Positions 1 through 64,000 of a stretch of DNA of 64,000 nt are shown here, piece after piece. Both the position numbers and the translations under genes were made by a program. Positions within the stretch are counted from its first letter, which is position 1. Every line of letters starts with the position of its first letter. Under the pieces are notes generated by a model. That model did not search any database, was not told the DNA's origin, and saw nothing but the letters and a program-made list of their open reading frames with translations. The DNA is from Solirubrobacterales bacterium (GTDB taxonomy: Bacteria; Actinomycetota; Thermoleophilia; Solirubrobacterales; Solirubrobacteraceae). The stretch is taken from assembly GCA_027449125.1 (NCBI GenBank), contig DAIDME010000046.1, positions 1 through 64,000 of the forward strand, written 5' to 3'.

Positions 1-14
1 GCCGCCAGAGGCGC

Positions 15-887
15 TCAACGTGACAGGCGCGCCGCCAGAGAGAGCGCATCCTCCAGCGAGGCAAAGCGCAGCTGTGCGCTGAAGCCGTGGGCTCCTGCAC
101 GCACCTGCACGTCGGCGCCCAGCGCCGCCCCGAGCGCGTCAGCGATCTGCGCGGCGGCTGCTTCAGCATCGGCTGACGCGGGCGGGCGCTCAGCGGGCTC
201 GGCAGGCAGCGCCTCGCGCGCCACCCCAGTGGCCCTCGCCCGAGATTCGAGCTCCCGCACCGACCAACCCTCGGCGGCCGCCCTGCGGGCCAACGTGCGG
301 CGGACCGAGTTGTCCTGCGCCAGCAACAGCGCGCGGCCGTGGCCTTCGCTCAACTCGCCCGCCTCGATCAGGGCGAGCGGCTCGTCGGGCAGGTCGAGCA
401 GCCGGATGAGGTTGGAGACCGCGACACGGCCACGACCGACACGCAGCCCGACCTGCTCGCGAGTGAGGCCGAGCTCCTCCACCAGGGCGGCACAGGCGCG
501 TGCCTCTTCGACCGGATTGAGGTCCTTCCGGGCCATGTTCTCAATCACGGCAAGCTCGAGACTCGCGGCGTCGTCGTGCTCACGCACCACGGCGGGGATC
601 GCGTCCAACTCCGCTATCTGGGCCGCTCGCCAGCGTCGCTCACCGGCCACCAGTTCGTAGCGCCCGCCGGCCAGCGGGCGGACCAACACGGGCTGGATGA
701 CCCCGCGGGCGCGGATCGAGTCCGCGAGCGCCAGCAGCGACTCCTCGTCGAAGCTCCGGCGGGGCTGGTTCGGGTTGGGATCGATCAGCTCGATTGGCAG
801 CTGGCGCAGGTCCTCGCGCTCCACGCTGGGGGCAGCGGCCAGGATGGCCGCCAGGCCGCGGCCCATCGCTCGATTCCGGTCAGCCAC
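15..887 (-). CDS. parB: ParB chromosome-partitioning protein
   Basis: Loads at parS sites near the origin, slides as a CTP-dependent clamp and works with ParA to segregate origins. The 290-residue protein shows NPNQPR at 38-43, the CTP-binding GERRWRAA box at 82-89, the ENMARKDLNP motif at 116-125, a helix-turn-helix near 143-165 and a C-terminal dimerisation region. The start is GTG, preceded by AAGGAGGT eight bases upstream; the internal ATG at residue 8 has no comparable site. It overlaps the end of parA by 8 bp, so translation is probably coupled. A split parS-like site lies at 2878-2906. Identification is secure. Confidence 0.97.
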   Translation of the reverse strand: MADRNRAMGRGLAAILAAAPSVEREDLRQLPIELIDPNPNQPRRSFDEESLLALADSIRARGVIQPVLVRPLAGGRYELVAGERRWRAAQIAELDAIPAVVREHDDAASLELAVIENMARKDLNPVEEARACAALVEELGLTREQVGLRVGRGRVAVSNLIRLLDLPDEPLALIEAGELSEGHGRALLLAQDNSVRRTLARRAAAEGWSVRELESRARATGVAREALPAEPAERPPASADAEAAAAQIADALGAALGADVQVRAGAHGFSAQLRFASLEDALSLAARLSR

Positions 888-1638
888 GCGCGGCCACCTC
901 CTTGGCCAGCTCGAAGTAGGCCGCCGCTCCGGCTGAGTGGGGGTCGTGATGGATCACGGGCTTGCCGAAGCTGGGAGCCTCTCCGACGCGGACGTTCCGG
1001 GGAATCACCGTGTCAAACACCAGGTCCGGGAAGTGGGTGCGTACCTCGTTCTGCACATCCTGGGCCAGCCGCGTGCGCGCGTCGTACATAGTGACCACCA
1101 TGCCGGATATGGCCAGGCGTGGGTTGAGCTCACGCTGGATGAGCTTCAGCGTGTCGAGCAAGCCCGCAAGGCCCTCCAGTGCGAAATATTCGGCCTGAAC
1201 CGGCACCAGCACCCGATCCGCCGCGACGAGTGCGTTCACGGTAAGCGGCCCGAGCGACGGAGGACAGTCCAGCAGCGTGAACGCATAGCGGTCACGCACG
1301 CCGCGTAGTGCCTCCTTGAGCTTTCGCTCTGAGCCGGGGATGCGTGGCAGCTCGACGTTTGCGCCGGCCAGATCGGGGCTCGCGGGCGCAACCCAAAGGT
1401 GCTCGACGGCGGTCTCGACGGCAACGTCCTCGAGACTCGCTTCGCCGCTCAGAAGCTCGTAGACGCTCGGCACCAGCCGCTTGTCCAGCCCGACGCCGAC
1501 GGTGGCATTCGCCTGCGGGTCAATGTCCAGAAGCAACGTGTCGTAGCCGGCCTCGGCGATGCAGGCCGCGAGGTTGACGGCGGTGGTCGTCTTACCGACG
1601 CCGCCTTTCTGATTTGCAATTGCGTAAACGGTTCCCAT
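880..1638 (-). CDS. parA: ParA-family chromosome-partitioning ATPase
   Basis: ATPase that moves ParB-bound origins over the nucleoid. The deviant Walker A KGGVGKTTT is at residues 11-19 (signature Lys11, catalytic Lys16), with DIDPQANAT near 38-46 and the LLDCPPSLG Walker B further on. I chose the ATG at 1636-1638 because family members begin right before the first beta strand (MGTVYAIANQKGG). The reading frame extends 18 codons further upstream, but that stretch is Cys/Arg-rich and unlike the family. The 252-residue length is typical. It is upstream of parB and overlaps it by 8 bp. The upstream ribosome-binding site is weak. Confidence 0.96.
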   Translation of the reverse strand: MGTVYAIANQKGGVGKTTTAVNLAACIAEAGYDTLLLDIDPQANATVGVGLDKRLVPSVYELLSGEASLEDVAVETAVEHLWVAPASPDLAGANVELPRIPGSERKLKEALRGVRDRYAFTLLDCPPSLGPLTVNALVAADRVLVPVQAEYFALEGLAGLLDTLKLIQRELNPRLAISGMVVTMYDARTRLAQDVQNEVRTHFPDLVFDTVIPRNVRVGEAPSFGKPVIHHDPHSAGAAAYFELAKEVAARG

Positions 1639-1750
1639 GTGCCCCAGGGAAGCTAGCGATCGGCAACAGCGAAGGCATCCCCGGAGCCTCACATCTGTCG
1701 CTATGTGCGCCCAAACCTGGTAGCCGCGGCCGAGCGCAGCAGCTTCACGA

Positions 1751-2470
1751 TTACGCCAGGGGCCGCTTCACAGCCATGCCCGGACGCCTCGGGAACCCCG
1801 CAGGGGTCTCACGGACTTTGGTCATCACGTGCAGATGTCGATGCTTGGCAGCAACGTAGGGATGAACTTGCAGCGGCTGCTCTGCGACCAGGCCGAGGAT
1901 GTCGCATGCAGCCAGCGCCGCCCGCTCAGCTTCGGGGTCGCGACGTCCGCGCCACGCAACCAGCGTTCCCCCCAGCCGAAGCGGTGGTGCCGCGTACTCG
2001 CAGACAACGGCGAGCGGGGCCAGGGCCCGTGCGGTAACGACGTCCATCTCCCCGAGTCCAGCATCCCAGGACTCGACCCGTGTGTGTGCAACTTGGACGT
2101 TCGTGAGGTCGAGCGCGGAGACCGTAGAGCTCAGAAAGTCGCACTTCCGCACCGATCCCTCGAGCAGCGTGACATGGGCGGTGGGCAGCGCTACCGCCAG
2201 GACTACGCCGGGCAACCCTGCGCCCGCGCCGATGTCGAGCACTCGCTTGGCCGCCCGAACTGCGGGCAGTGTAAGCGCGACCAGCGAGTCGGCGAGGTGG
2301 TCGTCTATCACGCGCTGCGGCTCGCGCACCGTGGTCGGCGCACGCGCGTCCTCTGAGAGCACCGTTGCGTAGCGTCTAAGCCTGAGGCCCTGGTCGGCCG
2401 TCAACTTGAAGCGGGCCACGAGCGCGTCAACGCCCGAGTAGGCGTCCGGTGCGCTGGAGCTGCCAGCCAC
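1751..2470 (-). CDS. rsmG: 16S rRNA (guanine527-N7)-methyltransferase RsmG
   Basis: Methylates N7 of G527 in the 16S rRNA decoding region using S-adenosylmethionine; loss in other bacteria gives low-level streptomycin resistance. The class I methyltransferase SAM loop is DIGAGAGLPG at 79-88, and the family motif DHLADSL is at 57-63. It has 239 residues, the usual size. Its position between the par genes and jag/yidC is the classic arrangement. A 112-bp gap separates its end from parA, and it starts 9 bp after the LAGLIDADG-like gene ends, so those two may share a transcript. Confidence 0.95.
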   Translation of the reverse strand: MAGSSSAPDAYSGVDALVARFKLTADQGLRLRRYATVLSEDARAPTTVREPQRVIDDHLADSLVALTLPAVRAAKRVLDIGAGAGLPGVVLAVALPTAHVTLLEGSVRKCDFLSSTVSALDLTNVQVAHTRVESWDAGLGEMDVVTARALAPLAVVCEYAAPPLRLGGTLVAWRGRRDPEAERAALAACDILGLVAEQPLQVHPYVAAKHRHLHVMTKVRETPAGFPRRPGMAVKRPLA

Positions 2471-2479
2471 GGTCGAAGC

Positions 2480-2851
2480 TCACGCCTCGCCGGCCAGCTC
2501 AGAGCGGGCCCGCTCCCGCGCGATGAAGCCGGCGTAGCGCTCAACCATGGCATTGAAGCGCTCCGCGGCGTGAGCATCCAGAGCAGGCGTGAGCTCCTCC
2601 TCGAGCAGCGGCAGGAGATCTACGACGAGCGTGCGTCCCCTGGCCATCCACTGGTAGTAGGACCGCCCACCGTGCGTGTATGGGCCATAGAGGCGCGACC
2701 CCGGAAAGCGCTCGAGCAGCCAGCGAAAGAGCGCTTCGTGCCGCGTGTGCATCCGCAGAGTCACCTGGGGCTGCTTGCCATCGCCACCGAACGAGCCCTC
2801 GCCGACCAGCAGTCCCACGACTACGCCACGATCGAAGTCGCTGAGCGCCAT
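2480..2851 (-). CDS. small LAGLIDADG-like protein
   Basis: A 123-residue free-standing protein. Residues 12-24 (VGLLVGEGSFGGD) match the first LAGLIDADG helix and following acidic residue (Glu18) of homing endonucleases, followed by beta-strand-rich sequence and a GPYTHGGRSYYQW segment typical of the DNA-binding saddle. With only one motif it would need to dimerise to cut DNA. It is not inside an intron or intein: rsmG and jag on either side are intact, and it sits in the leftward origin operon. It may be a domesticated DNA-binding protein rather than a homing enzyme. Family assignment is by motif only; function is unknown. Confidence 0.75.
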   Translation of the reverse strand: MALSDFDRGVVVGLLVGEGSFGGDGKQPQVTLRMHTRHEALFRWLLERFPGSRLYGPYTHGGRSYYQWMARGRTLVVDLLPLLEEELTPALDAHAAERFNAMVERYAGFIARERARSELAGEA

Positions 2852-2877
2852 AGCATCGCCAGTTCTACCGCTGATGC

Positions 2878-2906
2878 TGTTTCACGGTCAAGAAAAACGT
2901 GAAACA
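2878..2906. repeat. split parS-like inverted repeat
   Basis: TGTTTCACG (2878-2886) and CGTGAAACA (2898-2906) are perfect inverted 9-mers and are the two halves of the known parS palindrome TGTTTCACGTGAAACA, pulled apart by 11 bases. The site lies in the gap between jag and the LAGLIDADG-like gene, about 2 kb from parB. As RNA it would form a 9-bp stem, but no T-run follows on either strand, so a terminator is less likely. I saw no intact parS in the window. Binding by ParB is inferred. Confidence 0.6.
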
Positions 2907-2924
2907 TGCGGCCGTGGTCGGTCC

Positions 2925-3401
2925 TCAGCCCGCCACCGGGGCGACGATGAGCCGTCTGGACGGTTCCTCGCCCTCCGAGAAAGTCTCCACGTCACGACGC
3001 TCCTTCAGGTGCATGTGGACGACCTTCCGCTCCCCCGCTCCCATCGGTTCGAGCGCGACGGCACGCCCGTCTCGCACAGCCGCGTCCGCCGCCTGGTCCG
3101 CCATCGCGCACAAAGCCGTCGTCCGCCGGCCGCGATACCCGCCGGCATCAACCACCACCTCGACGCTCGCGCTCACCCCCTTGAAGGCAACGCGCTGCGC
3201 AAGGTGCTGAATCGAGTCCAGCGTCTGGCCATGGTGGCCGATCAGCGCAGCTGCCTCCCCACCCACGTACTCGGCGTGGATCGCGCCGTCCCGTTCCTCG
3301 ACTCGCACCTCGCACCCCACGCCCGCAGCGTCGGCTATAGCCTGGAGCACAGCCGCTACCACGCGATCCCTCCCTGACAGGTCTGCCGGCCCCGTGGCCA
3401 C
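2925..3401 (-). CDS. khpB: Jag/KhpB RNA-binding protein (KH + R3H)
   Basis: Cytoplasmic RNA-binding protein of the Jag/KhpB family, linked in Firmicutes to cell elongation and division. The KH domain has the GHHGQTLDSIQ loop (GxxG type) around residues 54-64. The C-terminal R3H domain carries the hallmark ERRDVETFSEGEEPSRR segment. At 158 residues it lacks the N-terminal Jag_N domain seen in longer homologues. Start is GTG at 3401, five bases after the yidC stop, consistent with co-transcription with yidC, yidD, rnpA and rpmH. Confidence 0.93.
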   Translation of the reverse strand: MATGPADLSGRDRVVAAVLQAIADAAGVGCEVRVEERDGAIHAEYVGGEAAALIGHHGQTLDSIQHLAQRVAFKGVSASVEVVVDAGGYRGRRTTALCAMADQAADAAVRDGRAVALEPMGAGERKVVHMHLKERRDVETFSEGEEPSRRLIVAPVAG

Positions 3402-3406
3402 CGCAC

Positions 3407-4432
3407 CTACCGCCTGCGGCCGGAGCGCTTCTTCTTGGCCCGTGCCGATGGCGGCGGGCCCGCCGGCCGGCGGCCCGCCTCCGGAACTCCAGCAGAGCCC
3501 TTCTCCGCGGTGCCCACGGCCCCGCGCGGCCCACGCCCGCGGAGCAGCGACCCGAAGCCCGACGCCCCCTCGGCGGCCTGCACATTGCCATTCGCAGGCG
3601 ATCCAGCAGATGACGAGCCATTGCCCTTTACGTCATCGGCGACGGCGCCCGGAGCCCCCGCGGCCGCCACCGCAGGCATCGGTCCCATGAACGCCTTGAT
3701 CGTGTACTGCTGGATCATCGTCCAGGCGTTGGTGGTGATCCAGTACACGATCAGCCCCGCGGGAAAGCGGATGATGAAGAGCACGAAGACCAGCGGCAAC
3801 AGCAACATCATGTTGCGCTGGTTGCGATCCATCCCCGGTGCCGACATCAGCAGCGTCGAGGAGATCTGCGTGCCGACGTAGAGGATCAACAGCACGATCA
3901 GCGTGAGGCCCGTGGGAATGCTCGTGATGTCGTGTATGAAGAGGAAGCTCGCGCTGTGGTAGCGATCACCGCACGCGGTCGTCTGGCTCGCCGCAGCCTT
4001 CAGCGACACGTGGTGAATCAGCGCGTAGTGGCGCTGATAAGCCGCCTGCACCGGTGGGCAGATGTCCTTGCGGAGGTTCTCGCGCAGCATGTAATAGAGC
4101 GAGATGAAGACCGGGAACTGGGCCACGAGCGGCAGGCACGAGCCGAACGGGTTGACGTTGTTCTCCCGGTAGAACTTCATCATCTCCTCTTGCTGACGCT
4201 GTTTGTCGTCCTTGTACTTCTGCTGCAGCGCCTTCATCTGGGGCTGCACGTGCTGCAAGCGGCGCATCGAGCCCACCTGCTTGACGGCGAGCGGTACGAG
4301 CACGAGCCTCACGCACACAGTCAGCAGAACTATCGACCACCCCCACGACAGCCCGACGCTGTCATGGAAGAACTTGATCACCGCGGCAAAGACGCTGATC
4401 AGGGGCCCAAAGATGTTTGCGGTAACGAGCAT
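3407..4432 (-). CDS. yidC: YidC/Oxa1 membrane protein insertase
   Basis: Inserts and folds inner-membrane proteins, alone or with SecYEG. It is 341 residues, the short Gram-positive-like form without the large periplasmic P1 domain. Hydrophobic segments include the first conserved helix (WGWSIVLLTVCVRLVLVPL, with the groove Arg in VCVRL), the PFGSCLPLVAQFPVFISLYYML hairpin region, and two further helices near the C-terminal half. The long Lys/Arg/Pro-rich tail (last about 75 residues, ending KKKRSGRRR) fits ribosome contact. It lies between yidD and jag. Confidence 0.95.
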   Translation of the reverse strand: MLVTANIFGPLISVFAAVIKFFHDSVGLSWGWSIVLLTVCVRLVLVPLAVKQVGSMRRLQHVQPQMKALQQKYKDDKQRQQEEMMKFYRENNVNPFGSCLPLVAQFPVFISLYYMLRENLRKDICPPVQAAYQRHYALIHHVSLKAAASQTTACGDRYHSASFLFIHDITSIPTGLTLIVLLILYVGTQISSTLLMSAPGMDRNQRNMMLLLPLVFVLFIIRFPAGLIVYWITTNAWTMIQQYTIKAFMGPMPAVAAAGAPGAVADDVKGNGSSSAGSPANGNVQAAEGASGFGSLLRGRGPRGAVGTAEKGSAGVPEAGRRPAGPPPSARAKKKRSGRRR

Positions 4433-4445
4433 GATTTCGGGAGGC

Positions 4446-4724
4446 TCAGCTTTCGCGCCGAGACCGGAACAGGCGCTGATCCTCGACCGGATCGAAACCG
4501 CCCTTGCTCCACGGGTTGCACCGTAGAAGCCGCCAGCCTGCTAGCACCAGCCCGCGCAGTATGCCGAACTTCGTAACCGCCTGCACGGCGTACTCCGAGC
4601 ATGAAGGGTGGTACTTGCATCGCTGCCCGGTCAGCGGTGACACCATTTTCTGGTAAAGCTTGATTGGCAGGACCGTGAGCCGCCTTGCGAGCATCGGCGC
4701 CGACCCAGCCGGACCGCTGCTCAT
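4446..4724 (-). CDS. yidD: YidD membrane protein insertion efficiency factor
   Basis: Small membrane-associated protein that helps YidC-dependent insertion. It has 92 residues, with the conserved core IKLYQKMVSPLTG, the Cys-rich CKYHPSCSEYA block and GWRLLRCNPWSKGG. It overlaps the end of rnpA by four bases (ATGA-type coupling), the standard rnpA-yidD-yidC order. The N-terminal ten or so residues before MLARRL are non-conserved, so a start at the second Met is possible. Confidence 0.95.
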   Translation of the reverse strand: MSSGPAGSAPMLARRLTVLPIKLYQKMVSPLTGQRCKYHPSCSEYAVQAVTKFGILRGLVLAGWRLLRCNPWSKGGFDPVEDQRLFRSRRES

Positions 4725-5194
4725 GCCGTCCTCCCAGGCGGGGAGGACGCTGGCTGCCGAGCCGTGTCATCGGCGAGAGCGCTCCGGGGGGCCATTTCGC
4801 GCGCCGTGTCGCCTCGCGGCGCCGAAACGGGGGCTACCCCTTCAACCTTGCCGATCAGCTCGGCGAGGGCGCCCCGAACACCCTGAAGCCCCTCTCGCTC
4901 CGAGAGCTCTCGCGCCGCCGGGCGCGCGATCACCACCACGTCGCTGCCGGCAGGCAGGCGTTCGCTTTCGGCATCAAACGCCTCCCGGACCAAGCGCTTG
5001 ACGCGGTTGCGTTCAACGGCGCCACCGACCTTGCGCGAAACGGACATGCCCAGGCGCACGCGCTCTTCGACGGCGCGTGGGAACACGTAGAGAACGAACT
5101 CCCTACCGCCGTGCGAACGACCGCTGCGCATGACACGGTCAAACTCCGCGCTCCGTGACAGCCGCCCTCGGCGTGGCGAACCGTCGCCCGCCAC
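4721..5194 (-). CDS. rnpA: Ribonuclease P protein component
   Basis: Protein subunit of RNase P; helps the catalytic RNA mature tRNA 5' ends. The RNR motif is present (ERNRVKRLVREAFD), as is the N-terminal RGRLSRSAEFDRV block. I chose GTG at 5192-5194, which begins seven bases after the rpmH stop and leaves only a short lead before the conserved block. A longer form starting with ATG at 5233 would overlap rpmH by 32 bp. A non-conserved Ala/Pro/Arg tail of about 45 residues follows the fold and runs over the start of yidD. Confidence 0.9.
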   Translation of the reverse strand: MAGDGSPRRGRLSRSAEFDRVMRSGRSHGGREFVLYVFPRAVEERVRLGMSVSRKVGGAVERNRVKRLVREAFDAESERLPAGSDVVVIARPAARELSEREGLQGVRGALAELIGKVEGVAPVSAPRGDTAREMAPRSALADDTARQPASSPPGRTA

Positions 5195-5201
5195 CTGCCA
5201 C

Positions 5202-5336
5202 CTACACCGTAAGCCGCTTGCGGCCCTTGTCACGGCGCCGCTTGAGGACGTCCCGCCCCGCCCTCGTCAGCATGCGTGCGCGAAAACCGTGGGTACGAGC
5301 CCGCTTGCGCTTTTTGGGTTGGTAGGTTCTCTTCAT
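5202..5336 (-). CDS. rpmH: Ribosomal protein bL34
   Basis: 44-residue highly basic large-subunit protein that starts [18 protein letters not shown] and contains the conserved [17 protein letters not shown] region. The ATG at 5334-5336 is certain from family alignment; the frame stays open about 55 codons further upstream, but this is not coding. It is the first gene of the leftward operon rpmH-rnpA-yidD-yidC-jag and diverges from dnaA, the usual order next to bacterial origins. Confidence 0.97.
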
Positions 5337-5589
5337 CGCTTGTTCCTGGCGCCCATGGGGCGATCGCCGACGCAGTATACGCAAGCTCCAAACCGTCGTG
5401 GACGACAGGAGCTCATCCGTCCGCCGCTTGGTGTAGCAGGCAGCCTGAGCTTTTTCCCGCGCTTTGCGCCAACACCGGTCCGCCACGGCCGACATGGGCA
5501 TCGCACGGAGCTATATTCGCCAACCCCGGGCCAGTATCGGCCGGGTCTCTCGCACAATCACCGTCTCAGCTGTTAGGAGCCGCTTGGAG
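5337..5589. promoter_or_regulatory. divergent rpmH/dnaA intergenic region
   Basis: A 253-bp gap between two divergent operons that must hold both promoters. I see no perfect DnaA box (TTATCCACA or TTGTCCACA); the nearest is TCGTCCACG on the minus strand at about 5392-5400, two mismatches off. AGGAG at 5575-5579 is the likely dnaA ribosome-binding site. Together with 6985-7097 it is one of two candidate places for oriC. Confidence 0.5.
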
Positions 5590-6984
5590 ATGCTCGGGCA
5601 CCTCCCGCAAAACCCTGCCTGGCAAGAGATTGCCGTTCGTCTGCGCGACTGTCTAGGTGCATCGACCTACGACCTCTGGCTGGACCGAGTGGCGATCGTC
5701 AGCTGGGACGGAGAATCGCTCGTCCTGACGACCGCAAACGGGACCGACAGCTGGGTCGCGGCACGCTACGGCAAGGTGATCGAACGCTGCGCACAGGCCG
5801 TGCTCGGGGCCGGCACGCGCGTCGTCTTCGCGCACGATGCGGTGGCTCGCGCCCACCGCGCGCTCACCACCACCGGCATCGCGTCAGCCGGAGAGCAGCC
5901 CTCGGAGATCAACCCGCGCCACACATTCGATCAGTTCGTGATCGGCGACGGCAACCGTCTCGCGCACGCCGCTGCGCTCTCCGTGGCTGAAACGCCCGGC
6001 CAAGCCTATAACCCGCTCTTCCTGCACGCCCCGCCGGGGCTCGGCAAGACACATCTGCTCCACGCCATCGGCAACTACCTGACCGCATACTCGCCCGGCA
6101 CCAAGGTGCTGTACGCAACCGTCGAGGCGTTCACGAACGGATTCATCGCAGCCCTCCGCGGTGAGGCCCTTGAGCGCTTCAAGGAGATGTATCGCCACGT
6201 GGACGTGCTGCTCATCGACGACGTCCAGTTTCTCGCCAGCAAGGTCAAGACCGAGGAGGAGTTCTTCCACACCTTCAACGCTCTCTATGACTCCGGCCGG
6301 CAACTGGTCCTCACGGCAGACCGCATTCCCAACCAGCTCACGGGCATCGAACAGCGACTCCGCGAGCGCTTCGCCTCCGGCCTGGTGGCCCAACTGGATC
6401 CACCGGATCAGCGCACCCGAGAAGCGATTCTCAGAAAGCGCGCTGCTGTCGACAACGTCAACGTGTCGGATGACGCGGTCTTCAGCCTGATAGCCGAGCG
6501 GGTCAGGACCAACGTGCGCGTCTTGGAGGGCGCGCTCATCCGGATCGTCGCACACCACTCGCTCACCGGGAAGCCGATCACCACGAAGCTGGCTGAGGCG
6601 ATCCTCGAAACCATCCAGCCGCCCGCCCAAGGCGGACACGGCACGGAGGTTGGCGTAGCGCATGCGCAGCCGGCTCAGGCAAAGGCCGAGGCAATCATGA
6701 GAGACGTCGCCGACCACTTCCATCTGGCTGTCACCGACATCACGGGTCCGGGCAGGACCGGCGACGTGGCATGGGCCCGTCAGCTGGCCATCTACCTGAC
6801 TCGTGAGTTCACGAACATGCCCCTGCAGAGCATCGGCAACGCCTTCGGCGGGCGCAAGCACGCCACAGTCCTCCACGCTTGCAAGCGTGTCGGCTCCCGC
6901 GTGGCTGTCAACAGCGATGAAGCCGCAGACCTCCACGTCCTCCTCACGAGGCTCTCCGGGAACGATGCTGACCGCATCTCCTGA
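5590..6984 (+). CDS. dnaA: Chromosomal replication initiator DnaA
   Basis: Binds DnaA boxes, oligomerises with ATP, melts the origin and loads helicase. From ATG 5590 the protein has 464 residues. Domain I covers about 1-80, a short linker follows, and the AAA+ domain has Walker A PPGLGKT at 148-154 and Walker B IDD at 209-211. The C-terminal DNA-binding domain carries the signature GRKHATVLHACKRV at 421-434. I chose this start because the conserved first helix begins MLGHLPQNPAWQ and AGGAG lies ten bases upstream; the open frame extends 42 codons further. Its 3' end encodes a perfect 16-bp palindrome at 6874-6889. Confidence 0.97.
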   Translation: MLGHLPQNPAWQEIAVRLRDCLGASTYDLWLDRVAIVSWDGESLVLTTANGTDSWVAARYGKVIERCAQAVLGAGTRVVFAHDAVARAHRALTTTGIASAGEQPSEINPRHTFDQFVIGDGNRLAHAAALSVAETPGQAYNPLFLHAPPGLGKTHLLHAIGNYLTAYSPGTKVLYATVEAFTNGFIAALRGEALERFKEMYRHVDVLLIDDVQFLASKVKTEEEFFHTFNALYDSGRQLVLTADRIPNQLTGIEQRLRERFASGLVAQLDPPDQRTREAILRKRAAVDNVNVSDDAVFSLIAERVRTNVRVLEGALIRIVAHHSLTGKPITTKLAEAILETIQPPAQGGHGTEVGVAHAQPAQAKAEAIMRDVADHFHLAVTDITGPGRTGDVAWARQLAIYLTREFTNMPLQSIGNAFGGRKHATVLHACKRVGSRVAVNSDEAADLHVLLTRLSGNDADRIS

Positions 6985-7097
6985 CAGACTGGGCAGCTGC
7001 TCGCATAACAACTACCGCGCTAGCTGCGCGAAAACAAGCGCTTATCAACAGCACAACCGCTGCCTATGACTTCTACACAAACTCGAGGGATACAGCC
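6985..7097. other. candidate oriC (dnaA-dnaN gap)
   Basis: Only 113 bp, but locally AT-richer than its surroundings. It contains TTATCAACA at 7042-7050 (one mismatch from TTATCCACA) and TTCTACACA at 7071-7079 (weak match). In most actinobacteria oriC lies between dnaA and dnaN and is several hundred bp with many boxes, so this is unusually small. The divergence of gene direction near here supports an origin nearby. GC-skew over the whole chromosome would settle it. Confidence 0.4.
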
Positions 7098-8207
7098 GTG
7101 AAGATCACACTCGAGCGAGACGACTTCCTTGCTCAGTTGCAAGCGGCGGTTCGTGTCGCCTCGACACGCTCTGCGATCCAGGCACTGTCCGGAGTTCAGA
7201 TCTCTGCACACAACGGGCTGTGCGAACTCAGAGCAACCGATGCTGACATGAGCCTCCGCGTGCCGTTGAGCGCTGAGATCGCGCGTGATGGCACCGTTGT
7301 GCTGCCCGCTCGGCTGTTGATGGATGTCATCCGCACGCTTCCACAACGATCAGTCGGCCTGGAGCTGCGACCGAATGAAGGTGACGCTGAGGTCCTCTGT
7401 GGCAACTCGAGCTTCCACCTGCGAACGCTGCACGCGGATGATTTCCCGACGCTTCCACCGCTTGATTCCGACGCCGCGCTCCGGCTGCCGTTGACGGCGT
7501 TCGTAGAGACAGCGCTCAAGGTCTCGGGCTCCGCTTCCCGCGATGAGACCAGGCCGGTGCTGACCGGCATCCTTGTGTCAGCTGCCGGGCGCGAGGTGCG
7601 CATGGTCGCAACCGACTCATACCGTCTGAGCGTGAAGACCACGGAACTCCCCGAAACGCTCGCGTCGGCCTTCGAGGTGAACATTCCCGCGCGGGCGTTG
7701 CAGGAGCTCGCTCGCCTCGCCGCCCACAGCGAAGCGGAGGATGTCACGGTCAGCGTCCGCCAGAATCAGGTCGTCTTTACGATCGGCTCCACAGTCCTGA
7801 CCTCGCGTCTGATCGATGGGCAGTTTCCCAACTACCGCCAGCTGCTGCCGGAGACCTTCGAGCACGAGCTCCATCTCGACGGCTCAGAACTGCGTGAGGT
7901 TGTGAGGCGCGTGAGTCTCCTGGCCCAGAAGAACGCCCCCCTTCGCCTTAGCTTCGAGGATGGAGAGCTCACCATCTCGGCACAGACCCCAGACATCGGC
8001 GAGGCTCGCGAATCGATGCCTGCCCCATTTCAGGGCGAGATGTTCGAGATCGGGTTCAACCCCGAGTTCCTGCGAGAGGGACTGGATGCGGTGGGTGACG
8101 CGGAGGTCGTCCTCAAGCTCATCTCGCCCCTTCGTCCCGGGCTGATCGAAGCCGGAGACGGCAGCGGCTTCGTGTATCTGATCATGCCAATCAGGCTCAA
8201 CGTGTAG
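7098..8207 (+). CDS. dnaN: DNA polymerase III beta subunit (sliding clamp)
   Basis: Ring-shaped clamp that tethers the replicative polymerase and other enzymes to DNA. Its 369 residues form the usual three repeated clamp domains; recognisable parts include the GRYELRATDADMSL-like strand region near the N-terminus, the ETRPVLTGILVS start of domain 2, and the C-terminal LISPLRPGLIEAGDGSGFVYLIMPIRL end, where partner peptides bind. Start is GTG with GAGGGA a few bases upstream. It follows dnaA and precedes recF, the canonical order. Confidence 0.97.
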   Translation: MKITLERDDFLAQLQAAVRVASTRSAIQALSGVQISAHNGLCELRATDADMSLRVPLSAEIARDGTVVLPARLLMDVIRTLPQRSVGLELRPNEGDAEVLCGNSSFHLRTLHADDFPTLPPLDSDAALRLPLTAFVETALKVSGSASRDETRPVLTGILVSAAGREVRMVATDSYRLSVKTTELPETLASAFEVNIPARALQELARLAAHSEAEDVTVSVRQNQVVFTIGSTVLTSRLIDGQFPNYRQLLPETFEHELHLDGSELREVVRRVSLLAQKNAPLRLSFEDGELTISAQTPDIGEARESMPAPFQGEMFEIGFNPEFLREGLDAVGDAEVVLKLISPLRPGLIEAGDGSGFVYLIMPIRLNV

Positions 8208-8225
8208 GCGAGCGCGCGCGGCCCC

Positions 8226-9341
8226 ATGCGCGTGCTCTCCGTCAGCGTGCGGGACTTCCGTTGCTACGAGGCGGCCGCCGCCCCGCTGGGCGGCGGCTTG
8301 ACGGTCCTCCACGGACCCAACGGAGCCGGCAAGACGAACCTGCTCGAGGCCATCTACTTCGGTTGCACAGGGCGCTCCTGCCGCACCGTCAACGACCGCG
8401 ACGTGCTGCGCTTCGGACAGCGGGCGGCGCGGGTCGTGATCGCAGCCGAGGATGAACTCGGATCACATGAAATGGCGGTCGGCTTCACGCCCGGTGAGCC
8501 AAAGCGCATGACCTATGACGGCGCTTCCGTCGAGCGGCTGCTCGACCTGACCACGCGACCACTGGTGAGTGTCTTCCTGCCCGAGCGTCTCGACCTGATC
8601 AGGGGGGCTCCCGGCCTCCGCCGCGCGCATCTGGATCAATACGTCGCCGCGCTCTGGCCCGCCCGCGCCGCCAACCGGCGTGGATATGCCCAGGCTCTAG
8701 CCCAGCGCAACGCCCTGCTGGTGCGCGTGAGCCAGGGCGCCACACGCGCGTCCCTGGCCGCTTGGGATCAGGAGCTGGCGGCCGCGGCGATCGCCCTGAT
8801 GGCAGACCGCGAACGTGCGGTGGCCGCTCTGGCCCCAGTCTTCAGCGACGTCGCCGGAGCCATCGGCCTCGACGGTAACCCCCAGATCGTCTACCGCCCG
8901 CGCTCCCACGCCACGACCGCTGAGCAGTTCTTGGCGGAGCTGCGAGAACGGCTGCAGAGCGAGCTGGAGCGAGGCTTCACCGACCACGGGCCGCACCGTG
9001 ATGACCTCGTGCTGGTTCACGCCGGCCGTCAGTTGCGCACCTATGGCTCCCAGGGACAGCAGCGGCTTGGACTGCTGGCCCTCCTGCTCGCAGAGCGGCG
9101 GGTGATCGCCCAGTACCGTGATGCGCCGCCGCTGATCCTGCTCGACGACGTCATGAGTGAGCTCGATCGCGACCGGCGCCGCGCGCTGGTGGAGCTCCTC
9201 GGCCGCGACGGTGGGCAGGCTGTGATCACAACCACCGACCGCGAGCACGTGCCTCCGTGTGAGGGCGTGGAGATGGCAACGGTCGCGGTGGCGGCCGGCA
9301 CCGTGCTCAACGCGCCGGCGAAGATCGGTGCTCCGCGATGA
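8226..9341 (+). CDS. recF: RecF DNA repair/replication protein
   Basis: SMC-like ATPase that helps load RecA at gaps and stalled forks. Walker A GPNGAGKTN is at 30-38, the ABC-type signature YGSQGQQR starts at residue 273, and Walker B LILLDD with the D-loop SELD follows near 303-312. It has 371 residues, full length. It starts 18 bp after dnaN and overlaps the next gene by four bases (ATGA), so the dnaN-recF-DUF721 run is probably one transcript. Confidence 0.96.
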   Translation: MRVLSVSVRDFRCYEAAAAPLGGGLTVLHGPNGAGKTNLLEAIYFGCTGRSCRTVNDRDVLRFGQRAARVVIAAEDELGSHEMAVGFTPGEPKRMTYDGASVERLLDLTTRPLVSVFLPERLDLIRGAPGLRRAHLDQYVAALWPARAANRRGYAQALAQRNALLVRVSQGATRASLAAWDQELAAAAIALMADRERAVAALAPVFSDVAGAIGLDGNPQIVYRPRSHATTAEQFLAELRERLQSELERGFTDHGPHRDDLVLVHAGRQLRTYGSQGQQRLGLLALLLAERRVIAQYRDAPPLILLDDVMSELDRDRRRALVELLGRDGGQAVITTTDREHVPPCEGVEMATVAVAAGTVLNAPAKIGAPR

Positions 9342-9718
9342 CCCTCCGTCGCCGCTCTCCGCGCCCGCTCGCGCAGGCGCTTGTCGCAGCCCGCGCGGGC
9401 TGGGAGCCGCGCAGCGAGCTGGGTCGGGCGCAGACGGCCTGGGAGGATCTCTCTCACGCCTGGAGCGAGGTGCTCGGTGAACAGGGGCCCTACATGCTCG
9501 AACGCACGGCACTGGTCTCCATCCGCGCCGGCCTGCTCACGGTGAGCTGCAGCGAGGCTGTGGTGGCAGACGCGCTGGCGCTCGAATCGGAGGGTGTCAT
9601 CGAGCGCCTGAACGAGCGTTTGGGGGACGCTTGCGTGAAGCGCCTGCGATGCCTCGTGGAAAGCTCTCCAAAAGGCCACCGTTTACGCTCAAATGCAGGG
9701 AAAACACCTAATGTCTGA
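9338..9718 (+). CDS. DUF721 (DciA-like) protein
   Basis: A 126-residue protein of the DUF721 family found right after recF in actinobacteria. Some members (DciA) act in loading or recruiting the replicative helicase in bacteria that lack DnaC/DnaI; that role here is inferred from family and position. The visible hallmark is a Trp-containing WSEVLGEQGPYMLERT block followed by a basic strand region with LTVSCSEAVVADAL. It overlaps recF by four bases. A 111-bp gap with a hairpin separates it from gyrB. Confidence 0.85.
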   Translation: MTLRRRSPRPLAQALVAARAGWEPRSELGRAQTAWEDLSHAWSEVLGEQGPYMLERTALVSIRAGLLTVSCSEAVVADALALESEGVIERLNERLGDACVKRLRCLVESSPKGHRLRSNAGKTPNV

Positions 9719-9769
9719 GGCCCCGTCGCAAACGTGTCTCTGCTACTATCGTGACAAAGAAGACTTGAC

Positions 9770-9805
9770 GCCCCGGCACGCGATCAGGGTTTGCGGCGCC
9801 GGGGC
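9770..9805 (+). promoter_or_regulatory. gyrB leader hairpin
   Basis: GCCCCGGC (9770-9777) pairs with GCCGGGGC (9798-9805) across a 20-base loop, 24 bp before the gyrB start. It could be the terminator of recF-DUF721, an attenuator, or a leader structure for gyrB; no T-run follows. A possible minus-10 TACTAT lies at 9744-9749, without a good minus-35. Confidence 0.4.
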
Positions 9806-9817
9806 TTCGCAATGTAA

Positions 9818-12256
<2,439 letters not shown>

Positions 12257-12284
12257 CCCCGGGGCTTGAAAGGAAACAACCGAG

Positions 12285-14882
<2,598 letters not shown>

Positions 14883-14955
14883 GCTGGCGCCGCACGGCGT
14901 CAGCGACGCTCGACCGGGAGCGTCGGGCCGCGGCCGGCGCCGCGCACACGAAGCT

Positions 14956-14985
14956 GAGGGGCGCCGTCGTCAGACGGCGCCCCTC
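14956..14985. terminator. strong hairpin after gyrA
   Basis: GAGGGGCGCCGTC (14956-14968) and GACGGCGCCCCTC (14973-14985) form a perfect 13-bp stem with a four-base loop, 74 bp after the gyrA stop. No T-run follows, which is common for terminators in very GC-rich actinobacteria. It would work on both strands, so it may stop gyrA and anything arriving on the minus strand. Confidence 0.7.
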
Positions 14986-15148
14986 ATAACTGCCTGGCTG
15001 GCATCGCTGCTGCTGGCACGAACATCGCCGAAGGGACCAGGTCGGCACCAGCGCAGTGGTGTCACGGTGGGACTCCGCCAAAGGGCGGTCAGCCATCCGA
15101 CCTAGCGGCCGGACACCTCCAGGGTCCCGCAAGTACTGTCAGACAGGT

Positions 15149-15174
15149 GGACCACCTCCTTTCTCTGGTGATCC
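15149..15174 (-). promoter_or_regulatory. hairpin that would hide a perfect Shine-Dalgarno
   Basis: On the minus strand GGATCACC, then AGAGAAAGGA, then GGTGGTCC forms an 8-bp stem (one G-U pair) with AGAAAGGAGGT running from the loop into the stem. That is an almost perfect match to the 16S rRNA anti-Shine-Dalgarno. On the plus strand the same bases read CACCTCCTTTCT, like the 3' end of 16S rRNA. It may control a tiny minus-strand peptide ending at 15102. Function is unknown. Confidence 0.4.
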
Positions 15175-15291
15175 ACACGATACACATCCGCGCGGCATCT
15201 TTCGCCGGCGCGCCGTTGGGCTCGGCTCGCCGGTCGCGTGGTCGCGCGGCTGGTAGCGTCCCCGCGCCCCCAAACCGTGCCCGCGCCCTCG

Positions 15292-15338
15292 ACCTTTGGG
15301 GGTTTGGGGCGCTCTGGGCGCCCCAAACCCCCAAAGGT
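15292..15338. repeat. palindromic hairpin repeat, copy A
   Basis: Perfect 21-bp arms (15292-15312 and 15318-15338) around the five-base loop TCTGG. Arms read TTTGGGGGTTTGGGGCGC and its complement at the core. Copy B lies at 50651-50689 with the same layout and paired base changes. This copy is about 100 bp downstream of the HNH gene, so it may end its transcript; a family of dispersed structural repeats is inferred. Confidence 0.75.
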
Positions 15339-15439
15339 GGGTGCCATCTCTGAGCATTGGTGGTCCGAGGATGTGTCCCGCTGATGCCGGGATCGGCCCG
15401 GGTGCTTCAGACCGAGCGCCGCAGCGCCGCGCGCCGCAC

Positions 15440-16024
15440 TCAGGCTGCGAGTGCTCCGGCACCGAGGTACTGGCGCCAGGTGGCGGGGATCGTCGGGCTG
15501 GCGACCTGCACGAACACCTCCGGGCTCGGCGTACGGGGCACCCGCGCGAGCGTCATCCCCACCTGGCGGGGCAGCGAGTCGCCTTTGCGGCGGTTGCACG
15601 GGGCGCAGGCGGCGACGATGTTCTCCCAGGTCGAGCCGCCGCCCTTCGAGCGCGGCACCACGTGATCCACGGTCAGCTGCGTCCGGGAGCCGCAGTATTG
15701 GCAGGTCCAGCCGTCACGCGCGAACACGGCGCGGCGCGTGATCTTGCGCCGGCGCGGATCACGCGGGATCTTCACGTAGCTCACGAGCCGGATCACCGCC
15801 GGCCGAGTGACCGTCGCGGCCGCCGAGTGCAGCAGCCTGCCGGTCTCCTCCACGACCTCCGCCTTCTGCTTGAGCAGCAGCACAACCGCGCGCCGCACCG
15901 TGCAGACGTGGATCGGCTCGTAGGTCGCATTCAAGACGAGCACCCGGCCACCATCAGGTCCGCGTCGCTGGTGCTCAGCGAGCGACGCGGACCGGGCTTC
16001 GTCGGGTATTGGCGACTCGATCAC
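15440..16024 (-). CDS. HNH endonuclease-family protein
   Basis: A 194-residue protein of the free-standing HNH family common in actinobacteria. The N-terminal 90 residues have a NATYEPIHVCTVRRA block followed by a beta-rich segment. The C-terminal zinc/HNH fold shows CQYCG, the HNH core VDHVVPRSKGG and the second Cys pair CAPCNRRKGD, then a conserved WRQYL end. Likely a metal-dependent nuclease; target unknown. It is not linked to a phage or restriction gene and diverges from the GGDEF-EAL gene. Confidence 0.88.
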   Translation of the reverse strand: MIESPIPDEARSASLAEHQRRGPDGGRVLVLNATYEPIHVCTVRRAVVLLLKQKAEVVEETGRLLHSAAATVTRPAVIRLVSYVKIPRDPRRRKITRRAVFARDGWTCQYCGSRTQLTVDHVVPRSKGGGSTWENIVAACAPCNRRKGDSLPRQVGMTLARVPRTPSPEVFVQVASPTIPATWRQYLGAGALAA

Positions 16025-16209
16025 TCGCTGCGTTAGTCTACCGGCTGCACGGATGGCTCAGTCGCGGCACACGCCCGTCTGCCGCCTCCCGCCCGCGTGG
16101 TGGGCGCCTGTCAGCGCGCGCCGACGGATTCAAGCTTCACGGCGCGGCGGCCGATTGTGCAAAGAGGAAGGATCTGCACACTGAGTGCGAGGAAGGAGGT
16201 TGTCGCCGC

Positions 16210-18087
16210 ATGGCTGGCAGCCGGGCCAGGGAGCAACACGGTTCCGCATACGTTACTGACGCCGGGCACGGAGCCACGGGCGCTGAGCTCGCGGCGATCG
16301 GCGCACGCCTGCACGAGCGCTGCGGCGAGGTGAAACGGCGCACCGAGACGCTGCACAAGATGGGCTCGCTGCAGCTCCCGGCGGCTCCACACGCGAGCAT
16401 CCAACGGGTGATCGAGGTGGCGACAGACGCGGTGGCGCAGTGGCTCTCGGGGCAGGGCGAGGCAGCTGGTAGGCAGACCGGCCAGGAGGCCGCGACGATC
16501 TTCGGCCAGCTCGCGATCCAGCGCGAGGTGCCGCTGTACGAGATCACCAAGCGCACGCTGCGCTGGCGGGACGCGACCAGCACGGTGCTCGAGGAGATCG
16601 CCGACGAGCTCGGCTCGAGCCGCGAGGCCCGACGAGCGGTCCAGCGCATGCTTCGCCGTTCGGCCGACGTGACGCTCGTGCGGCTCTGCGAGGCGTTCGA
16701 ACGGGAGCGCGGCCTGGTGGACGACGAGCTCGCGCGACGCCAGCAGGAGCTCGTCTTCATGGCCACCCACGACGCCCTCACCGGCCTGCCGAACCGCACG
16801 CTCATCCTCGATCGGGCCGAGCAGCTGGTCGCCCGCGGCCGCCGCGAGCGCCAGCTGTGCGCAGCGCTGTTCATCGACCTGGACGGGTTCAAGGCGGTCA
16901 ACGACGGGTTGGGTCACCAGGCCGGAGACGACCTGTTGCGCTCGGTCGCGGCACGGCTCGAGTCCACCATCCGTGAGGCGGATACGCTCGGCCGCCTCGG
17001 CGGCGACGAGTTCGTGATCCTGGCCGAAGGCGCGACGCTCGCGGCCGGCCCGGAGCTGGTCGCCGAGCGGCTGCTGGACGCGCTGCGCCAGCCGTTCGAG
17101 ATCGCCGCCGCCCCCAACGGCCGCGTGACCGTGACCGCGAGCATCGGCATCGCGATCGCCGCGGACCACAGCGCGCAGGACCTGCTGCGTGACGCAGACA
17201 TCGCCATGTACCGCGCAAAGCTGACGGGCCGCAACCGGTACACGGTGTTCGAGAGCGGCATGCAGGACGCGGCCTCGACGCGGGTCGAGTTCGAGATGCA
17301 GCTGCGCGACGCCGTCGCCCGGCGGGAGCTGCACCTCGTCTACCAGCCGCTCTTCTCGCTGGACCGCCTCACGCCGATCAGGGTGGAGGCGCTGCTGCGC
17401 TGGGAGCGCCCCGGCCAGCGGCCGGTCAGCCCCGAGCTGTTCGTGCCGCTGCTGGAGGAGTCGGGCCTGATCGCGGACGTGGGCCGCTGGGTGCTGGCAG
17501 AGGCCTGCGGCTGCGCCGCCGAGTGGGCCCGCAACGGCTTCCAGATCGGCGTGGCCGTGAACGTGTCCGCCGTGCAACTCGAGCGGGACGAGATCGTGAG
17601 CGACGTGGCCGACGCGATCGAGCAGAGCGGGATCGACCCGGCGATGCTGACGATCGAGATCACCGAGACCGCGCTCATGCGCGACGCCGAGCAGACGGCT
17701 GAGCGCCTGCGCGAGATCAAGGCGCTCGGCGTGCGGCTGTCGATCGATGACTTCGGGACCGGTTACTCGTCGCTCGCCTACCTCCAGCGCTTTCCCGTCG
17801 ACGAGCTGAAGATCGACCGTTCGTTCATCTCGCGGCTCGACGGATCCAGCCAGCGCGATGCCCTGATCCGCACCTTCGTCGAGCTCGGACGGGCGCTCGA
17901 GATCGAGACGATCGCCGAGGGGATCGAGGACGAGGCGGCGCTCGAGCTGCTGCGGACCGAGCGTTGCGACCTGGGGCAGGGCTACCTGTTCGCGCGGCCG
18001 ATGACAGCCGACCGCTGCCGGGCGTTTCTGGCTGAGACCGGCGCGCTCAGGCCGACGGGAACGAGCCGAGCGTCCGCAGGACGTTGA
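16210..18087 (+). CDS. GGDEF-EAL cyclic-di-GMP enzyme
   Basis: Probable cyclic-di-GMP synthase and phosphodiesterase. From ATG 16210 it has 625 residues. An N-terminal helical region (about 20-170) resembles RsbR-type sensor domains, with no membrane segment, so it is cytosolic. The cyclase domain has intact GGDEF at 264-268 and an RxxD inhibitory site (READ) five residues before it. The phosphodiesterase domain has an intact EAL at 393-395, DDFGTGYSSL and a KID motif, so both domains look active. The start was chosen for GAAGGAGGT ten bases upstream; the frame is open 67 codons further but crosses the promoter region shared with the HNH gene. Its end overlaps pheA tail-to-tail by 41 bp. Confidence 0.92.
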   Translation: MAGSRAREQHGSAYVTDAGHGATGAELAAIGARLHERCGEVKRRTETLHKMGSLQLPAAPHASIQRVIEVATDAVAQWLSGQGEAAGRQTGQEAATIFGQLAIQREVPLYEITKRTLRWRDATSTVLEEIADELGSSREARRAVQRMLRRSADVTLVRLCEAFERERGLVDDELARRQQELVFMATHDALTGLPNRTLILDRAEQLVARGRRERQLCAALFIDLDGFKAVNDGLGHQAGDDLLRSVAARLESTIREADTLGRLGGDEFVILAEGATLAAGPELVAERLLDALRQPFEIAAAPNGRVTVTASIGIAIAADHSAQDLLRDADIAMYRAKLTGRNRYTVFESGMQDAASTRVEFEMQLRDAVARRELHLVYQPLFSLDRLTPIRVEALLRWERPGQRPVSPELFVPLLEESGLIADVGRWVLAEACGCAAEWARNGFQIGVAVNVSAVQLERDEIVSDVADAIEQSGIDPAMLTIEITETALMRDAEQTAERLREIKALGVRLSIDDFGTGYSSLAYLQRFPVDELKIDRSFISRLDGSSQRDALIRTFVELGRALEIETIAEGIEDEAALELLRTERCDLGQGYLFARPMTADRCRAFLAETGALRPTGTSRASAGR

Positions 18088-18910
18088 CGCGTCCGCGCAG
18101 CCCGGCGAGCGCGTCGGCCACCATCGCGTCGGTGTCACGGCCATCCAGGTCGGCAAAGAACATGTACTGGCCAAGTCCGGCGCGCAGCGGCCGCGACTCG
18201 ATCCGCGTCAGGTTGACGCCCCGGAAGGCCAGTTCGGAGAGGCAGCTCACCAGCCAGCCGGGTGAGTCGGTTCCGGCCCCCCAGAAGACGATCGCGGTCT
18301 TCCAGGCGGCGTCGGCCCTCACCGCAGCGCCAGGGACCCCGGCCGCTGTCCCGGCGGGCGCCAGCCAGACGAAGCGCGTCTGGTTGCCGGACACGTCCTC
18401 GATCCCGGTCGCGAGCAGCGCACAGCCGTAGAGCTCGGCCGCGAGGCTGGTGCCGATCGCGGCCCAGCGGTGGCGGATCCGCTCGGTGACCAGGCGGACC
18501 GCCTCCGCCGTGGAGCTCGCGGTCATCACCCTCGCCTGCGGCAGCCGCGTGCGGATGAAGCTCCGGCACTGAGCGGTGGCCTGGGGATGCGAGATCACGA
18601 CCTCGATCTGGTCGAGCTCGAGCGGCTGCTGGGCGATCAGGCACTGTTCGATGCCGAGCACGGACTCGCCGACGATGCGCACCCCTTCAGCGTCGAAGAC
18701 GAGGGCGTCCAGGGTGACGTTGACCGAGCCTTCGAGCGAGTTCTCGATCGGCACCACGGCGCGGTCGGCGGTCCCGTCGGTGAGCGCGAGCACGGTGTCG
18801 TGGATGGTCTCGCGCGCCTCCAGCTGGAAGCCGGCGCAGGCGGGCGCACTCAACGCCGCAGCCTGGGTGAAGGTACCCTCGGGGCCAAGGTAGGCGACGC
18901 GCAGCGGCAA
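18047..18910 (-). CDS. pheA: Prephenate dehydratase
   Basis: Converts prephenate to phenylpyruvate for phenylalanine synthesis. It has 287 residues. The N-terminal catalytic domain starts VAYLGPEGTFTQ and carries the catalytic TRF motif in GNQTRFVWL. The C-terminal ACT regulatory domain has PGWLVSCLSELAFRGVNL and ESRP, the phenylalanine-binding motif, so feedback control is expected. There is no chorismate mutase domain, as is normal for actinobacteria. It starts one base before the upstream DUF4446 gene ends, and its last 41 bp overlap the oppositely directed GGDEF-EAL gene. Confidence 0.96.
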   Translation of the reverse strand: MPLRVAYLGPEGTFTQAAALSAPACAGFQLEARETIHDTVLALTDGTADRAVVPIENSLEGSVNVTLDALVFDAEGVRIVGESVLGIEQCLIAQQPLELDQIEVVISHPQATAQCRSFIRTRLPQARVMTASSTAEAVRLVTERIRHRWAAIGTSLAAELYGCALLATGIEDVSGNQTRFVWLAPAGTAAGVPGAAVRADAAWKTAIVFWGAGTDSPGWLVSCLSELAFRGVNLTRIESRPLRAGLGQYMFFADLDGRDTDAMVADALAGLRGRVNVLRTLGSFPSA

Positions 18911-19456
18911 CTAGCTCGTCGCGGCGCCCTGGCGCCCGTTGTGCGCGGCACCGCTGCCGGCGAGCGCGATCCGCACCGCCTCGCTCTCTTCGGGTGAGAG
19001 CTCGAGCTCCGGCTGGCCGTTGCGTATCTGCTTGGTGTAGAGCCGGGCCGTGTCGCGGTGGTGAATCGAGGAGAAGACGATGCCCGACTGCGTCGCATCC
19101 AGCAGCGCGATCGAGGTCGACTGGCGCCCCGACATCTCGCCGTAGGCGTCGTAGCGGATCAGCGCTCGGTGCGCGAGGGTACCCTCGAGACGGAGCTCCG
19201 CCTGGTCCATGCGGTAGTCCAGGCGTGTGCCGAAGTCCTCCACGTATTGTGCCAGCGACTCAAACGCCGCCTGCAGTTGTGCGGCGTGCGCCACGAGGTC
19301 GCGCGAGCCGTCGCCGAGCACCGCCCGCTGCGCGGCCCGCAGGCGACGCAGGGAGAGCGTCAGCCCGATCGCCCAGGCGACAGACACCAGCGCCACGGCG
19401 GCTGCGGCGAGCGCGACGATGCCGGTGGTGGTGTTGAGGCTGCCCACGCATCTCAA
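18911..19456 (-). CDS. DUF4446 family membrane-anchored protein
   Basis: A 181-residue protein of unknown function. Residues about 10-35 form one transmembrane helix. Then comes a helical, coiled-coil-like region (about 36-90), and a conserved domain containing RYDAYGEMSGRQSTSIALLD and GIVFSSIHHRD, which is the DUF4446 core. The family is widespread in actinobacteria and Firmicutes, often near parB or cell-wall genes. It abuts pheA with no gap, so they are probably co-transcribed. A GTG three codons into the frame is an alternative start. Confidence 0.85.
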   Translation of the reverse strand: MRCVGSLNTTTGIVALAAAAVALVSVAWAIGLTLSLRRLRAAQRAVLGDGSRDLVAHAAQLQAAFESLAQYVEDFGTRLDYRMDQAELRLEGTLAHRALIRYDAYGEMSGRQSTSIALLDATQSGIVFSSIHHRDTARLYTKQIRNGQPELELSPEESEAVRIALAGSGAAHNGRQGAATS

Positions 19457-19524
19457 TATATGACCCCGACCACCGGACGAACGCTGAGCGTCAGCGCGGG
19501 TGGCGGCCAGCGGGCCGCCACCCG

Positions 19525-20700
19525 TCAGTTGAACGTGACCGAGTAGGTGATCGCGTCGCTCGTGACGCTGGCCTGGTGCGGCACGCGGCTGATGCGCGCG
19601 GTCACGAAGTATGTGCCGGGCTTCGGCAGCGATGACAGCAGCACGGTGCAGTTCGTCGCGCGGCTCGGGGTCGTCACCGGGATCCGTGCGCTGCCGCTCA
19701 CGGCTGTGCCGCTGATCCGCACCGAGCAGCCGACGTCGTACTCGTCGTAGTTGCCTGTGTTGGTCACGTTCAGCACCCAGCGACGGGCCTTGCCGGCCGG
19801 GATGGTGTTGCTCACGCCGGCCACCAGCTGGATGCCGTCCACGGTCACGTAGTTGAGCGCGTCGCCGTGCAGGCCGGGCTGGTTGTTGTCGGCGTTGGCG
19901 GCGCTCGTCGAGAGGTCGGCGCCGATCTTGGTCGCGATCCAGGTGCTCTCGAGCCAGCCGAGGTCCGGCACCACCTGCCCGGGGTTGATCTGCTGCGCGC
20001 CGCTGCCGGTCCCGACCGTGATCCCGTCCGCGTGCAGCGCTGAGGCGATCGCCCGGGTCACGAACTCCTTGTAGAGCACGTCGGAGCTGTAGAGCTCGGA
20101 GGTGCCGACGGAGATGTCGTAGACCGCGTCCTGGCTGGTGCTGACGTTCGCCGCCTGCTGGGCGTGCGCGGCGATGGTGTGAATGCCGGCGACCCGCAGC
20201 TGCATCACCTGTGCGAGCGAGGCCTGCGCATCCGCCATCCCGCTCGGCACGCCCAGCTGCTGCGCCTGGCGCAGCTGCGCGCGCGCCTGCGCCACCTCGG
20301 GGGCGAGGTTCAGGGTGGCCAGGTTGCCGCCGGTCAGACCCTGGAACACACGCCCGCCGGTCGCGTCAGAGGCGTTGATCAGGTTGTAGACGCTGGCGTT
20401 GTAGTTCTTCAGGGCGCTGGTCGTCTGGCTGCTGTCGCAACTGTGGATCAGCAGCGCCATCGCCAAGACGACGACCACGACGACCACGCTGGCCACCAGC
20501 CGCCGGGTCTGGACCTCACGACGGTGGTGGCTGCCCGCGGGCGGCCGACCTCCGCGACCGCGCCGGGCCGGCCCGCGGGGCGGCCGGCCGGGTCCTCGCC
20601 GCCGGCCCGCCGAGGCGCGCGCCGACGGGCGACCGCGCGCGCGTGCTGGTGGGCCGCTGGGATCCGGCTGCGGCTCGTCGGCCTCGTCGAAGAACGACAC
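19525..20700 (-). CDS. unrecognised single-pass membrane protein
   Basis: I do not recognise this gene. From GTG 20700 it has 391 residues. The first about 65 are an Arg/Pro/Gly-rich disordered cytoplasmic part starting SFFDEADEPQPDP. One transmembrane helix (VVVVVVLAMALLIHSC) follows, then an outer helical region of about 180 residues and a C-terminal beta domain (about 275-391) like extracellular CARDB/Ig-type folds, with two Cys. The start is supported by AAAGGAG ten bases before the GTG; the frame is open 20 codons further upstream. It diverges from the kinase at 20853, suggesting a cell-envelope role, but this is inference. Confidence 0.7.
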   Translation of the reverse strand: MSFFDEADEPQPDPSGPPARARGRPSARASAGRRRGPGRPPRGPARRGRGGRPPAGSHHRREVQTRRLVASVVVVVVVLAMALLIHSCDSSQTTSALKNYNASVYNLINASDATGGRVFQGLTGGNLATLNLAPEVAQARAQLRQAQQLGVPSGMADAQASLAQVMQLRVAGIHTIAAHAQQAANVSTSQDAVYDISVGTSELYSSDVLYKEFVTRAIASALHADGITVGTGSGAQQINPGQVVPDLGWLESTWIATKIGADLSTSAANADNNQPGLHGDALNYVTVDGIQLVAGVSNTIPAGKARRWVLNVTNTGNYDEYDVGCSVRISGTAVSGSARIPVTTPSRATNCTVLLSSLPKPGTYFVTARISRVPHQASVTSDAITYSVTFN

Positions 20701-20852
20701 TTCCTCCCTGCTCCTTTGCGAGATCTCTAAGCGGCCATCAGTAATAGCGAGTAACGCCACCTACAGACAAGTACGCAAGCACCCGTGCAGGCTGCGGTCC
20801 ACGGCCGCTTGAGGGCAGGGATGCCGGCAGGGGTCGCGAACATCATCTTCAC

Positions 20853-22529
20853 GTGAGCGCGAGCCGGCTTCCCACCGAGCACCTGGGCGAGGCTGCGCAA
20901 GCCGCGAGCGCGAGCGGGCGCGGCGCGCTGCTGATGGGCCGCTACCGCCTCGTGCGCCGCCTCGGAAAGGGCGCCTTCGGAACGGTGTGGTCTGCTCGCG
21001 ACGAGCGGCTCGACCGTGAGGTCGCGGTCAAGGTGCTCGATCGTGAGCACGTCGTCCACGCGCGCTTCGAGCGCGAAGCGCGTGCCGCCGCACGCCTGCA
21101 GCATCCCGCGATCGTGACTCTCTACGAGGCGACCGTGGACGATGACGGCGCCTACCTGGTCTCGGAGCTGGTGCGGGGACGAACGCTCGACCGGCTGCTC
21201 GAACAGGGCATGCTGTCGGATCGCGAGATCCTTGAGATCGGCGCGGCGCTGTGTGAGGCGCTCGACCATGCACATGCGCAGGGGGTGGTGCACCGCGATG
21301 TCAAGCCATCGAACGTCCTGGTGCCGTCGCGGCAGGCACGCGGCGCGGGGCTCGACCGGGGACTCGGCGAGAGCGCCAAGCTGACCGACTTCGGCGTGGC
21401 CCACGTCGTCGGTGCGACCGCGCTGACTCGCACCGGGGACATCGTCGGCACGCGCGCCTACATGGCGCCAGAGCAGGCTTCGGGCGGCGAGGCGACGGCC
21501 GCGGCCGACCTCTACTCGCTCGCGCTCGTCCTATACGAGGCGCTGTCCGGGGTGAACCCGCAGGCGGGCATGGGCACGGGCCGGCGTCGCGGCGGCGGGA
21601 CGCTGCCGCCGCTGCGCCGGCAGCGGCGCGACGTGCCTCGCCGGCTGGGCGCGGCGATCGACACGGCCCTGCGGCCGCAGCCCGCGCAGCGCGGCGGCTT
21701 GCCCGCGCTGCGGGCCGCGCTGCTGCACTCGCTGGACCAGGTCGACGACACGCCGGGCATCGTTGCGCCCGGGTGGCGTGGCAGCCAGGAGCGGACACTG
21801 GCACGCGACACGCCCGGTCCCGAATGGGCGGAGCGCCGCGAGCGCCCGGCGCCGACACTGCGGATGACCGGCGCAAGCGCGGGTGCGGTGGGCGCGCGCG
21901 CGGCGGGCGTCATGCGGGTGGCCTGGCTCGGGAGAGCGCTCAACGCCGCGGCCGCGGGCTTGGGTGCGGCGTGGCTGGTGACCCACCTGTGGATGCGACC
22001 GCCGCTCGAGCCGGCGCTCGTGGCGGTGGGGGCGGCGCTGGTCGCGCTGGCGGTTCCGCTCGCCGGGGCGGTGCTCGCAGCGGTGGCGCTCGGCGTCGTC
22101 GCGCTGGCCGGCGCGGCACCCGCGGTCGTGGCCAAGCTCGGGCGGCGCTGGTGGCAGCGGGCGCTGCTGGGCGCAGCGACGCTCGGCGCGCTGGTCGTGG
22201 CCGGGCGGCTGACACACCACGACCTCTACTGGCTGCCGGCGAGGATTCCGCCGAGCGATCCGCGTGCGCTGCTGGCGCTGGCGGCCTGGGCGCTTGCGGC
22301 CGCGCTCGCGCCGCTGCTGCGCAGCGGCCGCTTCCCGCTGCTGGACGTGCTGCTGGCCGCCGCGTGGTCGGTGGCGCTGGTGATCGCCGTGCAGGCCAGT
22401 GGAGCCGCTCCGCTGGTCGGCGAGCTGCCCGGCGCGCTGCTCGCGGCGGTCATCGTGGGCTGGGGCCCTGCGCTGCAGATCTTCGATGAAACACGCGTCC
22501 TGGCGGGTATACATGACGACGTTGCGTAG
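20853..22529 (+). CDS. Ser/Thr protein kinase with multi-pass membrane tail
   Basis: Hanks-type kinase of 558 residues starting at GTG. The ATP loop is GKGAFGTVW, the catalytic loop HRDVKPSN and the metal loop DFGVAH, so it should be active. After about residue 300 comes a Pro/Arg-rich linker, then a C-terminal region with about six hydrophobic helices and no obvious outer sensor domain. Its place just before fhaA is where pknA sits in other actinobacterial clusters, but this membrane tail is unlike PknA. A later start (MGRYRLVRRLG, residue 28) is possible. Likely targets are FhaA, FhaB and neighbouring wall enzymes, by analogy. Confidence 0.9.
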   Translation: MSASRLPTEHLGEAAQAASASGRGALLMGRYRLVRRLGKGAFGTVWSARDERLDREVAVKVLDREHVVHARFEREARAAARLQHPAIVTLYEATVDDDGAYLVSELVRGRTLDRLLEQGMLSDREILEIGAALCEALDHAHAQGVVHRDVKPSNVLVPSRQARGAGLDRGLGESAKLTDFGVAHVVGATALTRTGDIVGTRAYMAPEQASGGEATAAADLYSLALVLYEALSGVNPQAGMGTGRRRGGGTLPPLRRQRRDVPRRLGAAIDTALRPQPAQRGGLPALRAALLHSLDQVDDTPGIVAPGWRGSQERTLARDTPGPEWAERRERPAPTLRMTGASAGAVGARAAGVMRVAWLGRALNAAAAGLGAAWLVTHLWMRPPLEPALVAVGAALVALAVPLAGAVLAAVALGVVALAGAAPAVVAKLGRRWWQRALLGAATLGALVVAGRLTHHDLYWLPARIPPSDPRALLALAAWALAAALAPLLRSGRFPLLDVLLAAAWSVALVIAVQASGAAPLVGELPGALLAAVIVGWGPALQIFDETRVLAGIHDDVA

Positions 22530-22588
22530 CATGAGTGGTTGGACACCGGTGATGGTGCCCGGCGAACCAGCCTACGCAAGCGAGAACC

Positions 22589-23368
22589 ATGCCCGTGCTC
22601 AGGAGCCTCGAGAACAAGATAGCCGGAGCCATCGAAGGCACGTTCAACCGCGTCTTTCGCTCCGAAGTGCGGCCGCTGGAGATCGCCCGCAAGCTTGCCC
22701 GCGAGATGGAGGAGCATCGCTACCCCACGCTCTCGCGTACGTATGTCCCCAACGAGTACCGCGTCTTCCTCTCGCCGCGTGACCGCGAGCGCTTCGCGAG
22801 TTACGAAGATGCGCTGATCGACGAGCTGGCCGGGTACCTGCTGGAGCACGCGCGGCGTGAGCGCTTCGCGCTGCTCTCCAGCCCGCTGATCGAGTTCGAG
22901 ACAGACGAGCGCCTGGGGCTCGGCGAGTTCGGGATCGAGACCGCGGTCGTCGAGCCCGAGGAGCAACCACCGCCGCCGGCCTACGCGGCCTGGCCCGGGG
23001 CGGAGTCCGAGCAGGTCGGCCACACGATGGTCTTCAGCGCCTCGCAACGGCACGCGGCGCCGCCCACGCAGGCCCCCGCCATCCGCAGGCAACGCGCGCT
23101 CGTGATCTACAACGGCCGGCGGCTGATGGTCGGTCCGCACGGCGCGACCCTCGGCCGCAGCCGGGAGTCTGACATCGTGATCGAGGATCAGAACGTCTCG
23201 CGCCGACACGCCGAGCTGAGGCCGCGCGGCGAGGCTTGGGTGGTCAGCGACCTCGGCTCGACCAACGGCACGCGCCTGAACGGCCGACCGGTGCGCGCGG
23301 CCGAGCCGCTGGCTCCGGGCGATGAGATCGAGCTCGGCTCTTCGTTTGTCACCTTCGAGCTCGAATGA
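22589..23368 (+). CDS. fhaA: FhaA: DUF3662 + FHA domain protein
   Basis: Cytoplasmic phosphothreonine-reading adaptor. The N-terminal DUF3662 domain (about 1-125) begins MPVLRSLENKIAGAIEGTFNRVF. A Pro-rich linker leads to a C-terminal FHA domain (about 170-259) with the binding-site motifs GRSRESDI, SRRHAEL and GSTNGT. It has 259 residues, much shorter than mycobacterial FhaA, with a shorter linker. It is the first of the canonical fhaA-fhaB-pstP-rodA-pbpA-pknB series. In mycobacteria FhaA binds phosphorylated MviN and regulates peptidoglycan synthesis. Confidence 0.93.
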   Translation: MPVLRSLENKIAGAIEGTFNRVFRSEVRPLEIARKLAREMEEHRYPTLSRTYVPNEYRVFLSPRDRERFASYEDALIDELAGYLLEHARRERFALLSSPLIEFETDERLGLGEFGIETAVVEPEEQPPPPAYAAWPGAESEQVGHTMVFSASQRHAAPPTQAPAIRRQRALVIYNGRRLMVGPHGATLGRSRESDIVIEDQNVSRRHAELRPRGEAWVVSDLGSTNGTRLNGRPVRAAEPLAPGDEIELGSSFVTFELE

Positions 23369-23392
23369 ACTCCGAGACAGCCTGAAGCCCCG

Positions 23393-23902
23393 ATGCTCCA
23401 GCCAGTATCCGTCGGACTCAAGCTCGGCTTCCTGATCATCCTCTACCTGTTCCTGATATGGGTGGCGGCCAGCACGCTCTTTGACCTGCGGCGCGGCGTG
23501 CGCGGCGTCCGCGGCGGGGGCGGCGGGGGGGGTGGCCGCACGGTGGTGGCCGGTGAGGCCACGAGCATCCACGAGACGGTCGACCCGACGGCACTGCTGG
23601 GCGACGGGAACTTCGAGCCGCGGCTCGTCGTCGAGCACGCGACCGGTCACGAGCCCGGGGTCGCATACGATCTGATGGAGCCGGTCACGCTGGGCCGCGG
23701 TGACGTCGAGCTGAAGTTGGAGGACCCCTTCGCCTCCACCCGCCACGCGACGATCACCCGCCAGGGACGCACGCTCGTGCTCGCGGACCTGGGGTCGACC
23801 AACGGCACCTACCTGAACGGCGAGCCCGTGACCGGACCCCAGCCGCTGCACGACGGAGACCGCATCCGCATCGGCGACTCCGAATTCACGTACTTGCAGT
23901 AA
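23393..23902 (+). CDS. fhaB: FhaB: membrane-anchored FHA protein
   Basis: 169-residue protein with one N-terminal membrane helix (FLIILYLFLIWVAASTL), a flexible glycine linker and a C-terminal FHA domain (about 95-169) with GRGDVEL, STRHATI and GSTNGTYLNG. Reads phosphothreonine on partners; the mycobacterial homologue (FipA) links kinases to division. Eight consecutive Gly codons include a run of eight G bases (about 23525-23532), which could be a slippage point, though the frame is intact. It starts 24 bp after fhaA. Confidence 0.93.
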   Translation: MLQPVSVGLKLGFLIILYLFLIWVAASTLFDLRRGVRGVRGGGGGGGGRTVVAGEATSIHETVDPTALLGDGNFEPRLVVEHATGHEPGVAYDLMEPVTLGRGDVELKLEDPFASTRHATITRQGRTLVLADLGSTNGTYLNGEPVTGPQPLHDGDRIRIGDSEFTYLQ

Positions 23903-23917
23903 ACAGCCACCGAGCAG

Positions 23918-25168
23918 ATGCTGATCGCCACCGAGATAGCCGTTCGCACAGACCCCGGTCGCGCGCGGCGCGACAACGAGGACGCAAGCTACGCCCGCAA
24001 CCCCGTGTTCGTGGTGGCGGACGGCATGGGCGGCGCGCAGGCTGGGGAGGTCGCCTCGCGAATGGTGATCGACGCCTTCCGGGCCGGGCTGCCGGAGGAG
24101 GGGACGCCCGAGGAGCGTCTGTCGGTGGTGGTGCAGCGCGCCAACAGCGACATCAATGGACGCTCGCGCAACGAGGCCGCCAATGCCGGGATGGGCACCA
24201 CGGTCACCGCCGCCTACCTCGACGCAGACGCCGTCTCGCTCGCCCATGTCGGCGACAGCCGCGCCTACCTGCTGCGCGACGGGGAGCTCACGCGGCTGAC
24301 CGAGGACCACTCGCTGGTCGAGGAGCTGTTGCGTGGCGGGCGGCTGACCGAGGAGGAGGCGGCTGAGCACCCGCAGCGGTCCGTGATCACGCGCGCGGTC
24401 GGGATCGAGCCGATCGTCGAGATCGACACCTGGACCTACCCGCTGAAACCCGGGGACGTCGTCCTGCTGTGCAGTGACGGCCTCACCTCGATGATCAGCG
24501 AAGCGCAGGTGCAGTCCGAGCTGCTCGCGGCCACGAGCCTCGACGACGCCGCTGTGCGCCTGATCGCCGCGGCCAATGCGGCCGGGGGCCGCGACAACAT
24601 CACGGTCGTGCTGTTCCGGGTCGGCCTGGTCGCCGCCGCCGAGCCGTCGCTCGACCAGCCGACCACGGTCAACGAGGTCGCGGCGGGTCCCCCGGAGGGC
24701 ACGATGGCCGCGGCCACCGGGCGCCCGGGCGTGGGCCGCGGCTCCGCAGGCGCCGGCACCGCACGCCCGGTGCCGCGCGCCCGGCTCCAGGGCTTCAGGC
24801 CGCACGTGCCGGCGGGTTTCATCCAGACCTCCAGCCGGCCGCGCGAGTTCGGTACGCGCGCCAAGGTCATGGTCGGCCTGATCACGGTCGCGATCGTGCT
24901 GGGGCTGATCGGCTCCGCGGGCTACCTCGCGAGCCGGCAGCTGTACTTCCTGGGCACCAACAGCCAGGGGACCGTCGTGATGTACCGCGGCTTCCCCTAC
25001 ACGCTGCCGTTCGGCATCCCGCTGTATGAGACTTACTTCATCTCGGGCACGCCGGCGTCGAGTGTCCCGGCAGACCGGCGCGCGGTGATCTTCAACCACG
25101 CCATGCGCGCACAGGCCGGCGCGATCAGCCTGCTCAACGCGGTGGAGCTGGGCAGGATCAGTCGATGA
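23918..25168 (+). CDS. pstP: PstP: PP2C-family Ser/Thr phosphatase
   Basis: Metal-dependent phosphatase that reverses kinase signalling. It has 416 residues. The catalytic domain (about 1-240) has the metal ligands and hallmark motifs RRDNEDA, VADGMGG, GMGTTV, HVGDSRAYLL, LCSDGLT and GGRDNIT. A Pro/Gly/Arg-rich linker is followed by a transmembrane helix around 310-335 and a short outer domain, as in mycobacterial PstP. It overlaps rodA by four bases (ATGA), showing translational coupling. Confidence 0.95.
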   Translation: MLIATEIAVRTDPGRARRDNEDASYARNPVFVVADGMGGAQAGEVASRMVIDAFRAGLPEEGTPEERLSVVVQRANSDINGRSRNEAANAGMGTTVTAAYLDADAVSLAHVGDSRAYLLRDGELTRLTEDHSLVEELLRGGRLTEEEAAEHPQRSVITRAVGIEPIVEIDTWTYPLKPGDVVLLCSDGLTSMISEAQVQSELLAATSLDDAAVRLIAAANAAGGRDNITVVLFRVGLVAAAEPSLDQPTTVNEVAAGPPEGTMAAATGRPGVGRGSAGAGTARPVPRARLQGFRPHVPAGFIQTSSRPREFGTRAKVMVGLITVAIVLGLIGSAGYLASRQLYFLGTNSQGTVVMYRGFPYTLPFGIPLYETYFISGTPASSVPADRRAVIFNHAMRAQAGAISLLNAVELGRISR

Positions 25169-26475
25169 GGGCGCGCAACTGGGAGCTAATCAGCCTGGTG
25201 CCGGCGGCGCTGCTGGTGAGCGCCGGCTTCGCGGCGGTCTACATCCAGCGGGCAAACCAGCTGGAGACGGTCTCGTTGATCTACGGCGCGATCTTCCTCG
25301 GGCTCTGCCTGGGCGCGCACATCTTCATCCGGATCACGCTGCCGCACGCGGACCCCTTCATCTTCCCGTTGGTGGCGGTGCTGGCCTGCTACGGGCTGGT
25401 GATGATCTACCGGATCGACGGCGCCACGGAGGCTCGCGTCCAGGCCCAGTGGTTCGTGCTCGGGCTGCTGCTGTTCGCCGCGACGATCGTCTGGTTCCGG
25501 GACTACCGCCGGCTCGAGCACTACCGCTACCTGATCATGACCGGGTCGGTGGTGCTGCTGCTCCTGCCGCGCGTGCCGGGCCTCGGCGTCTACTCGGGCG
25601 GCGCCTACCTGGCGATCCACCTGCCAGGGATCACCTTCCAGCCGCCGGAGTTCGCCAAGGTCGGTGTCGTCATCTTCCTCTCCTCCTATCTGCGGGACCA
25701 CCGCCAGGCGCTCGCGTCCGGCCGTCGGATCCTCGGCTACCGGATCCCGCCGCTCAAGCACCTCGGCCCGCTGCTGGCGCTCTGGGGGGCGGCGATGCTG
25801 GCGCTGGTGGTGATCGGCGACATCGGCTCGTCGCTGATGTTCTACGGCGCGCTGCTGGCGATCGTCTACGTGGCCACCGACAGGATCTCATTCGTCTTCT
25901 TCGGCGTGGTCGCATTCGGCGTGGGGTCCTGGTTCCTGGCCACGCACATCCCGCACATCGACGCGCGCATACAGGACTGGCTGCACCCGTTCAACCCGAC
26001 GCTGTACACGGCGCCGCTCGGCTCCTACCAGCTCGCGAACGCGCAGTTCGCAATGGCCGCCGGCGGCCTCTTCGGACAGGGGTTCGGGCAGACGCTGCTC
26101 TACATCCCGGGCACGACCAACGCCCTGATCCCGTTCCCTTCGACCGACATGGTCTTCTCGGTGATCACCGGCGACCTCGGCCTGTTCGGCGCGGTGGGGC
26201 TGCTGGTCACCTACCTGCTGTTCATCTCACGCGGCTTCAAGGCGGCGATGCTGGCGCGCGACTCGTTCTCCAAGCTGCTCGCGGTGGGGCTCTCGACCGT
26301 GATCGCGGTGCAGGTTTTTGTGATCGTCGGCGGGGTCGCGCGCGTGATCCCCTTCACCGGCGTGCCGTTGCCGTTCGTCGCCTACGGCGGCTCGTCGATC
26401 CTCGCAAACTTCGTGCTGGTGGCGCTGCTGCTGCTGATCTCGGACCGAGCCCGCCAGCCACAGCCGGCGCCGTGA
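25165..26475 (+). CDS. rodA: RodA/FtsW-family SEDS glycosyltransferase
   Basis: Polytopic peptidoglycan polymerase that works with a class B PBP. It has 436 residues with about 12 membrane segments. The SEDS hallmarks are present: the FQPPEFAKVG loop (catalytic-site region), the NALIPFPSTDMVFSVITGD loop and the C-terminal PFVAYGGSSILAN. It starts inside the end of pstP and precedes pbpA by 19 bp, so it is probably the pair partner of that PBP. RodA or FtsW cannot be decided from sequence alone; gene order favours the RodA role. Confidence 0.94.
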   Translation: MRARNWELISLVPAALLVSAGFAAVYIQRANQLETVSLIYGAIFLGLCLGAHIFIRITLPHADPFIFPLVAVLACYGLVMIYRIDGATEARVQAQWFVLGLLLFAATIVWFRDYRRLEHYRYLIMTGSVVLLLLPRVPGLGVYSGGAYLAIHLPGITFQPPEFAKVGVVIFLSSYLRDHRQALASGRRILGYRIPPLKHLGPLLALWGAAMLALVVIGDIGSSLMFYGALLAIVYVATDRISFVFFGVVAFGVGSWFLATHIPHIDARIQDWLHPFNPTLYTAPLGSYQLANAQFAMAAGGLFGQGFGQTLLYIPGTTNALIPFPSTDMVFSVITGDLGLFGAVGLLVTYLLFISRGFKAAMLARDSFSKLLAVGLSTVIAVQVFVIVGGVARVIPFTGVPLPFVAYGGSSILANFVLVALLLLISDRARQPQPAP

Positions 26476-26494
26476 ACGGGACGCGTGGACAGAC

Positions 26495-27967
26495 ATGAAC
26501 CGCTCGATCCTGCGCCTGTTCTCCGTGGTTGTGCTGATGTTCACGCTGCTCGTGGTATGGACCTCGCGCTGGACCGTGTTCAGCGCCAACGCGCTGGACC
26601 ACAACCGTCTCAACCAGCTCAGCTTCTATGCGTCGCTGAAGATCCAGCGCGGCGAGATCCTCGCTGACAACGGCGCAGTGCTGGCAAAGTCCGTCAAGAC
26701 GGCGGGCGGCAGCTGGAAGCGCGTCTACCCGCAGGGCTCGCTGTTCGCGCAGGCGGTCGGCTACTACAACCCGCAGGAGACCCAGATCGCCGGCATCGAG
26801 CAGTTCCGCAACCGGGCGCTCACCGGGGGCCAGAACCAGCGGAGCAGCCTGTTCGGATCGTTCACCGCCACCCCGGCGGTGGGTGACAGCGTCTACACCA
26901 CGCTCGACCCCAAGGGGCAGGCGCTGGCGCGCACGCTGCTGGCAGGCAGGGTCGGGTCGGTGGTGGCGATCGTGCCGCAGACGGGCGCCGTGAAGGTCAT
27001 GTACTCCAACCCGACCTATAACGACAACAACCTGGCCGCGCCCTGCCCGGCCAATGCCGCCCACGTCGGCTGCCAGTTCAACCTAGCCACCCAGGGTGGG
27101 ATGCCGCCCGGCTCGACCTTCAAGCTGGTGGTCACGGCGGCGGCGCTCAACTCCGGCAAGCTGACCCCGAGCTCGACCTTCGCCGGACCCTCGCCGCTGC
27201 TGATCGACGGCACCCCGCTGCACAACGACGCCAACGTCAGCTATCCGGCCGGCACGACGCTGACGACCGCGCTCACCGACTCGATCGACACGATCTACGC
27301 CCAGGTCGGGCTGAAGGTGGGCGCACCGACGCTCCAGCAGTACATGAAGCGCTTCGGCTTCTACTCGGTGCCGCCGATGGACTATCCGGCCAGCCAGATG
27401 CGCCCCAGCGGCGAGTTCTACAACGGCAGCTTCGTGCCGATCACCAACCCGAACATGGACGTCGGCCGCACCTCGATCGGCCAGGGTGACCTGGAGGTCA
27501 CGCCGCTGCAGATGGCGATGGTGGTGGCCACGATCGCGAACAACGGCAAGCTGATGGAACCACGGCTCGCCAGCAGGGTAGTAAACAGCGATGGCGAGAC
27601 CGTCCAGACGATCAGACCGCAGGAGTACGACCAGGTGATGCGCCCGCAGATCGCCCAGGAGGAGACGCAGATGATGCGCCACGTGGTCGAGTCCGGGACC
27701 GGCACGCTGGCCAACCTCCCGGGCCTCAACATCGTCGGCAAGACCGGCAGCGCCTCGCTGGGCGCGTGTGTGACCGGGGTGCGCGTCAACAACGTCTGTC
27801 CGAACGGCGAGACCTATGACGACGCCTGGTTCGTCGCCTTCTCGCAGAGCGACCCCAAGATCGCCGTCGCGGTCGAGCTATCCGACATCCCCGGCGGCTA
27901 CGGCGGCACCTACGCTGCACCCATAGCCGCCGAGATGATAAAGACACTGCTAGCGGAAGGCCAATGA
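26495..27967 (+). CDS. pbpA: Class B penicillin-binding protein (PbpA-like transpeptidase)
   Basis: Membrane-anchored D,D-transpeptidase that cross-links peptidoglycan. It has 490 residues: an N-terminal membrane helix (about 5-25), a PBP-dimer region and a transpeptidase domain. The active-site SxxK is STFK at 207-210 (Ser207) and KTG is at 416-418. The second motif, normally SxN, reads SID at 263-265, an Asn-to-Asp change that is unusual and may affect beta-lactam binding. It overlaps pknB by four bases. In Mycobacterium tuberculosis PbpA is controlled by PknB. Confidence 0.94.
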   Translation: MNRSILRLFSVVVLMFTLLVVWTSRWTVFSANALDHNRLNQLSFYASLKIQRGEILADNGAVLAKSVKTAGGSWKRVYPQGSLFAQAVGYYNPQETQIAGIEQFRNRALTGGQNQRSSLFGSFTATPAVGDSVYTTLDPKGQALARTLLAGRVGSVVAIVPQTGAVKVMYSNPTYNDNNLAAPCPANAAHVGCQFNLATQGGMPPGSTFKLVVTAAALNSGKLTPSSTFAGPSPLLIDGTPLHNDANVSYPAGTTLTTALTDSIDTIYAQVGLKVGAPTLQQYMKRFGFYSVPPMDYPASQMRPSGEFYNGSFVPITNPNMDVGRTSIGQGDLEVTPLQMAMVVATIANNGKLMEPRLASRVVNSDGETVQTIRPQEYDQVMRPQIAQEETQMMRHVVESGTGTLANLPGLNIVGKTGSASLGACVTGVRVNNVCPNGETYDDAWFVAFSQSDPKIAVAVELSDIPGGYGGTYAAPIAAEMIKTLLAEGQ

Positions 27968-29937
27968 GCGAGTTCGACGCCGGGGACATCATCGACGGGC
28001 GCTACCGGGTGCTCCACCGGCTCGGGGCCGGCGGCATGGCGGACGTGTACCTGGCACGCGACCAGCAGCTCGACCGCGACGTCGCGTTGAAGCTCCTGCA
28101 CCGCCGCTTCGCGGAGGATCCCGGCTTCGTCGAGCGCTTCCGCCGCGAAGCGCAGGCGGCGGCCTCGCTGCAGCACCCCAACGTGGTCAGCGTCTTTGAC
28201 CGCGGGAGCTTCGAGGGCACCTACTACATCGCCATGGAGTACCTGCCAGGCAGGACGCTCAAGCAGCTGATCCGCGAGGACGCCCCACTCGAGGTCGACC
28301 GCGCCATAGACATCGCGATCCAGATGCTGAAGGCCGCTCGCTTCGCGCACCGCCGCGGGGTCATCCACCGCGACCTCAAGCCGCACAACGTGATCATCGA
28401 CGACAACGACCACGTCAAGGTGACCGACTTCGGGATCGCGCGCGCGGGCGCATCCGACATGACGGAGACCGGGTCGATCATGGGCACCGCCCAGTATCTC
28501 TCGCCCGAGCAGGCGCAGGGACACTCGGTCAGCGCCCCCAGCGACCTCTACTCGATCGGCATCGTGCTCTACGAGATGCTGACCGGCCGCGTCCCGTTCG
28601 ACGGCGAATCCCCGGTCTCAATCGCGCTCAAGCACGTCTCGGAGTCGCCCGTGCCGCCCGGCCAGATCAACCCCGAGGTCCCATCGGCGCTCGAGCAGGT
28701 GGTGATGTGGGCGCTCAACAAGGACGCCGGCGACCGTCCCACCGACGCCGACCAGTTCATCATGGCGCTCGAGCAGGTGCGCGATTCGCTGGCCACACCA
28801 GCGATCGAGCGGACCGCCAGCATGCCGGCGGTGTCGGCACTGCCGGTGCCCAGCGCCCCGGCGAGCGGCTACCCGCACGCGAGCGTGATCCCCGCCGCGG
28901 CGGCGGTGGGCGCCTACGGTGGCGCGGCGACCGGGAACCATGCGGGGAGCCGGCTGGACCGCTATGACGACGAGCGCCGGGACGAGCGCCGCCGCCGCCC
29001 GCTGTGGCCGTGGCTGCTGGCGCTGCTGGTCGTCGTGCTGCTCGGCGGCGGCGGCGCGGCGGCCTACGTGCTCACCCGCCCCCAGAAGGCGCTCGTCCCC
29101 GACGTCGTCGGCCTGCAGCAGGCAAGCGCCCAGGCGACCCTCAGCAACGCGGGCTTCACCGCGAGCGTGGTGCGCGTGACCTCCAACAGGTCCCAGGGCC
29201 GGGTGCTCTCCCAGAGCCCGCACGGCAGCGTGCGCGAGCGCGCCGGGTCGACCATCATCCTGAACGTTTCCAACGGTCCCGGCCAGGCGACCGTGCCGGG
29301 CGTGGCCACGCTCTCGGAGCAGGCCGCCAAGCAGCAGATCAAGCAGAGCGGCCTGAAGGTCTCGGAGGTCAAGACGGAGGTCTCCGCGACGGTGCCGCAG
29401 GGGGAGGCGGTCGGCACCCAGCCCGGTTCCGGCGCGAGCCTCACGAAGGGTGAGAGCGTGGTCCTTTACATGAGCGCCGGACTGGCGATGCCCAACGTCG
29501 TGAATGACAACCTCGGCGAGGCGCAGGCGGCGCTCTCGCAGTTCAGCAACGCTCAGAAGACGGTCCAGCAGACGACCACCACCGCCTCACCCGGCACCGT
29601 GATTGCACAGTCGCCCGCCGCGGGCCAGCCGCTGACACGCGGCCAGGTGATCACGCTCACGGTCGCCAAGGCGCCCGACACGGTGAGGGTCCCGCGCGTG
29701 GTGGGCGACACACCCTCCCAGGCCGTGCAGACGCTGACCGCGGCCGGCCTCATCCCCAGCCAGGTGCGTGCGACGACGCACAACCCGAACATGGTCGGCC
29801 TGATCTTCAAGCAGTTCCCGACGTCGACGAGCGTCGTCAAACGGGGCACGGTGGTGACCGTCTCGATCGGCCAGGCGCCGGCCTCCAGCACGACCACGCA
29901 GACGGGCACGACTCCCGGCCCGACCACCACCACTTGA
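27964..29937 (+). CDS. pknB: PknB: PASTA-domain Ser/Thr protein kinase
   Basis: Transmembrane kinase that senses peptidoglycan fragments or lipid II and tunes wall growth. It has 657 residues. The kinase domain (about 14-275) has GAGGMADVY, HRDLKPHN and DFGIAR. A linker leads to one membrane helix near 347-368, then four PASTA repeats (about 377-640), beginning VPDVVGL, VPGVATL, MPNVVND and VPRVVGD. A Thr/Ser-rich tail ends the protein. It is the last kinase of the cluster, overlapped by pbpA in front and by ddl behind. Confidence 0.96.
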   Translation: MSEFDAGDIIDGRYRVLHRLGAGGMADVYLARDQQLDRDVALKLLHRRFAEDPGFVERFRREAQAAASLQHPNVVSVFDRGSFEGTYYIAMEYLPGRTLKQLIREDAPLEVDRAIDIAIQMLKAARFAHRRGVIHRDLKPHNVIIDDNDHVKVTDFGIARAGASDMTETGSIMGTAQYLSPEQAQGHSVSAPSDLYSIGIVLYEMLTGRVPFDGESPVSIALKHVSESPVPPGQINPEVPSALEQVVMWALNKDAGDRPTDADQFIMALEQVRDSLATPAIERTASMPAVSALPVPSAPASGYPHASVIPAAAAVGAYGGAATGNHAGSRLDRYDDERRDERRRRPLWPWLLALLVVVLLGGGGAAAYVLTRPQKALVPDVVGLQQASAQATLSNAGFTASVVRVTSNRSQGRVLSQSPHGSVRERAGSTIILNVSNGPGQATVPGVATLSEQAAKQQIKQSGLKVSEVKTEVSATVPQGEAVGTQPGSGASLTKGESVVLYMSAGLAMPNVVNDNLGEAQAALSQFSNAQKTVQQTTTTASPGTVIAQSPAAGQPLTRGQVITLTVAKAPDTVRVPRVVGDTPSQAVQTLTAAGLIPSQVRATTHNPNMVGLIFKQFPTSTSVVKRGTVVTVSIGQAPASSTTTQTGTTPGPTTTT

Positions 29938-30938
29938 GCGCCACCTACCGGATCGCGGTGCTCGGGGGTGGCCGGTCCTCCGAGCACGAGGTCTCATTGC
30001 AATCGGCGGCAGCCGTCGCCGCGGGCCTGAGCGAGGCGGGCCACGACGTGCTCTCGGTGGAGGTCACGCGCGACGGCGTCTGGCACGCCGCCGGCCGCGA
30101 GATCAGCCTGACCCCTGGGCGCGGCTGGCCGGGGGTGGATCTCGTCTTTCCGGTGCTGCACGGCCCGTTCGGCGAGGACGGCACCGTCCAGGGGCTGCTC
30201 GAGCTGCTCGGCGTCCCCTACGTCGGCTCCGGCGTGACCGCGAGCGCCATCTGCATGGACAAGGTCGGCTTCAAGCGCATGATGCAGAGCGCCGGTCTGC
30301 CACAGGTCGCCCACCGCGTGGTCAGGGCGGCCGACTGGGCGCTCGAGCGAAGCGCGGTGCTGGACGAGATCGCCGGGCTCGGGCTGCCGGTTTTCACCAA
30401 GCCGGCGCGGCTCGGCTCCTCGGTCGGGATCGGCCGCGTGCTGGCCAACGCCGATCTGCCGGCGGCGCTGGAGGAGGCGTTCGCGCACGACGGCACGGCG
30501 GTCGTCGAGGCGGCGGCCCGGGGGATCGAGGTCGAATGCGCGGTTCTGGGTAACGACGAGGCGGACGTCTCCGAGCCCGGCGAGATTCTGCTGGCGGCCG
30601 GCGAGTCGGGCTGGTACGACTACCACGCAAAGTACACGCCGGGCGCGATGCAGCTGATCGTTCCCGCGCGTATCTCCCCGCCGGCGCGCGCGCGGGTGCG
30701 CGAGCTGGCCGGGCGTGCCTTCGCGCTGGCGGGCTGTGCCGGACTGGCCCGCGCCGACTTCTTCGTGAACGGCGACGAGGTCCTGCTCAACGAGCTCAAC
30801 ACGATGCCGGGCTTCACCCAGACGAGCGTCTACGGCAAGCTGTTCGCGGCCTCGGGGATCGGCTACGCGGAGCTGCTCGACCGGCTCGTGGCGCTCGCGT
30901 TCGAGCGCCACGAGCGGCGCGCCCGGTACGTCTTCTAG
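29934..30938 (+). CDS. ddl: D-alanine--D-alanine ligase
   Basis: ATP-grasp enzyme that makes the D-Ala-D-Ala dipeptide for peptidoglycan precursors. It has 334 residues. The N-terminal GGGRSSEHEVSLQSA motif, the PVLHGPFGEDG loop, the KPARLGSSVGI ATP-grasp region and NELNTMPGFTQTS metal-binding end are all present. The start appears to be TTG within a TTGA overlap with the pknB stop, so ddl belongs to the same operon. Supply of the dipeptide is thus tied to SEDS/PBP and PknB genes. Confidence 0.94.
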   Translation: MSATYRIAVLGGGRSSEHEVSLQSAAAVAAGLSEAGHDVLSVEVTRDGVWHAAGREISLTPGRGWPGVDLVFPVLHGPFGEDGTVQGLLELLGVPYVGSGVTASAICMDKVGFKRMMQSAGLPQVAHRVVRAADWALERSAVLDEIAGLGLPVFTKPARLGSSVGIGRVLANADLPAALEEAFAHDGTAVVEAAARGIEVECAVLGNDEADVSEPGEILLAAGESGWYDYHAKYTPGAMQLIVPARISPPARARVRELAGRAFALAGCAGLARADFFVNGDEVLLNELNTMPGFTQTSVYGKLFAASGIGYAELLDRLVALAFERHERRARYVF

Positions 30939-30967
30939 CGCCTGCGGAGCCGGCGCCCGCGGAGCTC

Positions 30968-32470
30968 TCAGCGGTAGAGGTAGACCTCGTTGACCTCCGC
31001 GTACTCCCGGCTCGGCGGCAGGCGCGTGATCCACACCAGGTAGTACCGGAAGCGCCGGCCGCGCGTGTCCAGAGCGAAGCCCTGGAAGCGCTTCACGGTG
31101 ACCGTGCGCGTCAACCCGGTCCAGCCGCTGGCCGCGAAGCTGTTGGGGTCGGGCGTGCGGTCGGTCGCGTAGATCTTCGCCTGAAAGCCGGGCGTGGCGG
31201 TCGCCAGGCGCAGCGTCCGTGCCAGCGACGGCGCCGAGGTGTACACGTAGATGCCGACGCCGGGCTTGCCGAGCGTGCCGTCATAGTAGGTCTGGGTCGG
31301 CCAGCCGGTCGTCAGCTTCCCGTCGACCGCCAGGTCGGCGAGGCTGTTGTTCTGGGCCGGGCCGCCGGAGATGCTGTCGGGGTTGTAGGCGTTTGCGCAC
31401 GTGCGACAGAGCGCGATAGGTGTCGCGGCGGCCCGCTGGCCGCCGCGCCCCGGGCCGCGGTGGCCCGAGAGCACCAGGGCGGCCACGGCGGCCACGGCGA
31501 GCGCCAACACCGCTGCCGTGGCTGAGGCTGCTGCCCGTGGTCGCCGTGGACGCCGGGGCGGCGGTGGTTGTGGCGGTTGTGGCGGTTGTGGCAGGCCGCT
31601 CGTGGCGGGCGGTGACGGTGCGGTCGTGGCCCCGAGCCCGGGGCCGGCCTGGAGCGCGTGCTCCAGGCCCGCGACCATCGCCTCGGCGCTGGCGTAGCGG
31701 CTGGTCAGCTGCTTGGCGGTGGCCCTCGCCACCACCTCCGCCAGGGCGGGCGAGACCTCGGGCCGGAGCGAGCGGACGTCCGGCACCGATTCGCGGACGT
31801 GCTTCATCGCCACCGCCACCTGCGAGTCGCCGCGATGCGGCAGCTCCCCGGTCAGCATCTCATAGAGCACGACGCCCAGCGAATACAGGTCCGACTGGCC
31901 GTTCACGGGCCTGCCGAGCGCCTGTTCGGGCGACACGTAATCCGTCGTGCCGAGCACCCGTCCGTCCGCCGTCAGGCCCTCCTCCTCGAGCGTGCGGGCG
32001 ATCCCGAAGTCCGTCACCTTGGCCGTGCCCTCGTGGTCGATCAGCACGTTCTGCGGCTTGACGTCGCGATGGATCACGTGGTGCGCGTGGGCCGCGCCGA
32101 GCGCCCGGGCGATCGCGACCGCGTAGGCGGTCGCCTCGGCGACCTCGAGCCGGCCGCGCTGGCGGATGCGCTCCTTGAGCGTCTCGCCCTCGACGCACTC
32201 GAGCACGATGTAGGGGCGGCCGTCTTCCTCGTCCGCGTCGATCACCTGCACGACGTTCGGATGGGAGATCCGTGCCACGGCCCGCGCCTCACGGCGAAAG
32301 CGCTCGAGCTGCTGGGAGTCGCCGGCGACCTCCCTGTGCATCAGCTTGATCGCCACGAACCGCTCCAGCGTCTCGTCGTAGGCACGGTAGACGGCCGCCA
32401 TCCCGCCGGAGCCGATGCGCGACTGCAGCCGGTAGCGGGCGCTCAGCGTGGTTCCGAGGAGGCTGCTCAT
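30968..32470 (-). CDS. Ser/Thr protein kinase with discoidin-like outer domain
   Basis: 500-residue receptor kinase. The kinase domain (about 12-275) has GSGGMAAVY, HRDVKPQN and DFGIAR and looks active. A Pro-rich segment (about 285-312) and a transmembrane helix (about 315-340) follow. The outer 150 residues contain a TCANAYNPDSISG start, LAVDGKLTTGWPTQTYYDG and a final EVNEVYLYR, the pattern of an F5/8-type C (discoidin) carbohydrate-binding fold. It would sense a wall or surface glycan. It is the last gene in the minus-strand series dedA-uppP-purM-kinase and converges on ddl with a 29-bp gap. Confidence 0.9.
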   Translation of the reverse strand: MSSLLGTTLSARYRLQSRIGSGGMAAVYRAYDETLERFVAIKLMHREVAGDSQQLERFRREARAVARISHPNVVQVIDADEEDGRPYIVLECVEGETLKERIRQRGRLEVAEATAYAVAIARALGAAHAHHVIHRDVKPQNVLIDHEGTAKVTDFGIARTLEEEGLTADGRVLGTTDYVSPEQALGRPVNGQSDLYSLGVVLYEMLTGELPHRGDSQVAVAMKHVRESVPDVRSLRPEVSPALAEVVARATAKQLTSRYASAEAMVAGLEHALQAGPGLGATTAPSPPATSGLPQPPQPPQPPPPRRPRRPRAAASATAAVLALAVAAVAALVLSGHRGPGRGGQRAAATPIALCRTCANAYNPDSISGGPAQNNSLADLAVDGKLTTGWPTQTYYDGTLGKPGVGIYVYTSAPSLARTLRLATATPGFQAKIYATDRTPDPNSFAASGWTGLTRTVTVKRFQGFALDTRGRRFRYYLVWITRLPPSREYAEVNEVYLYR

Positions 32471-32523
32471 CTGCTGGGCCTATTGTGGAGCACCGCAGCC
32501 GATAAGCTGCCCGCTTCCGGCGC

Positions 32524-33618
32524 TCAGTAACGCGTCAACCGGTCGCTGCCGGCGAGCGCCCCGATACGCATGCCGGGCAGCTCGACGACATCCGCTTCCG
32601 CGGTCACCTCGCCGATCACCGCGCTGCCCGGGTGAAAACGCTCGAGGAGCTCGACGGCGCGCGGCGCCTGGTCGGCCGCCACCATGGCCACAAAACCGCA
32701 CCCCATGTTGAAAACCTCCCACATCTCCGGCGCGCTGACCTCGCCGAGCGTGGCGATCAGCTCGAAGACTGGCGGCGAAGGCAGCGGCGAGCTGATCCTG
32801 TAGCCGACCCCTGAGCCGATCCGCCGCAGGTTCAGCAGGCCACCACCGGTGATGTGCGCCAGGCCGTGGACTGCAACCTCGCTTGCAAGCAGCGCGAGGA
32901 CCCCGCGCACGTAGATCACCGTCGGCTCGAGCAGCGCGTCGGCGACCGTCTGGCCCGCGAGCATGTCGGGCCGCTGGTCGAGCGACAGCTGGCCGTCGTC
33001 GAGCAGCGCGCGGCGGGCGAGCGTCAGCCCGTTTGAGTGCACGCCCGAGGCGGGCAGCCCGATCATCACGTCGCCCGGCATCACGGCGCTGCCGTCGATC
33101 AGCCGGTCGAGGCTCACCACCCCGAACGCCGAGCCGACCAGGTCGAAGCCGTACGGCGACGGGTGGCCGCGCAGCACCTCAGGCACCTGGCAGACCTCGC
33201 CGCCGGGGACCTCCACGCCTGCCTGCGAGGCGCCGACGGCGAGTCCGCGCCCGATCGCCTCGAGCAGCTCGGGCTCGGCGCGCTCGACCGCGATGTAGTC
33301 GAGCAGGGCGAGTGGCTGGGCGCCGACGCAGATCAGGTCGTTGACGTTCATCGCCACGCAGTCGATCCCGATCGTGTCGAAGCGCCGCGCCTGCTCTGCC
33401 ACGATCACCTTCGAGCCGACGCTGTCGGTCGCCAGGGCGATCCCGACGTTCGCCGCCAGCACGCCGGGCAGGCGCAGCACGCTCGCGTAGTGGCCCGGCA
33501 GCGCGAGCGCCAGGCGCTCGCGCCCCGTCTCGATCTGCGCCAGCGCGGCCACGATCGCGGCCACGCCCCGGTCAGCCTCGTGCGTGTCAACTCCCGCTGC
33601 TGCGTAGGCGTCGCTCAT
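32524..33618 (-). CDS. purM: Phosphoribosylformylglycinamidine cyclo-ligase
   Basis: Closes the imidazole ring in purine synthesis (FGAM to AIR, ATP-dependent). It has 364 residues from ATG 33618. Recognisable PurM parts are YAAAGVDTHEADR at the start, ATDSVGSKV, the CVAMNVNDL dimer loop, GLPASGVHSNGLTLAR and AHITGGGL. Two upstream start codons add four or six residues; I preferred the Met directly before the conserved SDAYAAAGV. It sits alone among envelope genes, with no other pur gene in the window. Confidence 0.95.
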   Translation of the reverse strand: MSDAYAAAGVDTHEADRGVAAIVAALAQIETGRERLALALPGHYASVLRLPGVLAANVGIALATDSVGSKVIVAEQARRFDTIGIDCVAMNVNDLICVGAQPLALLDYIAVERAEPELLEAIGRGLAVGASQAGVEVPGGEVCQVPEVLRGHPSPYGFDLVGSAFGVVSLDRLIDGSAVMPGDVMIGLPASGVHSNGLTLARRALLDDGQLSLDQRPDMLAGQTVADALLEPTVIYVRGVLALLASEVAVHGLAHITGGGLLNLRRIGSGVGYRISSPLPSPPVFELIATLGEVSAPEMWEVFNMGCGFVAMVAADQAPRAVELLERFHPGSAVIGEVTAEADVVELPGMRIGALAGSDRLTRY

Positions 33619-33655
33619 CTGGCCCGGCATTCTCACAGGTCAGGCCCGGCGGCAG

Positions 33656-34498
33656 TCATCTCTGGACGGATCGGCCACGCCGGTGGGCGCGCCAGAGTCG
33701 CCTCACGGCTACCGACCCGAGCGCCACGCGATAGGCGGCGAATGGCGCCAGCGAACGGTCCCGCTCGACCAGGCCGATCAGCGGCGCCGAGGCCAGCGTC
33801 GAGCCGAAGGCAGCCGCCGCGCCGAGCGCGAGCGCCGGTGCGGAGCCGGCCGGCACGCCGCGCTGGCCGAGCCGCAACAGCTTCAGCGCGGTGGCGCCGC
33901 CGATCACGGGCAGCGCCACGTGGCGCGAGAGCCGCTCGGCGTCGGGCCGCGCGAAGCGGCGCAGGCGCGCGGCCGTCAGGGTCGCGCCGTTGCGTGAGAC
34001 CCCGGGAAACAGGGCGCAGGCCTGCGCGACGCCGAGCCACCAGCCGTCGGCGGGCGCCGCGTCGGCGAAGCCGCGCTCCCGCGGGGACCGGGCATCCGCC
34101 CAGGCCAGCACCAGCCCGCCCGCGATCAGCCCCACAGCGATCGTCGGCGGCCGCCCGAGGTGGCGCTCGATCGGCCGCTCGAGCGCGAAGCCCGCCACCA
34201 CCGGCGGCAGCAGCGAGAGCGCGACCACGGCTGCCGAGCGCAGGTCCAGCTCGGTCAGCGCCTCGTGCACCTCCGCGCGCAGCACCAGCAGCAGCGCCGC
34301 GGCCGTCCCGGCGTGCAGCGCGACCTCGAAGGCCTTGCGCAGCTCGGGGTCGGAGGAGACGCCGTCAGAGCCGAAGAGCCACGGGACCAGCTCGACGTGG
34401 CCCGAGGAGGAGATCGGCAGGAGCTCCGCGGGGCCGTGCATCAGCCCCAGCGCGAGCGCGCGGCCAAGCCGCGCGCCGCCGGCCTCAGCGGCCGCCAA
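33656..34498 (-). CDS. uppP: UppP-type undecaprenyl-diphosphatase
   Basis: BacA-family membrane phosphatase that recycles undecaprenyl diphosphate to the monophosphate lipid carrier; overproduction gives bacitracin resistance in other bacteria. It has 280 residues and about eight hydrophobic segments. Both catalytic motifs are present: GPAELLPISSSGH (about 21-33) and PGVSRNGAT (family form PGxSRSG; here Asn replaces Ser). Its first 14 bp overlap the end of the dedA gene, so the two are probably translated together. Confidence 0.92.
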   Translation of the reverse strand: MAAAEAGGARLGRALALGLMHGPAELLPISSSGHVELVPWLFGSDGVSSDPELRKAFEVALHAGTAAALLLVLRAEVHEALTELDLRSAAVVALSLLPPVVAGFALERPIERHLGRPPTIAVGLIAGGLVLAWADARSPRERGFADAAPADGWWLGVAQACALFPGVSRNGATLTAARLRRFARPDAERLSRHVALPVIGGATALKLLRLGQRGVPAGSAPALALGAAAAFGSTLASAPLIGLVERDRSLAPFAAYRVALGSVAVRRLWRAHRRGRSVQR

Positions 34499-35138
34499 GG
34501 TAGATGCCGGGCCCGCGCTGGCGCCGGTTGCGGACCAGCCGCAACAACCACCACGCGAGCGCCACCACGATCAGCGCGACGACCGCGTAATCGACGTAGT
34601 CGAGGTGGTTCTTCCACTGCGTCCACTGGTGCCCGACCGCCTGGCCGACGAGCGCGAGCGCGGTGATCCAGACCGCCGAGCCGAGCGTCGCCATCGCCAC
34701 GAAGCGCCAGTAGGACATCTTCACGATTCCGGCCGCATACGGCGGCGCCGAGCGGAACACCGGGATGCAGCGCGAGACCGCCACCGACGGCGAGCCGTAG
34801 CGCTCGAACCAACGGTGCGCCTGGTCGATCCGGCGCTCGTCGATGTGGATCGGGCTGCCGCGCCGGGAGAGCGCCTCGTGCAGCCCGAAGTAGCCGATCG
34901 CGTAGCAGACGCTGGCGCCGATCACGTCACCGGCGACGCCGAAGATGATGATCCCGAGCAGCGTCATGTGGTGCTGGTCGACGTTGAATCCGGCAAACAG
35001 CATCGTCGCCTCGGTGCCGGGCACGATCACGACCTGGGACATGACAATCATGAGCGTGACGCCGATCAACCCCAGGTCGTTGACGACGTGCGTGGCGAAT
35101 GTCACGAGCGCAGCCGTGACCGAAGCTTCTGTGAGCAC
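34485..35138 (-). CDS. DedA-family membrane protein
   Basis: Integral membrane protein of the DedA/SNARE-associated family, some members of which flip undecaprenyl phosphate back across the membrane. From GTG 35138 it has 217 residues. Motifs seen are the re-entrant VVIVPGTEATMLFAG loop, GDVIGASVCYAIGYFGL, ERYGSPSVAVSRCIPVFRSAPPYAAGI with the conserved Arg/Pro positions, and two C-terminal helices. The frame is open 23 codons upstream, but that would run into the leader of the divergent aminotransferase gene. Overlap with uppP makes a lipid-carrier recycling role attractive. Confidence 0.88.
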   Translation of the reverse strand: MLTEASVTAALVTFATHVVNDLGLIGVTLMIVMSQVVIVPGTEATMLFAGFNVDQHHMTLLGIIIFGVAGDVIGASVCYAIGYFGLHEALSRRGSPIHIDERRIDQAHRWFERYGSPSVAVSRCIPVFRSAPPYAAGIVKMSYWRFVAMATLGSAVWITALALVGQAVGHQWTQWKNHLDYVDYAVVALIVVALAWWLLRLVRNRRQRGPGIYLGGR

Positions 35139-35194
35139 GGCTTCGAGTGTACGGTTGTGGCCCGTCCTTGTCTGTAATCCTAGAGTCGGAACCG

Positions 35195-36289
35195 ATGCCT
35201 GTACCACTGTTTGACACGAAAACCCCGCTCGCGCCGCTGCGCGAGACGATCCTCGAGCGCGTCGCTGCCGCGATCGACGCCGGGCGCTTCATCCTCGGGC
35301 CGGAGGTTGCGGCCTTCGAGCAGGAACTTGCGGCCTACGTCGGCGTCAGCCATGCGGTTGGTGTCGGCAACGGCACCGACGCGCTCACGATCGCCGCGCG
35401 GGCGCTTGGTGTGCAGGCCGGCGATGAGGTCGTGGTCCCGTCCTTCACCTTCTACGCCACCGCCGAGGCGATCGCGGCGATCGGTGCCACGCCGGTGTTC
35501 TGCGACATCGACCATGACACGCGCAACATCACCGCCGAGACGGTGCGCCCGGCGCTCACCCCGCGCACCCGGGCGATCGTCGCGGTGGACCTGTTCGGGA
35601 TGCCGGCCGAGATCCCGGCGATCCGCGATGCCTTCGGGCTGCCCGTGATCGAGGACGCCGCCCAAGCGCTCGGGGCGTCGCTGGACGGTGTCAGGGCGGG
35701 CGCGCTCGGCGACGTCGCGACCTTCTCCTTCTACCCCTCCAAGAACCTCGGGGCCTTTGGCGACGGGGGCGCGATCACCACCGACGACGGCGAGCTGGCC
35801 GAGCGGGTGCGCGCCCTGCGCTTCCACGGCTCACGGGACAAGCAGAACTTCGAGTACGTCGGCTACAACTCGCGGCTGGACGAGCTGCAGGCGGCGATCC
35901 TGCGGGTGCTGCTACCCCAGATCGACGCCTGGTGCGACGGGCGCCGCGCCGGCGTGCAGGCCTACATCGACGCCGGTCTCGCTGAGCACCTGACTCTGGG
36001 TGGCGCCCCGCTGGGCGCCACCCCCGCCTGGCATCTCTACGTCGCCACCCACCCGCAGGCGGACGCCAAGCTCGAGCTGCTCGCCGCCGCCGGCGTGCAG
36101 GCCCGGGGCTACTACCGCCTGCCGCTGCACCGCCAGCCGGCGATGGCGCCGTATCTGGCCGCGGGCGGGGGCGCGCCGGAGCTGCCGGTGACCGACGAGC
36201 TCGCCAGGACCAACGTGGCGCTGCCGATCAGCCCGGTGTTCACGCGCGAGCAGGCGGACGAGGTGGTGGCGGCGCTCGCCGCCGGGTGA
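35195..36289 (+). CDS. DegT/DnrJ/EryC1 sugar aminotransferase (PglE-like)
   Basis: PLP enzyme that aminates keto-sugar nucleotides. It has 364 residues from ATG 35195. GNGTDAL and the PSFTFYAT block mark the fold; the PLP Schiff-base Lys is Lys183 in YPSKNLGAFGDGG, followed by YNSRLDELQAAILRVLL. With the dehydratase, phosphoglycosyl transferase and acetyltransferase downstream, the best guess is the UDP-4-keto to UDP-4-amino sugar step. It overlaps the next gene by four bases (GTGA). It starts the glycan locus, divergent from dedA. Confidence 0.92.
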   Translation: MPVPLFDTKTPLAPLRETILERVAAAIDAGRFILGPEVAAFEQELAAYVGVSHAVGVGNGTDALTIAARALGVQAGDEVVVPSFTFYATAEAIAAIGATPVFCDIDHDTRNITAETVRPALTPRTRAIVAVDLFGMPAEIPAIRDAFGLPVIEDAAQALGASLDGVRAGALGDVATFSFYPSKNLGAFGDGGAITTDDGELAERVRALRFHGSRDKQNFEYVGYNSRLDELQAAILRVLLPQIDAWCDGRRAGVQAYIDAGLAEHLTLGGAPLGATPAWHLYVATHPQADAKLELLAAAGVQARGYYRLPLHRQPAMAPYLAAGGGAPELPVTDELARTNVALPISPVFTREQADEVVAALAAG

Positions 36290-37332
36290 GCTCGTCGGGC
36301 CGGGGGCGCGGGGGATTTAGCTTGAGAGTCTGGGTCGACCTCACCAACTCCCCGCACGTGCTGGTGCTGGCGCCGGTGATCCGGCGGCTGGAGCGCCGGG
36401 GCCACGAGGTTCAGGTCACCGCGCGTGACTTCGCGCAGACGCTCGAGCTCTGCGAGCGGCTGGGGCTCGGGTACTACCGCATCGGCCACCACCGCGGCGC
36501 CGCGCTCTTCGACAAGGCGCGTGGGCTGGCCGGGCGTTCGGCGGCGCTCGTGCGCTTCGCCGCCCGGCGCCACTTCGACCTGGCGATCGGTCATGGCTCG
36601 AACGACATAACCGTCGCCGCGCGGGCGCTGGGGATCCCTTGCGCGACGATGTTCGACTACGAGTGGGCCACCGTCCAGCACAACGTCAACTGCCGCCTCG
36701 CGCAGTCGGTCGTGGTGCCCGAGCTGATCCCGGCGCAGCGCCTGGAGCGGTACGGCGCCGCCGGCAAGCTGCGCCGCTACCCGGGGCTCAAGGAGGAGTA
36801 CTACCTCTACGACTTCGCGCCCGACGCCGGCGTGCTCGCGGAGCTCGGCCTGGACGCGAGTGCGCCGATCGCCGTCGTGCGCACGCCTCCGGCCGTCTCG
36901 CTCTATCACCGCTTCGAGAATGACCTCTTCGGCCAGGTGCTGGAGCGGCTACGCGGCACCCAGACGGTGGTGCTGCCGCGCACGCCGGAGCAGCGCTCAG
37001 AGCTTCTGCGCGGCGGCGGCTTCGTGGTGCCCGAGCACGCGATCGACGCGCAGTCACTGATCGCCCACGCCGACCTGGTCGTCTCAGCGGGAGGCACGAT
37101 GAACCGCGAAGCGGTCGCGCTCGGCACGCCTGTCTACACCGTCTTTGAGGGCCGGCTCGGGGCGGTCGACGAGCACCTGATCGCGGAGGGGCGCCTGCGC
37201 CGCCTGCAGCGCGCCGACCAGATCGAGCTGGTCAAGCGCGACCCCGGCCAGCGCGGCCTGCAGCGGATCCGCCGCAACCCGCGTCTGCTGGCCGAGTTGC
37301 TCTGCTCGCCGGTGCCAATTACCTGCGCTTAG
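36286..37332 (+). CDS. DUF354 family protein (glycosyltransferase-like)
   Basis: 348-residue protein of the DUF354 family, which has the two-domain GT-B/UDP-GlcNAc 2-epimerase-like fold. Seen are the N-terminal VWVDLTNSPHVLVLAPVIRRLERRGHEV, the internal GSNDITVAARALGIP and MFDYEW, and the C-terminal sugar-nucleotide-site-like LVVSAGGTMNREAVALGTPVYT. Members occur in surface polysaccharide loci, but reaction and substrate are not established. The start is GTG at 36286, overlapping the aminotransferase stop; a TTG at 36322, just before the conserved LRVWVDL, is an alternative. Confidence 0.82.
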   Translation: MSSSGRGRGGFSLRVWVDLTNSPHVLVLAPVIRRLERRGHEVQVTARDFAQTLELCERLGLGYYRIGHHRGAALFDKARGLAGRSAALVRFAARRHFDLAIGHGSNDITVAARALGIPCATMFDYEWATVQHNVNCRLAQSVVVPELIPAQRLERYGAAGKLRRYPGLKEEYYLYDFAPDAGVLAELGLDASAPIAVVRTPPAVSLYHRFENDLFGQVLERLRGTQTVVLPRTPEQRSELLRGGGFVVPEHAIDAQSLIAHADLVVSAGGTMNREAVALGTPVYTVFEGRLGAVDEHLIAEGRLRRLQRADQIELVKRDPGQRGLQRIRRNPRLLAELLCSPVPITCA

Positions 37333-37358
37333 GGGTTGCGCTAATAGAATCGACCGCG

Positions 37359-39320
37359 ATGAGCCGACGGTTTCGGTCCGCGGCCTTGCCCGTGCACAGG
37401 CACTCGTTGCCGCAGTTCGTGCTCGACGGCTTACTGGTCGCCTTCGCCTACGTGCTTGCCTTCTGGCTGCGCTTCGACGGCCTGCCGGGCCAGCGCGCCG
37501 ACGCCAAGTACGTGCGGCTGCTTCCGCACACGGTCTGGTGGGTGGTGCCGCTGACGCTGATCGTGCTGGCGGGCTTCGGCCTGTACGAGCGGCTGTGGAC
37601 CTACATCGGGCAGCGTGACTTCGAGCAGCTCGTCAAGGGCGCCTGCGTGGCGGCGGTCCTGGTGGTCGGGGCGATCGCCCTGACCCACCCGGTGACCGCG
37701 CCCGGCAAGCACGGCTTCCGCACCGGCGTGCCGCTGCCCGCGAGCGTGGCCGTGCTCTTCCTGCTGCTGACGCTCGCGCTGCTCGGCGGCGTGCGCTTCG
37801 TCACCCGCCTGGTGACTGACGGCCGGATCCGCAACCTGCGCGTCGCCAAGGGCACGCGCGACGTGCTGATCGTCGGCGCCGGCGAGGGCGGCCGGCTGGT
37901 CGTGCGCGAGCTGATGCGCAACCCGGATCTGCACATGCGGCCGGTCGGCTTCATCGACGACGACCCGCGCAAGCGACGGCTCAAGGACGAGTACGGCCTG
38001 CGGGTGCTGGGCACGACCGCCCAGACCGACTTTGCGCGCGTGCTCGACGAGGTCGAGCCCGATGAGGTGGTGATCGCGATCCCCTCCGCCCCCGGCACGG
38101 TGCGCGCCGCGGTCGTGGGCGCCTGCCGCCAGCGCGGGATCCCGGTTCGCACGACTCCGACCGTGTTCGAGCTGCTGCAGGACGGGGCCGGCCAGCTGCG
38201 CGTCACCCGGCAGCTGCGCGAGGTGCGGGTCGAGGACATCCTCGGCCGCGAGCCGGTGCACATGGAGCTGGAGCGCGTCGGCGCCTACCTGCGCGGCAAG
38301 GTGGTGATGGTGACCGGCGCCGGCGGCTCGATCGGCTCCGAGCTCTGCCGCCAGATCGCGCGCGTCGGCCCGCGCAAGCTGGTGCTGGTGGACCACGCCG
38401 AGGACAACCTATTTGAGATCGCACGCGAGCTCACCGAGGACCGCCACATCAACGTGACCGTGCCGGTGCTGGCCGACTGCAAGGAGGACGAGCGCATGCG
38501 CGAGGTGCTCGCCGAGCATCGGCCCGCGGTGATCTTCCACGCCGCCGCCTACAAGCACGTGGCGATGATGGAGGCCAATCCGGTCGAGGCGGTGCGCAAC
38601 AACGCCCTGGCGACGCTTCTGATCGCGCGTCTGGCGGGGGAGCTCGAGGTCGAGACCTTCGTGCTGATCTCGACCGACAAGGCGGTGATGCCGGCGACCG
38701 TGATGGGAGCCTCCAAGGCGCTCGCCGAATGGGCGGTGGAGGCGGAGGCCGCGCGCCACCCGCGGACGCGCTACACGACCGTGCGCTTCGGCAACGTGCT
38801 CGGCTCGTCGGGCTCGGTGGTGCCGATCTTCCGCCGGCAGATCGCCGCCGGCGGCCCGGTGACCGTGACCGACGAGCGCATGACGCGCTACTTCATGACG
38901 GTTCCGGAGGCGGTGCAGCTCGTGATCCGCTCCGGATCGCTCTCGGAGCGCAGCGGCGAGGTGTTCGTGCTCGACATGGGCGAGCCGATGAAGATCGTCA
39001 CGCTGGCCGAGACGATGATCAGGCTCTCCGGGCTCGAGCCGGGTCGTGACATCGCCATCGACATCATCGGTGCGCGTCCCGGAGAGAAGTTTGACGAGGT
39101 CCTCTTCAACCCGTACGAACGGCCTCAACCAACCGCCGCCCAGAAGATCATCAGGGCCCACCGCGCGCCGCTTCACCCGGCCTGGGTGAAGGAGACCTTC
39201 GACCAGATCAACCTGCTCGTGCTCGAGGGTGACGCCGCCGCCCTGGCGGAGCACGTGTCCAAGCTCGACGCCCAGCGAGCCGAGCTGGCGGCGATGCCGG
39301 TGACGCAGGCTCCGTCGTAG
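37359..39320 (+). CDS. Membrane-anchored nucleoside-diphosphate-sugar 4,6-dehydratase (CapD/PglF type)
   Basis: 653-residue protein. The N-terminus has about four membrane helices (about 18-150). A first Rossmann-like region follows (GAGEGGRLVVREL, about 170-183), then the catalytic short-chain dehydrogenase domain with GAGGSIGSELC near 318-328. The usual Tyr-x3-Lys is Met449-x3-Lys453 (VMGASK), exactly the substitution seen in PglF/FlaA1-type 4,6-dehydratases. Likely makes the UDP-4-keto-6-deoxy sugar used by the aminotransferase upstream. Same strand and close spacing with neighbours. Confidence 0.93.
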   Translation: MSRRFRSAALPVHRHSLPQFVLDGLLVAFAYVLAFWLRFDGLPGQRADAKYVRLLPHTVWWVVPLTLIVLAGFGLYERLWTYIGQRDFEQLVKGACVAAVLVVGAIALTHPVTAPGKHGFRTGVPLPASVAVLFLLLTLALLGGVRFVTRLVTDGRIRNLRVAKGTRDVLIVGAGEGGRLVVRELMRNPDLHMRPVGFIDDDPRKRRLKDEYGLRVLGTTAQTDFARVLDEVEPDEVVIAIPSAPGTVRAAVVGACRQRGIPVRTTPTVFELLQDGAGQLRVTRQLREVRVEDILGREPVHMELERVGAYLRGKVVMVTGAGGSIGSELCRQIARVGPRKLVLVDHAEDNLFEIARELTEDRHINVTVPVLADCKEDERMREVLAEHRPAVIFHAAAYKHVAMMEANPVEAVRNNALATLLIARLAGELEVETFVLISTDKAVMPATVMGASKALAEWAVEAEAARHPRTRYTTVRFGNVLGSSGSVVPIFRRQIAAGGPVTVTDERMTRYFMTVPEAVQLVIRSGSLSERSGEVFVLDMGEPMKIVTLAETMIRLSGLEPGRDIAIDIIGARPGEKFDEVLFNPYERPQPTAAQKIIRAHRAPLHPAWVKETFDQINLLVLEGDAAALAEHVSKLDAQRAELAAMPVTQAPS

Positions 39321-39335
39321 ACTGGCCTCCTTTAG

Positions 39336-40583
39336 ATGCTGCTGCCATTCGCCTCCCTCTCCATTCATAAGCTGATCGGCTCGGTCGGCAACGACATCGG
39401 CTTCGCGTCGATCATCGCCGTCGCGATCCTCGTCGTCCTGTACTTCGCACACGCCCGCGAGACCACGGCGCTGCGTGAGCAGCTGGAGGCATCGCAGCAG
39501 CACATCGCCGGGCTCGAGTCGCGCATCGCACAGCTGATGCAGGGCCAGGGAATGCGGCGAGCGCCCATGCCCGGAGGCCCGCCGCCCGGTGCCTCGCCCT
39601 CCTCGACGGTGCGGCGCGTACCCAGCCCCGCCACGGCCGCCGCCTCCGCACCGGCCGCTGCCGCGCCCGCCGCTCTGGGCGCGGCGCCGCCCGTCCGCAA
39701 CGGCGCCGCCGCGCAGCCCGCACTGCGTAACGGCGCCGCCGCGCCATCCGCCCCTGCCGGCGTCGGCGCGCCCGCGCTCGCGTCGGCGACCAGGTTCGGC
39801 CCCGCAACCGAGGCTGGTAACGGCGCCTCGCGCCCGGCTGGCGCCCGGCCCCGAGTCGCGGGCCCGTTCCCGAGCAGGCCGGCGCCACGGCCCGCGGATG
39901 CGCCCGGCGGTGTCCCGAACGCGATCGGTGGCGGCGTGCCGCCCCGAAGGATCGGCGCCCCGCCCCGCCCCGCGAGCTCCTTCCCGCTGCTGGAGGAGGA
40001 GCCGCTCGGGCCCCGCTGGCTCAGTGGCCGCCTGTTGCCGCTGGTCGTCGGCGCCGTCGCCTCGTTGGTGATCATCATCGGGCTGATCGTGATCCTCACG
40101 TCCGGAGGCAGCAGCACGGGCACCGCCTCGCACAGCGCCGCCACCGGCAAGCCGGCCAGCTCCAGCCAGAGCGTGGCCGTCCACAGGCCACGCAAGCAGC
40201 TCGCGCCCTTCGACCCCGCGCACGTCACCGTGGCCGTGATGAACGGGACCTCCACCGCCGGCCTCGCGGCCGACGTCGGCGCCAAGCTCGCGGCCGACGG
40301 CTACAAGCAGGGCAACATCACCAACGCGTCGTCCCAGACCGAGCAGTTCTCATACGTCTACTACCTCACCGGCAAGCATCAGGCCGCCAACCTCCAGGCC
40401 GCCCAGCACGTCGCCAAGGTGCTCGCGCTGGGCTCCACGCGAGTGCTGCCGGCAAACACGGCGGTGCTGACGAGCTGCGCGATCAGCGCCGCCGGCGCAT
40501 CACTGGGCTCGTGCTCCGCCAACGTCGTCGTCTCGCTCGGCCAGGACCGCACCAGCCTGGCCTCGAGCACGACCGCGGGCTGA
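39336..40583 (+). CDS. membrane-anchored LytR_C domain protein
   Basis: 415 residues. The N-terminal segment has a membrane helix (FASIIAVAILVVLYF) and a short coiled coil (REQLEASQQHIAGLESRIAQLM). A long Ala/Pro/Gly-rich disordered region with repeated NGAAA units follows, then a second membrane helix (about 232-252, VGAVASLVIIIGLIVIL) and an outer C-terminal domain (about 295-395) starting VTVAVMNGTSTAGLA, the LytR_C fold found at the ends of LytR-CpsA-Psr ligases. No LCP catalytic domain is present. Possibly a wall-binding or glycan-assembly partner. Confidence 0.8.
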   Translation: MLLPFASLSIHKLIGSVGNDIGFASIIAVAILVVLYFAHARETTALREQLEASQQHIAGLESRIAQLMQGQGMRRAPMPGGPPPGASPSSTVRRVPSPATAAASAPAAAAPAALGAAPPVRNGAAAQPALRNGAAAPSAPAGVGAPALASATRFGPATEAGNGASRPAGARPRVAGPFPSRPAPRPADAPGGVPNAIGGGVPPRRIGAPPRPASSFPLLEEEPLGPRWLSGRLLPLVVGAVASLVIIIGLIVILTSGGSSTGTASHSAATGKPASSSQSVAVHRPRKQLAPFDPAHVTVAVMNGTSTAGLAADVGAKLAADGYKQGNITNASSQTEQFSYVYYLTGKHQAANLQAAQHVAKVLALGSTRVLPANTAVLTSCAISAAGASLGSCSANVVVSLGQDRTSLASSTTAG

Positions 40584-40609
40584 GGCCGGCGCGCGTCGCG
40601 GGACAGGCG

Positions 40610-41179
40610 ATGGCTGCGCTCGCGGGTGATAGCGGTCTGCTGCTGGCACGTCACGGGCAGACCGACGACAACGTCGAGCCGCTGCGCTTTCAGGGCTTCC
40701 GGGACACGCCGCTGAACGCCACCGGCCACGCGCAGGCGCGCGAGCTGGCGGAGCGTGTGGCCGTGGAGCTCGCGCCGCGCTCGCTGTGGTGCTCTGACCT
40801 CACGCGTGCGGCGCAGACCGCTGAGATCGTGGGCGAGCGCATCGGCCTGGAGCCGCGGCCGGACACGCGCCTGCGCGAGGGCAACCGCGGCGAGTGGGAG
40901 GGGCGTCTCTTCGCCGACGTGGCGCGCGCGCAGCCCGACGCCTACGCCGCCTGGCTGCGCGCCGGCGCCGCCTTTCGCTTTCCGGGCGGCGAGTCGCTGC
41001 AGGAGCAGGCCGATCGTGTCTGGGAGGCGCTCACGGAGATCCGCGCCCGCGGGCCGCTGCCGGCGCTGGTGGTCTGTCACCGCGGCTGCATCCGCACGGT
41101 CCTCTGCCGCGACGATCCGCGGGGCCTGGACGCCTTCCACGACTACGACGTGGCCAACACGGGCGTGGTGGCGCTGTGA
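40610..41179 (+). CDS. Histidine phosphatase (phosphoglycerate mutase-like)
   Basis: 189-residue member of the histidine phosphatase superfamily. The phospho-His motif is LARHGQTDDN near the N-terminus, with the ARSLWCSDLTRAAQTA region, the acidic LREGNRGEWEG and the second His in VVCHRGCIR. Start ATG 40610 was chosen because the conserved strand begins a few residues later; the frame is open 33 codons upstream inside the previous gene. Substrate unknown; within this locus a sugar phosphate is possible. It overlaps the next gene by four bases (GTGA). Confidence 0.88.
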   Translation: MAALAGDSGLLLARHGQTDDNVEPLRFQGFRDTPLNATGHAQARELAERVAVELAPRSLWCSDLTRAAQTAEIVGERIGLEPRPDTRLREGNRGEWEGRLFADVARAQPDAYAAWLRAGAAFRFPGGESLQEQADRVWEALTEIRARGPLPALVVCHRGCIRTVLCRDDPRGLDAFHDYDVANTGVVAL

Positions 41180-43128
41180 GCCGGCGCCTGCCCCTGCTGG
41201 GGTTCGCCCTGCTGGCGGTGGCGACGATCGCCGCCTTCTTCCTGGTTCAGACGCTGAAGACCGCGCCGCCGTTGCTGTGGGCGCCGCTCAACCCGATCCC
41301 GTCCGCGCTCAACCCCGCCGGCGGCCGGGTCTGCATCTCCCGCAGCCACCAGCCGCTCAACTACGCCGAGACGAAGCTGACGCTCGCGCTCAGCCATGCC
41401 GACAACTCCGTGGGCGTCTACATCGTCAGCGCTTCGAACGCCGGCGGTGGCCCGGTCGACACGATCAGCTCCGGCACGCCGATGGTGGCCGCGCCTGGGC
41501 CCGCGCACCCAGTCCAGACTCAGAAGGACAGTCGTGTCTTCACCTGGAACGGGCGGCTTGCGGACGGGAAGATCGCCCCCGACGGCATCTATTACTTCCG
41601 CGTCGTGCTGGCCCAGCAGGACCGCTCGATCAACCTCTCGCAGGTACCGGTGCAGGTGCTGACAACGCCGCCGCGCCCGCGGGTGCTCGATGTCCGCACC
41701 GTGGCCACCGCGACCGCTTCCGGGACCGGGCCGGTGACAGCCAAACGGGCAGCGGCCACCTTGCCGGCACCCGGCCCGGCCCTGCTCACGCCGCCGCACG
41801 GCAAGGTCGAGATCACCTTCACCAAGGCCGCCTACCGGCGCGTCTGGATCGACATCTACCGCACCGACGTGGCCGGACGGCCGCAGCAGGTCGCTCGTCT
41901 GGCGGTGGGCGATCTGCGCCGCAACCGGACCTTCTGGAACGGCGAGATAGACGGCCAGCCCGCGCCGGCCGGAACCTACCTGGTCGGCATCACCGCCCAG
42001 GATCCCGCCTGCAACCAGGCGAGCTGGCCCGCCGCGCTGCCGCCCGCGGCCGGGAGCACCCCACACGCCGGCCTGACGATCCGCTACCTGGGCGTCACGC
42101 CGCCGCTGACCGCAACCGCTTCCGGTGCCCGCGCCCGCGTCGCGGTCTACTCGCCGCTTCGGAGCTTCACCTGGCGGCTGCGTCTGCCGGGTGCGCGGCG
42201 CGTGCTCGCCCACGGCTCCGGCCGGGCGTCTCAGGGCTCCATCCGCGTGCGCATGCCGCGCCGCCGCGCGGCGCTCTACACGCTCACGGTCCAATCCGGC
42301 CGCCAGCGGGCGGTGGTGCCGCTGGTCGCCTCGCAGGCTGGCGCGAAGGCCACCCACGCGCCCGTGTTGGTGGTGCTGCCGGCCCTGACCTGGATGGGTG
42401 ACACGCCTGTTGACGACACCGGTGACGGACTGCCTGCCACGCTGGCCGCCGGGCAGGGCGTCCAGCTCGAGCGGCCGCTCGTCAACGGCCTGCCGCCGGG
42501 CTCGAGCGCCGACGCTGCGCTGCTCGCCTACCTGGACTCGCTGCATCTGCGCTACCAGCTGACCACCGACGTGGCGCTGGCCGAGGGCCGGGGGCCGACG
42601 CTCGCCGGTCGCCGCGGCGTGCTGTTCGCCGACGGCGAGGAGTTCCTGCCGGTGTCGCTGCGCGCGACGCTCGAGCGCTTCGTCCACGCCGGCGGCAGCG
42701 TGATGACGCTCGGCACCGGCACATTCCGAGGCGTCGCTCGCATAACCGGCTTTCCCGGCGACCCGCGGGCGCAGACGCCGGTTGCGACCGCCACCGATCC
42801 GTTCGGCGCCAGGCGCGGGCCCGTGACCCCCACGAGCGGCCAGCTGATCACCACGCTGCAGGACCCCCTGGGAATCCTCAGCGGGCCCGTCGCCTTCGTC
42901 GCCTTCAGTGGCTTCAGCGAGTATCAGCCGATCCAGCCGCCGCGTGGCGCCACCGTGTACTCCGCCGCCGGGATCAGCAGCGGCACGCTGGCGGTGGTCG
43001 GCTTCCACTACGGCGCCGGCACCGTGATCGAGGTTGGGCTGCCGGACTTCGGCGCGAGCCTCGCCCACAACTCCGACTCGCAGGTGCTGATGGCCGACGC
43101 CTGGGCCGTGCTCTCGCGGCGAGGTTGA
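41176..43128 (+). CDS. membrane-anchored protein with dimethylformamidase-beta-like C-terminus
   Basis: 650 residues from GTG 41176, which overlaps the preceding stop. An N-terminal signal anchor (LPLLGFALLAVATIAAFFLV) leads to outer beta-rich domains that look like FlgD/Ig-type repeats (FTWNGRLADGKIAPDGIYYFRV near 115-140, and FWNGEIDGQPAPAGTYLVGI near 254-273). The C-terminal 250 residues have the pattern of the N,N-dimethylformamidase large-subunit domain: a GRRGVLFADGEEFLP loop, then LERFVHAGGSVMTLGTGTF. No function is established; the location suggests glycan assembly, modification or export. The frame stays open upstream inside the phosphatase gene. Confidence 0.75.
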   Translation: MSRRLPLLGFALLAVATIAAFFLVQTLKTAPPLLWAPLNPIPSALNPAGGRVCISRSHQPLNYAETKLTLALSHADNSVGVYIVSASNAGGGPVDTISSGTPMVAAPGPAHPVQTQKDSRVFTWNGRLADGKIAPDGIYYFRVVLAQQDRSINLSQVPVQVLTTPPRPRVLDVRTVATATASGTGPVTAKRAAATLPAPGPALLTPPHGKVEITFTKAAYRRVWIDIYRTDVAGRPQQVARLAVGDLRRNRTFWNGEIDGQPAPAGTYLVGITAQDPACNQASWPAALPPAAGSTPHAGLTIRYLGVTPPLTATASGARARVAVYSPLRSFTWRLRLPGARRVLAHGSGRASQGSIRVRMPRRRAALYTLTVQSGRQRAVVPLVASQAGAKATHAPVLVVLPALTWMGDTPVDDTGDGLPATLAAGQGVQLERPLVNGLPPGSSADAALLAYLDSLHLRYQLTTDVALAEGRGPTLAGRRGVLFADGEEFLPVSLRATLERFVHAGGSVMTLGTGTFRGVARITGFPGDPRAQTPVATATDPFGARRGPVTPTSGQLITTLQDPLGILSGPVAFVAFSGFSEYQPIQPPRGATVYSAAGISSGTLAVVGFHYGAGTVIEVGLPDFGASLAHNSDSQVLMADAWAVLSRRG

Positions 43129-43203
43129 GCACGTCTCGCCGCCGCCGCCCTGCGTCGCCACGCCGCGCGGCCGCCCTGGCACTGACTACGCTCCAGCGCG
43201 GAG

Positions 43204-44682
43204 ATGGCCGCCTACCTGAAACGCCTGGCGGGCGCGCTCGGCGCCTACCAGCTGCCGAGCATCCTGCAGAAGCTCCTGGCGGTCCTGCTGCTGCCCGTCT
43301 ACACCGGCCGGATCGGGCCGGGCGGCTTCGGGATCGTCGAGACGCTCGCGACGTTCGTGATCCTGATCAGCATCGTCGCCCGCCTGGGGTTGATCGAGTC
43401 CTTTCTGCGCTACTACTTCAGCGACACCGACCAGCAGCGGCGTGACGCGCTGGTGCGGCGCACGACCGTCGTCGTGCTCGCTGCCACCACGGCTCTGTGC
43501 GCGGCGCTGGCGCTCCCGGCCGGGCCGCTGGCGGTGCTCGTCACCAGCGAGCGCGTCCCGGGCGCCTTTCGCGTAGCCGTGCTCGGGATCTGGTCGTTCA
43601 CCAACCTGGAGCTCGCGCTGGCGGTGCTGCGCGTGGACGAGCGGCTGCGGGCCTACGCCATGGTCAACACGATCAACGTGACGGTGACCGTGGCGGTCTC
43701 CGTGGTGCTGGTGGTCGCCCTGGGGGACGGCTATGAGGGCCTGCTGATCGCCAACTACGGCACCACGACCGTTGTGCTGCTGGGTCTGTGGTGGTGGCTG
43801 CGGGCCCGCCTGATCGGCCCGGTCGTGCGTGGCACGGCCGCGGACGCCTTCGGGACCCTGCTGCGCTTCGGCCTGCCGACGCTGCCCGCGGAGGCGTCCG
43901 TCTATGCGCTGAGCGTGCTGGACAGGCAGTACCTGATCCACAGCAACGGTCCCGGCGCCGCGGGTCGCTACGCGATCGCGATGAAGGTCGCCGGCGCCAT
44001 CTCGCTGGTGGTCACCGCCTTCCAGTACGCCTGGCCGCCGCTGGCCTACTCGATCAGCGACGATGCGCAGGCGGCCCGGCTCTACAGCCTCGTGACCACC
44101 TACTACTGCGCGCTCACCGGCTGGGCGGTGGCCGGCCTGGCGCTGGAGGCCCGCTACATCGTCACGATCCTCGCCCCACACCCCGGTTATCTGGGCTCCT
44201 ACACGGCGATCCCCTGGGTGTCGCTCGGCTGGGCGCTCTACGGCCTGTGGGTGGTGCTGCTGGTTCTCGCCGGGCGCGCGAAGGTGACACGCCGCAACTT
44301 CCCGGCGGCGCTCGTCGGCCTGGCCGTCAACGTGGCGCTGCTCGTCGTGCTGGTCCCGCGCTACGGGATCGCCGGCGCCGGTGTGGCGCTCTGCGGCGCC
44401 TACGTGGCGATGCTCGCGGTCATGCACCTGCTGGTCCGCCGCGCCTTCCCTGTGGGCTTTGACTGGCGGCGCCTCGCCCAGCTGGCGCTGGTCGCCGGCG
44501 GCCTGGCGACCGCTGGTGATCTGGTCCTGCCCAGGACCGGTGCCGAGGGCTTCGCGCTGCGGGCGCTCGCGTTCCTCGCGATCGCGCCCGCTCTGTGGCT
44601 GACCGGCTTCGTGCAGCAGGCCGAGCGTGAGCAGGCCCGCGTGGCCATCGCGCGCCTGCGCCGCCGGATGGGGGCCGCGTGA
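43204..44682 (+). CDS. Oligosaccharide flippase (MATE/Wzx-like)
   Basis: 492-residue polytopic protein with about 12-14 membrane segments, in the MOP flippase superfamily (Wzx/PST type). The N-terminus has LAGALGAYQLPSILQKLLAVLLLPVYTGRIGP, a typical first helix and loop. Likely moves an undecaprenyl-linked oligosaccharide across the membrane. It overlaps the following glycosyltransferase by four bases, so it is in the same operon. Its presence suggests a Wzx-dependent glycan; I see no obvious Wzy polymerase in the window. Confidence 0.9.
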   Translation: MAAYLKRLAGALGAYQLPSILQKLLAVLLLPVYTGRIGPGGFGIVETLATFVILISIVARLGLIESFLRYYFSDTDQQRRDALVRRTTVVVLAATTALCAALALPAGPLAVLVTSERVPGAFRVAVLGIWSFTNLELALAVLRVDERLRAYAMVNTINVTVTVAVSVVLVVALGDGYEGLLIANYGTTTVVLLGLWWWLRARLIGPVVRGTAADAFGTLLRFGLPTLPAEASVYALSVLDRQYLIHSNGPGAAGRYAIAMKVAGAISLVVTAFQYAWPPLAYSISDDAQAARLYSLVTTYYCALTGWAVAGLALEARYIVTILAPHPGYLGSYTAIPWVSLGWALYGLWVVLLVLAGRAKVTRRNFPAALVGLAVNVALLVVLVPRYGIAGAGVALCGAYVAMLAVMHLLVRRAFPVGFDWRRLAQLALVAGGLATAGDLVLPRTGAEGFALRALAFLAIAPALWLTGFVQQAEREQARVAIARLRRRMGAA

Positions 44683-45623
44683 GCCGAGCTGCAAAGCCCG
44701 CTGCGTCCCGCCCCGCGGTCAGCGTCGTCGTCCCTTTCGCGGGCACCGCCACCGCCGCGCAGCGCGTGTACGCGATGCTGACCGGCCTGGAGCTACAGCC
44801 GGGCGATCAGCTGATCGTGGCCGACAACGGCGCCTGCGCGCCGCCAGCGCCCGCCCCGGTGACGCTCGTGCCCGCGGCCCGCGAGCGCTCACCCGGCTAT
44901 GCGCGCAACGCCGGCGCCGCCGCGGCCGGCGGCGAGTGGATCCTCTTTCTGGACGCGGACGTGCAGGCGCCACCAGACCTGATCGAGCGCTTCTTCGCCG
45001 TGCCGATCGGCGCGCGCGCCGGCGCCGTCACCGGTGACATCGCCGGCCTGGCGGACGCGCGCACGCTCGCCGCCCGCTACGCCGCCGCCCGCAACTTCCT
45101 CGGCCAGCGCGCGCACGTCAGCCACCCGCTGCGCCCGCGCGCCTCGAGCGCCAACCTGCTCGTGCGCCGGGCCGCCTTCGAGGCGATCGGCGGCTACACC
45201 GAGGGCATCCTCGCGGCCGAGGACACCGACCTGATCTGGCGGCTTCTGGCCGCCGGCTGGAGCCTCGAGTTCAACGAGCGGGCGGTGGTCGGCCACGCCT
45301 ACCGGACCAGCCTGCGCGCGCTCGGGCGCCAGTGGCGTGGCTACGCGGCCGGTGCCCGCTGGCTGTCGGAGCGCTACCCCGACTTCAGGCCGGACCCCGG
45401 CCTGGCGCGCGGACTGCGCCTGCTGCGCCACCGGCTCGGCCTCGGCCCGGGGCTCGCCGTCCGCGCCGACGGCCACGACACGGCCACGCTTGGGGCCACC
45501 TCCCGCCGCGACCGGCTGCTGTTTCTGGGCGTGCAGATCTACCTGGCACTTGAGGAGCAGATCGGTCTGCGCATGTCAAACGCCGTGGGTCGCGAGCGCC
45601 GGCGCGGCCGGAGGCGAGGCTGA
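44679..45623 (+). CDS. Family 2 glycosyltransferase
   Basis: 314 residues with the GT-A fold: VSVVVPFAG at the start, the DADV metal-binding acidic motif in WILFLDADVQAPPDL and the EDTDLIWRLL acceptor-site motif. No membrane helix, so peripheral. Adds one sugar to a lipid-linked glycan; donor unknown. Start is GTG inside the flippase stop (GTGA), and its last base is the first base of the next gene, so all are tightly coupled. Confidence 0.92.
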   Translation: MSRAAKPAASRPAVSVVVPFAGTATAAQRVYAMLTGLELQPGDQLIVADNGACAPPAPAPVTLVPAARERSPGYARNAGAAAAGGEWILFLDADVQAPPDLIERFFAVPIGARAGAVTGDIAGLADARTLAARYAAARNFLGQRAHVSHPLRPRASSANLLVRRAAFEAIGGYTEGILAAEDTDLIWRLLAAGWSLEFNERAVVGHAYRTSLRALGRQWRGYAAGARWLSERYPDFRPDPGLARGLRLLRHRLGLGPGLAVRADGHDTATLGATSRRDRLLFLGVQIYLALEEQIGLRMSNAVGRERRRGRRRG

Positions 45624-46714
45624 TGCGCGTCGACCTGCTCGACCCGCCGGCGTACTCGCTGCCCTACGACCACGCCCTGGCCGCGGCGCTGGCCGCGCAG
45701 GGCGCGCGGGTCAGGCTGCTCACGAGCCGCTTTGCCTACGGCGATCCGCCGGCGCCGGAGGGTTACGAGCGCGCCGAGGCCTTCTACCGGCGCGCTTTCG
45801 GCCCTGCCGGATCGCCCCTGCGTGCGCTGAGCAAACGCGCCGAGCACCCGCTCGACGCGCTGCGCTACCGCCGCCGGGCGAGCGCCGACATCTGCCACTA
45901 CCAGTGGCTCGTGCTGCCGCGCCTCGACCTGGCGCTGCTGCCGCGCCGCCCGGTGGTGCTGACGCTGCACGACCCGCTGCCGAGCGCCGGGCGCTCGCCA
46001 CTGGCGGGGCGGGCGTTCCGGCGCGTGGCGGCGGTGGTGGTGCTCTCACAGGCGGCGCGCGAGCAGGTGATCGCCGAGCACGGACTTGACCCAGCGCGCG
46101 TGCACGTGATTGCGCACGGAGCGTTTCTGCCGCCGCCCGACGCAGAGACCGCCAGGCTGCCGCCCGAGCTCGAGGACAGCGGCGAGCCGGTGGTGCTCGC
46201 CTACGGCCTGATCCGGCCGTACAAGGGGATCCCGACGCTGATCGACGCCTGGCGCGGGATCGGCGGCGCGCAGCTCTGGGTCGTGGGCCGCGCGATGATG
46301 GACACCGGCGGCCTCTTCGCCGCCGCGCCCGCCGGGGTGCGGCTGGTGCCGCGCTTCGTCTCGGCCGCGGAGGAGGCGGCGCTGTTTCACCGCGCCGACC
46401 TGATCGTCCTGCCCTACGAGCGCGGCGGGCGCTACGGCTTCTCCGGCGTGCTGGCCACCGCACTCGGCTATGGCAAGGCGGTCGTGATGAGCGACCTGCC
46501 GAGCCTGCGCGAAGTCGCCGCGCTGGGCGCGGCGCGGCTGGTCGCACCGGGTGATGCCGATGCGCTGCGGGCGGCGATGGCGGAGCTGGTGGCAGACGCG
46601 GCCGGGCGGGCGGCGCTGGCCGCCAGGGCGGCCAGCGCCGCCCGCGGGCAGTACTCCTGGCAGGCCGCGGCCAGGGCGACGCTGGAGCTCTACGAGCGGG
46701 TGGCGGGATGGTGA
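45623..46714 (+). CDS. Family 4 (GT-B) glycosyltransferase
   Basis: 363 residues with the GT-B two-domain fold. The N-terminal domain begins MRVDLLDPPAYSLPYDHALAAALAAQG. The C-terminal domain has VVLAYGLIRPYKGIPTLIDAW and the donor-site region ERGGRYGFSGVLATALGYGKAVV, where an E-x7-E-like motif is only partly kept. Likely uses a nucleotide sugar and retains the anomeric configuration. It overlaps both neighbours. Confidence 0.9.
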   Translation: MRVDLLDPPAYSLPYDHALAAALAAQGARVRLLTSRFAYGDPPAPEGYERAEAFYRRAFGPAGSPLRALSKRAEHPLDALRYRRRASADICHYQWLVLPRLDLALLPRRPVVLTLHDPLPSAGRSPLAGRAFRRVAAVVVLSQAAREQVIAEHGLDPARVHVIAHGAFLPPPDAETARLPPELEDSGEPVVLAYGLIRPYKGIPTLIDAWRGIGGAQLWVVGRAMMDTGGLFAAAPAGVRLVPRFVSAAEEAALFHRADLIVLPYERGGRYGFSGVLATALGYGKAVVMSDLPSLREVAALGAARLVAPGDADALRAAMAELVADAAGRAALAARAASAARGQYSWQAAARATLELYERVAGW

Positions 46715-47838
46715 TCCTGGCGAGCGTCTTCTGGGTGTCGGTTGCGCTGATCCTCTACACGCAGGCCGGCTACCCGCTGCTCCTGGCGGTGCTCTGCAAG
46801 CTGCGCGGGCCCGAGCGCGCGCAGCGCGGCTGGGAGGGCGAGCTACCGGCAGTCAGCGTGATCGTCCCCGCCTACAACGAGGAGCGGGTGATCGCACAAC
46901 GGATCGCCAACCTGCGCGCGCTCGACTACCCGTCCGGGCAGCTGGAGGTGATCGTCTGCTCCGACGGCTCGAGTGACCAGACCGTCCAGCGGGCGCGAGC
47001 CGCCGGAGCCGACTGCGTGCTCGAGCTGCCGCGCGGCGGCAAGATCCGCGCCCAGGACGCGGGCGTGGAGCGCGCGCGCGGCGCGCTGCTTGCGTTCACC
47101 GACGCCAACGCGCACTGGCAGCCCGACGCGCTGGCGCGGCTGGTGGACGCCTTCAGCGACCCGCGGGTCGGCTACGCCTGCGGGCAGGTGGCGTTCCTGG
47201 ACGACGCCGGTGTCAACCAGGAGGGGCTCTACTGGCGCTATGAGATGTGGCTGCGGCGCATGGAGTCCGCGCTCTGCTCGATCACCGCCGGCAACGGCGC
47301 GATCTACGCCACCCGGCGCGAGACCTACATGCGGATCGACCCGCTCTCAGGCCACGACCTCGCCTTTCCGTTCGCGATGGTCAAGCGCGGCCTGGGCGCG
47401 ATCTACCTCCCGCAGGCACGCGCGAGCGAGAAGATGGCGCCGACGCTCGAGGGTGAGTTCGTGCGCAAGCGTCGCATGGCCCGCGCCACCTGGCCGACCA
47501 TGTTCGAGAGCGGGTTGCTCTCCCCGCGCGGCTACACCCCGCTGTATGCCCTGATGATCCTCTCGCACCGGATCCTGCGCTACGCGATCCCGTTCCTGCA
47601 CGCGCTCGCGTTTGCCGTCAACATCCTGCTGGTGGGCAGCGGCACCATCTACCTGGTCACGCTCGCGGCGCAGCTCGCGCTGCTCGCCTGCGCGGCGCTC
47701 GCGCCACGCCTGCGCCGGCGGCCGCTCCTGGTCGCGCGGTACTACCTGGTCACCAACTGGGCGATTGCGGCCGGCTTCTGGGACTGGCTGCGCGGGGAGC
47801 GCTCGCCGGTCTGGGAGACGGTGGAGGGGACGCGGTGA
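46708..47838 (+). CDS. Membrane-bound family 2 glycosyltransferase
   Basis: 376 residues. An N-terminal membrane helix precedes the catalytic GT-A domain with VSVIVPAYNEE, SDGSSD and FTDANAHW (acidic metal site), then a cluster of three or so C-terminal helices (about 285-350), the BcsA/hyaluronan synthase-like layout. No QxxRW motif is seen, so a processive synthase is less likely. It overlaps the GT-B gene by seven bases and the phosphoglycosyl transferase gene by four. Confidence 0.9.
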   Translation: MVILASVFWVSVALILYTQAGYPLLLAVLCKLRGPERAQRGWEGELPAVSVIVPAYNEERVIAQRIANLRALDYPSGQLEVIVCSDGSSDQTVQRARAAGADCVLELPRGGKIRAQDAGVERARGALLAFTDANAHWQPDALARLVDAFSDPRVGYACGQVAFLDDAGVNQEGLYWRYEMWLRRMESALCSITAGNGAIYATRRETYMRIDPLSGHDLAFPFAMVKRGLGAIYLPQARASEKMAPTLEGEFVRKRRMARATWPTMFESGLLSPRGYTPLYALMILSHRILRYAIPFLHALAFAVNILLVGSGTIYLVTLAAQLALLACAALAPRLRRRPLLVARYYLVTNWAIAAGFWDWLRGERSPVWETVEGTR

Positions 47839-48506
47839 GCGCCTCGCTCGACGCTCGTGGCCAGCGGGCCACGAGCGGAGCTGACAGGCTCAGGCGCGCG
47901 CTGGATCTGGCGATCGCGGCGCCCGGCGCGATCCTGACGGCGCCGGTCGTGGCGGTGCTGTGCGTGCTGATCCGGCTCGAGTCGCCCGGCAGCCCGATCT
48001 TCACGCAGGAGCGGGCTGGGCTTGGCGGGCGGCCGTTTCGTATCTACAAGCTGCGCACGATGGTCAGCGGGGCGGAGCGGATCGGCGCCGGCCTGGCGGT
48101 GCTGCCGGGGGACGCGCGGATCACGCGCACCGGCGAGTTTCTGCGCCGTTACTCGCTGGATGAGCTGCCGAACCTCTGGAACGTGCTGCGCGGTGAGATG
48201 GCGGTGGTTGGCCCGCGCCCGACGCTCATGGGGCAGGTGGAGCGCTACAGCGAGCGCCAGCGCCGCCGCCTGGAGGTGCGACCGGGGATCACGGGCTGGG
48301 CGCAGGTCAATGGCCGCGCGGCGCTGCCCTGGTCGGAGCGCATCGAGCTCGACATCTGGTATGTGGAGCACCGCTCGCTGTGGCTCGATCTGAAGATCCT
48401 GGCGCGGACCGTGCGGATGGTGCTGGGCGGGCACGGGCTCTACCATGAGGATGCGTCCGGCGGCGTCGATCTCGGCGGCGGCGACGGCGGCGGCGACGGC
48501 GGCTAG
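47835..48506 (+). CDS. Phosphoglycosyl transferase (PglC-like initiating sugar transferase)
   Basis: Monotopic enzyme that transfers a phospho-sugar to undecaprenyl phosphate, starting glycan assembly. It has 223 residues: the small form, like PglC, without the four-helix domain of WbaP. A hydrophobic re-entrant helix (about 26-46) is followed by FTQERAGLGGRPFRIYKLRTM and the catalytic Asp109-Glu110 dyad in SLDELPNLWNVLRGEM, then GPRP. The Gly/Asp tail is encoded by a short repeat. The stop (48504-48506) overlaps the AGGA ribosome-binding site of the next gene. Confidence 0.93.
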   Translation: MSASLDARGQRATSGADRLRRALDLAIAAPGAILTAPVVAVLCVLIRLESPGSPIFTQERAGLGGRPFRIYKLRTMVSGAERIGAGLAVLPGDARITRTGEFLRRYSLDELPNLWNVLRGEMAVVGPRPTLMGQVERYSERQRRRLEVRPGITGWAQVNGRAALPWSERIELDIWYVEHRSLWLDLKILARTVRMVLGGHGLYHEDASGGVDLGGGDGGGDGG

Positions 48507-48516
48507 GATCGCGGCC

Positions 48517-49158
48517 GTGGACCTGCTGATCTTCGGCGCGGGTGGCTTCGGCCGTGAGGTCGCCTCCTGGGCCGGTCGCGCCGGCTGGCGGGGCGAGGGC
48601 TTCGAGGTGGTCGCCTTCGTCGATGACCACGCTCCCGCGCCACGGCTCAACGGCCGCGACGTGCTCTCGTTGCGCGACGCCGCCCTGCGCCACCCGGGCG
48701 CCGGCGTGATCGCCACGGTCGGTCAACCGCGGGTCCGCGAGGCCATGATCGCCGCCGCCTTCACGGCGGGCCTGGTCGCGGCGCCGCCTCTGGTGCACCC
48801 CAACGTCGAATACGACCACGAGTACGTGACGCTCGAGGAGGGCGTGGTGGTCTGCGCCGGGTCGATCCTGACGGTCAACATCGTGGTCGAGCGTCACGCT
48901 CAGATCAACCTCGACTGCACGGTCGGCCACGACGCGGTGATCGGCGCCTACGCCACGCTCTCGCCGGGCGTGCACATCTCTGGCAACGTCACGATCGAGC
49001 CGCATGCGTTCATCGGCACCGGCGCTGTGACGGTCAACGGCCAGCCGGGCAGCCCGCTGGTGGTCGGGGCCGGCGCCGTCGTCGGTGCGGGCGCGGTGGT
49101 CACCCGGGACGTGCCCGCGGGGGTCACTGTCACCGGGGTGCCGGCGCGGCCGCGATGA
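48517..49158 (+). CDS. PglD/NeuD-type sugar acetyltransferase
   Basis: 213 residues from GTG 48517. An N-terminal Rossmann-like sugar-nucleotide domain (LLIFGAGGFGREVASW) is followed by a left-handed beta-helix of hexapeptide repeats. The catalytic His is His138 in NLDCTVGHDAVIG, as in PglD. Likely uses acetyl-CoA to N-acetylate the UDP-4-amino-sugar made by the DegT enzyme. AGGA at 48505-48508 is eight bases before the start; the frame is open 24 codons further but inside the previous gene. Ends the tight operon. Confidence 0.92.
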   Translation: MDLLIFGAGGFGREVASWAGRAGWRGEGFEVVAFVDDHAPAPRLNGRDVLSLRDAALRHPGAGVIATVGQPRVREAMIAAAFTAGLVAAPPLVHPNVEYDHEYVTLEEGVVVCAGSILTVNIVVERHAQINLDCTVGHDAVIGAYATLSPGVHISGNVTIEPHAFIGTGAVTVNGQPGSPLVVGAGAVVGAGAVVTRDVPAGVTVTGVPARPR

Positions 49159-49450
49159 GCGGCCGTCTTTACGCCAGCTTGACGGACCTCAATATTCTAT
49201 GTTGGCACGGTGAGCGTTGCGTGTGAATCGGGCTCACCGGTGCGACTGCTGCCTCGTTCCGGCGCGATTGTCCCTGTGCCGTTGGCTATGCTGCGCTGAG
49301 CGCGCAGGCGATCTCGCGTACCCGGCGACTCGGAGACTCATGACCCGAGTGCAGTTGCGGGCGCCGCCTTGACCCGTGACTACGAACCCCAGGCTACAGG
49401 AGCACTCAGATGCGAATTCCCGGTACGACCACCGCCCGTCGGGCGGTCGC
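49159..49450. other. 292-bp intergenic region before the epimerase
   Basis: No gene seen. An AT-rich stretch (about 49186-49200, CAATATTCTATG) stands out in this GC-rich DNA and probably holds a promoter for the epimerase; TTGACG at 49179-49184 is a minus-35-like hexamer but no well-spaced minus-10 follows. The epimerase frame is open back to 49376. Confidence 0.4.
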
Positions 49451-50503
49451 ATGAGCGTCGCGGTGGGCGCGCTTCTACAGGGCCAGCGCGTGCTGGTCAC
49501 GGGTGGCTCGGGCTTCATCGGCAGGCACGTGGTCTCCACGCTGTCGGCCGCCGGGGCGACCGTGCGGGTCGTCGACCTGCAGGCGCATCCCGACCCGGAG
49601 GTGGACGTCGTACGCGGTGACATCGCCGACGCCGAGGTGATCGAGGCGGCGTTTGACGGGGGGTTCGACGGTGTGGTGCACCTGGCCGCGGTCACCTCTG
49701 TGCTGCGCTCGATCCAGCGGCCCGAGCTGACCTACCAGACCAATGTGGCGGGCACGCACCGGGTGCTGGAGGGGGCGCGTGCCGCCGGCGTGCGGGCGCT
49801 CGTCTTCGCCTCGACCAACGCCGTGACCGGGCCGATGCTCGACCCGGCGATCACCGAGCGCGCGAGCCTGCGTCCGCTGACGCCCTACGGCGCCACCAAG
49901 GCGGCCGGCGAGATGCTGATGTCCGCCTATACCGCCGTCTACGGGATCCGCTGCACGGCGCTGCGGCTGACCAACGTCTATGGGCCCGGCATGCAGGCCA
50001 AGGACAGCATCATCGCGCGGCTGATGCGCGCGATCCGGCTGGGCAGCGCCTTCGAGGTCTACGGTGACGGTCTGCAGGTGCGTGACTACGTGCACGTCGC
50101 CGACGTGGTCAGCGCCATGCTGATCGGCCTGACCAACGCAAACTGGTCCGGGCCGGTGGTGATCGGCGCCGGCCGCTCGCTGTCGGTGATCGAGGTGATC
50201 GACGAGGTGCGGCGCGTCAGCGGCGCGCAGCTGCCCGTCACTCACGGTCCCGCCCGCCCGGGGGAGATGCCGGCGGTGATCGTCGACCCCGCGCAGGCGC
50301 ACGCCGCCGGCTGGTCACCGCAGTTCGACTTCACCACGGGCGTCACCGGAGTCTGGGAGGAGTGGCGGGAGCTGGAGATCGAGGGCGCGCTGGCCTTCCA
50401 CGGTGTCGACGGGCCGCCGGTGGCGGTCGCCAAACGCCGTGAGCCAGCCGCGGTCCACGCGCCCGCGCCGCTGAAGCGCGCCGCCGCCAGCCGCCGCCGC
50501 TGA
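49451..50503 (+). CDS. NAD-dependent sugar epimerase/dehydratase
   Basis: 350 residues from ATG 49451. Extended short-chain dehydrogenase fold with VTGGSGFIGRHVV near the N-terminus, HLAAVTSV, and the YxxxK catalytic pair in PYGATKAAGEML. RLTNVYGPG and VRDYVHVADVV match the UDP-glucose 4-epimerase-type substrate domain. A basic Ala-rich tail of about 35 residues follows. Probably supplies an epimerised sugar for the upstream glycan, although it has its own promoter region. Confidence 0.9.
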   Translation: MSVAVGALLQGQRVLVTGGSGFIGRHVVSTLSAAGATVRVVDLQAHPDPEVDVVRGDIADAEVIEAAFDGGFDGVVHLAAVTSVLRSIQRPELTYQTNVAGTHRVLEGARAAGVRALVFASTNAVTGPMLDPAITERASLRPLTPYGATKAAGEMLMSAYTAVYGIRCTALRLTNVYGPGMQAKDSIIARLMRAIRLGSAFEVYGDGLQVRDYVHVADVVSAMLIGLTNANWSGPVVIGAGRSLSVIEVIDEVRRVSGAQLPVTHGPARPGEMPAVIVDPAQAHAAGWSPQFDFTTGVTGVWEEWRELEIEGALAFHGVDGPPVAVAKRREPAAVHAPAPLKRAAASRRR

Positions 50504-50539
50504 GCTCTGGCCGCCGGTCGGGGCCGTCGGTCGGCCCGC

Positions 50540-50590
50540 GGGTCGGGGCTGGGGGTCGGGGCTGGGGGTCGGCGCTGGGGGTCGGCGCTG
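50540..50590 (+). repeat. four 13-bp G-rich tandem repeats (G-quadruplex motif)
   Basis: Four direct units of GGGGTCGGSGCTG (first is one base short). The first two and a half units give runs of three to five G separated by two-base loops (TC, CT), a strong predicted G-quadruplex on the plus strand. It lies in the 307-bp gap between the epimerase and the methyltransferase, 60 bp before the hairpin repeat. No gene is seen in this gap. Confidence 0.75.
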
Positions 50591-50650
50591 GGGCGATCTC
50601 GATCGGCTCCACCGCCCCTGGCCCCCAATGTTGCGAGGCCCGGGGCCAGT

Positions 50651-50689
50651 TTGGGAGTTTCGGGCGCTGTCAGCGCCCGAAACTCCCAA
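50651..50689. repeat. palindromic hairpin repeat, copy B
   Basis: Perfect 19-bp arms (50651-50669 and 50671-50689) around one base. Same layout as copy A at 15292-15338, with two base-pair positions changed in both arms so pairing is kept. A second hairpin, CTGGCCCC (50618-50625) with GGGGCCAG (50642-50649), lies directly upstream. May terminate the glycan-locus transcript; the repeat family is inferred. Confidence 0.75.
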
Positions 50690-50810
50690 CGCTCCACTCG
50701 GGCGGTTCAGTTTGGGGGCTGGAGGATGCTCGCGTGCGCCGGCCGCGCAGGCGTCGCATCCACGCGCAGCACAGCCGAAGGGCCACGCGGTGGGGGCGGG
50801 CTCCCGTATC

Positions 50811-51743
50811 GTGTGGCCGGTGCGGATCCAGCGCCCCGACGAGCCGCTGACACTCGACGACGACCTGGTGGTGGCCGCGGAGAACCTGCCGGTGCTCTCG
50901 CATCTGCCCGGCGGCGTGTTCGACCTCGTCTACATGGATCCGCCGTTCAACACCGGCCGCGCCCAGGCGCGCGCGCGGATCGAGGTCACCCACGCCCCCG
51001 GCGCTCGCGGGCCGGGAGCACGTACCGGCTTCGGCGGGCGGCGCTATCAGAGCCGGCTGCTGGAGCGGCTGAGCTATGAGGATGCCTTCGACGACTATCT
51101 GGCCTTTCTGGAGCCGCGGCTGCGGGCTGCCCGCGACCTGCTGGCGGCTCACGGGACGCTCTACTTTCACATCGACTACCGCGAGGCTCACTACTGCAAG
51201 CTCCTGCTGGACGAGATCTTCGGGCGCGACGCGTTTCTCAACGAGCTGATCTGGGCCTACGACTACGGCGCCAAGCCGCGTCGCCGCTGGCCGGCCAAGC
51301 ACGACACGATCCTCGTCTATGCGCGCGTGCCCGGCGCGCATCACTTTGATGCCGAGGCGGTCGAGCGCGAGCCGTACATGGCGCCCGGCCTGGTCGGGCC
51401 GGAGAAGGCCGCGCGCGGCAAGCGGCCCACCGACGTCTGGTTCCACACGATCGTGGCGACCAACGGCCGCGAGAAGACCGGCTACCCGACACAGAAGCCC
51501 GAAGGGGTCCTGCGCCGAATCGTGGCGGCGTCCTCGCGCCCCGGCGGCTGGTGTCTGGATCCGTTCGCCGGTTCGGGGACGCTCGGCGCGGTGTGCGCGG
51601 CGCTCGGTCGCCGTTACGTGCTCGTCGATTCGAGCCCGACGGCGGTCGAGGTGATGCGTGCGCGGCTGGGGGGCTCGGCTGCGCCGAGCCCGGGCTCAGT
51701 GCTGCCCGTAGCGGGCCAGCAGCGGCTCGATACGGTCACGTAG
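50811..51743 (+). CDS. DNA adenine/cytosine-N4 methyltransferase (beta class), orphan
   Basis: About 310 residues. Motif IV DLVYMDPPFNTG comes first (near 35-46), and motif I with the SAM site DPFAGSGTLGAVCAALG comes near the end (about 245), so the order is that of beta-class amino-methyltransferases. KHDTILVYAR and YPTQKPEGVL are also typical. DPPF favours N6-adenine. No restriction endonuclease is next to it. GTG 50811 was chosen (a GTG at 50820 is equally possible); the frame is open to 50628 but crosses hairpin copy B. It runs 48 bp into the oppositely oriented next gene. Confidence 0.88.
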   Translation: MWPVRIQRPDEPLTLDDDLVVAAENLPVLSHLPGGVFDLVYMDPPFNTGRAQARARIEVTHAPGARGPGARTGFGGRRYQSRLLERLSYEDAFDDYLAFLEPRLRAARDLLAAHGTLYFHIDYREAHYCKLLLDEIFGRDAFLNELIWAYDYGAKPRRRWPAKHDTILVYARVPGAHHFDAEAVEREPYMAPGLVGPEKAARGKRPTDVWFHTIVATNGREKTGYPTQKPEGVLRRIVAASSRPGGWCLDPFAGSGTLGAVCAALGRRYVLVDSSPTAVEVMRARLGGSAAPSPGSVLPVAGQQRLDTVT

Positions 51744-52817
51744 CTCGTCGCCGGTGATCCCCGGTACGCCGAAGCTCGCGTCGCCCTGAGGGGTGCGGAT
51801 GATCAACCGCGCGCGTGGCTCGGGATTGCGGCGCTTGGGGCGCAGGCTGACGACCTGCAGCGTCTCGATCTCGTCCCAGAGCAGGCGGCCGAGGATCTCG
51901 TGCTCACCCTCGAGGATGTCCACGCCGGCGCTCGACAGGCAGACGCCGAGCCCGTCGTGACGCTTGGGCAGGTTGGCGACGCCTCCCTCGTGAACGGCGG
52001 GGAAGACCAGCTCGCCGGGGTCGCTCGAGACCGGCACCAGGGCGCCGCCGGGGTGCTCATCCAGCGCTTCGCCCAGCGCCTCCCAGGGTGCGCGCGCGGC
52101 CGGTGCGGCGACGGGCGCGGCCGGTGCGGCGACGGGCGCGGCCGGTGCGGCGACGGGCGCGGCCGGTGGTGCCGGCACAGGCGGAGCCGCGGTCACCGCC
52201 GCCGGTGGCACCCATCGCTTGTTGGGTGCGGCGGGCGACGGCTGCGTCTCCGCGACGGCGGCCGGGGCGGAGGCTGACGGCGCCGGGGACGGGGCCTGGG
52301 CTGGGGCCGCGTCGTGATCGTCCTCCTCTTCCGTGAAGGACGCCACGACGTCGTAGAGCTCGGTCTCGTACTCAACCGGCTGCGGCTCGGCCGGCAGCTC
52401 GTCCACCACATCGTTGGCGGACACGTGCTCCGGCTCCTCCCCCGGGCCGGCACCGTGCAGTGGCCTGACCGGTGGCACGGGACGGGCGATCAGCTCGGCC
52501 AGGCTCTGATCGTAGGACGGTGCGCCAACCAGCCTCTGTGCGTCTGCCACGGCGGGGTGTACGAGCGCCTCGCTGACGGTGACGCCCAGCTCGCCGGCGG
52601 CGACCTCTGCCAGCGCACGGCGCCACTGCAGGCCATCTGCCCGGCCGACGGCATCCTGGATCATGGCCTCCAGGCGATCGTCGCTGATCGTGATCAGGTC
52701 CGCGTGAGTGTTGGCCGCGGCCTGATAGGCGCCGCGCAGCCGCTCCAGCAGCGCGGCCCGGCCACCATCTGCGATCCGCTCGGCGAGCACCTGCGACTCT
52801 GTCTGTGTGTCCGTCAT
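51696..52817 (-). CDS. unrecognised Ala/Pro-rich protein
   Basis: I do not recognise this 373-residue protein. Residues 1-110 are helical; about 120-260 is an acidic then Ala/Pro-rich disordered region with a PAAPVAA repeat encoded by 21-bp DNA repeats. The C-terminal 105 residues form a compact beta-rich domain (CLSSAGVDILEGEHEILGRLLWDEIETLQV ... RARLIIRTPQGDASFGVPG), which looks like a PH-type fold. No signal or membrane helix. It starts within the stop of the E2-like gene (ATGA), so it is part of that operon, and overlaps the methyltransferase gene tail-to-tail by 48 bp. Confidence 0.75.
   Translation of the reverse strand: MTDTQTESQVLAERIADGGRAALLERLRGAYQAAANTHADLITISDDRLEAMIQDAVGRADGLQWRRALAEVAAGELGVTVSEALVHPAVADAQRLVGAPSYDQSLAELIARPVPPVRPLHGAGPGEEPEHVSANDVVDELPAEPQPVEYETELYDVVASFTEEEDDHDAAPAQAPSPAPSASAPAAVAETQPSPAAPNKRWVPPAAVTAAPPVPAPPAAPVAAPAAPVAAPAAPVAAPAARAPWEALGEALDEHPGGALVPVSSDPGELVFPAVHEGGVANLPKRHDGLGVCLSSAGVDILEGEHEILGRLLWDEIETLQVVSLRPKRRNPEPRARLIIRTPQGDASFGVPGITGDELRDRIEPLLARYGQH
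52094..52156. repeat. three 21-bp tandem repeats inside a coding region
   Basis: Three identical 21-bp units (GCGCGGCCGGTGCGGCGACGG) plus a 13-bp partial fourth. In the minus-strand frame each unit encodes seven residues of the Ala/Pro/Val-rich linker. The unit is a multiple of three, so copy changes keep the frame. Recent duplication is likely because the units are identical. Confidence 0.85.
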
Positions 52818-53524
52818 ATTCGTGCCTCCTCCAGAAAGGCCTTGACCTCCTCCAGGAAGGCCGCGGCGTGGTGCCCGTAGACGATCCGGTGGTCTACCGC
52901 CAGCGATAGTTGCATCGTATGGCCTGGCCGCACCTGCCCGCCGCGCACCACCGGGACGTCGCGGATCGGGCCGAAGGCGAGTGCGCCCGCCTGGGGTGGG
53001 TTGACGAGTGGCGTCAGCGCGACGATGTCGTACTCGCTCGAGTCCACCACGGTGAAGGTGGCGCCGGCGAGCTGCGACGGGTGCAGCTCCTGCTCTCGGG
53101 CGTGCGTGTAGAGCGCGCCGAGCTCGGCGCCGATCTCCGCCGCCGTGCGCTGGTCGGCGTCGAAGACCGTGGGTGTGGTGTAGAGCCCTTCGGCGATCAG
53201 CGTGACGCCGACGTTGACGCGGCCGTGCAGCTCGTAGCGGCCGTCCCGGTAGGAGCCGTTGACGCGCGGGACGGTGCGTAGCGCGTGCGCCGCCGCTGCG
53301 ATCACGGCCGCGACGATCCCGCAGCCAACCTCGTGCTCGCGTTCGAGCAGCGCGTCGACCGACGCGACATTGCTGAACTCGACGGTAGGCACGGTTGCGC
53401 GGCTCTCAGCGCTGCGCCTGGCCAGCGCACGCTCGTGGCGATCGGGGTCGAGCGTCGTCGTCTCACCCTTCAGGCCGTGCTCTGTCAGGCCGTGCTGCGA
53501 GAGCGGTGTCGCCGGCTCACTCAT
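52814..53524 (-). CDS. E2-like 2-oxoacid dehydrogenase acyltransferase domain, without lipoyl domain
   Basis: 236 residues that match only the catalytic domain of dihydrolipoyl acyltransferases: NVGVTLIAEGLYTTPTVFDAD, GATFTVVDSSEYDIV, NPPQAGALAFGPIRDVPVV and LAVDHRIVYG. There is no lipoyl domain and no subunit-binding domain. In the active-site motif DHRxxDG the catalytic-support Asp is replaced by Tyr (HRIVYG), while the His remains. It is 85 bp downstream of dihydrolipoamide dehydrogenase, but no E1 gene is nearby. It may be a structural or redirected protein rather than a normal E2. Confidence 0.85.
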   Translation of the reverse strand: MSEPATPLSQHGLTEHGLKGETTTLDPDRHERALARRSAESRATVPTVEFSNVASVDALLEREHEVGCGIVAAVIAAAAHALRTVPRVNGSYRDGRYELHGRVNVGVTLIAEGLYTTPTVFDADQRTAAEIGAELGALYTHAREQELHPSQLAGATFTVVDSSEYDIVALTPLVNPPQAGALAFGPIRDVPVVRGGQVRPGHTMQLSLAVDHRIVYGHHAAAFLEEVKAFLEEARI

Positions 53525-53609
53525 CCGCCGTCACGATAACCGGAATCGCCGACACGTGGGGTCGCAGGCGGCGCGGCGCGCACGCGTCCACGGGTCGCGG
53601 CGGAACGGC

Positions 53610-54980
53610 TCAACCGTGGATCAGCCAGCCGTCGAGCGCGCGCGCTGCCTCCATCACGGCCTCCGAGAGCGTCGGGTGGCCGTGGATGGCGCGCGCGACC
53701 TCGGGGTAACCGCCCTCGAGCAGCTTGGCGTTGACCAGCTCCTGTACCAGCTCGGTCGCCTTGGCACCGATGATGTGGCCGCCCAGCAGTTCGCCGTAGC
53801 GCTTGTCGCCGATCAGCTTGACCATGCCCTGACGGTCCCCGTACACCGTGCCGGCGCCAACCGCGCCGTAGGGCACCTTGCCGACCACGACCTCATGGCC
53901 CTGGGCGCGCGCCTGCTCCTCGGTGAGCCCGAAGCTCGCGACGTTCGGGGTGCAGAAGGTCGCCCGCGGGATGTCCGGATAGCTGATCGGGTGGGTGTGC
54001 AGGCCGGCCGCGTCCTCCACCGCGATCACGCCCTCGTCGGAGGCCTTGTGCGCCAGCGCCGGGCCGGCGACCAGGTCACCGATCGCGTACACGCCGGCGA
54101 GGTTGGTGCGCATCGCGCCGTCTACGGCGATCAGGCCACGCTCGTCGAGAGCCACCCCGGCCAGCTCCAGGCCGAGGCCCTCCACGTCCGGGCCCCGTCC
54201 GGCCGCGATCACCACATAATCAGCCTGGCCGGTCTGGTCGCCATAGTCGAAGGTGACCTTCAGCTCGCCGCTCTGAACGTTCGTGACCAGGGTGCCCGTG
54301 TGGACGTCGATCCCCTGCTTCTTGAAGCCGCGCTCAGCCAGCCTGGAGATGTCGGCGTCTTCGGACGGCAGCACGCGGTCGAGCGCCTCAAACAGCTTGA
54401 CCTCGGTCCCGAGCCGGGCGTAGGCCGAGGCGATCTCAGACCCTGAGGCTCCCGAGCCGATCACCGCCAGCGAGCCCGGCAGCTCCGGCAGCGCCCACGC
54501 CTCCTCCGTGCCGATCACGCGTCCGCCGAACTGCGTGCCCGGGATCGGTCGCTTCACCGACCCTGTCGCGAGCACCACGAAGCGCGCCTGGTAGCTCTGG
54601 CCGGCGACGCTGACTTGGCGCTCGCCCTCGAGCGACGCGGCGCCCTCGATCACCGTCACGCGGTTCTTCTTCAGGAGCCCCGCAACGCCGCCGGTGAGCG
54701 TCGTGACGACGCGGTTGCGGCGCTCCATCACGGCGCCGAAGTCGACGCTGGGCGCACCGACGTTGATGCCGAACTCTCCGGCCTCGCGGATCTCAGCCAC
54801 CACGTCAGCGGTGCGTAACACCGCCTTGGCGGGGATGCAGGCATAGTTCAGGCAGCGTCCGCCGATCTTGTCCTTCTCGATCACAGCGGTGTTGAAGCCG
54901 AGCTGGGCGGCCCTGATGGCGGTGACGTAGCCGCCGGGCCCCGAGCCGATCACGATGACGTCAAAGCTGTTTTCGGGCAC
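53610..54980 (-). CDS. lpdA: Dihydrolipoamide dehydrogenase (E3)
   Basis: FAD enzyme that reoxidises lipoamide with NAD. It has 456 residues. FAD motif GSGPGGYVTAIRAAQLG near 12-28; redox disulfide in GGRCLNYACIPAKAVL (Cys-x4-Cys kept, though the flanking residues differ from the usual GGTCLNVGCIPSK); NAD-site GSGASGSEIASAYARLG; FAD-binding GVYAIGDLV; C-terminal active site HGHPTLSEA with the His-Glu pair. Eleven bases separate it from the ThiE-like gene upstream. Partner complex could be pyruvate or 2-oxoglutarate dehydrogenase encoded elsewhere. Confidence 0.95.
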   Translation of the reverse strand: MPENSFDVIVIGSGPGGYVTAIRAAQLGFNTAVIEKDKIGGRCLNYACIPAKAVLRTADVVAEIREAGEFGINVGAPSVDFGAVMERRNRVVTTLTGGVAGLLKKNRVTVIEGAASLEGERQVSVAGQSYQARFVVLATGSVKRPIPGTQFGGRVIGTEEAWALPELPGSLAVIGSGASGSEIASAYARLGTEVKLFEALDRVLPSEDADISRLAERGFKKQGIDVHTGTLVTNVQSGELKVTFDYGDQTGQADYVVIAAGRGPDVEGLGLELAGVALDERGLIAVDGAMRTNLAGVYAIGDLVAGPALAHKASDEGVIAVEDAAGLHTHPISYPDIPRATFCTPNVASFGLTEEQARAQGHEVVVGKVPYGAVGAGTVYGDRQGMVKLIGDKRYGELLGGHIIGAKATELVQELVNAKLLEGGYPEVARAIHGHPTLSEAVMEAARALDGWLIHG

Positions 54981-54990
54981 GCTGCAGAGG

Positions 54991-56196
54991 CTAGCGACCC
55001 GGCGGTCCAGCGGGACCGCCGGTGCTCTCGGCAGCGGGAGCCTGGATGCGGCCCAGCACCCGCACTAGCTTCCAGAAGAGGAAGCCGCCGCCGCCGATGA
55101 AGAGCAGCGGCACGACCGCGCCGAGCACGTTGCTGGCCTCGATCAGGAACAGCGAGAAGAGCACGACGATCAGCGCCAGCAGCGCCATGAAGGCAAGCAG
55201 CGCGGCCGCCTGACGCCGCCACATGCCCCCCGCCAGCACGAGCATCACGAACACGAACGGCACCAGCTCGCCGGTCGAGAGCCTGCTGCCCTGGAGCTTC
55301 GCGCCCGCCAGGAACGCGATCACGTTGACGGCCGCCGCCAGCAGCGCGGCGGCCGTGGCGAGTCGCAGCGGCCAGGGTCGCTCCCCCGGCGCAAGCGGCT
55401 CGAGCCGTGCCCGGGCGGCCGCGTTCTGGGCCTCTGTGCGGGCGCGGTAGCGCTCCAGGAAGTCGGCCGGCGAGGTGATCTCGGCGCGCAGTACGGCCGC
55501 GGCGCGGGCCGGGTCGCCGGCCTCTGTGATCGCCCTGGAAACGGCCACCCGCTGGCCACCGGCGGCGGCGACTGCGCCCGTGTTCTGCGGCTCGATGCCG
55601 CCCACCGCGAAGAACGGCAGCCGTGAGTTGCGTGAGGCGAAGGTCACAAGCGAGGTACCGACCGGGCGCGCCTGCGGCCGCAGCGGGGTCGCGTGCACGG
55701 GCCCGACGCTGATGTAGTCGAGCGGCAGCCGCTGCGCGTCGAGCACCTCCTGCGGCGTGCGGGTCGATGCGCCGAGCAGCCGGTCCGGGCCGATCGCGGC
55801 GCGCGCGGCGGCGATCTCCAGGTCCGGTGTGTCGATGTGTACGCCGTCGGCACCGGCCAGCTCGACCAGGTCGGGACGGTTGTTGAGCATGAGGAGCGCG
55901 TTGTGGCGCTCGCACAGCGGTCGCAGGCGCCCTGCGGCGTTGAGCAGCTGTGCGTCGTCGGGCTCGCCGGAGCCCTCCTCGCCGTCGGAGAGCAGCTCCA
56001 CCATGTCCACGCCGCCCCGCAGCGCGGCCTCGATGCGCGCCTCGTCGAGGCCGTCGCGGGCGAGCGCGATCAGGTAGTAGAGGCGGGCTTCGCCCAGGCG
56101 GGCGCGGGGGTCTGCGAGCACGCCTGCGAGTCTGGCAGGCGCTGGCCGCCGAAGCCCTGCTGAACGCGGGCCGCCGAAGCCCCGCTGACGGTCCAT
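54991..56196 (-). CDS. ThiE/TenI-like domain fused to a membrane domain
   Basis: 401 residues from ATG 56196. Residues about 30-235 match the thiamine-phosphate synthase/TenI barrel (LYYLIALARDGLDEARIEAAL, GADGVHIDTPDLE, YISVGPVHATPLRP, FFAVGGIEPQNTGAVAAAGGQRVAVSRAI). Key synthase residues differ: the QxRxK motif reads VELLSDG and the TK near the phosphate loop is missing. The last about 120 residues form about four membrane helices, an unusual addition. No other thiamine gene is near. Either a degenerate synthase or a membrane-tethered barrel with another ligand. Upstream 22 codons of the open frame are not needed. Confidence 0.78.
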   Translation of the reverse strand: MDRQRGFGGPRSAGLRRPAPARLAGVLADPRARLGEARLYYLIALARDGLDEARIEAALRGGVDMVELLSDGEEGSGEPDDAQLLNAAGRLRPLCERHNALLMLNNRPDLVELAGADGVHIDTPDLEIAAARAAIGPDRLLGASTRTPQEVLDAQRLPLDYISVGPVHATPLRPQARPVGTSLVTFASRNSRLPFFAVGGIEPQNTGAVAAAGGQRVAVSRAITEAGDPARAAAVLRAEITSPADFLERYRARTEAQNAAARARLEPLAPGERPWPLRLATAAALLAAAVNVIAFLAGAKLQGSRLSTGELVPFVFVMLVLAGGMWRRQAAALLAFMALLALIVVLFSLFLIEASNVLGAVVPLLFIGGGGFLFWKLVRVLGRIQAPAAESTGGPAGPPGR

Positions 56197-56227
56197 GCGA
56201 GCCCGTGCTGATCTACGATCGGTCTCG

Positions 56228-56740
56228 GTGAGCGGTCCCGACGTCCAGCCACGAAGCCGCACGGTCGATGAGCTCTTCGACGACTGGGAGGACGCCTGGT
56301 CAGACCACGACGAGTCCGCGTTCAGGCGCGTCTGCGGCCCGCAGGTGCACTACGAGGATCCGCTCACGCCCGAGCCGCTCGAGGGCGTCCCGGCGCTGCT
56401 CGCGCACGCCGAGCGGCTCTGGGAGGCGTTCCCCGATGCGCGGCTGGAGCAGCTCGGGCCGCGTCTTGGTGACGGGCACCTGGCGGCGGCGCCGGCGAAG
56501 CTGCTCGGCACGCACCGCCAGCCGCTCGGCGGTCTGCCGGCGACGGGCCGCTTCATCGTCGTACCGGTGATCTTCTACTGCGAGCTGGAGCGCAACCGGT
56601 TCCTGCGCGTGCGCGCGTTCTACGACCTCTACGACGCCGCCGTGCAGCTCGGCGCGCTGCCGGGCCGCGGCTCCTTGAGCGAGAAGGCGCTCCTGATGCT
56701 GCGCGGGTTCGGGCTACGCGGGAGCGGCGGCGGCCGCTGA
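56228..56740 (+). CDS. SnoaL-like/NTF2-fold protein
   Basis: 170 residues from GTG 56228. A cone-shaped NTF2-like fold is suggested by ELFDDWEDAWSDHDESAFRRVCGPQVHYEDPL and the later GRFIVVPVIFYCELERNRFLRVRAFYDLYDAAVQLG, the pattern of SnoaL-type ester cyclase or limonene epoxide hydrolase relatives. Function unknown. It diverges from the ThiE-like gene by about 31 bp and is followed by a 9-bp hairpin. Confidence 0.78.
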   Translation: MSGPDVQPRSRTVDELFDDWEDAWSDHDESAFRRVCGPQVHYEDPLTPEPLEGVPALLAHAERLWEAFPDARLEQLGPRLGDGHLAAAPAKLLGTHRQPLGGLPATGRFIVVPVIFYCELERNRFLRVRAFYDLYDAAVQLGALPGRGSLSEKALLMLRGFGLRGSGGGR

Positions 56741-56765
56741 GCCCTCCTGCGCGCGAACGTTGGCA

Positions 56766-56792
56766 ATCCACCCAGCGAAAGGATGGGTGGAT
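56766..56792 (+). terminator. hairpin after the SnoaL-like gene
   Basis: ATCCACCCA (56766-56774) and TGGGTGGAT (56784-56792) form a perfect 9-bp stem with a nine-base loop, 26 bp after the stop codon. No T-run follows. Likely ends the SnoaL-like transcript before the next promoter. Confidence 0.55.
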
Positions 56793-56830
56793 GGCAAAAG
56801 TCCGCGCGCGGGTGCGGGTGCGGGCAAAGC

Positions 56831-56859
56831 TTGACTTGCCGCGAGGCTTGGGGTAGCTT
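56831..56859 (+). promoter_or_regulatory. sigma70-type promoter of the dehydrogenase gene
   Basis: TTGACT (56831-56836), 17-base spacer, TAGCTT (56854-56859). Transcription would start near 56866, inside the operator at 56863-56876, which fits repression by a bound regulator. Confidence 0.7.
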
Positions 56860-56862
56860 CTT

Positions 56863-56876
56863 TGCAAACGATTGCA
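56863..56876. promoter_or_regulatory. LacI-family operator, site 1
   Basis: TGCAAACGATTGCA, an imperfect palindrome around a central CG, the usual form of LacI/GalR-family operators. It begins four bases after the minus-10 hexamer. Identical 14-mer at 59141-59154 and 13 of 14 bases in reverse at 59017-59030. The regulator gene is not in the window. Confidence 0.8.
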
Positions 56877-56886
56877 CAAGGAGAGG

Positions 56887-57828
56887 ATGGATGACCGGAT
56901 GACGGGGTTGGGGTGGGTCGGGGTGGGTCGGATGGGTCACGCCCTGGTCTCGAGGCTCCTCTCTGCTGGGCATGACGTGGCGGTTTACAACCGCACACGC
57001 GAAAAGGCGCTCGACCTCGTGGAGCTCGGGGCGACGTTGGTGGACACGGTGGCCGATCTCGCTGACCGGGACATCGTCTTCACTATGGTCGCCGACTCGA
57101 CCGATGTCGAGGCCGTCGTCGAGGCACTGCTCTCGCGGCCGCACGTGCAGCCTGGGCTGATCGTCGATTCCACCACGATCTCGCCGGCCGCGGGCGAGTC
57201 GATCCGGCGCAGGGCCGCTGCACGGGGGACCGCGATGCTCGCGGCGCCGGTGAGCGGCAACCCCAAGGTCGCCGCCTCGGGCCGCCTCACGATCGTCACC
57301 TCGGGTCCCATTGAGGCGTGGACGCAGGCGCGGCCGTATCTGGAGCCGCTGTGCCGCAAGGTGACCTATGTCGGCGATGGCGAGCGGGCGCGACTGGTCA
57401 AGGTGTGTCACAACCTGATGCTCGGGGTGGTCGCGCAATGCATGGCGGAGATCAGCGTGCTGGCCGAACAGGGAGGTGTCAGCCGCGCTGACCTCTGGGA
57501 GTTCATGAATGACAGCGTCATGGGATCCGTGTTCACACGCTACAAGACGCCAGCCTACGTGAACCTCGACTTCAGGCCGACGTTCACGCCCTCTCTCCTG
57601 CTCAAAGACTTCCATCTCGGCTTTGAGGCCGCGCGCGCGAGCGGGGTTCCCATGCCAGTGGTTGCGGCAGCCGAGCAGGCCGTGCAGCTACTCGAGGGCA
57701 TGAAGGGCAACGACGTGGACTTCGCCGCCCTGATCGAGCTGGTGGCGGCGGGAGCGGGGGTCGAGCTCGTGCCGGCGGATGTCGAGATCGACGACGGCCT
57801 CGCGCCGCTTGAGTCGGTTGTCGGCTAG
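56887..57828 (+). CDS. beta-hydroxyacid dehydrogenase (3-hydroxyisobutyrate dehydrogenase family)
   Basis: NAD(P)-dependent oxidoreductase of 313 residues. Rossmann motif GVGRMG at 12-17 with NR after the second strand, suggesting NADP; substrate-site DSTTISP and APVSGNP; catalytic Lys172 in ARLVKVCHN. Start ATG 56887 follows AAGGAG by three bases, a short spacing. The first codons contain a run of G-blocks (56904-56927) with a G-quadruplex pattern. It lies directly after a promoter-operator pair and is followed by the hydrolase 79 bp later, pointing to a shared catabolic pathway. Confidence 0.9.
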   Translation: MDDRMTGLGWVGVGRMGHALVSRLLSAGHDVAVYNRTREKALDLVELGATLVDTVADLADRDIVFTMVADSTDVEAVVEALLSRPHVQPGLIVDSTTISPAAGESIRRRAAARGTAMLAAPVSGNPKVAASGRLTIVTSGPIEAWTQARPYLEPLCRKVTYVGDGERARLVKVCHNLMLGVVAQCMAEISVLAEQGGVSRADLWEFMNDSVMGSVFTRYKTPAYVNLDFRPTFTPSLLLKDFHLGFEAARASGVPMPVVAAAEQAVQLLEGMKGNDVDFAALIELVAAGAGVELVPADVEIDDGLAPLESVVG

Positions 57829-57907
57829 CGCATGCGGGCGTCGTTGGCTGGGTGGGGCAAGCGGGGCCCCGCGAGCCGCTGAGGCGCCCGCCGCCGGGGG
57901 AGCCTAA

Positions 57908-58969
57908 GTGTCCGACGCACAGCTCGAAGCCGTCATCCTGAACTGGGAGCCGCGAGTGGTCGCCAACGGAGTTGACGTCAACGACTACCGGCGGGTGGCG
58001 GGATCGGCGGAAACCTGGGAGCAATGGCTGCCGGCCTGGGAGAGGCACGGCGATCAGCTGGCCGGCGAGGCTGGCGCCGCCGAGATGGCGGGCCGGCTGG
58101 AGACGGCAGGCGAGTTCTGGAGGCGGGCGGCGAGCGCCTACCACTTCGGCAAGTTCGTCTGGATCCTGGACCTGGATATGCATGCGCGGGTCGCCCAGAA
58201 GGCGGTCGACGCGCTGGCCAACGCGCTGCGACTGCTCGACCCCTCGGCCCAGCGTTTGGAGATTCCTTTCGACGGTGCCAAGCTGGTGGCCATCTATCGC
58301 CGCCCCGCGCGCGGTGGCTCTCCGGCGCCACTCGTGGTGATCATCCCGGGTCTTGATTCCACGAAGGAGGAGTTCTTCGAGACCGAGGAGGTCTTTCACC
58401 GGCGAGGACTGGCGACCCTGACGCTCGAAGGGCCGGGCCAGGGCGAAGCCGGTGTCTCGCTGCCGCTGCGCCACGACTATGAGGTCCCCTTCTCCGCGGC
58501 GCTTGATTTCATCCAGGATCTCGATGGTCCCGCGATTGGCGCCATTGGCCTGATCGGCGTGAGCCTGGGCGGCTACTACGCCGCTCGCGTCGCCGCGTTC
58601 GAGCGGCGGGTTAAGGCGGCAGTCGCGGTGAGCGGCCCCTACAACTTCGGGGACTTCTGGGACCAGCGCCCAGACATGACCCGAGCCACGTTTCGACACC
58701 ATGCGCGGGCCGCTGACGATCGAGACGCAAGGCTGCGGGCTGGTCGGTTCAACCTCGCGACTGTGGCGGAAAGGATCGAGCAGCCGCTGCTGGTGATCAC
58801 CGGCGACTGCGACCGTCTCATCCCCTGGCAGGACACCAAGCGGATAGCCGACGAGGCCAAGCATGCGACCTGGAAGCTGTATGAGCGCGGCAACCACGTC
58901 GTCAACAACATGCCTTACCGCTACAAGACGCTTGCGGCCGACTGGCTGCGAGAGCAGCTTGTGCGGTGA
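57908..58969 (+). CDS. alpha/beta hydrolase (2,6-dihydropseudooxynicotine hydrolase-like)
   Basis: 353 residues. An N-terminal helical domain (about 1-110, with WRRAASAYHFGKFVW) precedes the alpha/beta hydrolase core, the layout of 2,6-dihydropseudooxynicotine hydrolase and related C-C hydrolases. The triad is Ser219 (GVSLGG elbow), Asp302 (GDCDRLIP) and His330 (GNHVVNN). IIPGLDSTKEEF forms the oxyanion loop. The true substrate is unknown. Start is GTG at 57908 with a GGGGGAG stretch upstream. It follows the dehydrogenase and precedes operator site 2. Confidence 0.88.
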   Translation: MSDAQLEAVILNWEPRVVANGVDVNDYRRVAGSAETWEQWLPAWERHGDQLAGEAGAAEMAGRLETAGEFWRRAASAYHFGKFVWILDLDMHARVAQKAVDALANALRLLDPSAQRLEIPFDGAKLVAIYRRPARGGSPAPLVVIIPGLDSTKEEFFETEEVFHRRGLATLTLEGPGQGEAGVSLPLRHDYEVPFSAALDFIQDLDGPAIGAIGLIGVSLGGYYAARVAAFERRVKAAVAVSGPYNFGDFWDQRPDMTRATFRHHARAADDRDARLRAGRFNLATVAERIEQPLLVITGDCDRLIPWQDTKRIADEAKHATWKLYERGNHVVNNMPYRYKTLAADWLREQLVR

Positions 58970-59016
58970 GAGCTTCGGTCCGCCTCGTGCCCAGCCGGAG
59001 CCGCAGCGCCGCCACT

Positions 59017-59030
59017 GGCAATCGTTTGCA
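59017..59030. promoter_or_regulatory. LacI-family operator, site 2 (reversed)
   Basis: GGCAATCGTTTGCA, the reverse complement of the 14-mer at sites 1 and 3 with one change. It lies 48 bp after the hydrolase stop and 124 bp (centre to centre) before site 3, so it could be an auxiliary site for looping. Confidence 0.65.
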
Positions 59031-59105
59031 CGTCGCTTTCGCCGCCACGCCTGAGTCGTGACCCCGAATCGCCGCGGCAGGACTGCTCGGCTGCGCCAAT
59101 GTCGC

Positions 59106-59134
59106 TTGACAGCAGCAGGAGCGGCCGGTAACGT
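59106..59134 (+). promoter_or_regulatory. sigma70-type promoter of the ABC transporter operon
   Basis: Perfect minus-35 TTGACA (59106-59111), 17-base spacer and TAACGT (59129-59134). Predicted start near 59141 is the first base of operator site 3, giving a leader of about 70 bases. Confidence 0.75.
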
Positions 59135-59140
59135 GGCGTA

Positions 59141-59154
59141 TGCAAACGATTGCA
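59141..59154. promoter_or_regulatory. LacI-family operator, site 3
   Basis: TGCAAACGATTGCA, identical to site 1, in the same position relative to its promoter. Control of the importer by the same regulator as the dehydrogenase is a direct inference. Confidence 0.8.
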
Positions 59155-59209
59155 AGTCAAGGTGCCGCCCTTTGGCGACACGAACAAGCGATTCGGAGGA
59201 GAGAGAGGG

Positions 59210-60475
59210 ATGAGGGTCCTTCACAGACAGAAATTCAGCCGGGCGCTGCTCGCCTCGGGCACGCTCGCCGTCGTGGCGACATTCGCCTGGGCCGGGCATT
59301 CGAGCAGCGCGAGCGCTCACGCTGCGGCCAAGGCGGCGAGCGCGTCACCGATCACCATCGGGGTGTCGCTGTCACTGAGCGGTGACTTCTCGGCCGACGG
59401 TCAGGCCTACCAGAAGGGCTACGAGCTCTGGGCTACCGACCAGAACAAGGCAGGAGGCTTGCTCGGTCACCCGATCAAGCTCGACGTCATCTCCGATGCC
59501 TCGAATCCGGCGCAGGTGGTCACCAACTACGAGAAGCTGATCGGCTCCAACCGGGATCAGCTGGTGTTTGCGCCGTTCTCGACGCTGCTGACGATCCCGG
59601 CCGCCCGCGTGGCCGCGCGCTTCGGCTATGCCATGGTCGGCGGCTCCGACGGCGGCCCAACGGTCTTCTCTGCCGGGCTCAAGAACGTCTTTGACGTCTC
59701 GATCCCGGTCAAGAACAACCTAGTGACGTTCGCGCAGTGGATCGCCTCCATGCCGAAGTCGAAGCGACCGAAGACTGCCGCCTACGTGACTGTCAACGAC
59801 CCCTTCACGCAGCCGCAGCTGCCGGTCGCTCAGGCCATCTTGAAGAAGGCGGGCGTGAAGACCGTGCTGAACAAGGTCTTCCCCGCAGAGGCCACTGACT
59901 ACAGCGCGATCGCAGGACAGGTGGCAGGCGCAAAGCCGGACGTGGTTATCCTCGGCTCGGTGGACGTGCCGACCGTCTCGGCCTTCGTGCACGTCTTCAT
60001 CCAGCAGCACTACAACCCCAAGGCGTTCATTGCCACCTCCGGCCCCGACCAGGGGCAGCAGTTCATCAACGCCGTCGGTGCCGGCAACGAGAACGGGATC
60101 TTCGTGCCCAACGGCTGGTACCCAGGCTTCCGGAAGGCCGACTCCCAGAAGATGGTCAAGCAGTACGTAGCCAAATACGGTGGCACCCCCAGCGGCGTCA
60201 ACGCCGACGTGGCCGAGGCATACTCGGTGGGCCAGGTGTTGACGCAGGCGGTTGAGGCGACGCACGGCTTCAACCAGCAGAAGATCATCAAATACCTGAA
60301 GAGCGGTGTCACGCTCAACAGCGTGCAGGGCCCGGTCAAGTTCAACAACCTGGGTGAGAACCTTGCCCAGAAGACGCTGACGTTCCAATGGCAGGGAGGC
60401 AAGCTGGATCAGGTGATACCCACCAACAGCCCGGGCTCCGTCAAGCCGCTCTATCCCAAGCCGGGCTGGAAGTAA
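59210..60475 (+). CDS. ABC transporter substrate-binding protein (LivK/branched-chain amino acid type)
   Basis: 421 residues from ATG 59210 with GGAGGAGAGAGAGGG directly upstream. An N-terminal signal sequence (RALLASGTLAVVATFAWAG) is followed by the type I periplasmic-binding fold, with ITIGVSLSLSGDFSADGQAYQKGYELW and LGHPIKLDVISDASNPAQVVTNYEKL. No lipobox Cys is visible, so it may be secreted or held by an uncleaved helix. This family binds amino acids, amides, urea or aromatics; ligand unknown. First gene of the importer operon, behind operator site 3. Confidence 0.92.
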   Translation: MRVLHRQKFSRALLASGTLAVVATFAWAGHSSSASAHAAAKAASASPITIGVSLSLSGDFSADGQAYQKGYELWATDQNKAGGLLGHPIKLDVISDASNPAQVVTNYEKLIGSNRDQLVFAPFSTLLTIPAARVAARFGYAMVGGSDGGPTVFSAGLKNVFDVSIPVKNNLVTFAQWIASMPKSKRPKTAAYVTVNDPFTQPQLPVAQAILKKAGVKTVLNKVFPAEATDYSAIAGQVAGAKPDVVILGSVDVPTVSAFVHVFIQQHYNPKAFIATSGPDQGQQFINAVGAGNENGIFVPNGWYPGFRKADSQKMVKQYVAKYGGTPSGVNADVAEAYSVGQVLTQAVEATHGFNQQKIIKYLKSGVTLNSVQGPVKFNNLGENLAQKTLTFQWQGGKLDQVIPTNSPGSVKPLYPKPGWK

Positions 60476-60479
60476 GGCC

Positions 60480-61364
60480 GTGTCGGGCACCGCCTTCCTG
60501 GAAGCCATCATCGACGGGATCCTGACCGGCGGCGTCTACGCGCTGATGGCCGCCGGTCTGACCCTGATCTTCGGTGTGATGGACATCATCAACATCGCGC
60601 AGGGGATCATGGTCATCCTGGGTGCATATCTCAGCCTCGAGCTGTCTGTGCACTTCGGGATCGGGCTCCTGCCCGGCTTGCTGATCACCGTGCCGCTGAT
60701 GTTCTGCCTTGGTGTCGCGATCGAGTTCTTCTTCATGCGCAGGTTGCATGACGAGGACCGAACGAAGATGTCGATTCTCGTCACCTACGCGGTGGCGATA
60801 GTGATCGAGGGCATCCTCACTGCCACCTTCGGCGTCAACTACCAGCAGCTGTCGGCGTCGTATGTCAACAGCTCGGTGTACGTGTTCGGCTTCTACCTGC
60901 CGGATATCTACCTGATCGGCTTCGGAATGGCGATCGCCCTGCTCGTTGGGCTGTATTACATGCTGTACCGCACCAAGTTCGGCCGTGCCGTCCGGGCCTC
61001 CCTGCAGAACCGGACGGCGGCCGACTTGATCGGCATCGACGTAAACCGTGTACGCACGATCTCGGTAGGCATCGGCGTAGGCGTGACAGCCATCGCCGGC
61101 GTCTTCTTCGGCGCCACCAATGCCTTCAACCCCAACTCGGGCTACGACCTGATCTCGCGCCTGCTGGCGATCGTGATCCTCGGGGGCATGGGATCCATCG
61201 CCGGGGCCATGGGAGCGGCGGTGTTCATCCTCGTGATCAATGACGTTGTGGCCGCGTGGTGGTCGCCGACGTGGGCGCCCATCGTGTACTTCGTGGCCCT
61301 CGTCGTCGTCTTGTCGATCCGCCCGCAGGGCCTGTTCGGCCGTGCAGCAGTTCGCACGCAGTGA
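60480..61364 (+). CDS. livH: Branched-chain-amino-acid-type ABC permease LivH
   Basis: 294 residues, about eight membrane helices. The LivH hallmark AIIDGILTGGVYALMAAGLTLIFGVMDIINIAQGI is at the N-terminus (I give key parts: GGVYAL, MAAGLTLIFGVM, NIAQG). The cytoplasmic loop that docks the ATPase is LQNRTAADLIGIDVNRV. Start GTG four bases after the binding-protein stop. Confidence 0.93.
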   Translation: MSGTAFLEAIIDGILTGGVYALMAAGLTLIFGVMDIINIAQGIMVILGAYLSLELSVHFGIGLLPGLLITVPLMFCLGVAIEFFFMRRLHDEDRTKMSILVTYAVAIVIEGILTATFGVNYQQLSASYVNSSVYVFGFYLPDIYLIGFGMAIALLVGLYYMLYRTKFGRAVRASLQNRTAADLIGIDVNRVRTISVGIGVGVTAIAGVFFGATNAFNPNSGYDLISRLLAIVILGGMGSIAGAMGAAVFILVINDVVAAWWSPTWAPIVYFVALVVVLSIRPQGLFGRAAVRTQ

Positions 61365-61391
61365 AACGATCGACCGCATGACCCGGCGAGC

Positions 61392-62552
61392 GTGTCCTCA
61401 ACCACAAGGAAGCAAGTGACTCTCGACAAACAGACATCGGCCGCTGGCGACGCGCCGGCGTCGCCAGCGGCCGCGGCCGCCCCGGGCGCCGGTGGCGACC
61501 GCACCCAGGCTGCGGCAGCCGGCCCCCAGCCAGCCCTTCGCTCGCCACTGCGGCTCGGCGCCCGCGGGCTGATCCTTTTGGCCCTTGTCGTCTTCCCGCT
61601 GGTGATCACCGACCCAACGACAACCGCGATCGCCTTCTTCGCGCTGGTTTTCATGGTCGCCGCCACATCCTGGAATATGTTCAGCGGCTACAGCGGGTAC
61701 CTTGCTCTGGGCCACGCGGTCTTCTTCGGGAGCGGCGGCTATGCACTCGCGCTGCTCTGCCAGCAGCTGGGTGTGGGTGGCGGCTGGCCGTCATTTGCCC
61801 TCCTGCCCCTGTGTGGGATCGTCGCCGCCCTGATCGCCGTTCCGGTGGGCCTGATCGCGCTGCGCACCCGCCGCCACACCTTTGTTGTGGTGACGATTGC
61901 GATCTTCTTCATCTTCCAGCTGGTGGCCTACAACGTGGGCTTCACGGGCGGTACCTCGGGCGTCTTCCTGCCCGCACCGCCGTTCTCGGGCGCCAGCTTC
62001 AACACGCCCTTCTACTACGTGGCATTCGCGATCCTGGTGCTGTCGGTGACCACGTCGTGGCTGGTGCGGCGCTCGCGCTTCGGCCTCCAGCTGCTGGCGA
62101 TCCGCGACGACGAGGATCGCGCGCTCGGCCTGGGGGTCAAGACGCGTCGGGTGAAGCTCTCCGCCTTCATACTGTCGGCGTTTTTCGTCGGCATGATCGG
62201 CGGGCTCTACTTCGACTTCATTGGGCAGGTGTTCCCCAACACGGCCTACGACCCCCTGTTCGACCTGGCCGTGGCGCTGATGGCCTTCTTCGGCGGGCTC
62301 GGGACCCTGACCGGCCCGCTGCTCGGGGCGGCCGTGCTCGAATCACTGCAGCAATACCTCACGCTCAGCTTCTCGAGCAGCGCGCTCTATCTGATCGCCT
62401 ACGGCGTCCTGTTCCTGGTGGTGATCCTGATCATGCCGCGGGGTGTGGTCCCTGAGATCAGCGACTTGTTGGCCCGTCGCCGTTTGAAGGCGATCGGCGC
62501 AAGCCGCGCGGCGGACAAGCAGCTCAGTGGCGTCGCGGAGGTGCTCCGGTGA
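61392..62552 (+). CDS. livM: Branched-chain-amino-acid-type ABC permease LivM
   Basis: 386 residues. About 55 Ala/Pro-rich residues precede the first of about nine helices. Family marks are NMFSGYSGYLALGHAVFFGSGGYA, FTGGTSGV and the ATPase-docking loop AIRDDEDRALGLGVKTRRVKL. The start is set at GTG 61392; a GTG at 61416 with AAGGAAG close upstream is equally likely. Its stop overlaps the start of the ATPase gene (GTGA). Confidence 0.93.
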   Translation: MSSTTRKQVTLDKQTSAAGDAPASPAAAAAPGAGGDRTQAAAAGPQPALRSPLRLGARGLILLALVVFPLVITDPTTTAIAFFALVFMVAATSWNMFSGYSGYLALGHAVFFGSGGYALALLCQQLGVGGGWPSFALLPLCGIVAALIAVPVGLIALRTRRHTFVVVTIAIFFIFQLVAYNVGFTGGTSGVFLPAPPFSGASFNTPFYYVAFAILVLSVTTSWLVRRSRFGLQLLAIRDDEDRALGLGVKTRRVKLSAFILSAFFVGMIGGLYFDFIGQVFPNTAYDPLFDLAVALMAFFGGLGTLTGPLLGAAVLESLQQYLTLSFSSSALYLIAYGVLFLVVILIMPRGVVPEISDLLARRRLKAIGASRAADKQLSGVAEVLR

Positions 62553-64000
62553 GCAATCTGATCGAGGTCAGCGGGATCGTCAAGGCATACGGGGGCATCA
62601 AGGCGCTCGCCGGCTGTGCGCTGGAAGTGCGTGAAGGCGAGATCAACGGCCTGATCGGGCCGAACGGCTCCGGCAAGACGACCCTGTTCAACGTCATAAC
62701 CGGCTATGAGCAGGTCCAGCAGGGGCTGGTGAAGTTCAGGGGCGTGGACATCACCAACGCCCCGCCGGACCGAGTGTTCGGTCTGGGGATCGGGCGCACG
62801 TTCCAGCTGACGCGCATGTTCGCGCGCCTGACGGTACTTGAGAACGTGCTGGTGGCAACACAGCGCGAGGAGGGCTGGGCACGCAGCGTCACACGGCTCG
62901 CCGGGTCTCAGCTCGAGCGTGCACGCGCGCTCGAGCTGCTTGACTTTGTGGGTATCACGCGGCTTGCCAACGAGCCGGCGGGCAACCTCTCATACGGCCA
63001 ACGCAAGCTTTTGGAGCTGGCCTCGCTGCTGATCGCCGACCCGGCGGTCCTGCTGCTAGATGAGCCTGCGGGTGGTGTCAACCCGACGTTGATCAACCAC
63101 CTTTCAGATCGCATCAAGGATCTCAACCGCGACGGCAAGACGATTCTGGTGGTCGAGCACAACATGGAGTTCGTGATGGGCATCTGCTCCCGCATCACAG
63201 TGCTCAGCCAGGGCTCGACGCTGATGGCGGGCGCACCCGCTGAGGTTCGGTCGAGCCCGGCCGTGCTGGAGGCTTACCTGGGCGCGGACGAGGAGGAGGC
63301 AGCGCTGGATGCGGAGCTGCGTCGCGAGCTCGATGCTGCCGCTCACGCCAATGCGACCAGGTTGGCGTCGGTGCAGGCCACCGTGGTGCGCGAGCAGGGC
63401 CCCGATGCGGGCTCGCCGCGGGAGCCGGAGGCAGCCGGGCCGGGAGCATCGGTGCGCACGCGGCCGAACGGCCCGCCACCACTGCTGCAACTGAGCGGCG
63501 TCTGCGCCGGATACGGTGGCGCGGACATCCTCAAAGAGGTGACGCTGGAGGTGCCCGAGGGTGCTATCACCTGCGTCGTCGGTCCCAACGGCGCCGGCAA
63601 GTCCACCGTGATGAAGACCGTCAGTGGCCTCCTGCGGCCACGTGCGGGTGAGGTCAGCTTCCGCGGCGAGCGGGTGTCCGGAATGACCCCCAAACAGATC
63701 CTGGCCAAGGGGATCGCCCAGATTCCCCAGGCCCACAGCCTGTTCCCGGAGATGACGGTGCAGGAAAACGTCGAGATGGGGGCCTTCACGGTCGGTGACC
63801 GGCGCCTCGTGCGCAAGCGCCTGGCGGCCGTGCAGGAGCTCTATCCGGTGGTGCGCGACCGCGCTCACGAGAAGGCGGGCAGCCTCTCCGGCGGTCAGCA
63901 GCGCTTGGTTGAGTTCGCGCGCTGCCTCATGCTCGACCCCGACCTGATCATGCTCGACGAGCCTTCCATGGGGCTTGACCCGCGCACGCGCTCGATGGTG
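62549..64000 (+). CDS. Fused LivG-LivF ABC ATPase (3' end beyond window)
   Basis: One uninterrupted frame of 484 codons to the window end, start GTG inside the livM stop. First ATPase, LivG type: Walker A GPNGSGKTT at 37-45, signature LSYGQ at 147-151, LLDEP Walker B, and VVEHNMEFVM. A charged linker of about 65 residues (about 240-305) leads to a second ATPase, LivF type: Walker A GPNGAGKST at 345-353, signature LSGGQ at 446-450, then MLDEPSMGLDP. In other bacteria these are two proteins. Both sites look intact, so one polypeptide would supply both halves of the ATPase dimer. Confidence 0.93.
   Translation, partial: MSNLIEVSGIVKAYGGIKALAGCALEVREGEINGLIGPNGSGKTTLFNVITGYEQVQQGLVKFRGVDITNAPPDRVFGLGIGRTFQLTRMFARLTVLENVLVATQREEGWARSVTRLAGSQLERARALELLDFVGITRLANEPAGNLSYGQRKLLELASLLIADPAVLLLDEPAGGVNPTLINHLSDRIKDLNRDGKTILVVEHNMEFVMGICSRITVLSQGSTLMAGAPAEVRSSPAVLEAYLGADEEEAALDAELRRELDAAAHANATRLASVQATVVREQGPDAGSPREPEAAGPGASVRTRPNGPPPLLQLSGVCAGYGGADILKEVTLEVPEGAITCVVGPNGAGKSTVMKTVSGLLRPRAGEVSFRGERVSGMTPKQILAKGIAQIPQAHSLFPEMTVQENVEMGAFTVGDRRLVRKRLAAVQELYPVVRDRAHEKAGSLSGGQQRLVEFARCLMLDPDLIMLDEPSMGLDPRTRSMV

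Follow-up and report, generated by a model that had tools for sequence, protein, structure and literature searches.

Two operons in the DNA analysed here, a 64,000-nucleotide stretch from a Solirubrobacterales bacterium (the window), are very probably governed by a LacI-family protein encoded just beyond its end, at C46:64239-65261 on the same contig, for which a repeated 14-mer would serve as the operator. As judged from sequence, the copies of the 14-mer, their adjacency to the regulator gene, the relatives and the promoter geometry point to a local, probably co-transcribed LacI repressor acting over two starts. The computed support consists of the repetition and locality of the sites, the adjacency, the conservation of sites and promoter geometry, the co-occurrence with the regulator and a residue of its recognition helix; binding, repression, induction, co-transcription and the identity of the effector are what we infer. 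A regulon of ordinary mechanism and unusual content, and its assignment to the LacI family, are well supported, and none of the titles listed by word searches of one open-access library describes it. What was a locus of unassigned function can now be treated as a defined regulon whose switch is open to experiment. With the operator as a handle, further genes of what seems to be an undescribed catabolic pathway can be collected from other genomes, and the regulator may be a sensor of a non-sugar compound, which is uncommon in the LacI family.

Operator-like sites and promoter geometry

Scanning both strands of the window, we found TGCAAACGATTGCA exactly at 56863-56876 (predicted operator 1) and 59141-59154 (predicted operator 2). 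A third copy, at 59017-59030 on the minus strand, differs by a single base. These results confirm the positions given in an earlier, sequence-only reading of this DNA. The 14-mer is a near-palindrome (TGCAA.CG.TTGCA), so the label "reversed" that the third copy had received means little. Its even, palindromic form with a central CG is that described as usual for LacI-family operators in PMC4052901. The repeat had been judged very unlikely to be due to chance, and shuffling agrees: at up to two mismatches the window yielded five rows, two of them the opposite strand of the same sites, against a mean of 0.17 matches in shuffled sequence, and none of 100 shuffles reached five.

Across the assembly (3,165,141 bases in 113 contigs, 92% complete), three exact copies and one with a single mismatch were recovered, all on contig C46 between 56863 and 73072 (about 16 kb). 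The sole further exact copy, operator 4 (C46:73059-73072), lies outside the window, upstream of ALDH2, an aldehyde dehydrogenase gene. The sequence-only reading had suggested a search for more copies; that few exist, the one exact copy being nearby, favours its interpretation, and the proposed operator triad holds for its three window sites but not for their number, the fourth making it a tetrad. At up to two mismatches the genome gave 18 rows versus three for the reversed control, one palindromic site yielding two rows.

Promoter pairs with 17-base spacing had been proposed before both exact copies, and are present. Upstream of the dehydrogenase-hydrolase operon (56831..56859, plus strand), TTGACT (56831-56836) is followed by a 17-base spacer and TAGCTT (56854-56859), with operator 1 starting 3 bases past the -10 and a predicted transcription start at about 56866, inside the operator. 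For the importer operon (59106..59134, plus strand), TTGACA (59106-59111), a spacer of the same length and TAACGT (59129-59134) precede operator 2 by 6 bases, and the predicted start is the first base of the operator. These gaps, 3 bases before the dehydrogenase and 6 before the binding protein, are alike in the window's genome and in two congeners, G163 and G236. Neither pair reaches the threshold of 9 of 12 positions in a scan for the sigma-70 consensus, so the -10 hexamers are weak and the two promoters rest on conservation. The 59017-59030 copy is a putative auxiliary operator-like site, its centre 124 bp upstream of operator 2; a scan for TTGAC/TAnnnT pairs found no promoter beside it, and two of the four sites of this genome are without an adjacent promoter by the same scan. 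No stable DNA fold was seen in the intergenic region (z -0.68).

We extended the comparison to 29 carrier loci (427,620 bases), where a search with four palindromic forms, allowing up to one mismatch, gives 66 sites versus one with the reversed forms; since some of these loci were fetched for holding the motif, the unbiased contrast is the whole-genome search described below. A promoter pair (TTGACN, 16-18 bases, then TAnnnT ending at most 12 bases before the site, in either orientation) stands directly upstream of 26 of the 66 sites, as compared with 19 of 20,000 random positions (0.095%), and of 24 of 62 when the window's genome is left out; the 66 sites are partly non-independent, owing to 13-base pairs and near relatives. 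Seven site pairs in relatives are exactly 13 bases apart at up to two mismatches (L069:7437/7450, L074:9338/9351, L096:17855/17868, L070:10683/10696, L078:7773/7786, L101:1118/1131 and L069:2050/2063), forming tandem overlapping operators, and six of the seven lie at the 5' end of an importer binding-protein reading frame. Such spacing is reported for LacI-family sites in PMC4052901, and no pair of this kind occurs in the window.

The regulator gene and its relatives

An adjacent LacI-family gene, sought at the suggestion of the sequence-only reading, was found 239 bases beyond the window end (C46:64239-65261, 340 codons). It starts 31 bases past the stop codon of the fused importer ATPases, as the last gene of the importer operon, and is therefore probably co-transcribed with the importer and autoregulated. 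The product, one of seven LacI proteins of the genome, combines a LacI-type helix-turn-helix (C46:64254; PF00356, 48.0 bits, cut-off 27) with a periplasmic-binding-protein-like sensor domain (PF13377, 131.3 bits, cut-off 26.5), and its nearest solved structures are RbsR, CcpA and PurR. It scores below the cut-off of each of the 18 NCBIfam models that it matches, so that the effector is not readable from orthology. The locus shares with the LacI/GalR local repressors RbsR, CcpA and PurR the helix-turn-helix and binding-protein-like sensor, a promoter-located operator that is an even palindrome centred on CG, and a regulator adjoining its operons, but differs in that no sugar enzyme was recognised among the scanned genes.

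Without inducer, repressor dimers would obstruct RNA polymerase by occupying the start regions at 56863 and 59141; once the substrate or an intermediate bound the sensor domain, the repressor would leave, allowing the importer, the catabolic enzymes and the repressor itself to be made. As the repressor is the last gene of the importer operon, this would amount to negative feedback. At C46:73059 the site might control a second aldehyde dehydrogenase by the same mechanism or by forming a roadblock. One induced catabolic system had been proposed for the window genes; comparative evidence upholds the local LacI switch, and the word "induced" is drawn from the family. A C-terminal tetramerisation segment is absent from the regulator: its alignment with E. 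coli LacI extends to residue 332 of 360 in LacI and to residue 338 of its own 340, short of the tetramerisation segment of LacI. Upstream of the G236 operator, a scan of approximately 520 bases found no second site; in G163 only 96 bases of contig precede the site. Given the lack of a tetramer segment and of that second site, looping between 59017 and 59141 (124 bp) is no more than a possibility.

The regulator might instead be of the PurR-like co-repressor type, binding DNA only with its ligand, so that an end product would shut off the operons. Its sequence is equally near RbsR, CcpA and PurR, but we regard this alternative as unlikely in view of the catabolic gene content with an importer and of the ligand-free DNA binding that PMC4052901 attributes to most LacI-family regulators.

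Histidine occupies the first recognition-helix position in the query and in all 17 relatives at least 47% identical to it, mostly as VHPGT or VHPAT, and is absent from the six other LacI proteins of the genome and from relatives of 37-41% identity; this pattern ties the motif to this branch and not to the LacI family at large. Five of the six other proteins also lack two residues after the recognition helix. It is accordingly hard to assign the sites to another of the seven LacI regulators or to a CcpA-type global catabolite regulator, a possibility that we consider very unlikely even though the motif resembles generic LacI-family operators: sites with at most one mismatch are confined to a single 16-kb stretch, the other six proteins lack the histidine, and the LacI protein of contig C62 has an adjacent pair of its own, TGCAACCGGTTGCA.

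Returning to the local LacI repressor, we examined its distribution. In a sample of 399 genomes from the class, at least 20, the window's own among them, have a relative at E<=1e-60, with up to five candidates scored per genome. In fetched loci, relatives of 47-77% identity adjoin differing subsets of the same genes, such as the dehydrogenase, importer and hydrolase, gene picks in these GC-rich loci being made by third-position GC. Reading frames from 32 loci (21 genome labels), a biased sample chosen for regulator, motif or M24-fold enzyme, were clustered and the components named by matching representatives: the regulator was present in 18 of the 21 labels, the HIBADH-type dehydrogenase in 17, the M24-fold enzyme in 16, a 2-oxoacid dehydrogenase E1 in 14, the binding protein in 12 and the hydrolase in 7.

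Fourteen of the 19 other carrier genomes were searched whole, and 12 contain the motif at up to one mismatch. The 14 genomes gave 53 rows at 47 distinct places versus two reversed-control rows, and 31 of the 47 places are within 25 kb of the regulator gene; of the remaining 16, the surroundings of 15 were retrieved: 11 share their contig with relatives of the M24, HIBADH, E1 or hydrolase genes, one is beside an amidohydrolase-2 gene and three are on contigs without such genes. No site at this threshold was found in the whole genomes of G254 (regulator 39% identical) and G289 (53%), and the loci of the other five genomes (2.6-3.5 kb, with 38-41% relatives) lack the motif even when two mismatches are allowed. 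Among genomes of the same genus, five of six with a regulator at least 50% identical contain the motif, as compared with 3 of 22 without one (Fisher p=0.003). Individual cases depart from this association: G402 has a 55% identical regulator and no site at up to one mismatch, G405 (75% complete) has regulon genes and sites and no such regulator was found, and G252 and G360 have one site each, again with no such regulator found. Loci L044 (54%) and Streptomyces L103 (50%) have sites with two mismatches only, and Microbacterium L046 (40%) has none at up to two mismatches near its M24 and HIBADH genes.

It is scarcely conceivable that segment duplication or a mobile element left these repeats behind without regulatory role, for although three identical 14-mers lie close together and the 59017 copy has three further bases in common with the 59141 copy, the flanks of the three exact copies are unlike beyond the 14-mer and the sites recur before homologous genes elsewhere with conserved promoter spacing.

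Genes of the locus and its neighbourhood

The gene names proposed for the window hold at the family level. The first operon encodes, on the plus strand, a HIBADH/6PGDH-type beta-hydroxyacid dehydrogenase (56887..57828, start uncertain between 56887 and 56899), over the cut-offs of PF03446 and PF14833 and under those of all eight NCBIfam models matched, and an alpha/beta hydrolase resembling 2,6-dihydroxypseudooxynicotine hydrolase (57908..58969). The best solved relative of the latter is 2jbw (E 9e-40, 140 bits, nearly full length), with the Ser-Asp-His positions of the catalytic triad kept in the alignment. Unlike in the nicotine catabolism to which 2jbw belongs, the window hydrolase is distant and no nicotine-pathway gene set was recognised among the scanned proteins. 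The importer operon, also on the plus strand, comprises a periplasmic substrate-binding protein of Liv/HAAT type (59210..60475; PF13458, 154.8 bits) with distant PDB relatives, two Liv-type permeases (60480..61364 and 61392..62552; both PF02653) and two Liv-type ATPases fused in one protein (62549..64000 and continuing outside the window, C46:62549-64207).

Past the regulator, the minus strand carries a putative 2-oxoacid dehydrogenase E2, named from its own sequence and a weak match, and then E1, followed by VOC, GntR, ALDH1, the M24-fold enzyme, ALDH2 and ornithine carbamoyltransferase genes. The E1/VOC start showed no operator-like site at up to four mismatches and may be controlled by a GntR regulator. 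A perfect palindrome, ATTGAATTCAAT, lies near the divergent E1 and VOC starts (L020:12905-12916, that is, C46:68904-68915) and is a possible site of this GntR-type regulator; a scan of the seven other loci did not find it, and two of them have the looser ATTGNNNNCAAT elsewhere. On contig C62, TGCAACCGGTTGCA occurs in two copies, at C62:42738 and C62:42775, beside another LacI gene, and the pair probably represents the own operators of that regulator.

A stand-alone E2 catalytic domain and a dihydrolipoamide dehydrogenase-like protein are encoded on the minus strand of the window at 52814-54980, adjoining a thiamine-phosphate-synthase domain protein, and may serve the E1 and E2 genes past the regulator. 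The ornithine carbamoyltransferase gene (C46:74654-75568) is directly behind ALDH2 and is the only one of the assembly over the family cut-off, so that operator 4 might also affect arginine synthesis.

The M24-fold enzyme (C46:71657-72982, or L020:15658-16983) lies outside the window. In an alignment of the query with tblastn matches from the collected loci (E<=1e-40, 330 or more residues), near-identical rows dropped, all 20 rows have Cys (GYRTCYYRT) where proline dipeptidase has an Asp, presumably a metal ligand, and a conserved PHPH stretch precedes this position. It is unlikely to be an ordinary peptidase. The match with structures of the DMSP lyase DddP is near full-length but weak, and DMSP breakdown was rejected on a score of 107.6 bits versus an NCBIfam cut-off of 600 and on the change from the metal-ligand Asp to Cys. 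Relatives occur in 49 plasmid records, and annotated 2-oxoacid dehydrogenase genes are beside them in five of nine surroundings inspected (Streptomyces, Phaeobacter, Pacificitalea, Rhodobacteraceae SC52 and Paenarthrobacter SD-1); among the others, one has a dihydrolipoyl dehydrogenase only, one has none and one is without annotation. The context of the subfamily is thus HIBADH and 2-oxoacid dehydrogenase in Actinobacteria, and 2-oxoacid dehydrogenase on plasmids of the Roseobacter group.

The substrate question

PMC4052901 attributes control of carbohydrate metabolism to 176 of the 182 LacI-family groups with an assigned pathway. A sugar regulon was rejected here, as the family matches of the scanned proteins include no sugar enzyme, and the substrate is probably not a sugar. 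Our best guess from gene content is an aromatic or aryl-ketone compound. Plasmid p4 of Rhizobium bangladeshense encodes a 42% identical regulator with a VHAST helix and has five sites at up to one mismatch. One of these sites is followed by a run of genes that includes a hydrolase of 38.5% identity; the plasmid also encodes an intradiol dioxygenase, for which hydroxyquinol 1,2-dioxygenase is the best match among solved structures. A hydroxyquinol-type cluster with a related hydrolase and the same operator hints at an aromatic substrate; that the Rhizobium regulator is a distant relative counts against this reading. In Noviherbaspirillum, with a 46% identical regulator and a VNPST helix, two sites are directly upstream of a maleylacetate reductase-related gene and an intradiol dioxygenase gene. 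Two further points count against an aromatic substrate: a Shinella cluster whose hydrolase is 39% identical lacks a site, and no gene of the window's own locus was recognised as a ring-cleavage enzyme, the VOC protein being an unassigned member of a superfamily that includes some dioxygenases. Breakdown of sulfonamide or aminoisoxazole, prompted by the M24 relatives on Paenarthrobacter plasmids, was dropped because the heterocyclic products are described as dead ends in PMC10873849.

We tentatively propose, as a possibility somewhat short of even, that a LacI branch marked by the recognition-helix His (VHxxT; VNPST in Noviherbaspirillum) and the operator TGCAA.CG.TTGCA has moved off sugars and controls the breakdown of aromatic or aryl-ketone compounds in Actinobacteria and Proteobacteria, with an actinobacterial core of the undescribed Cys-containing M24 enzyme, the HIBADH-type dehydrogenase and a dedicated 2-oxoacid dehydrogenase complex. 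The gene sets of some carriers include an amidohydrolase-2, a molybdenum hydroxylase subunit or an amine-oxidase-like protein.
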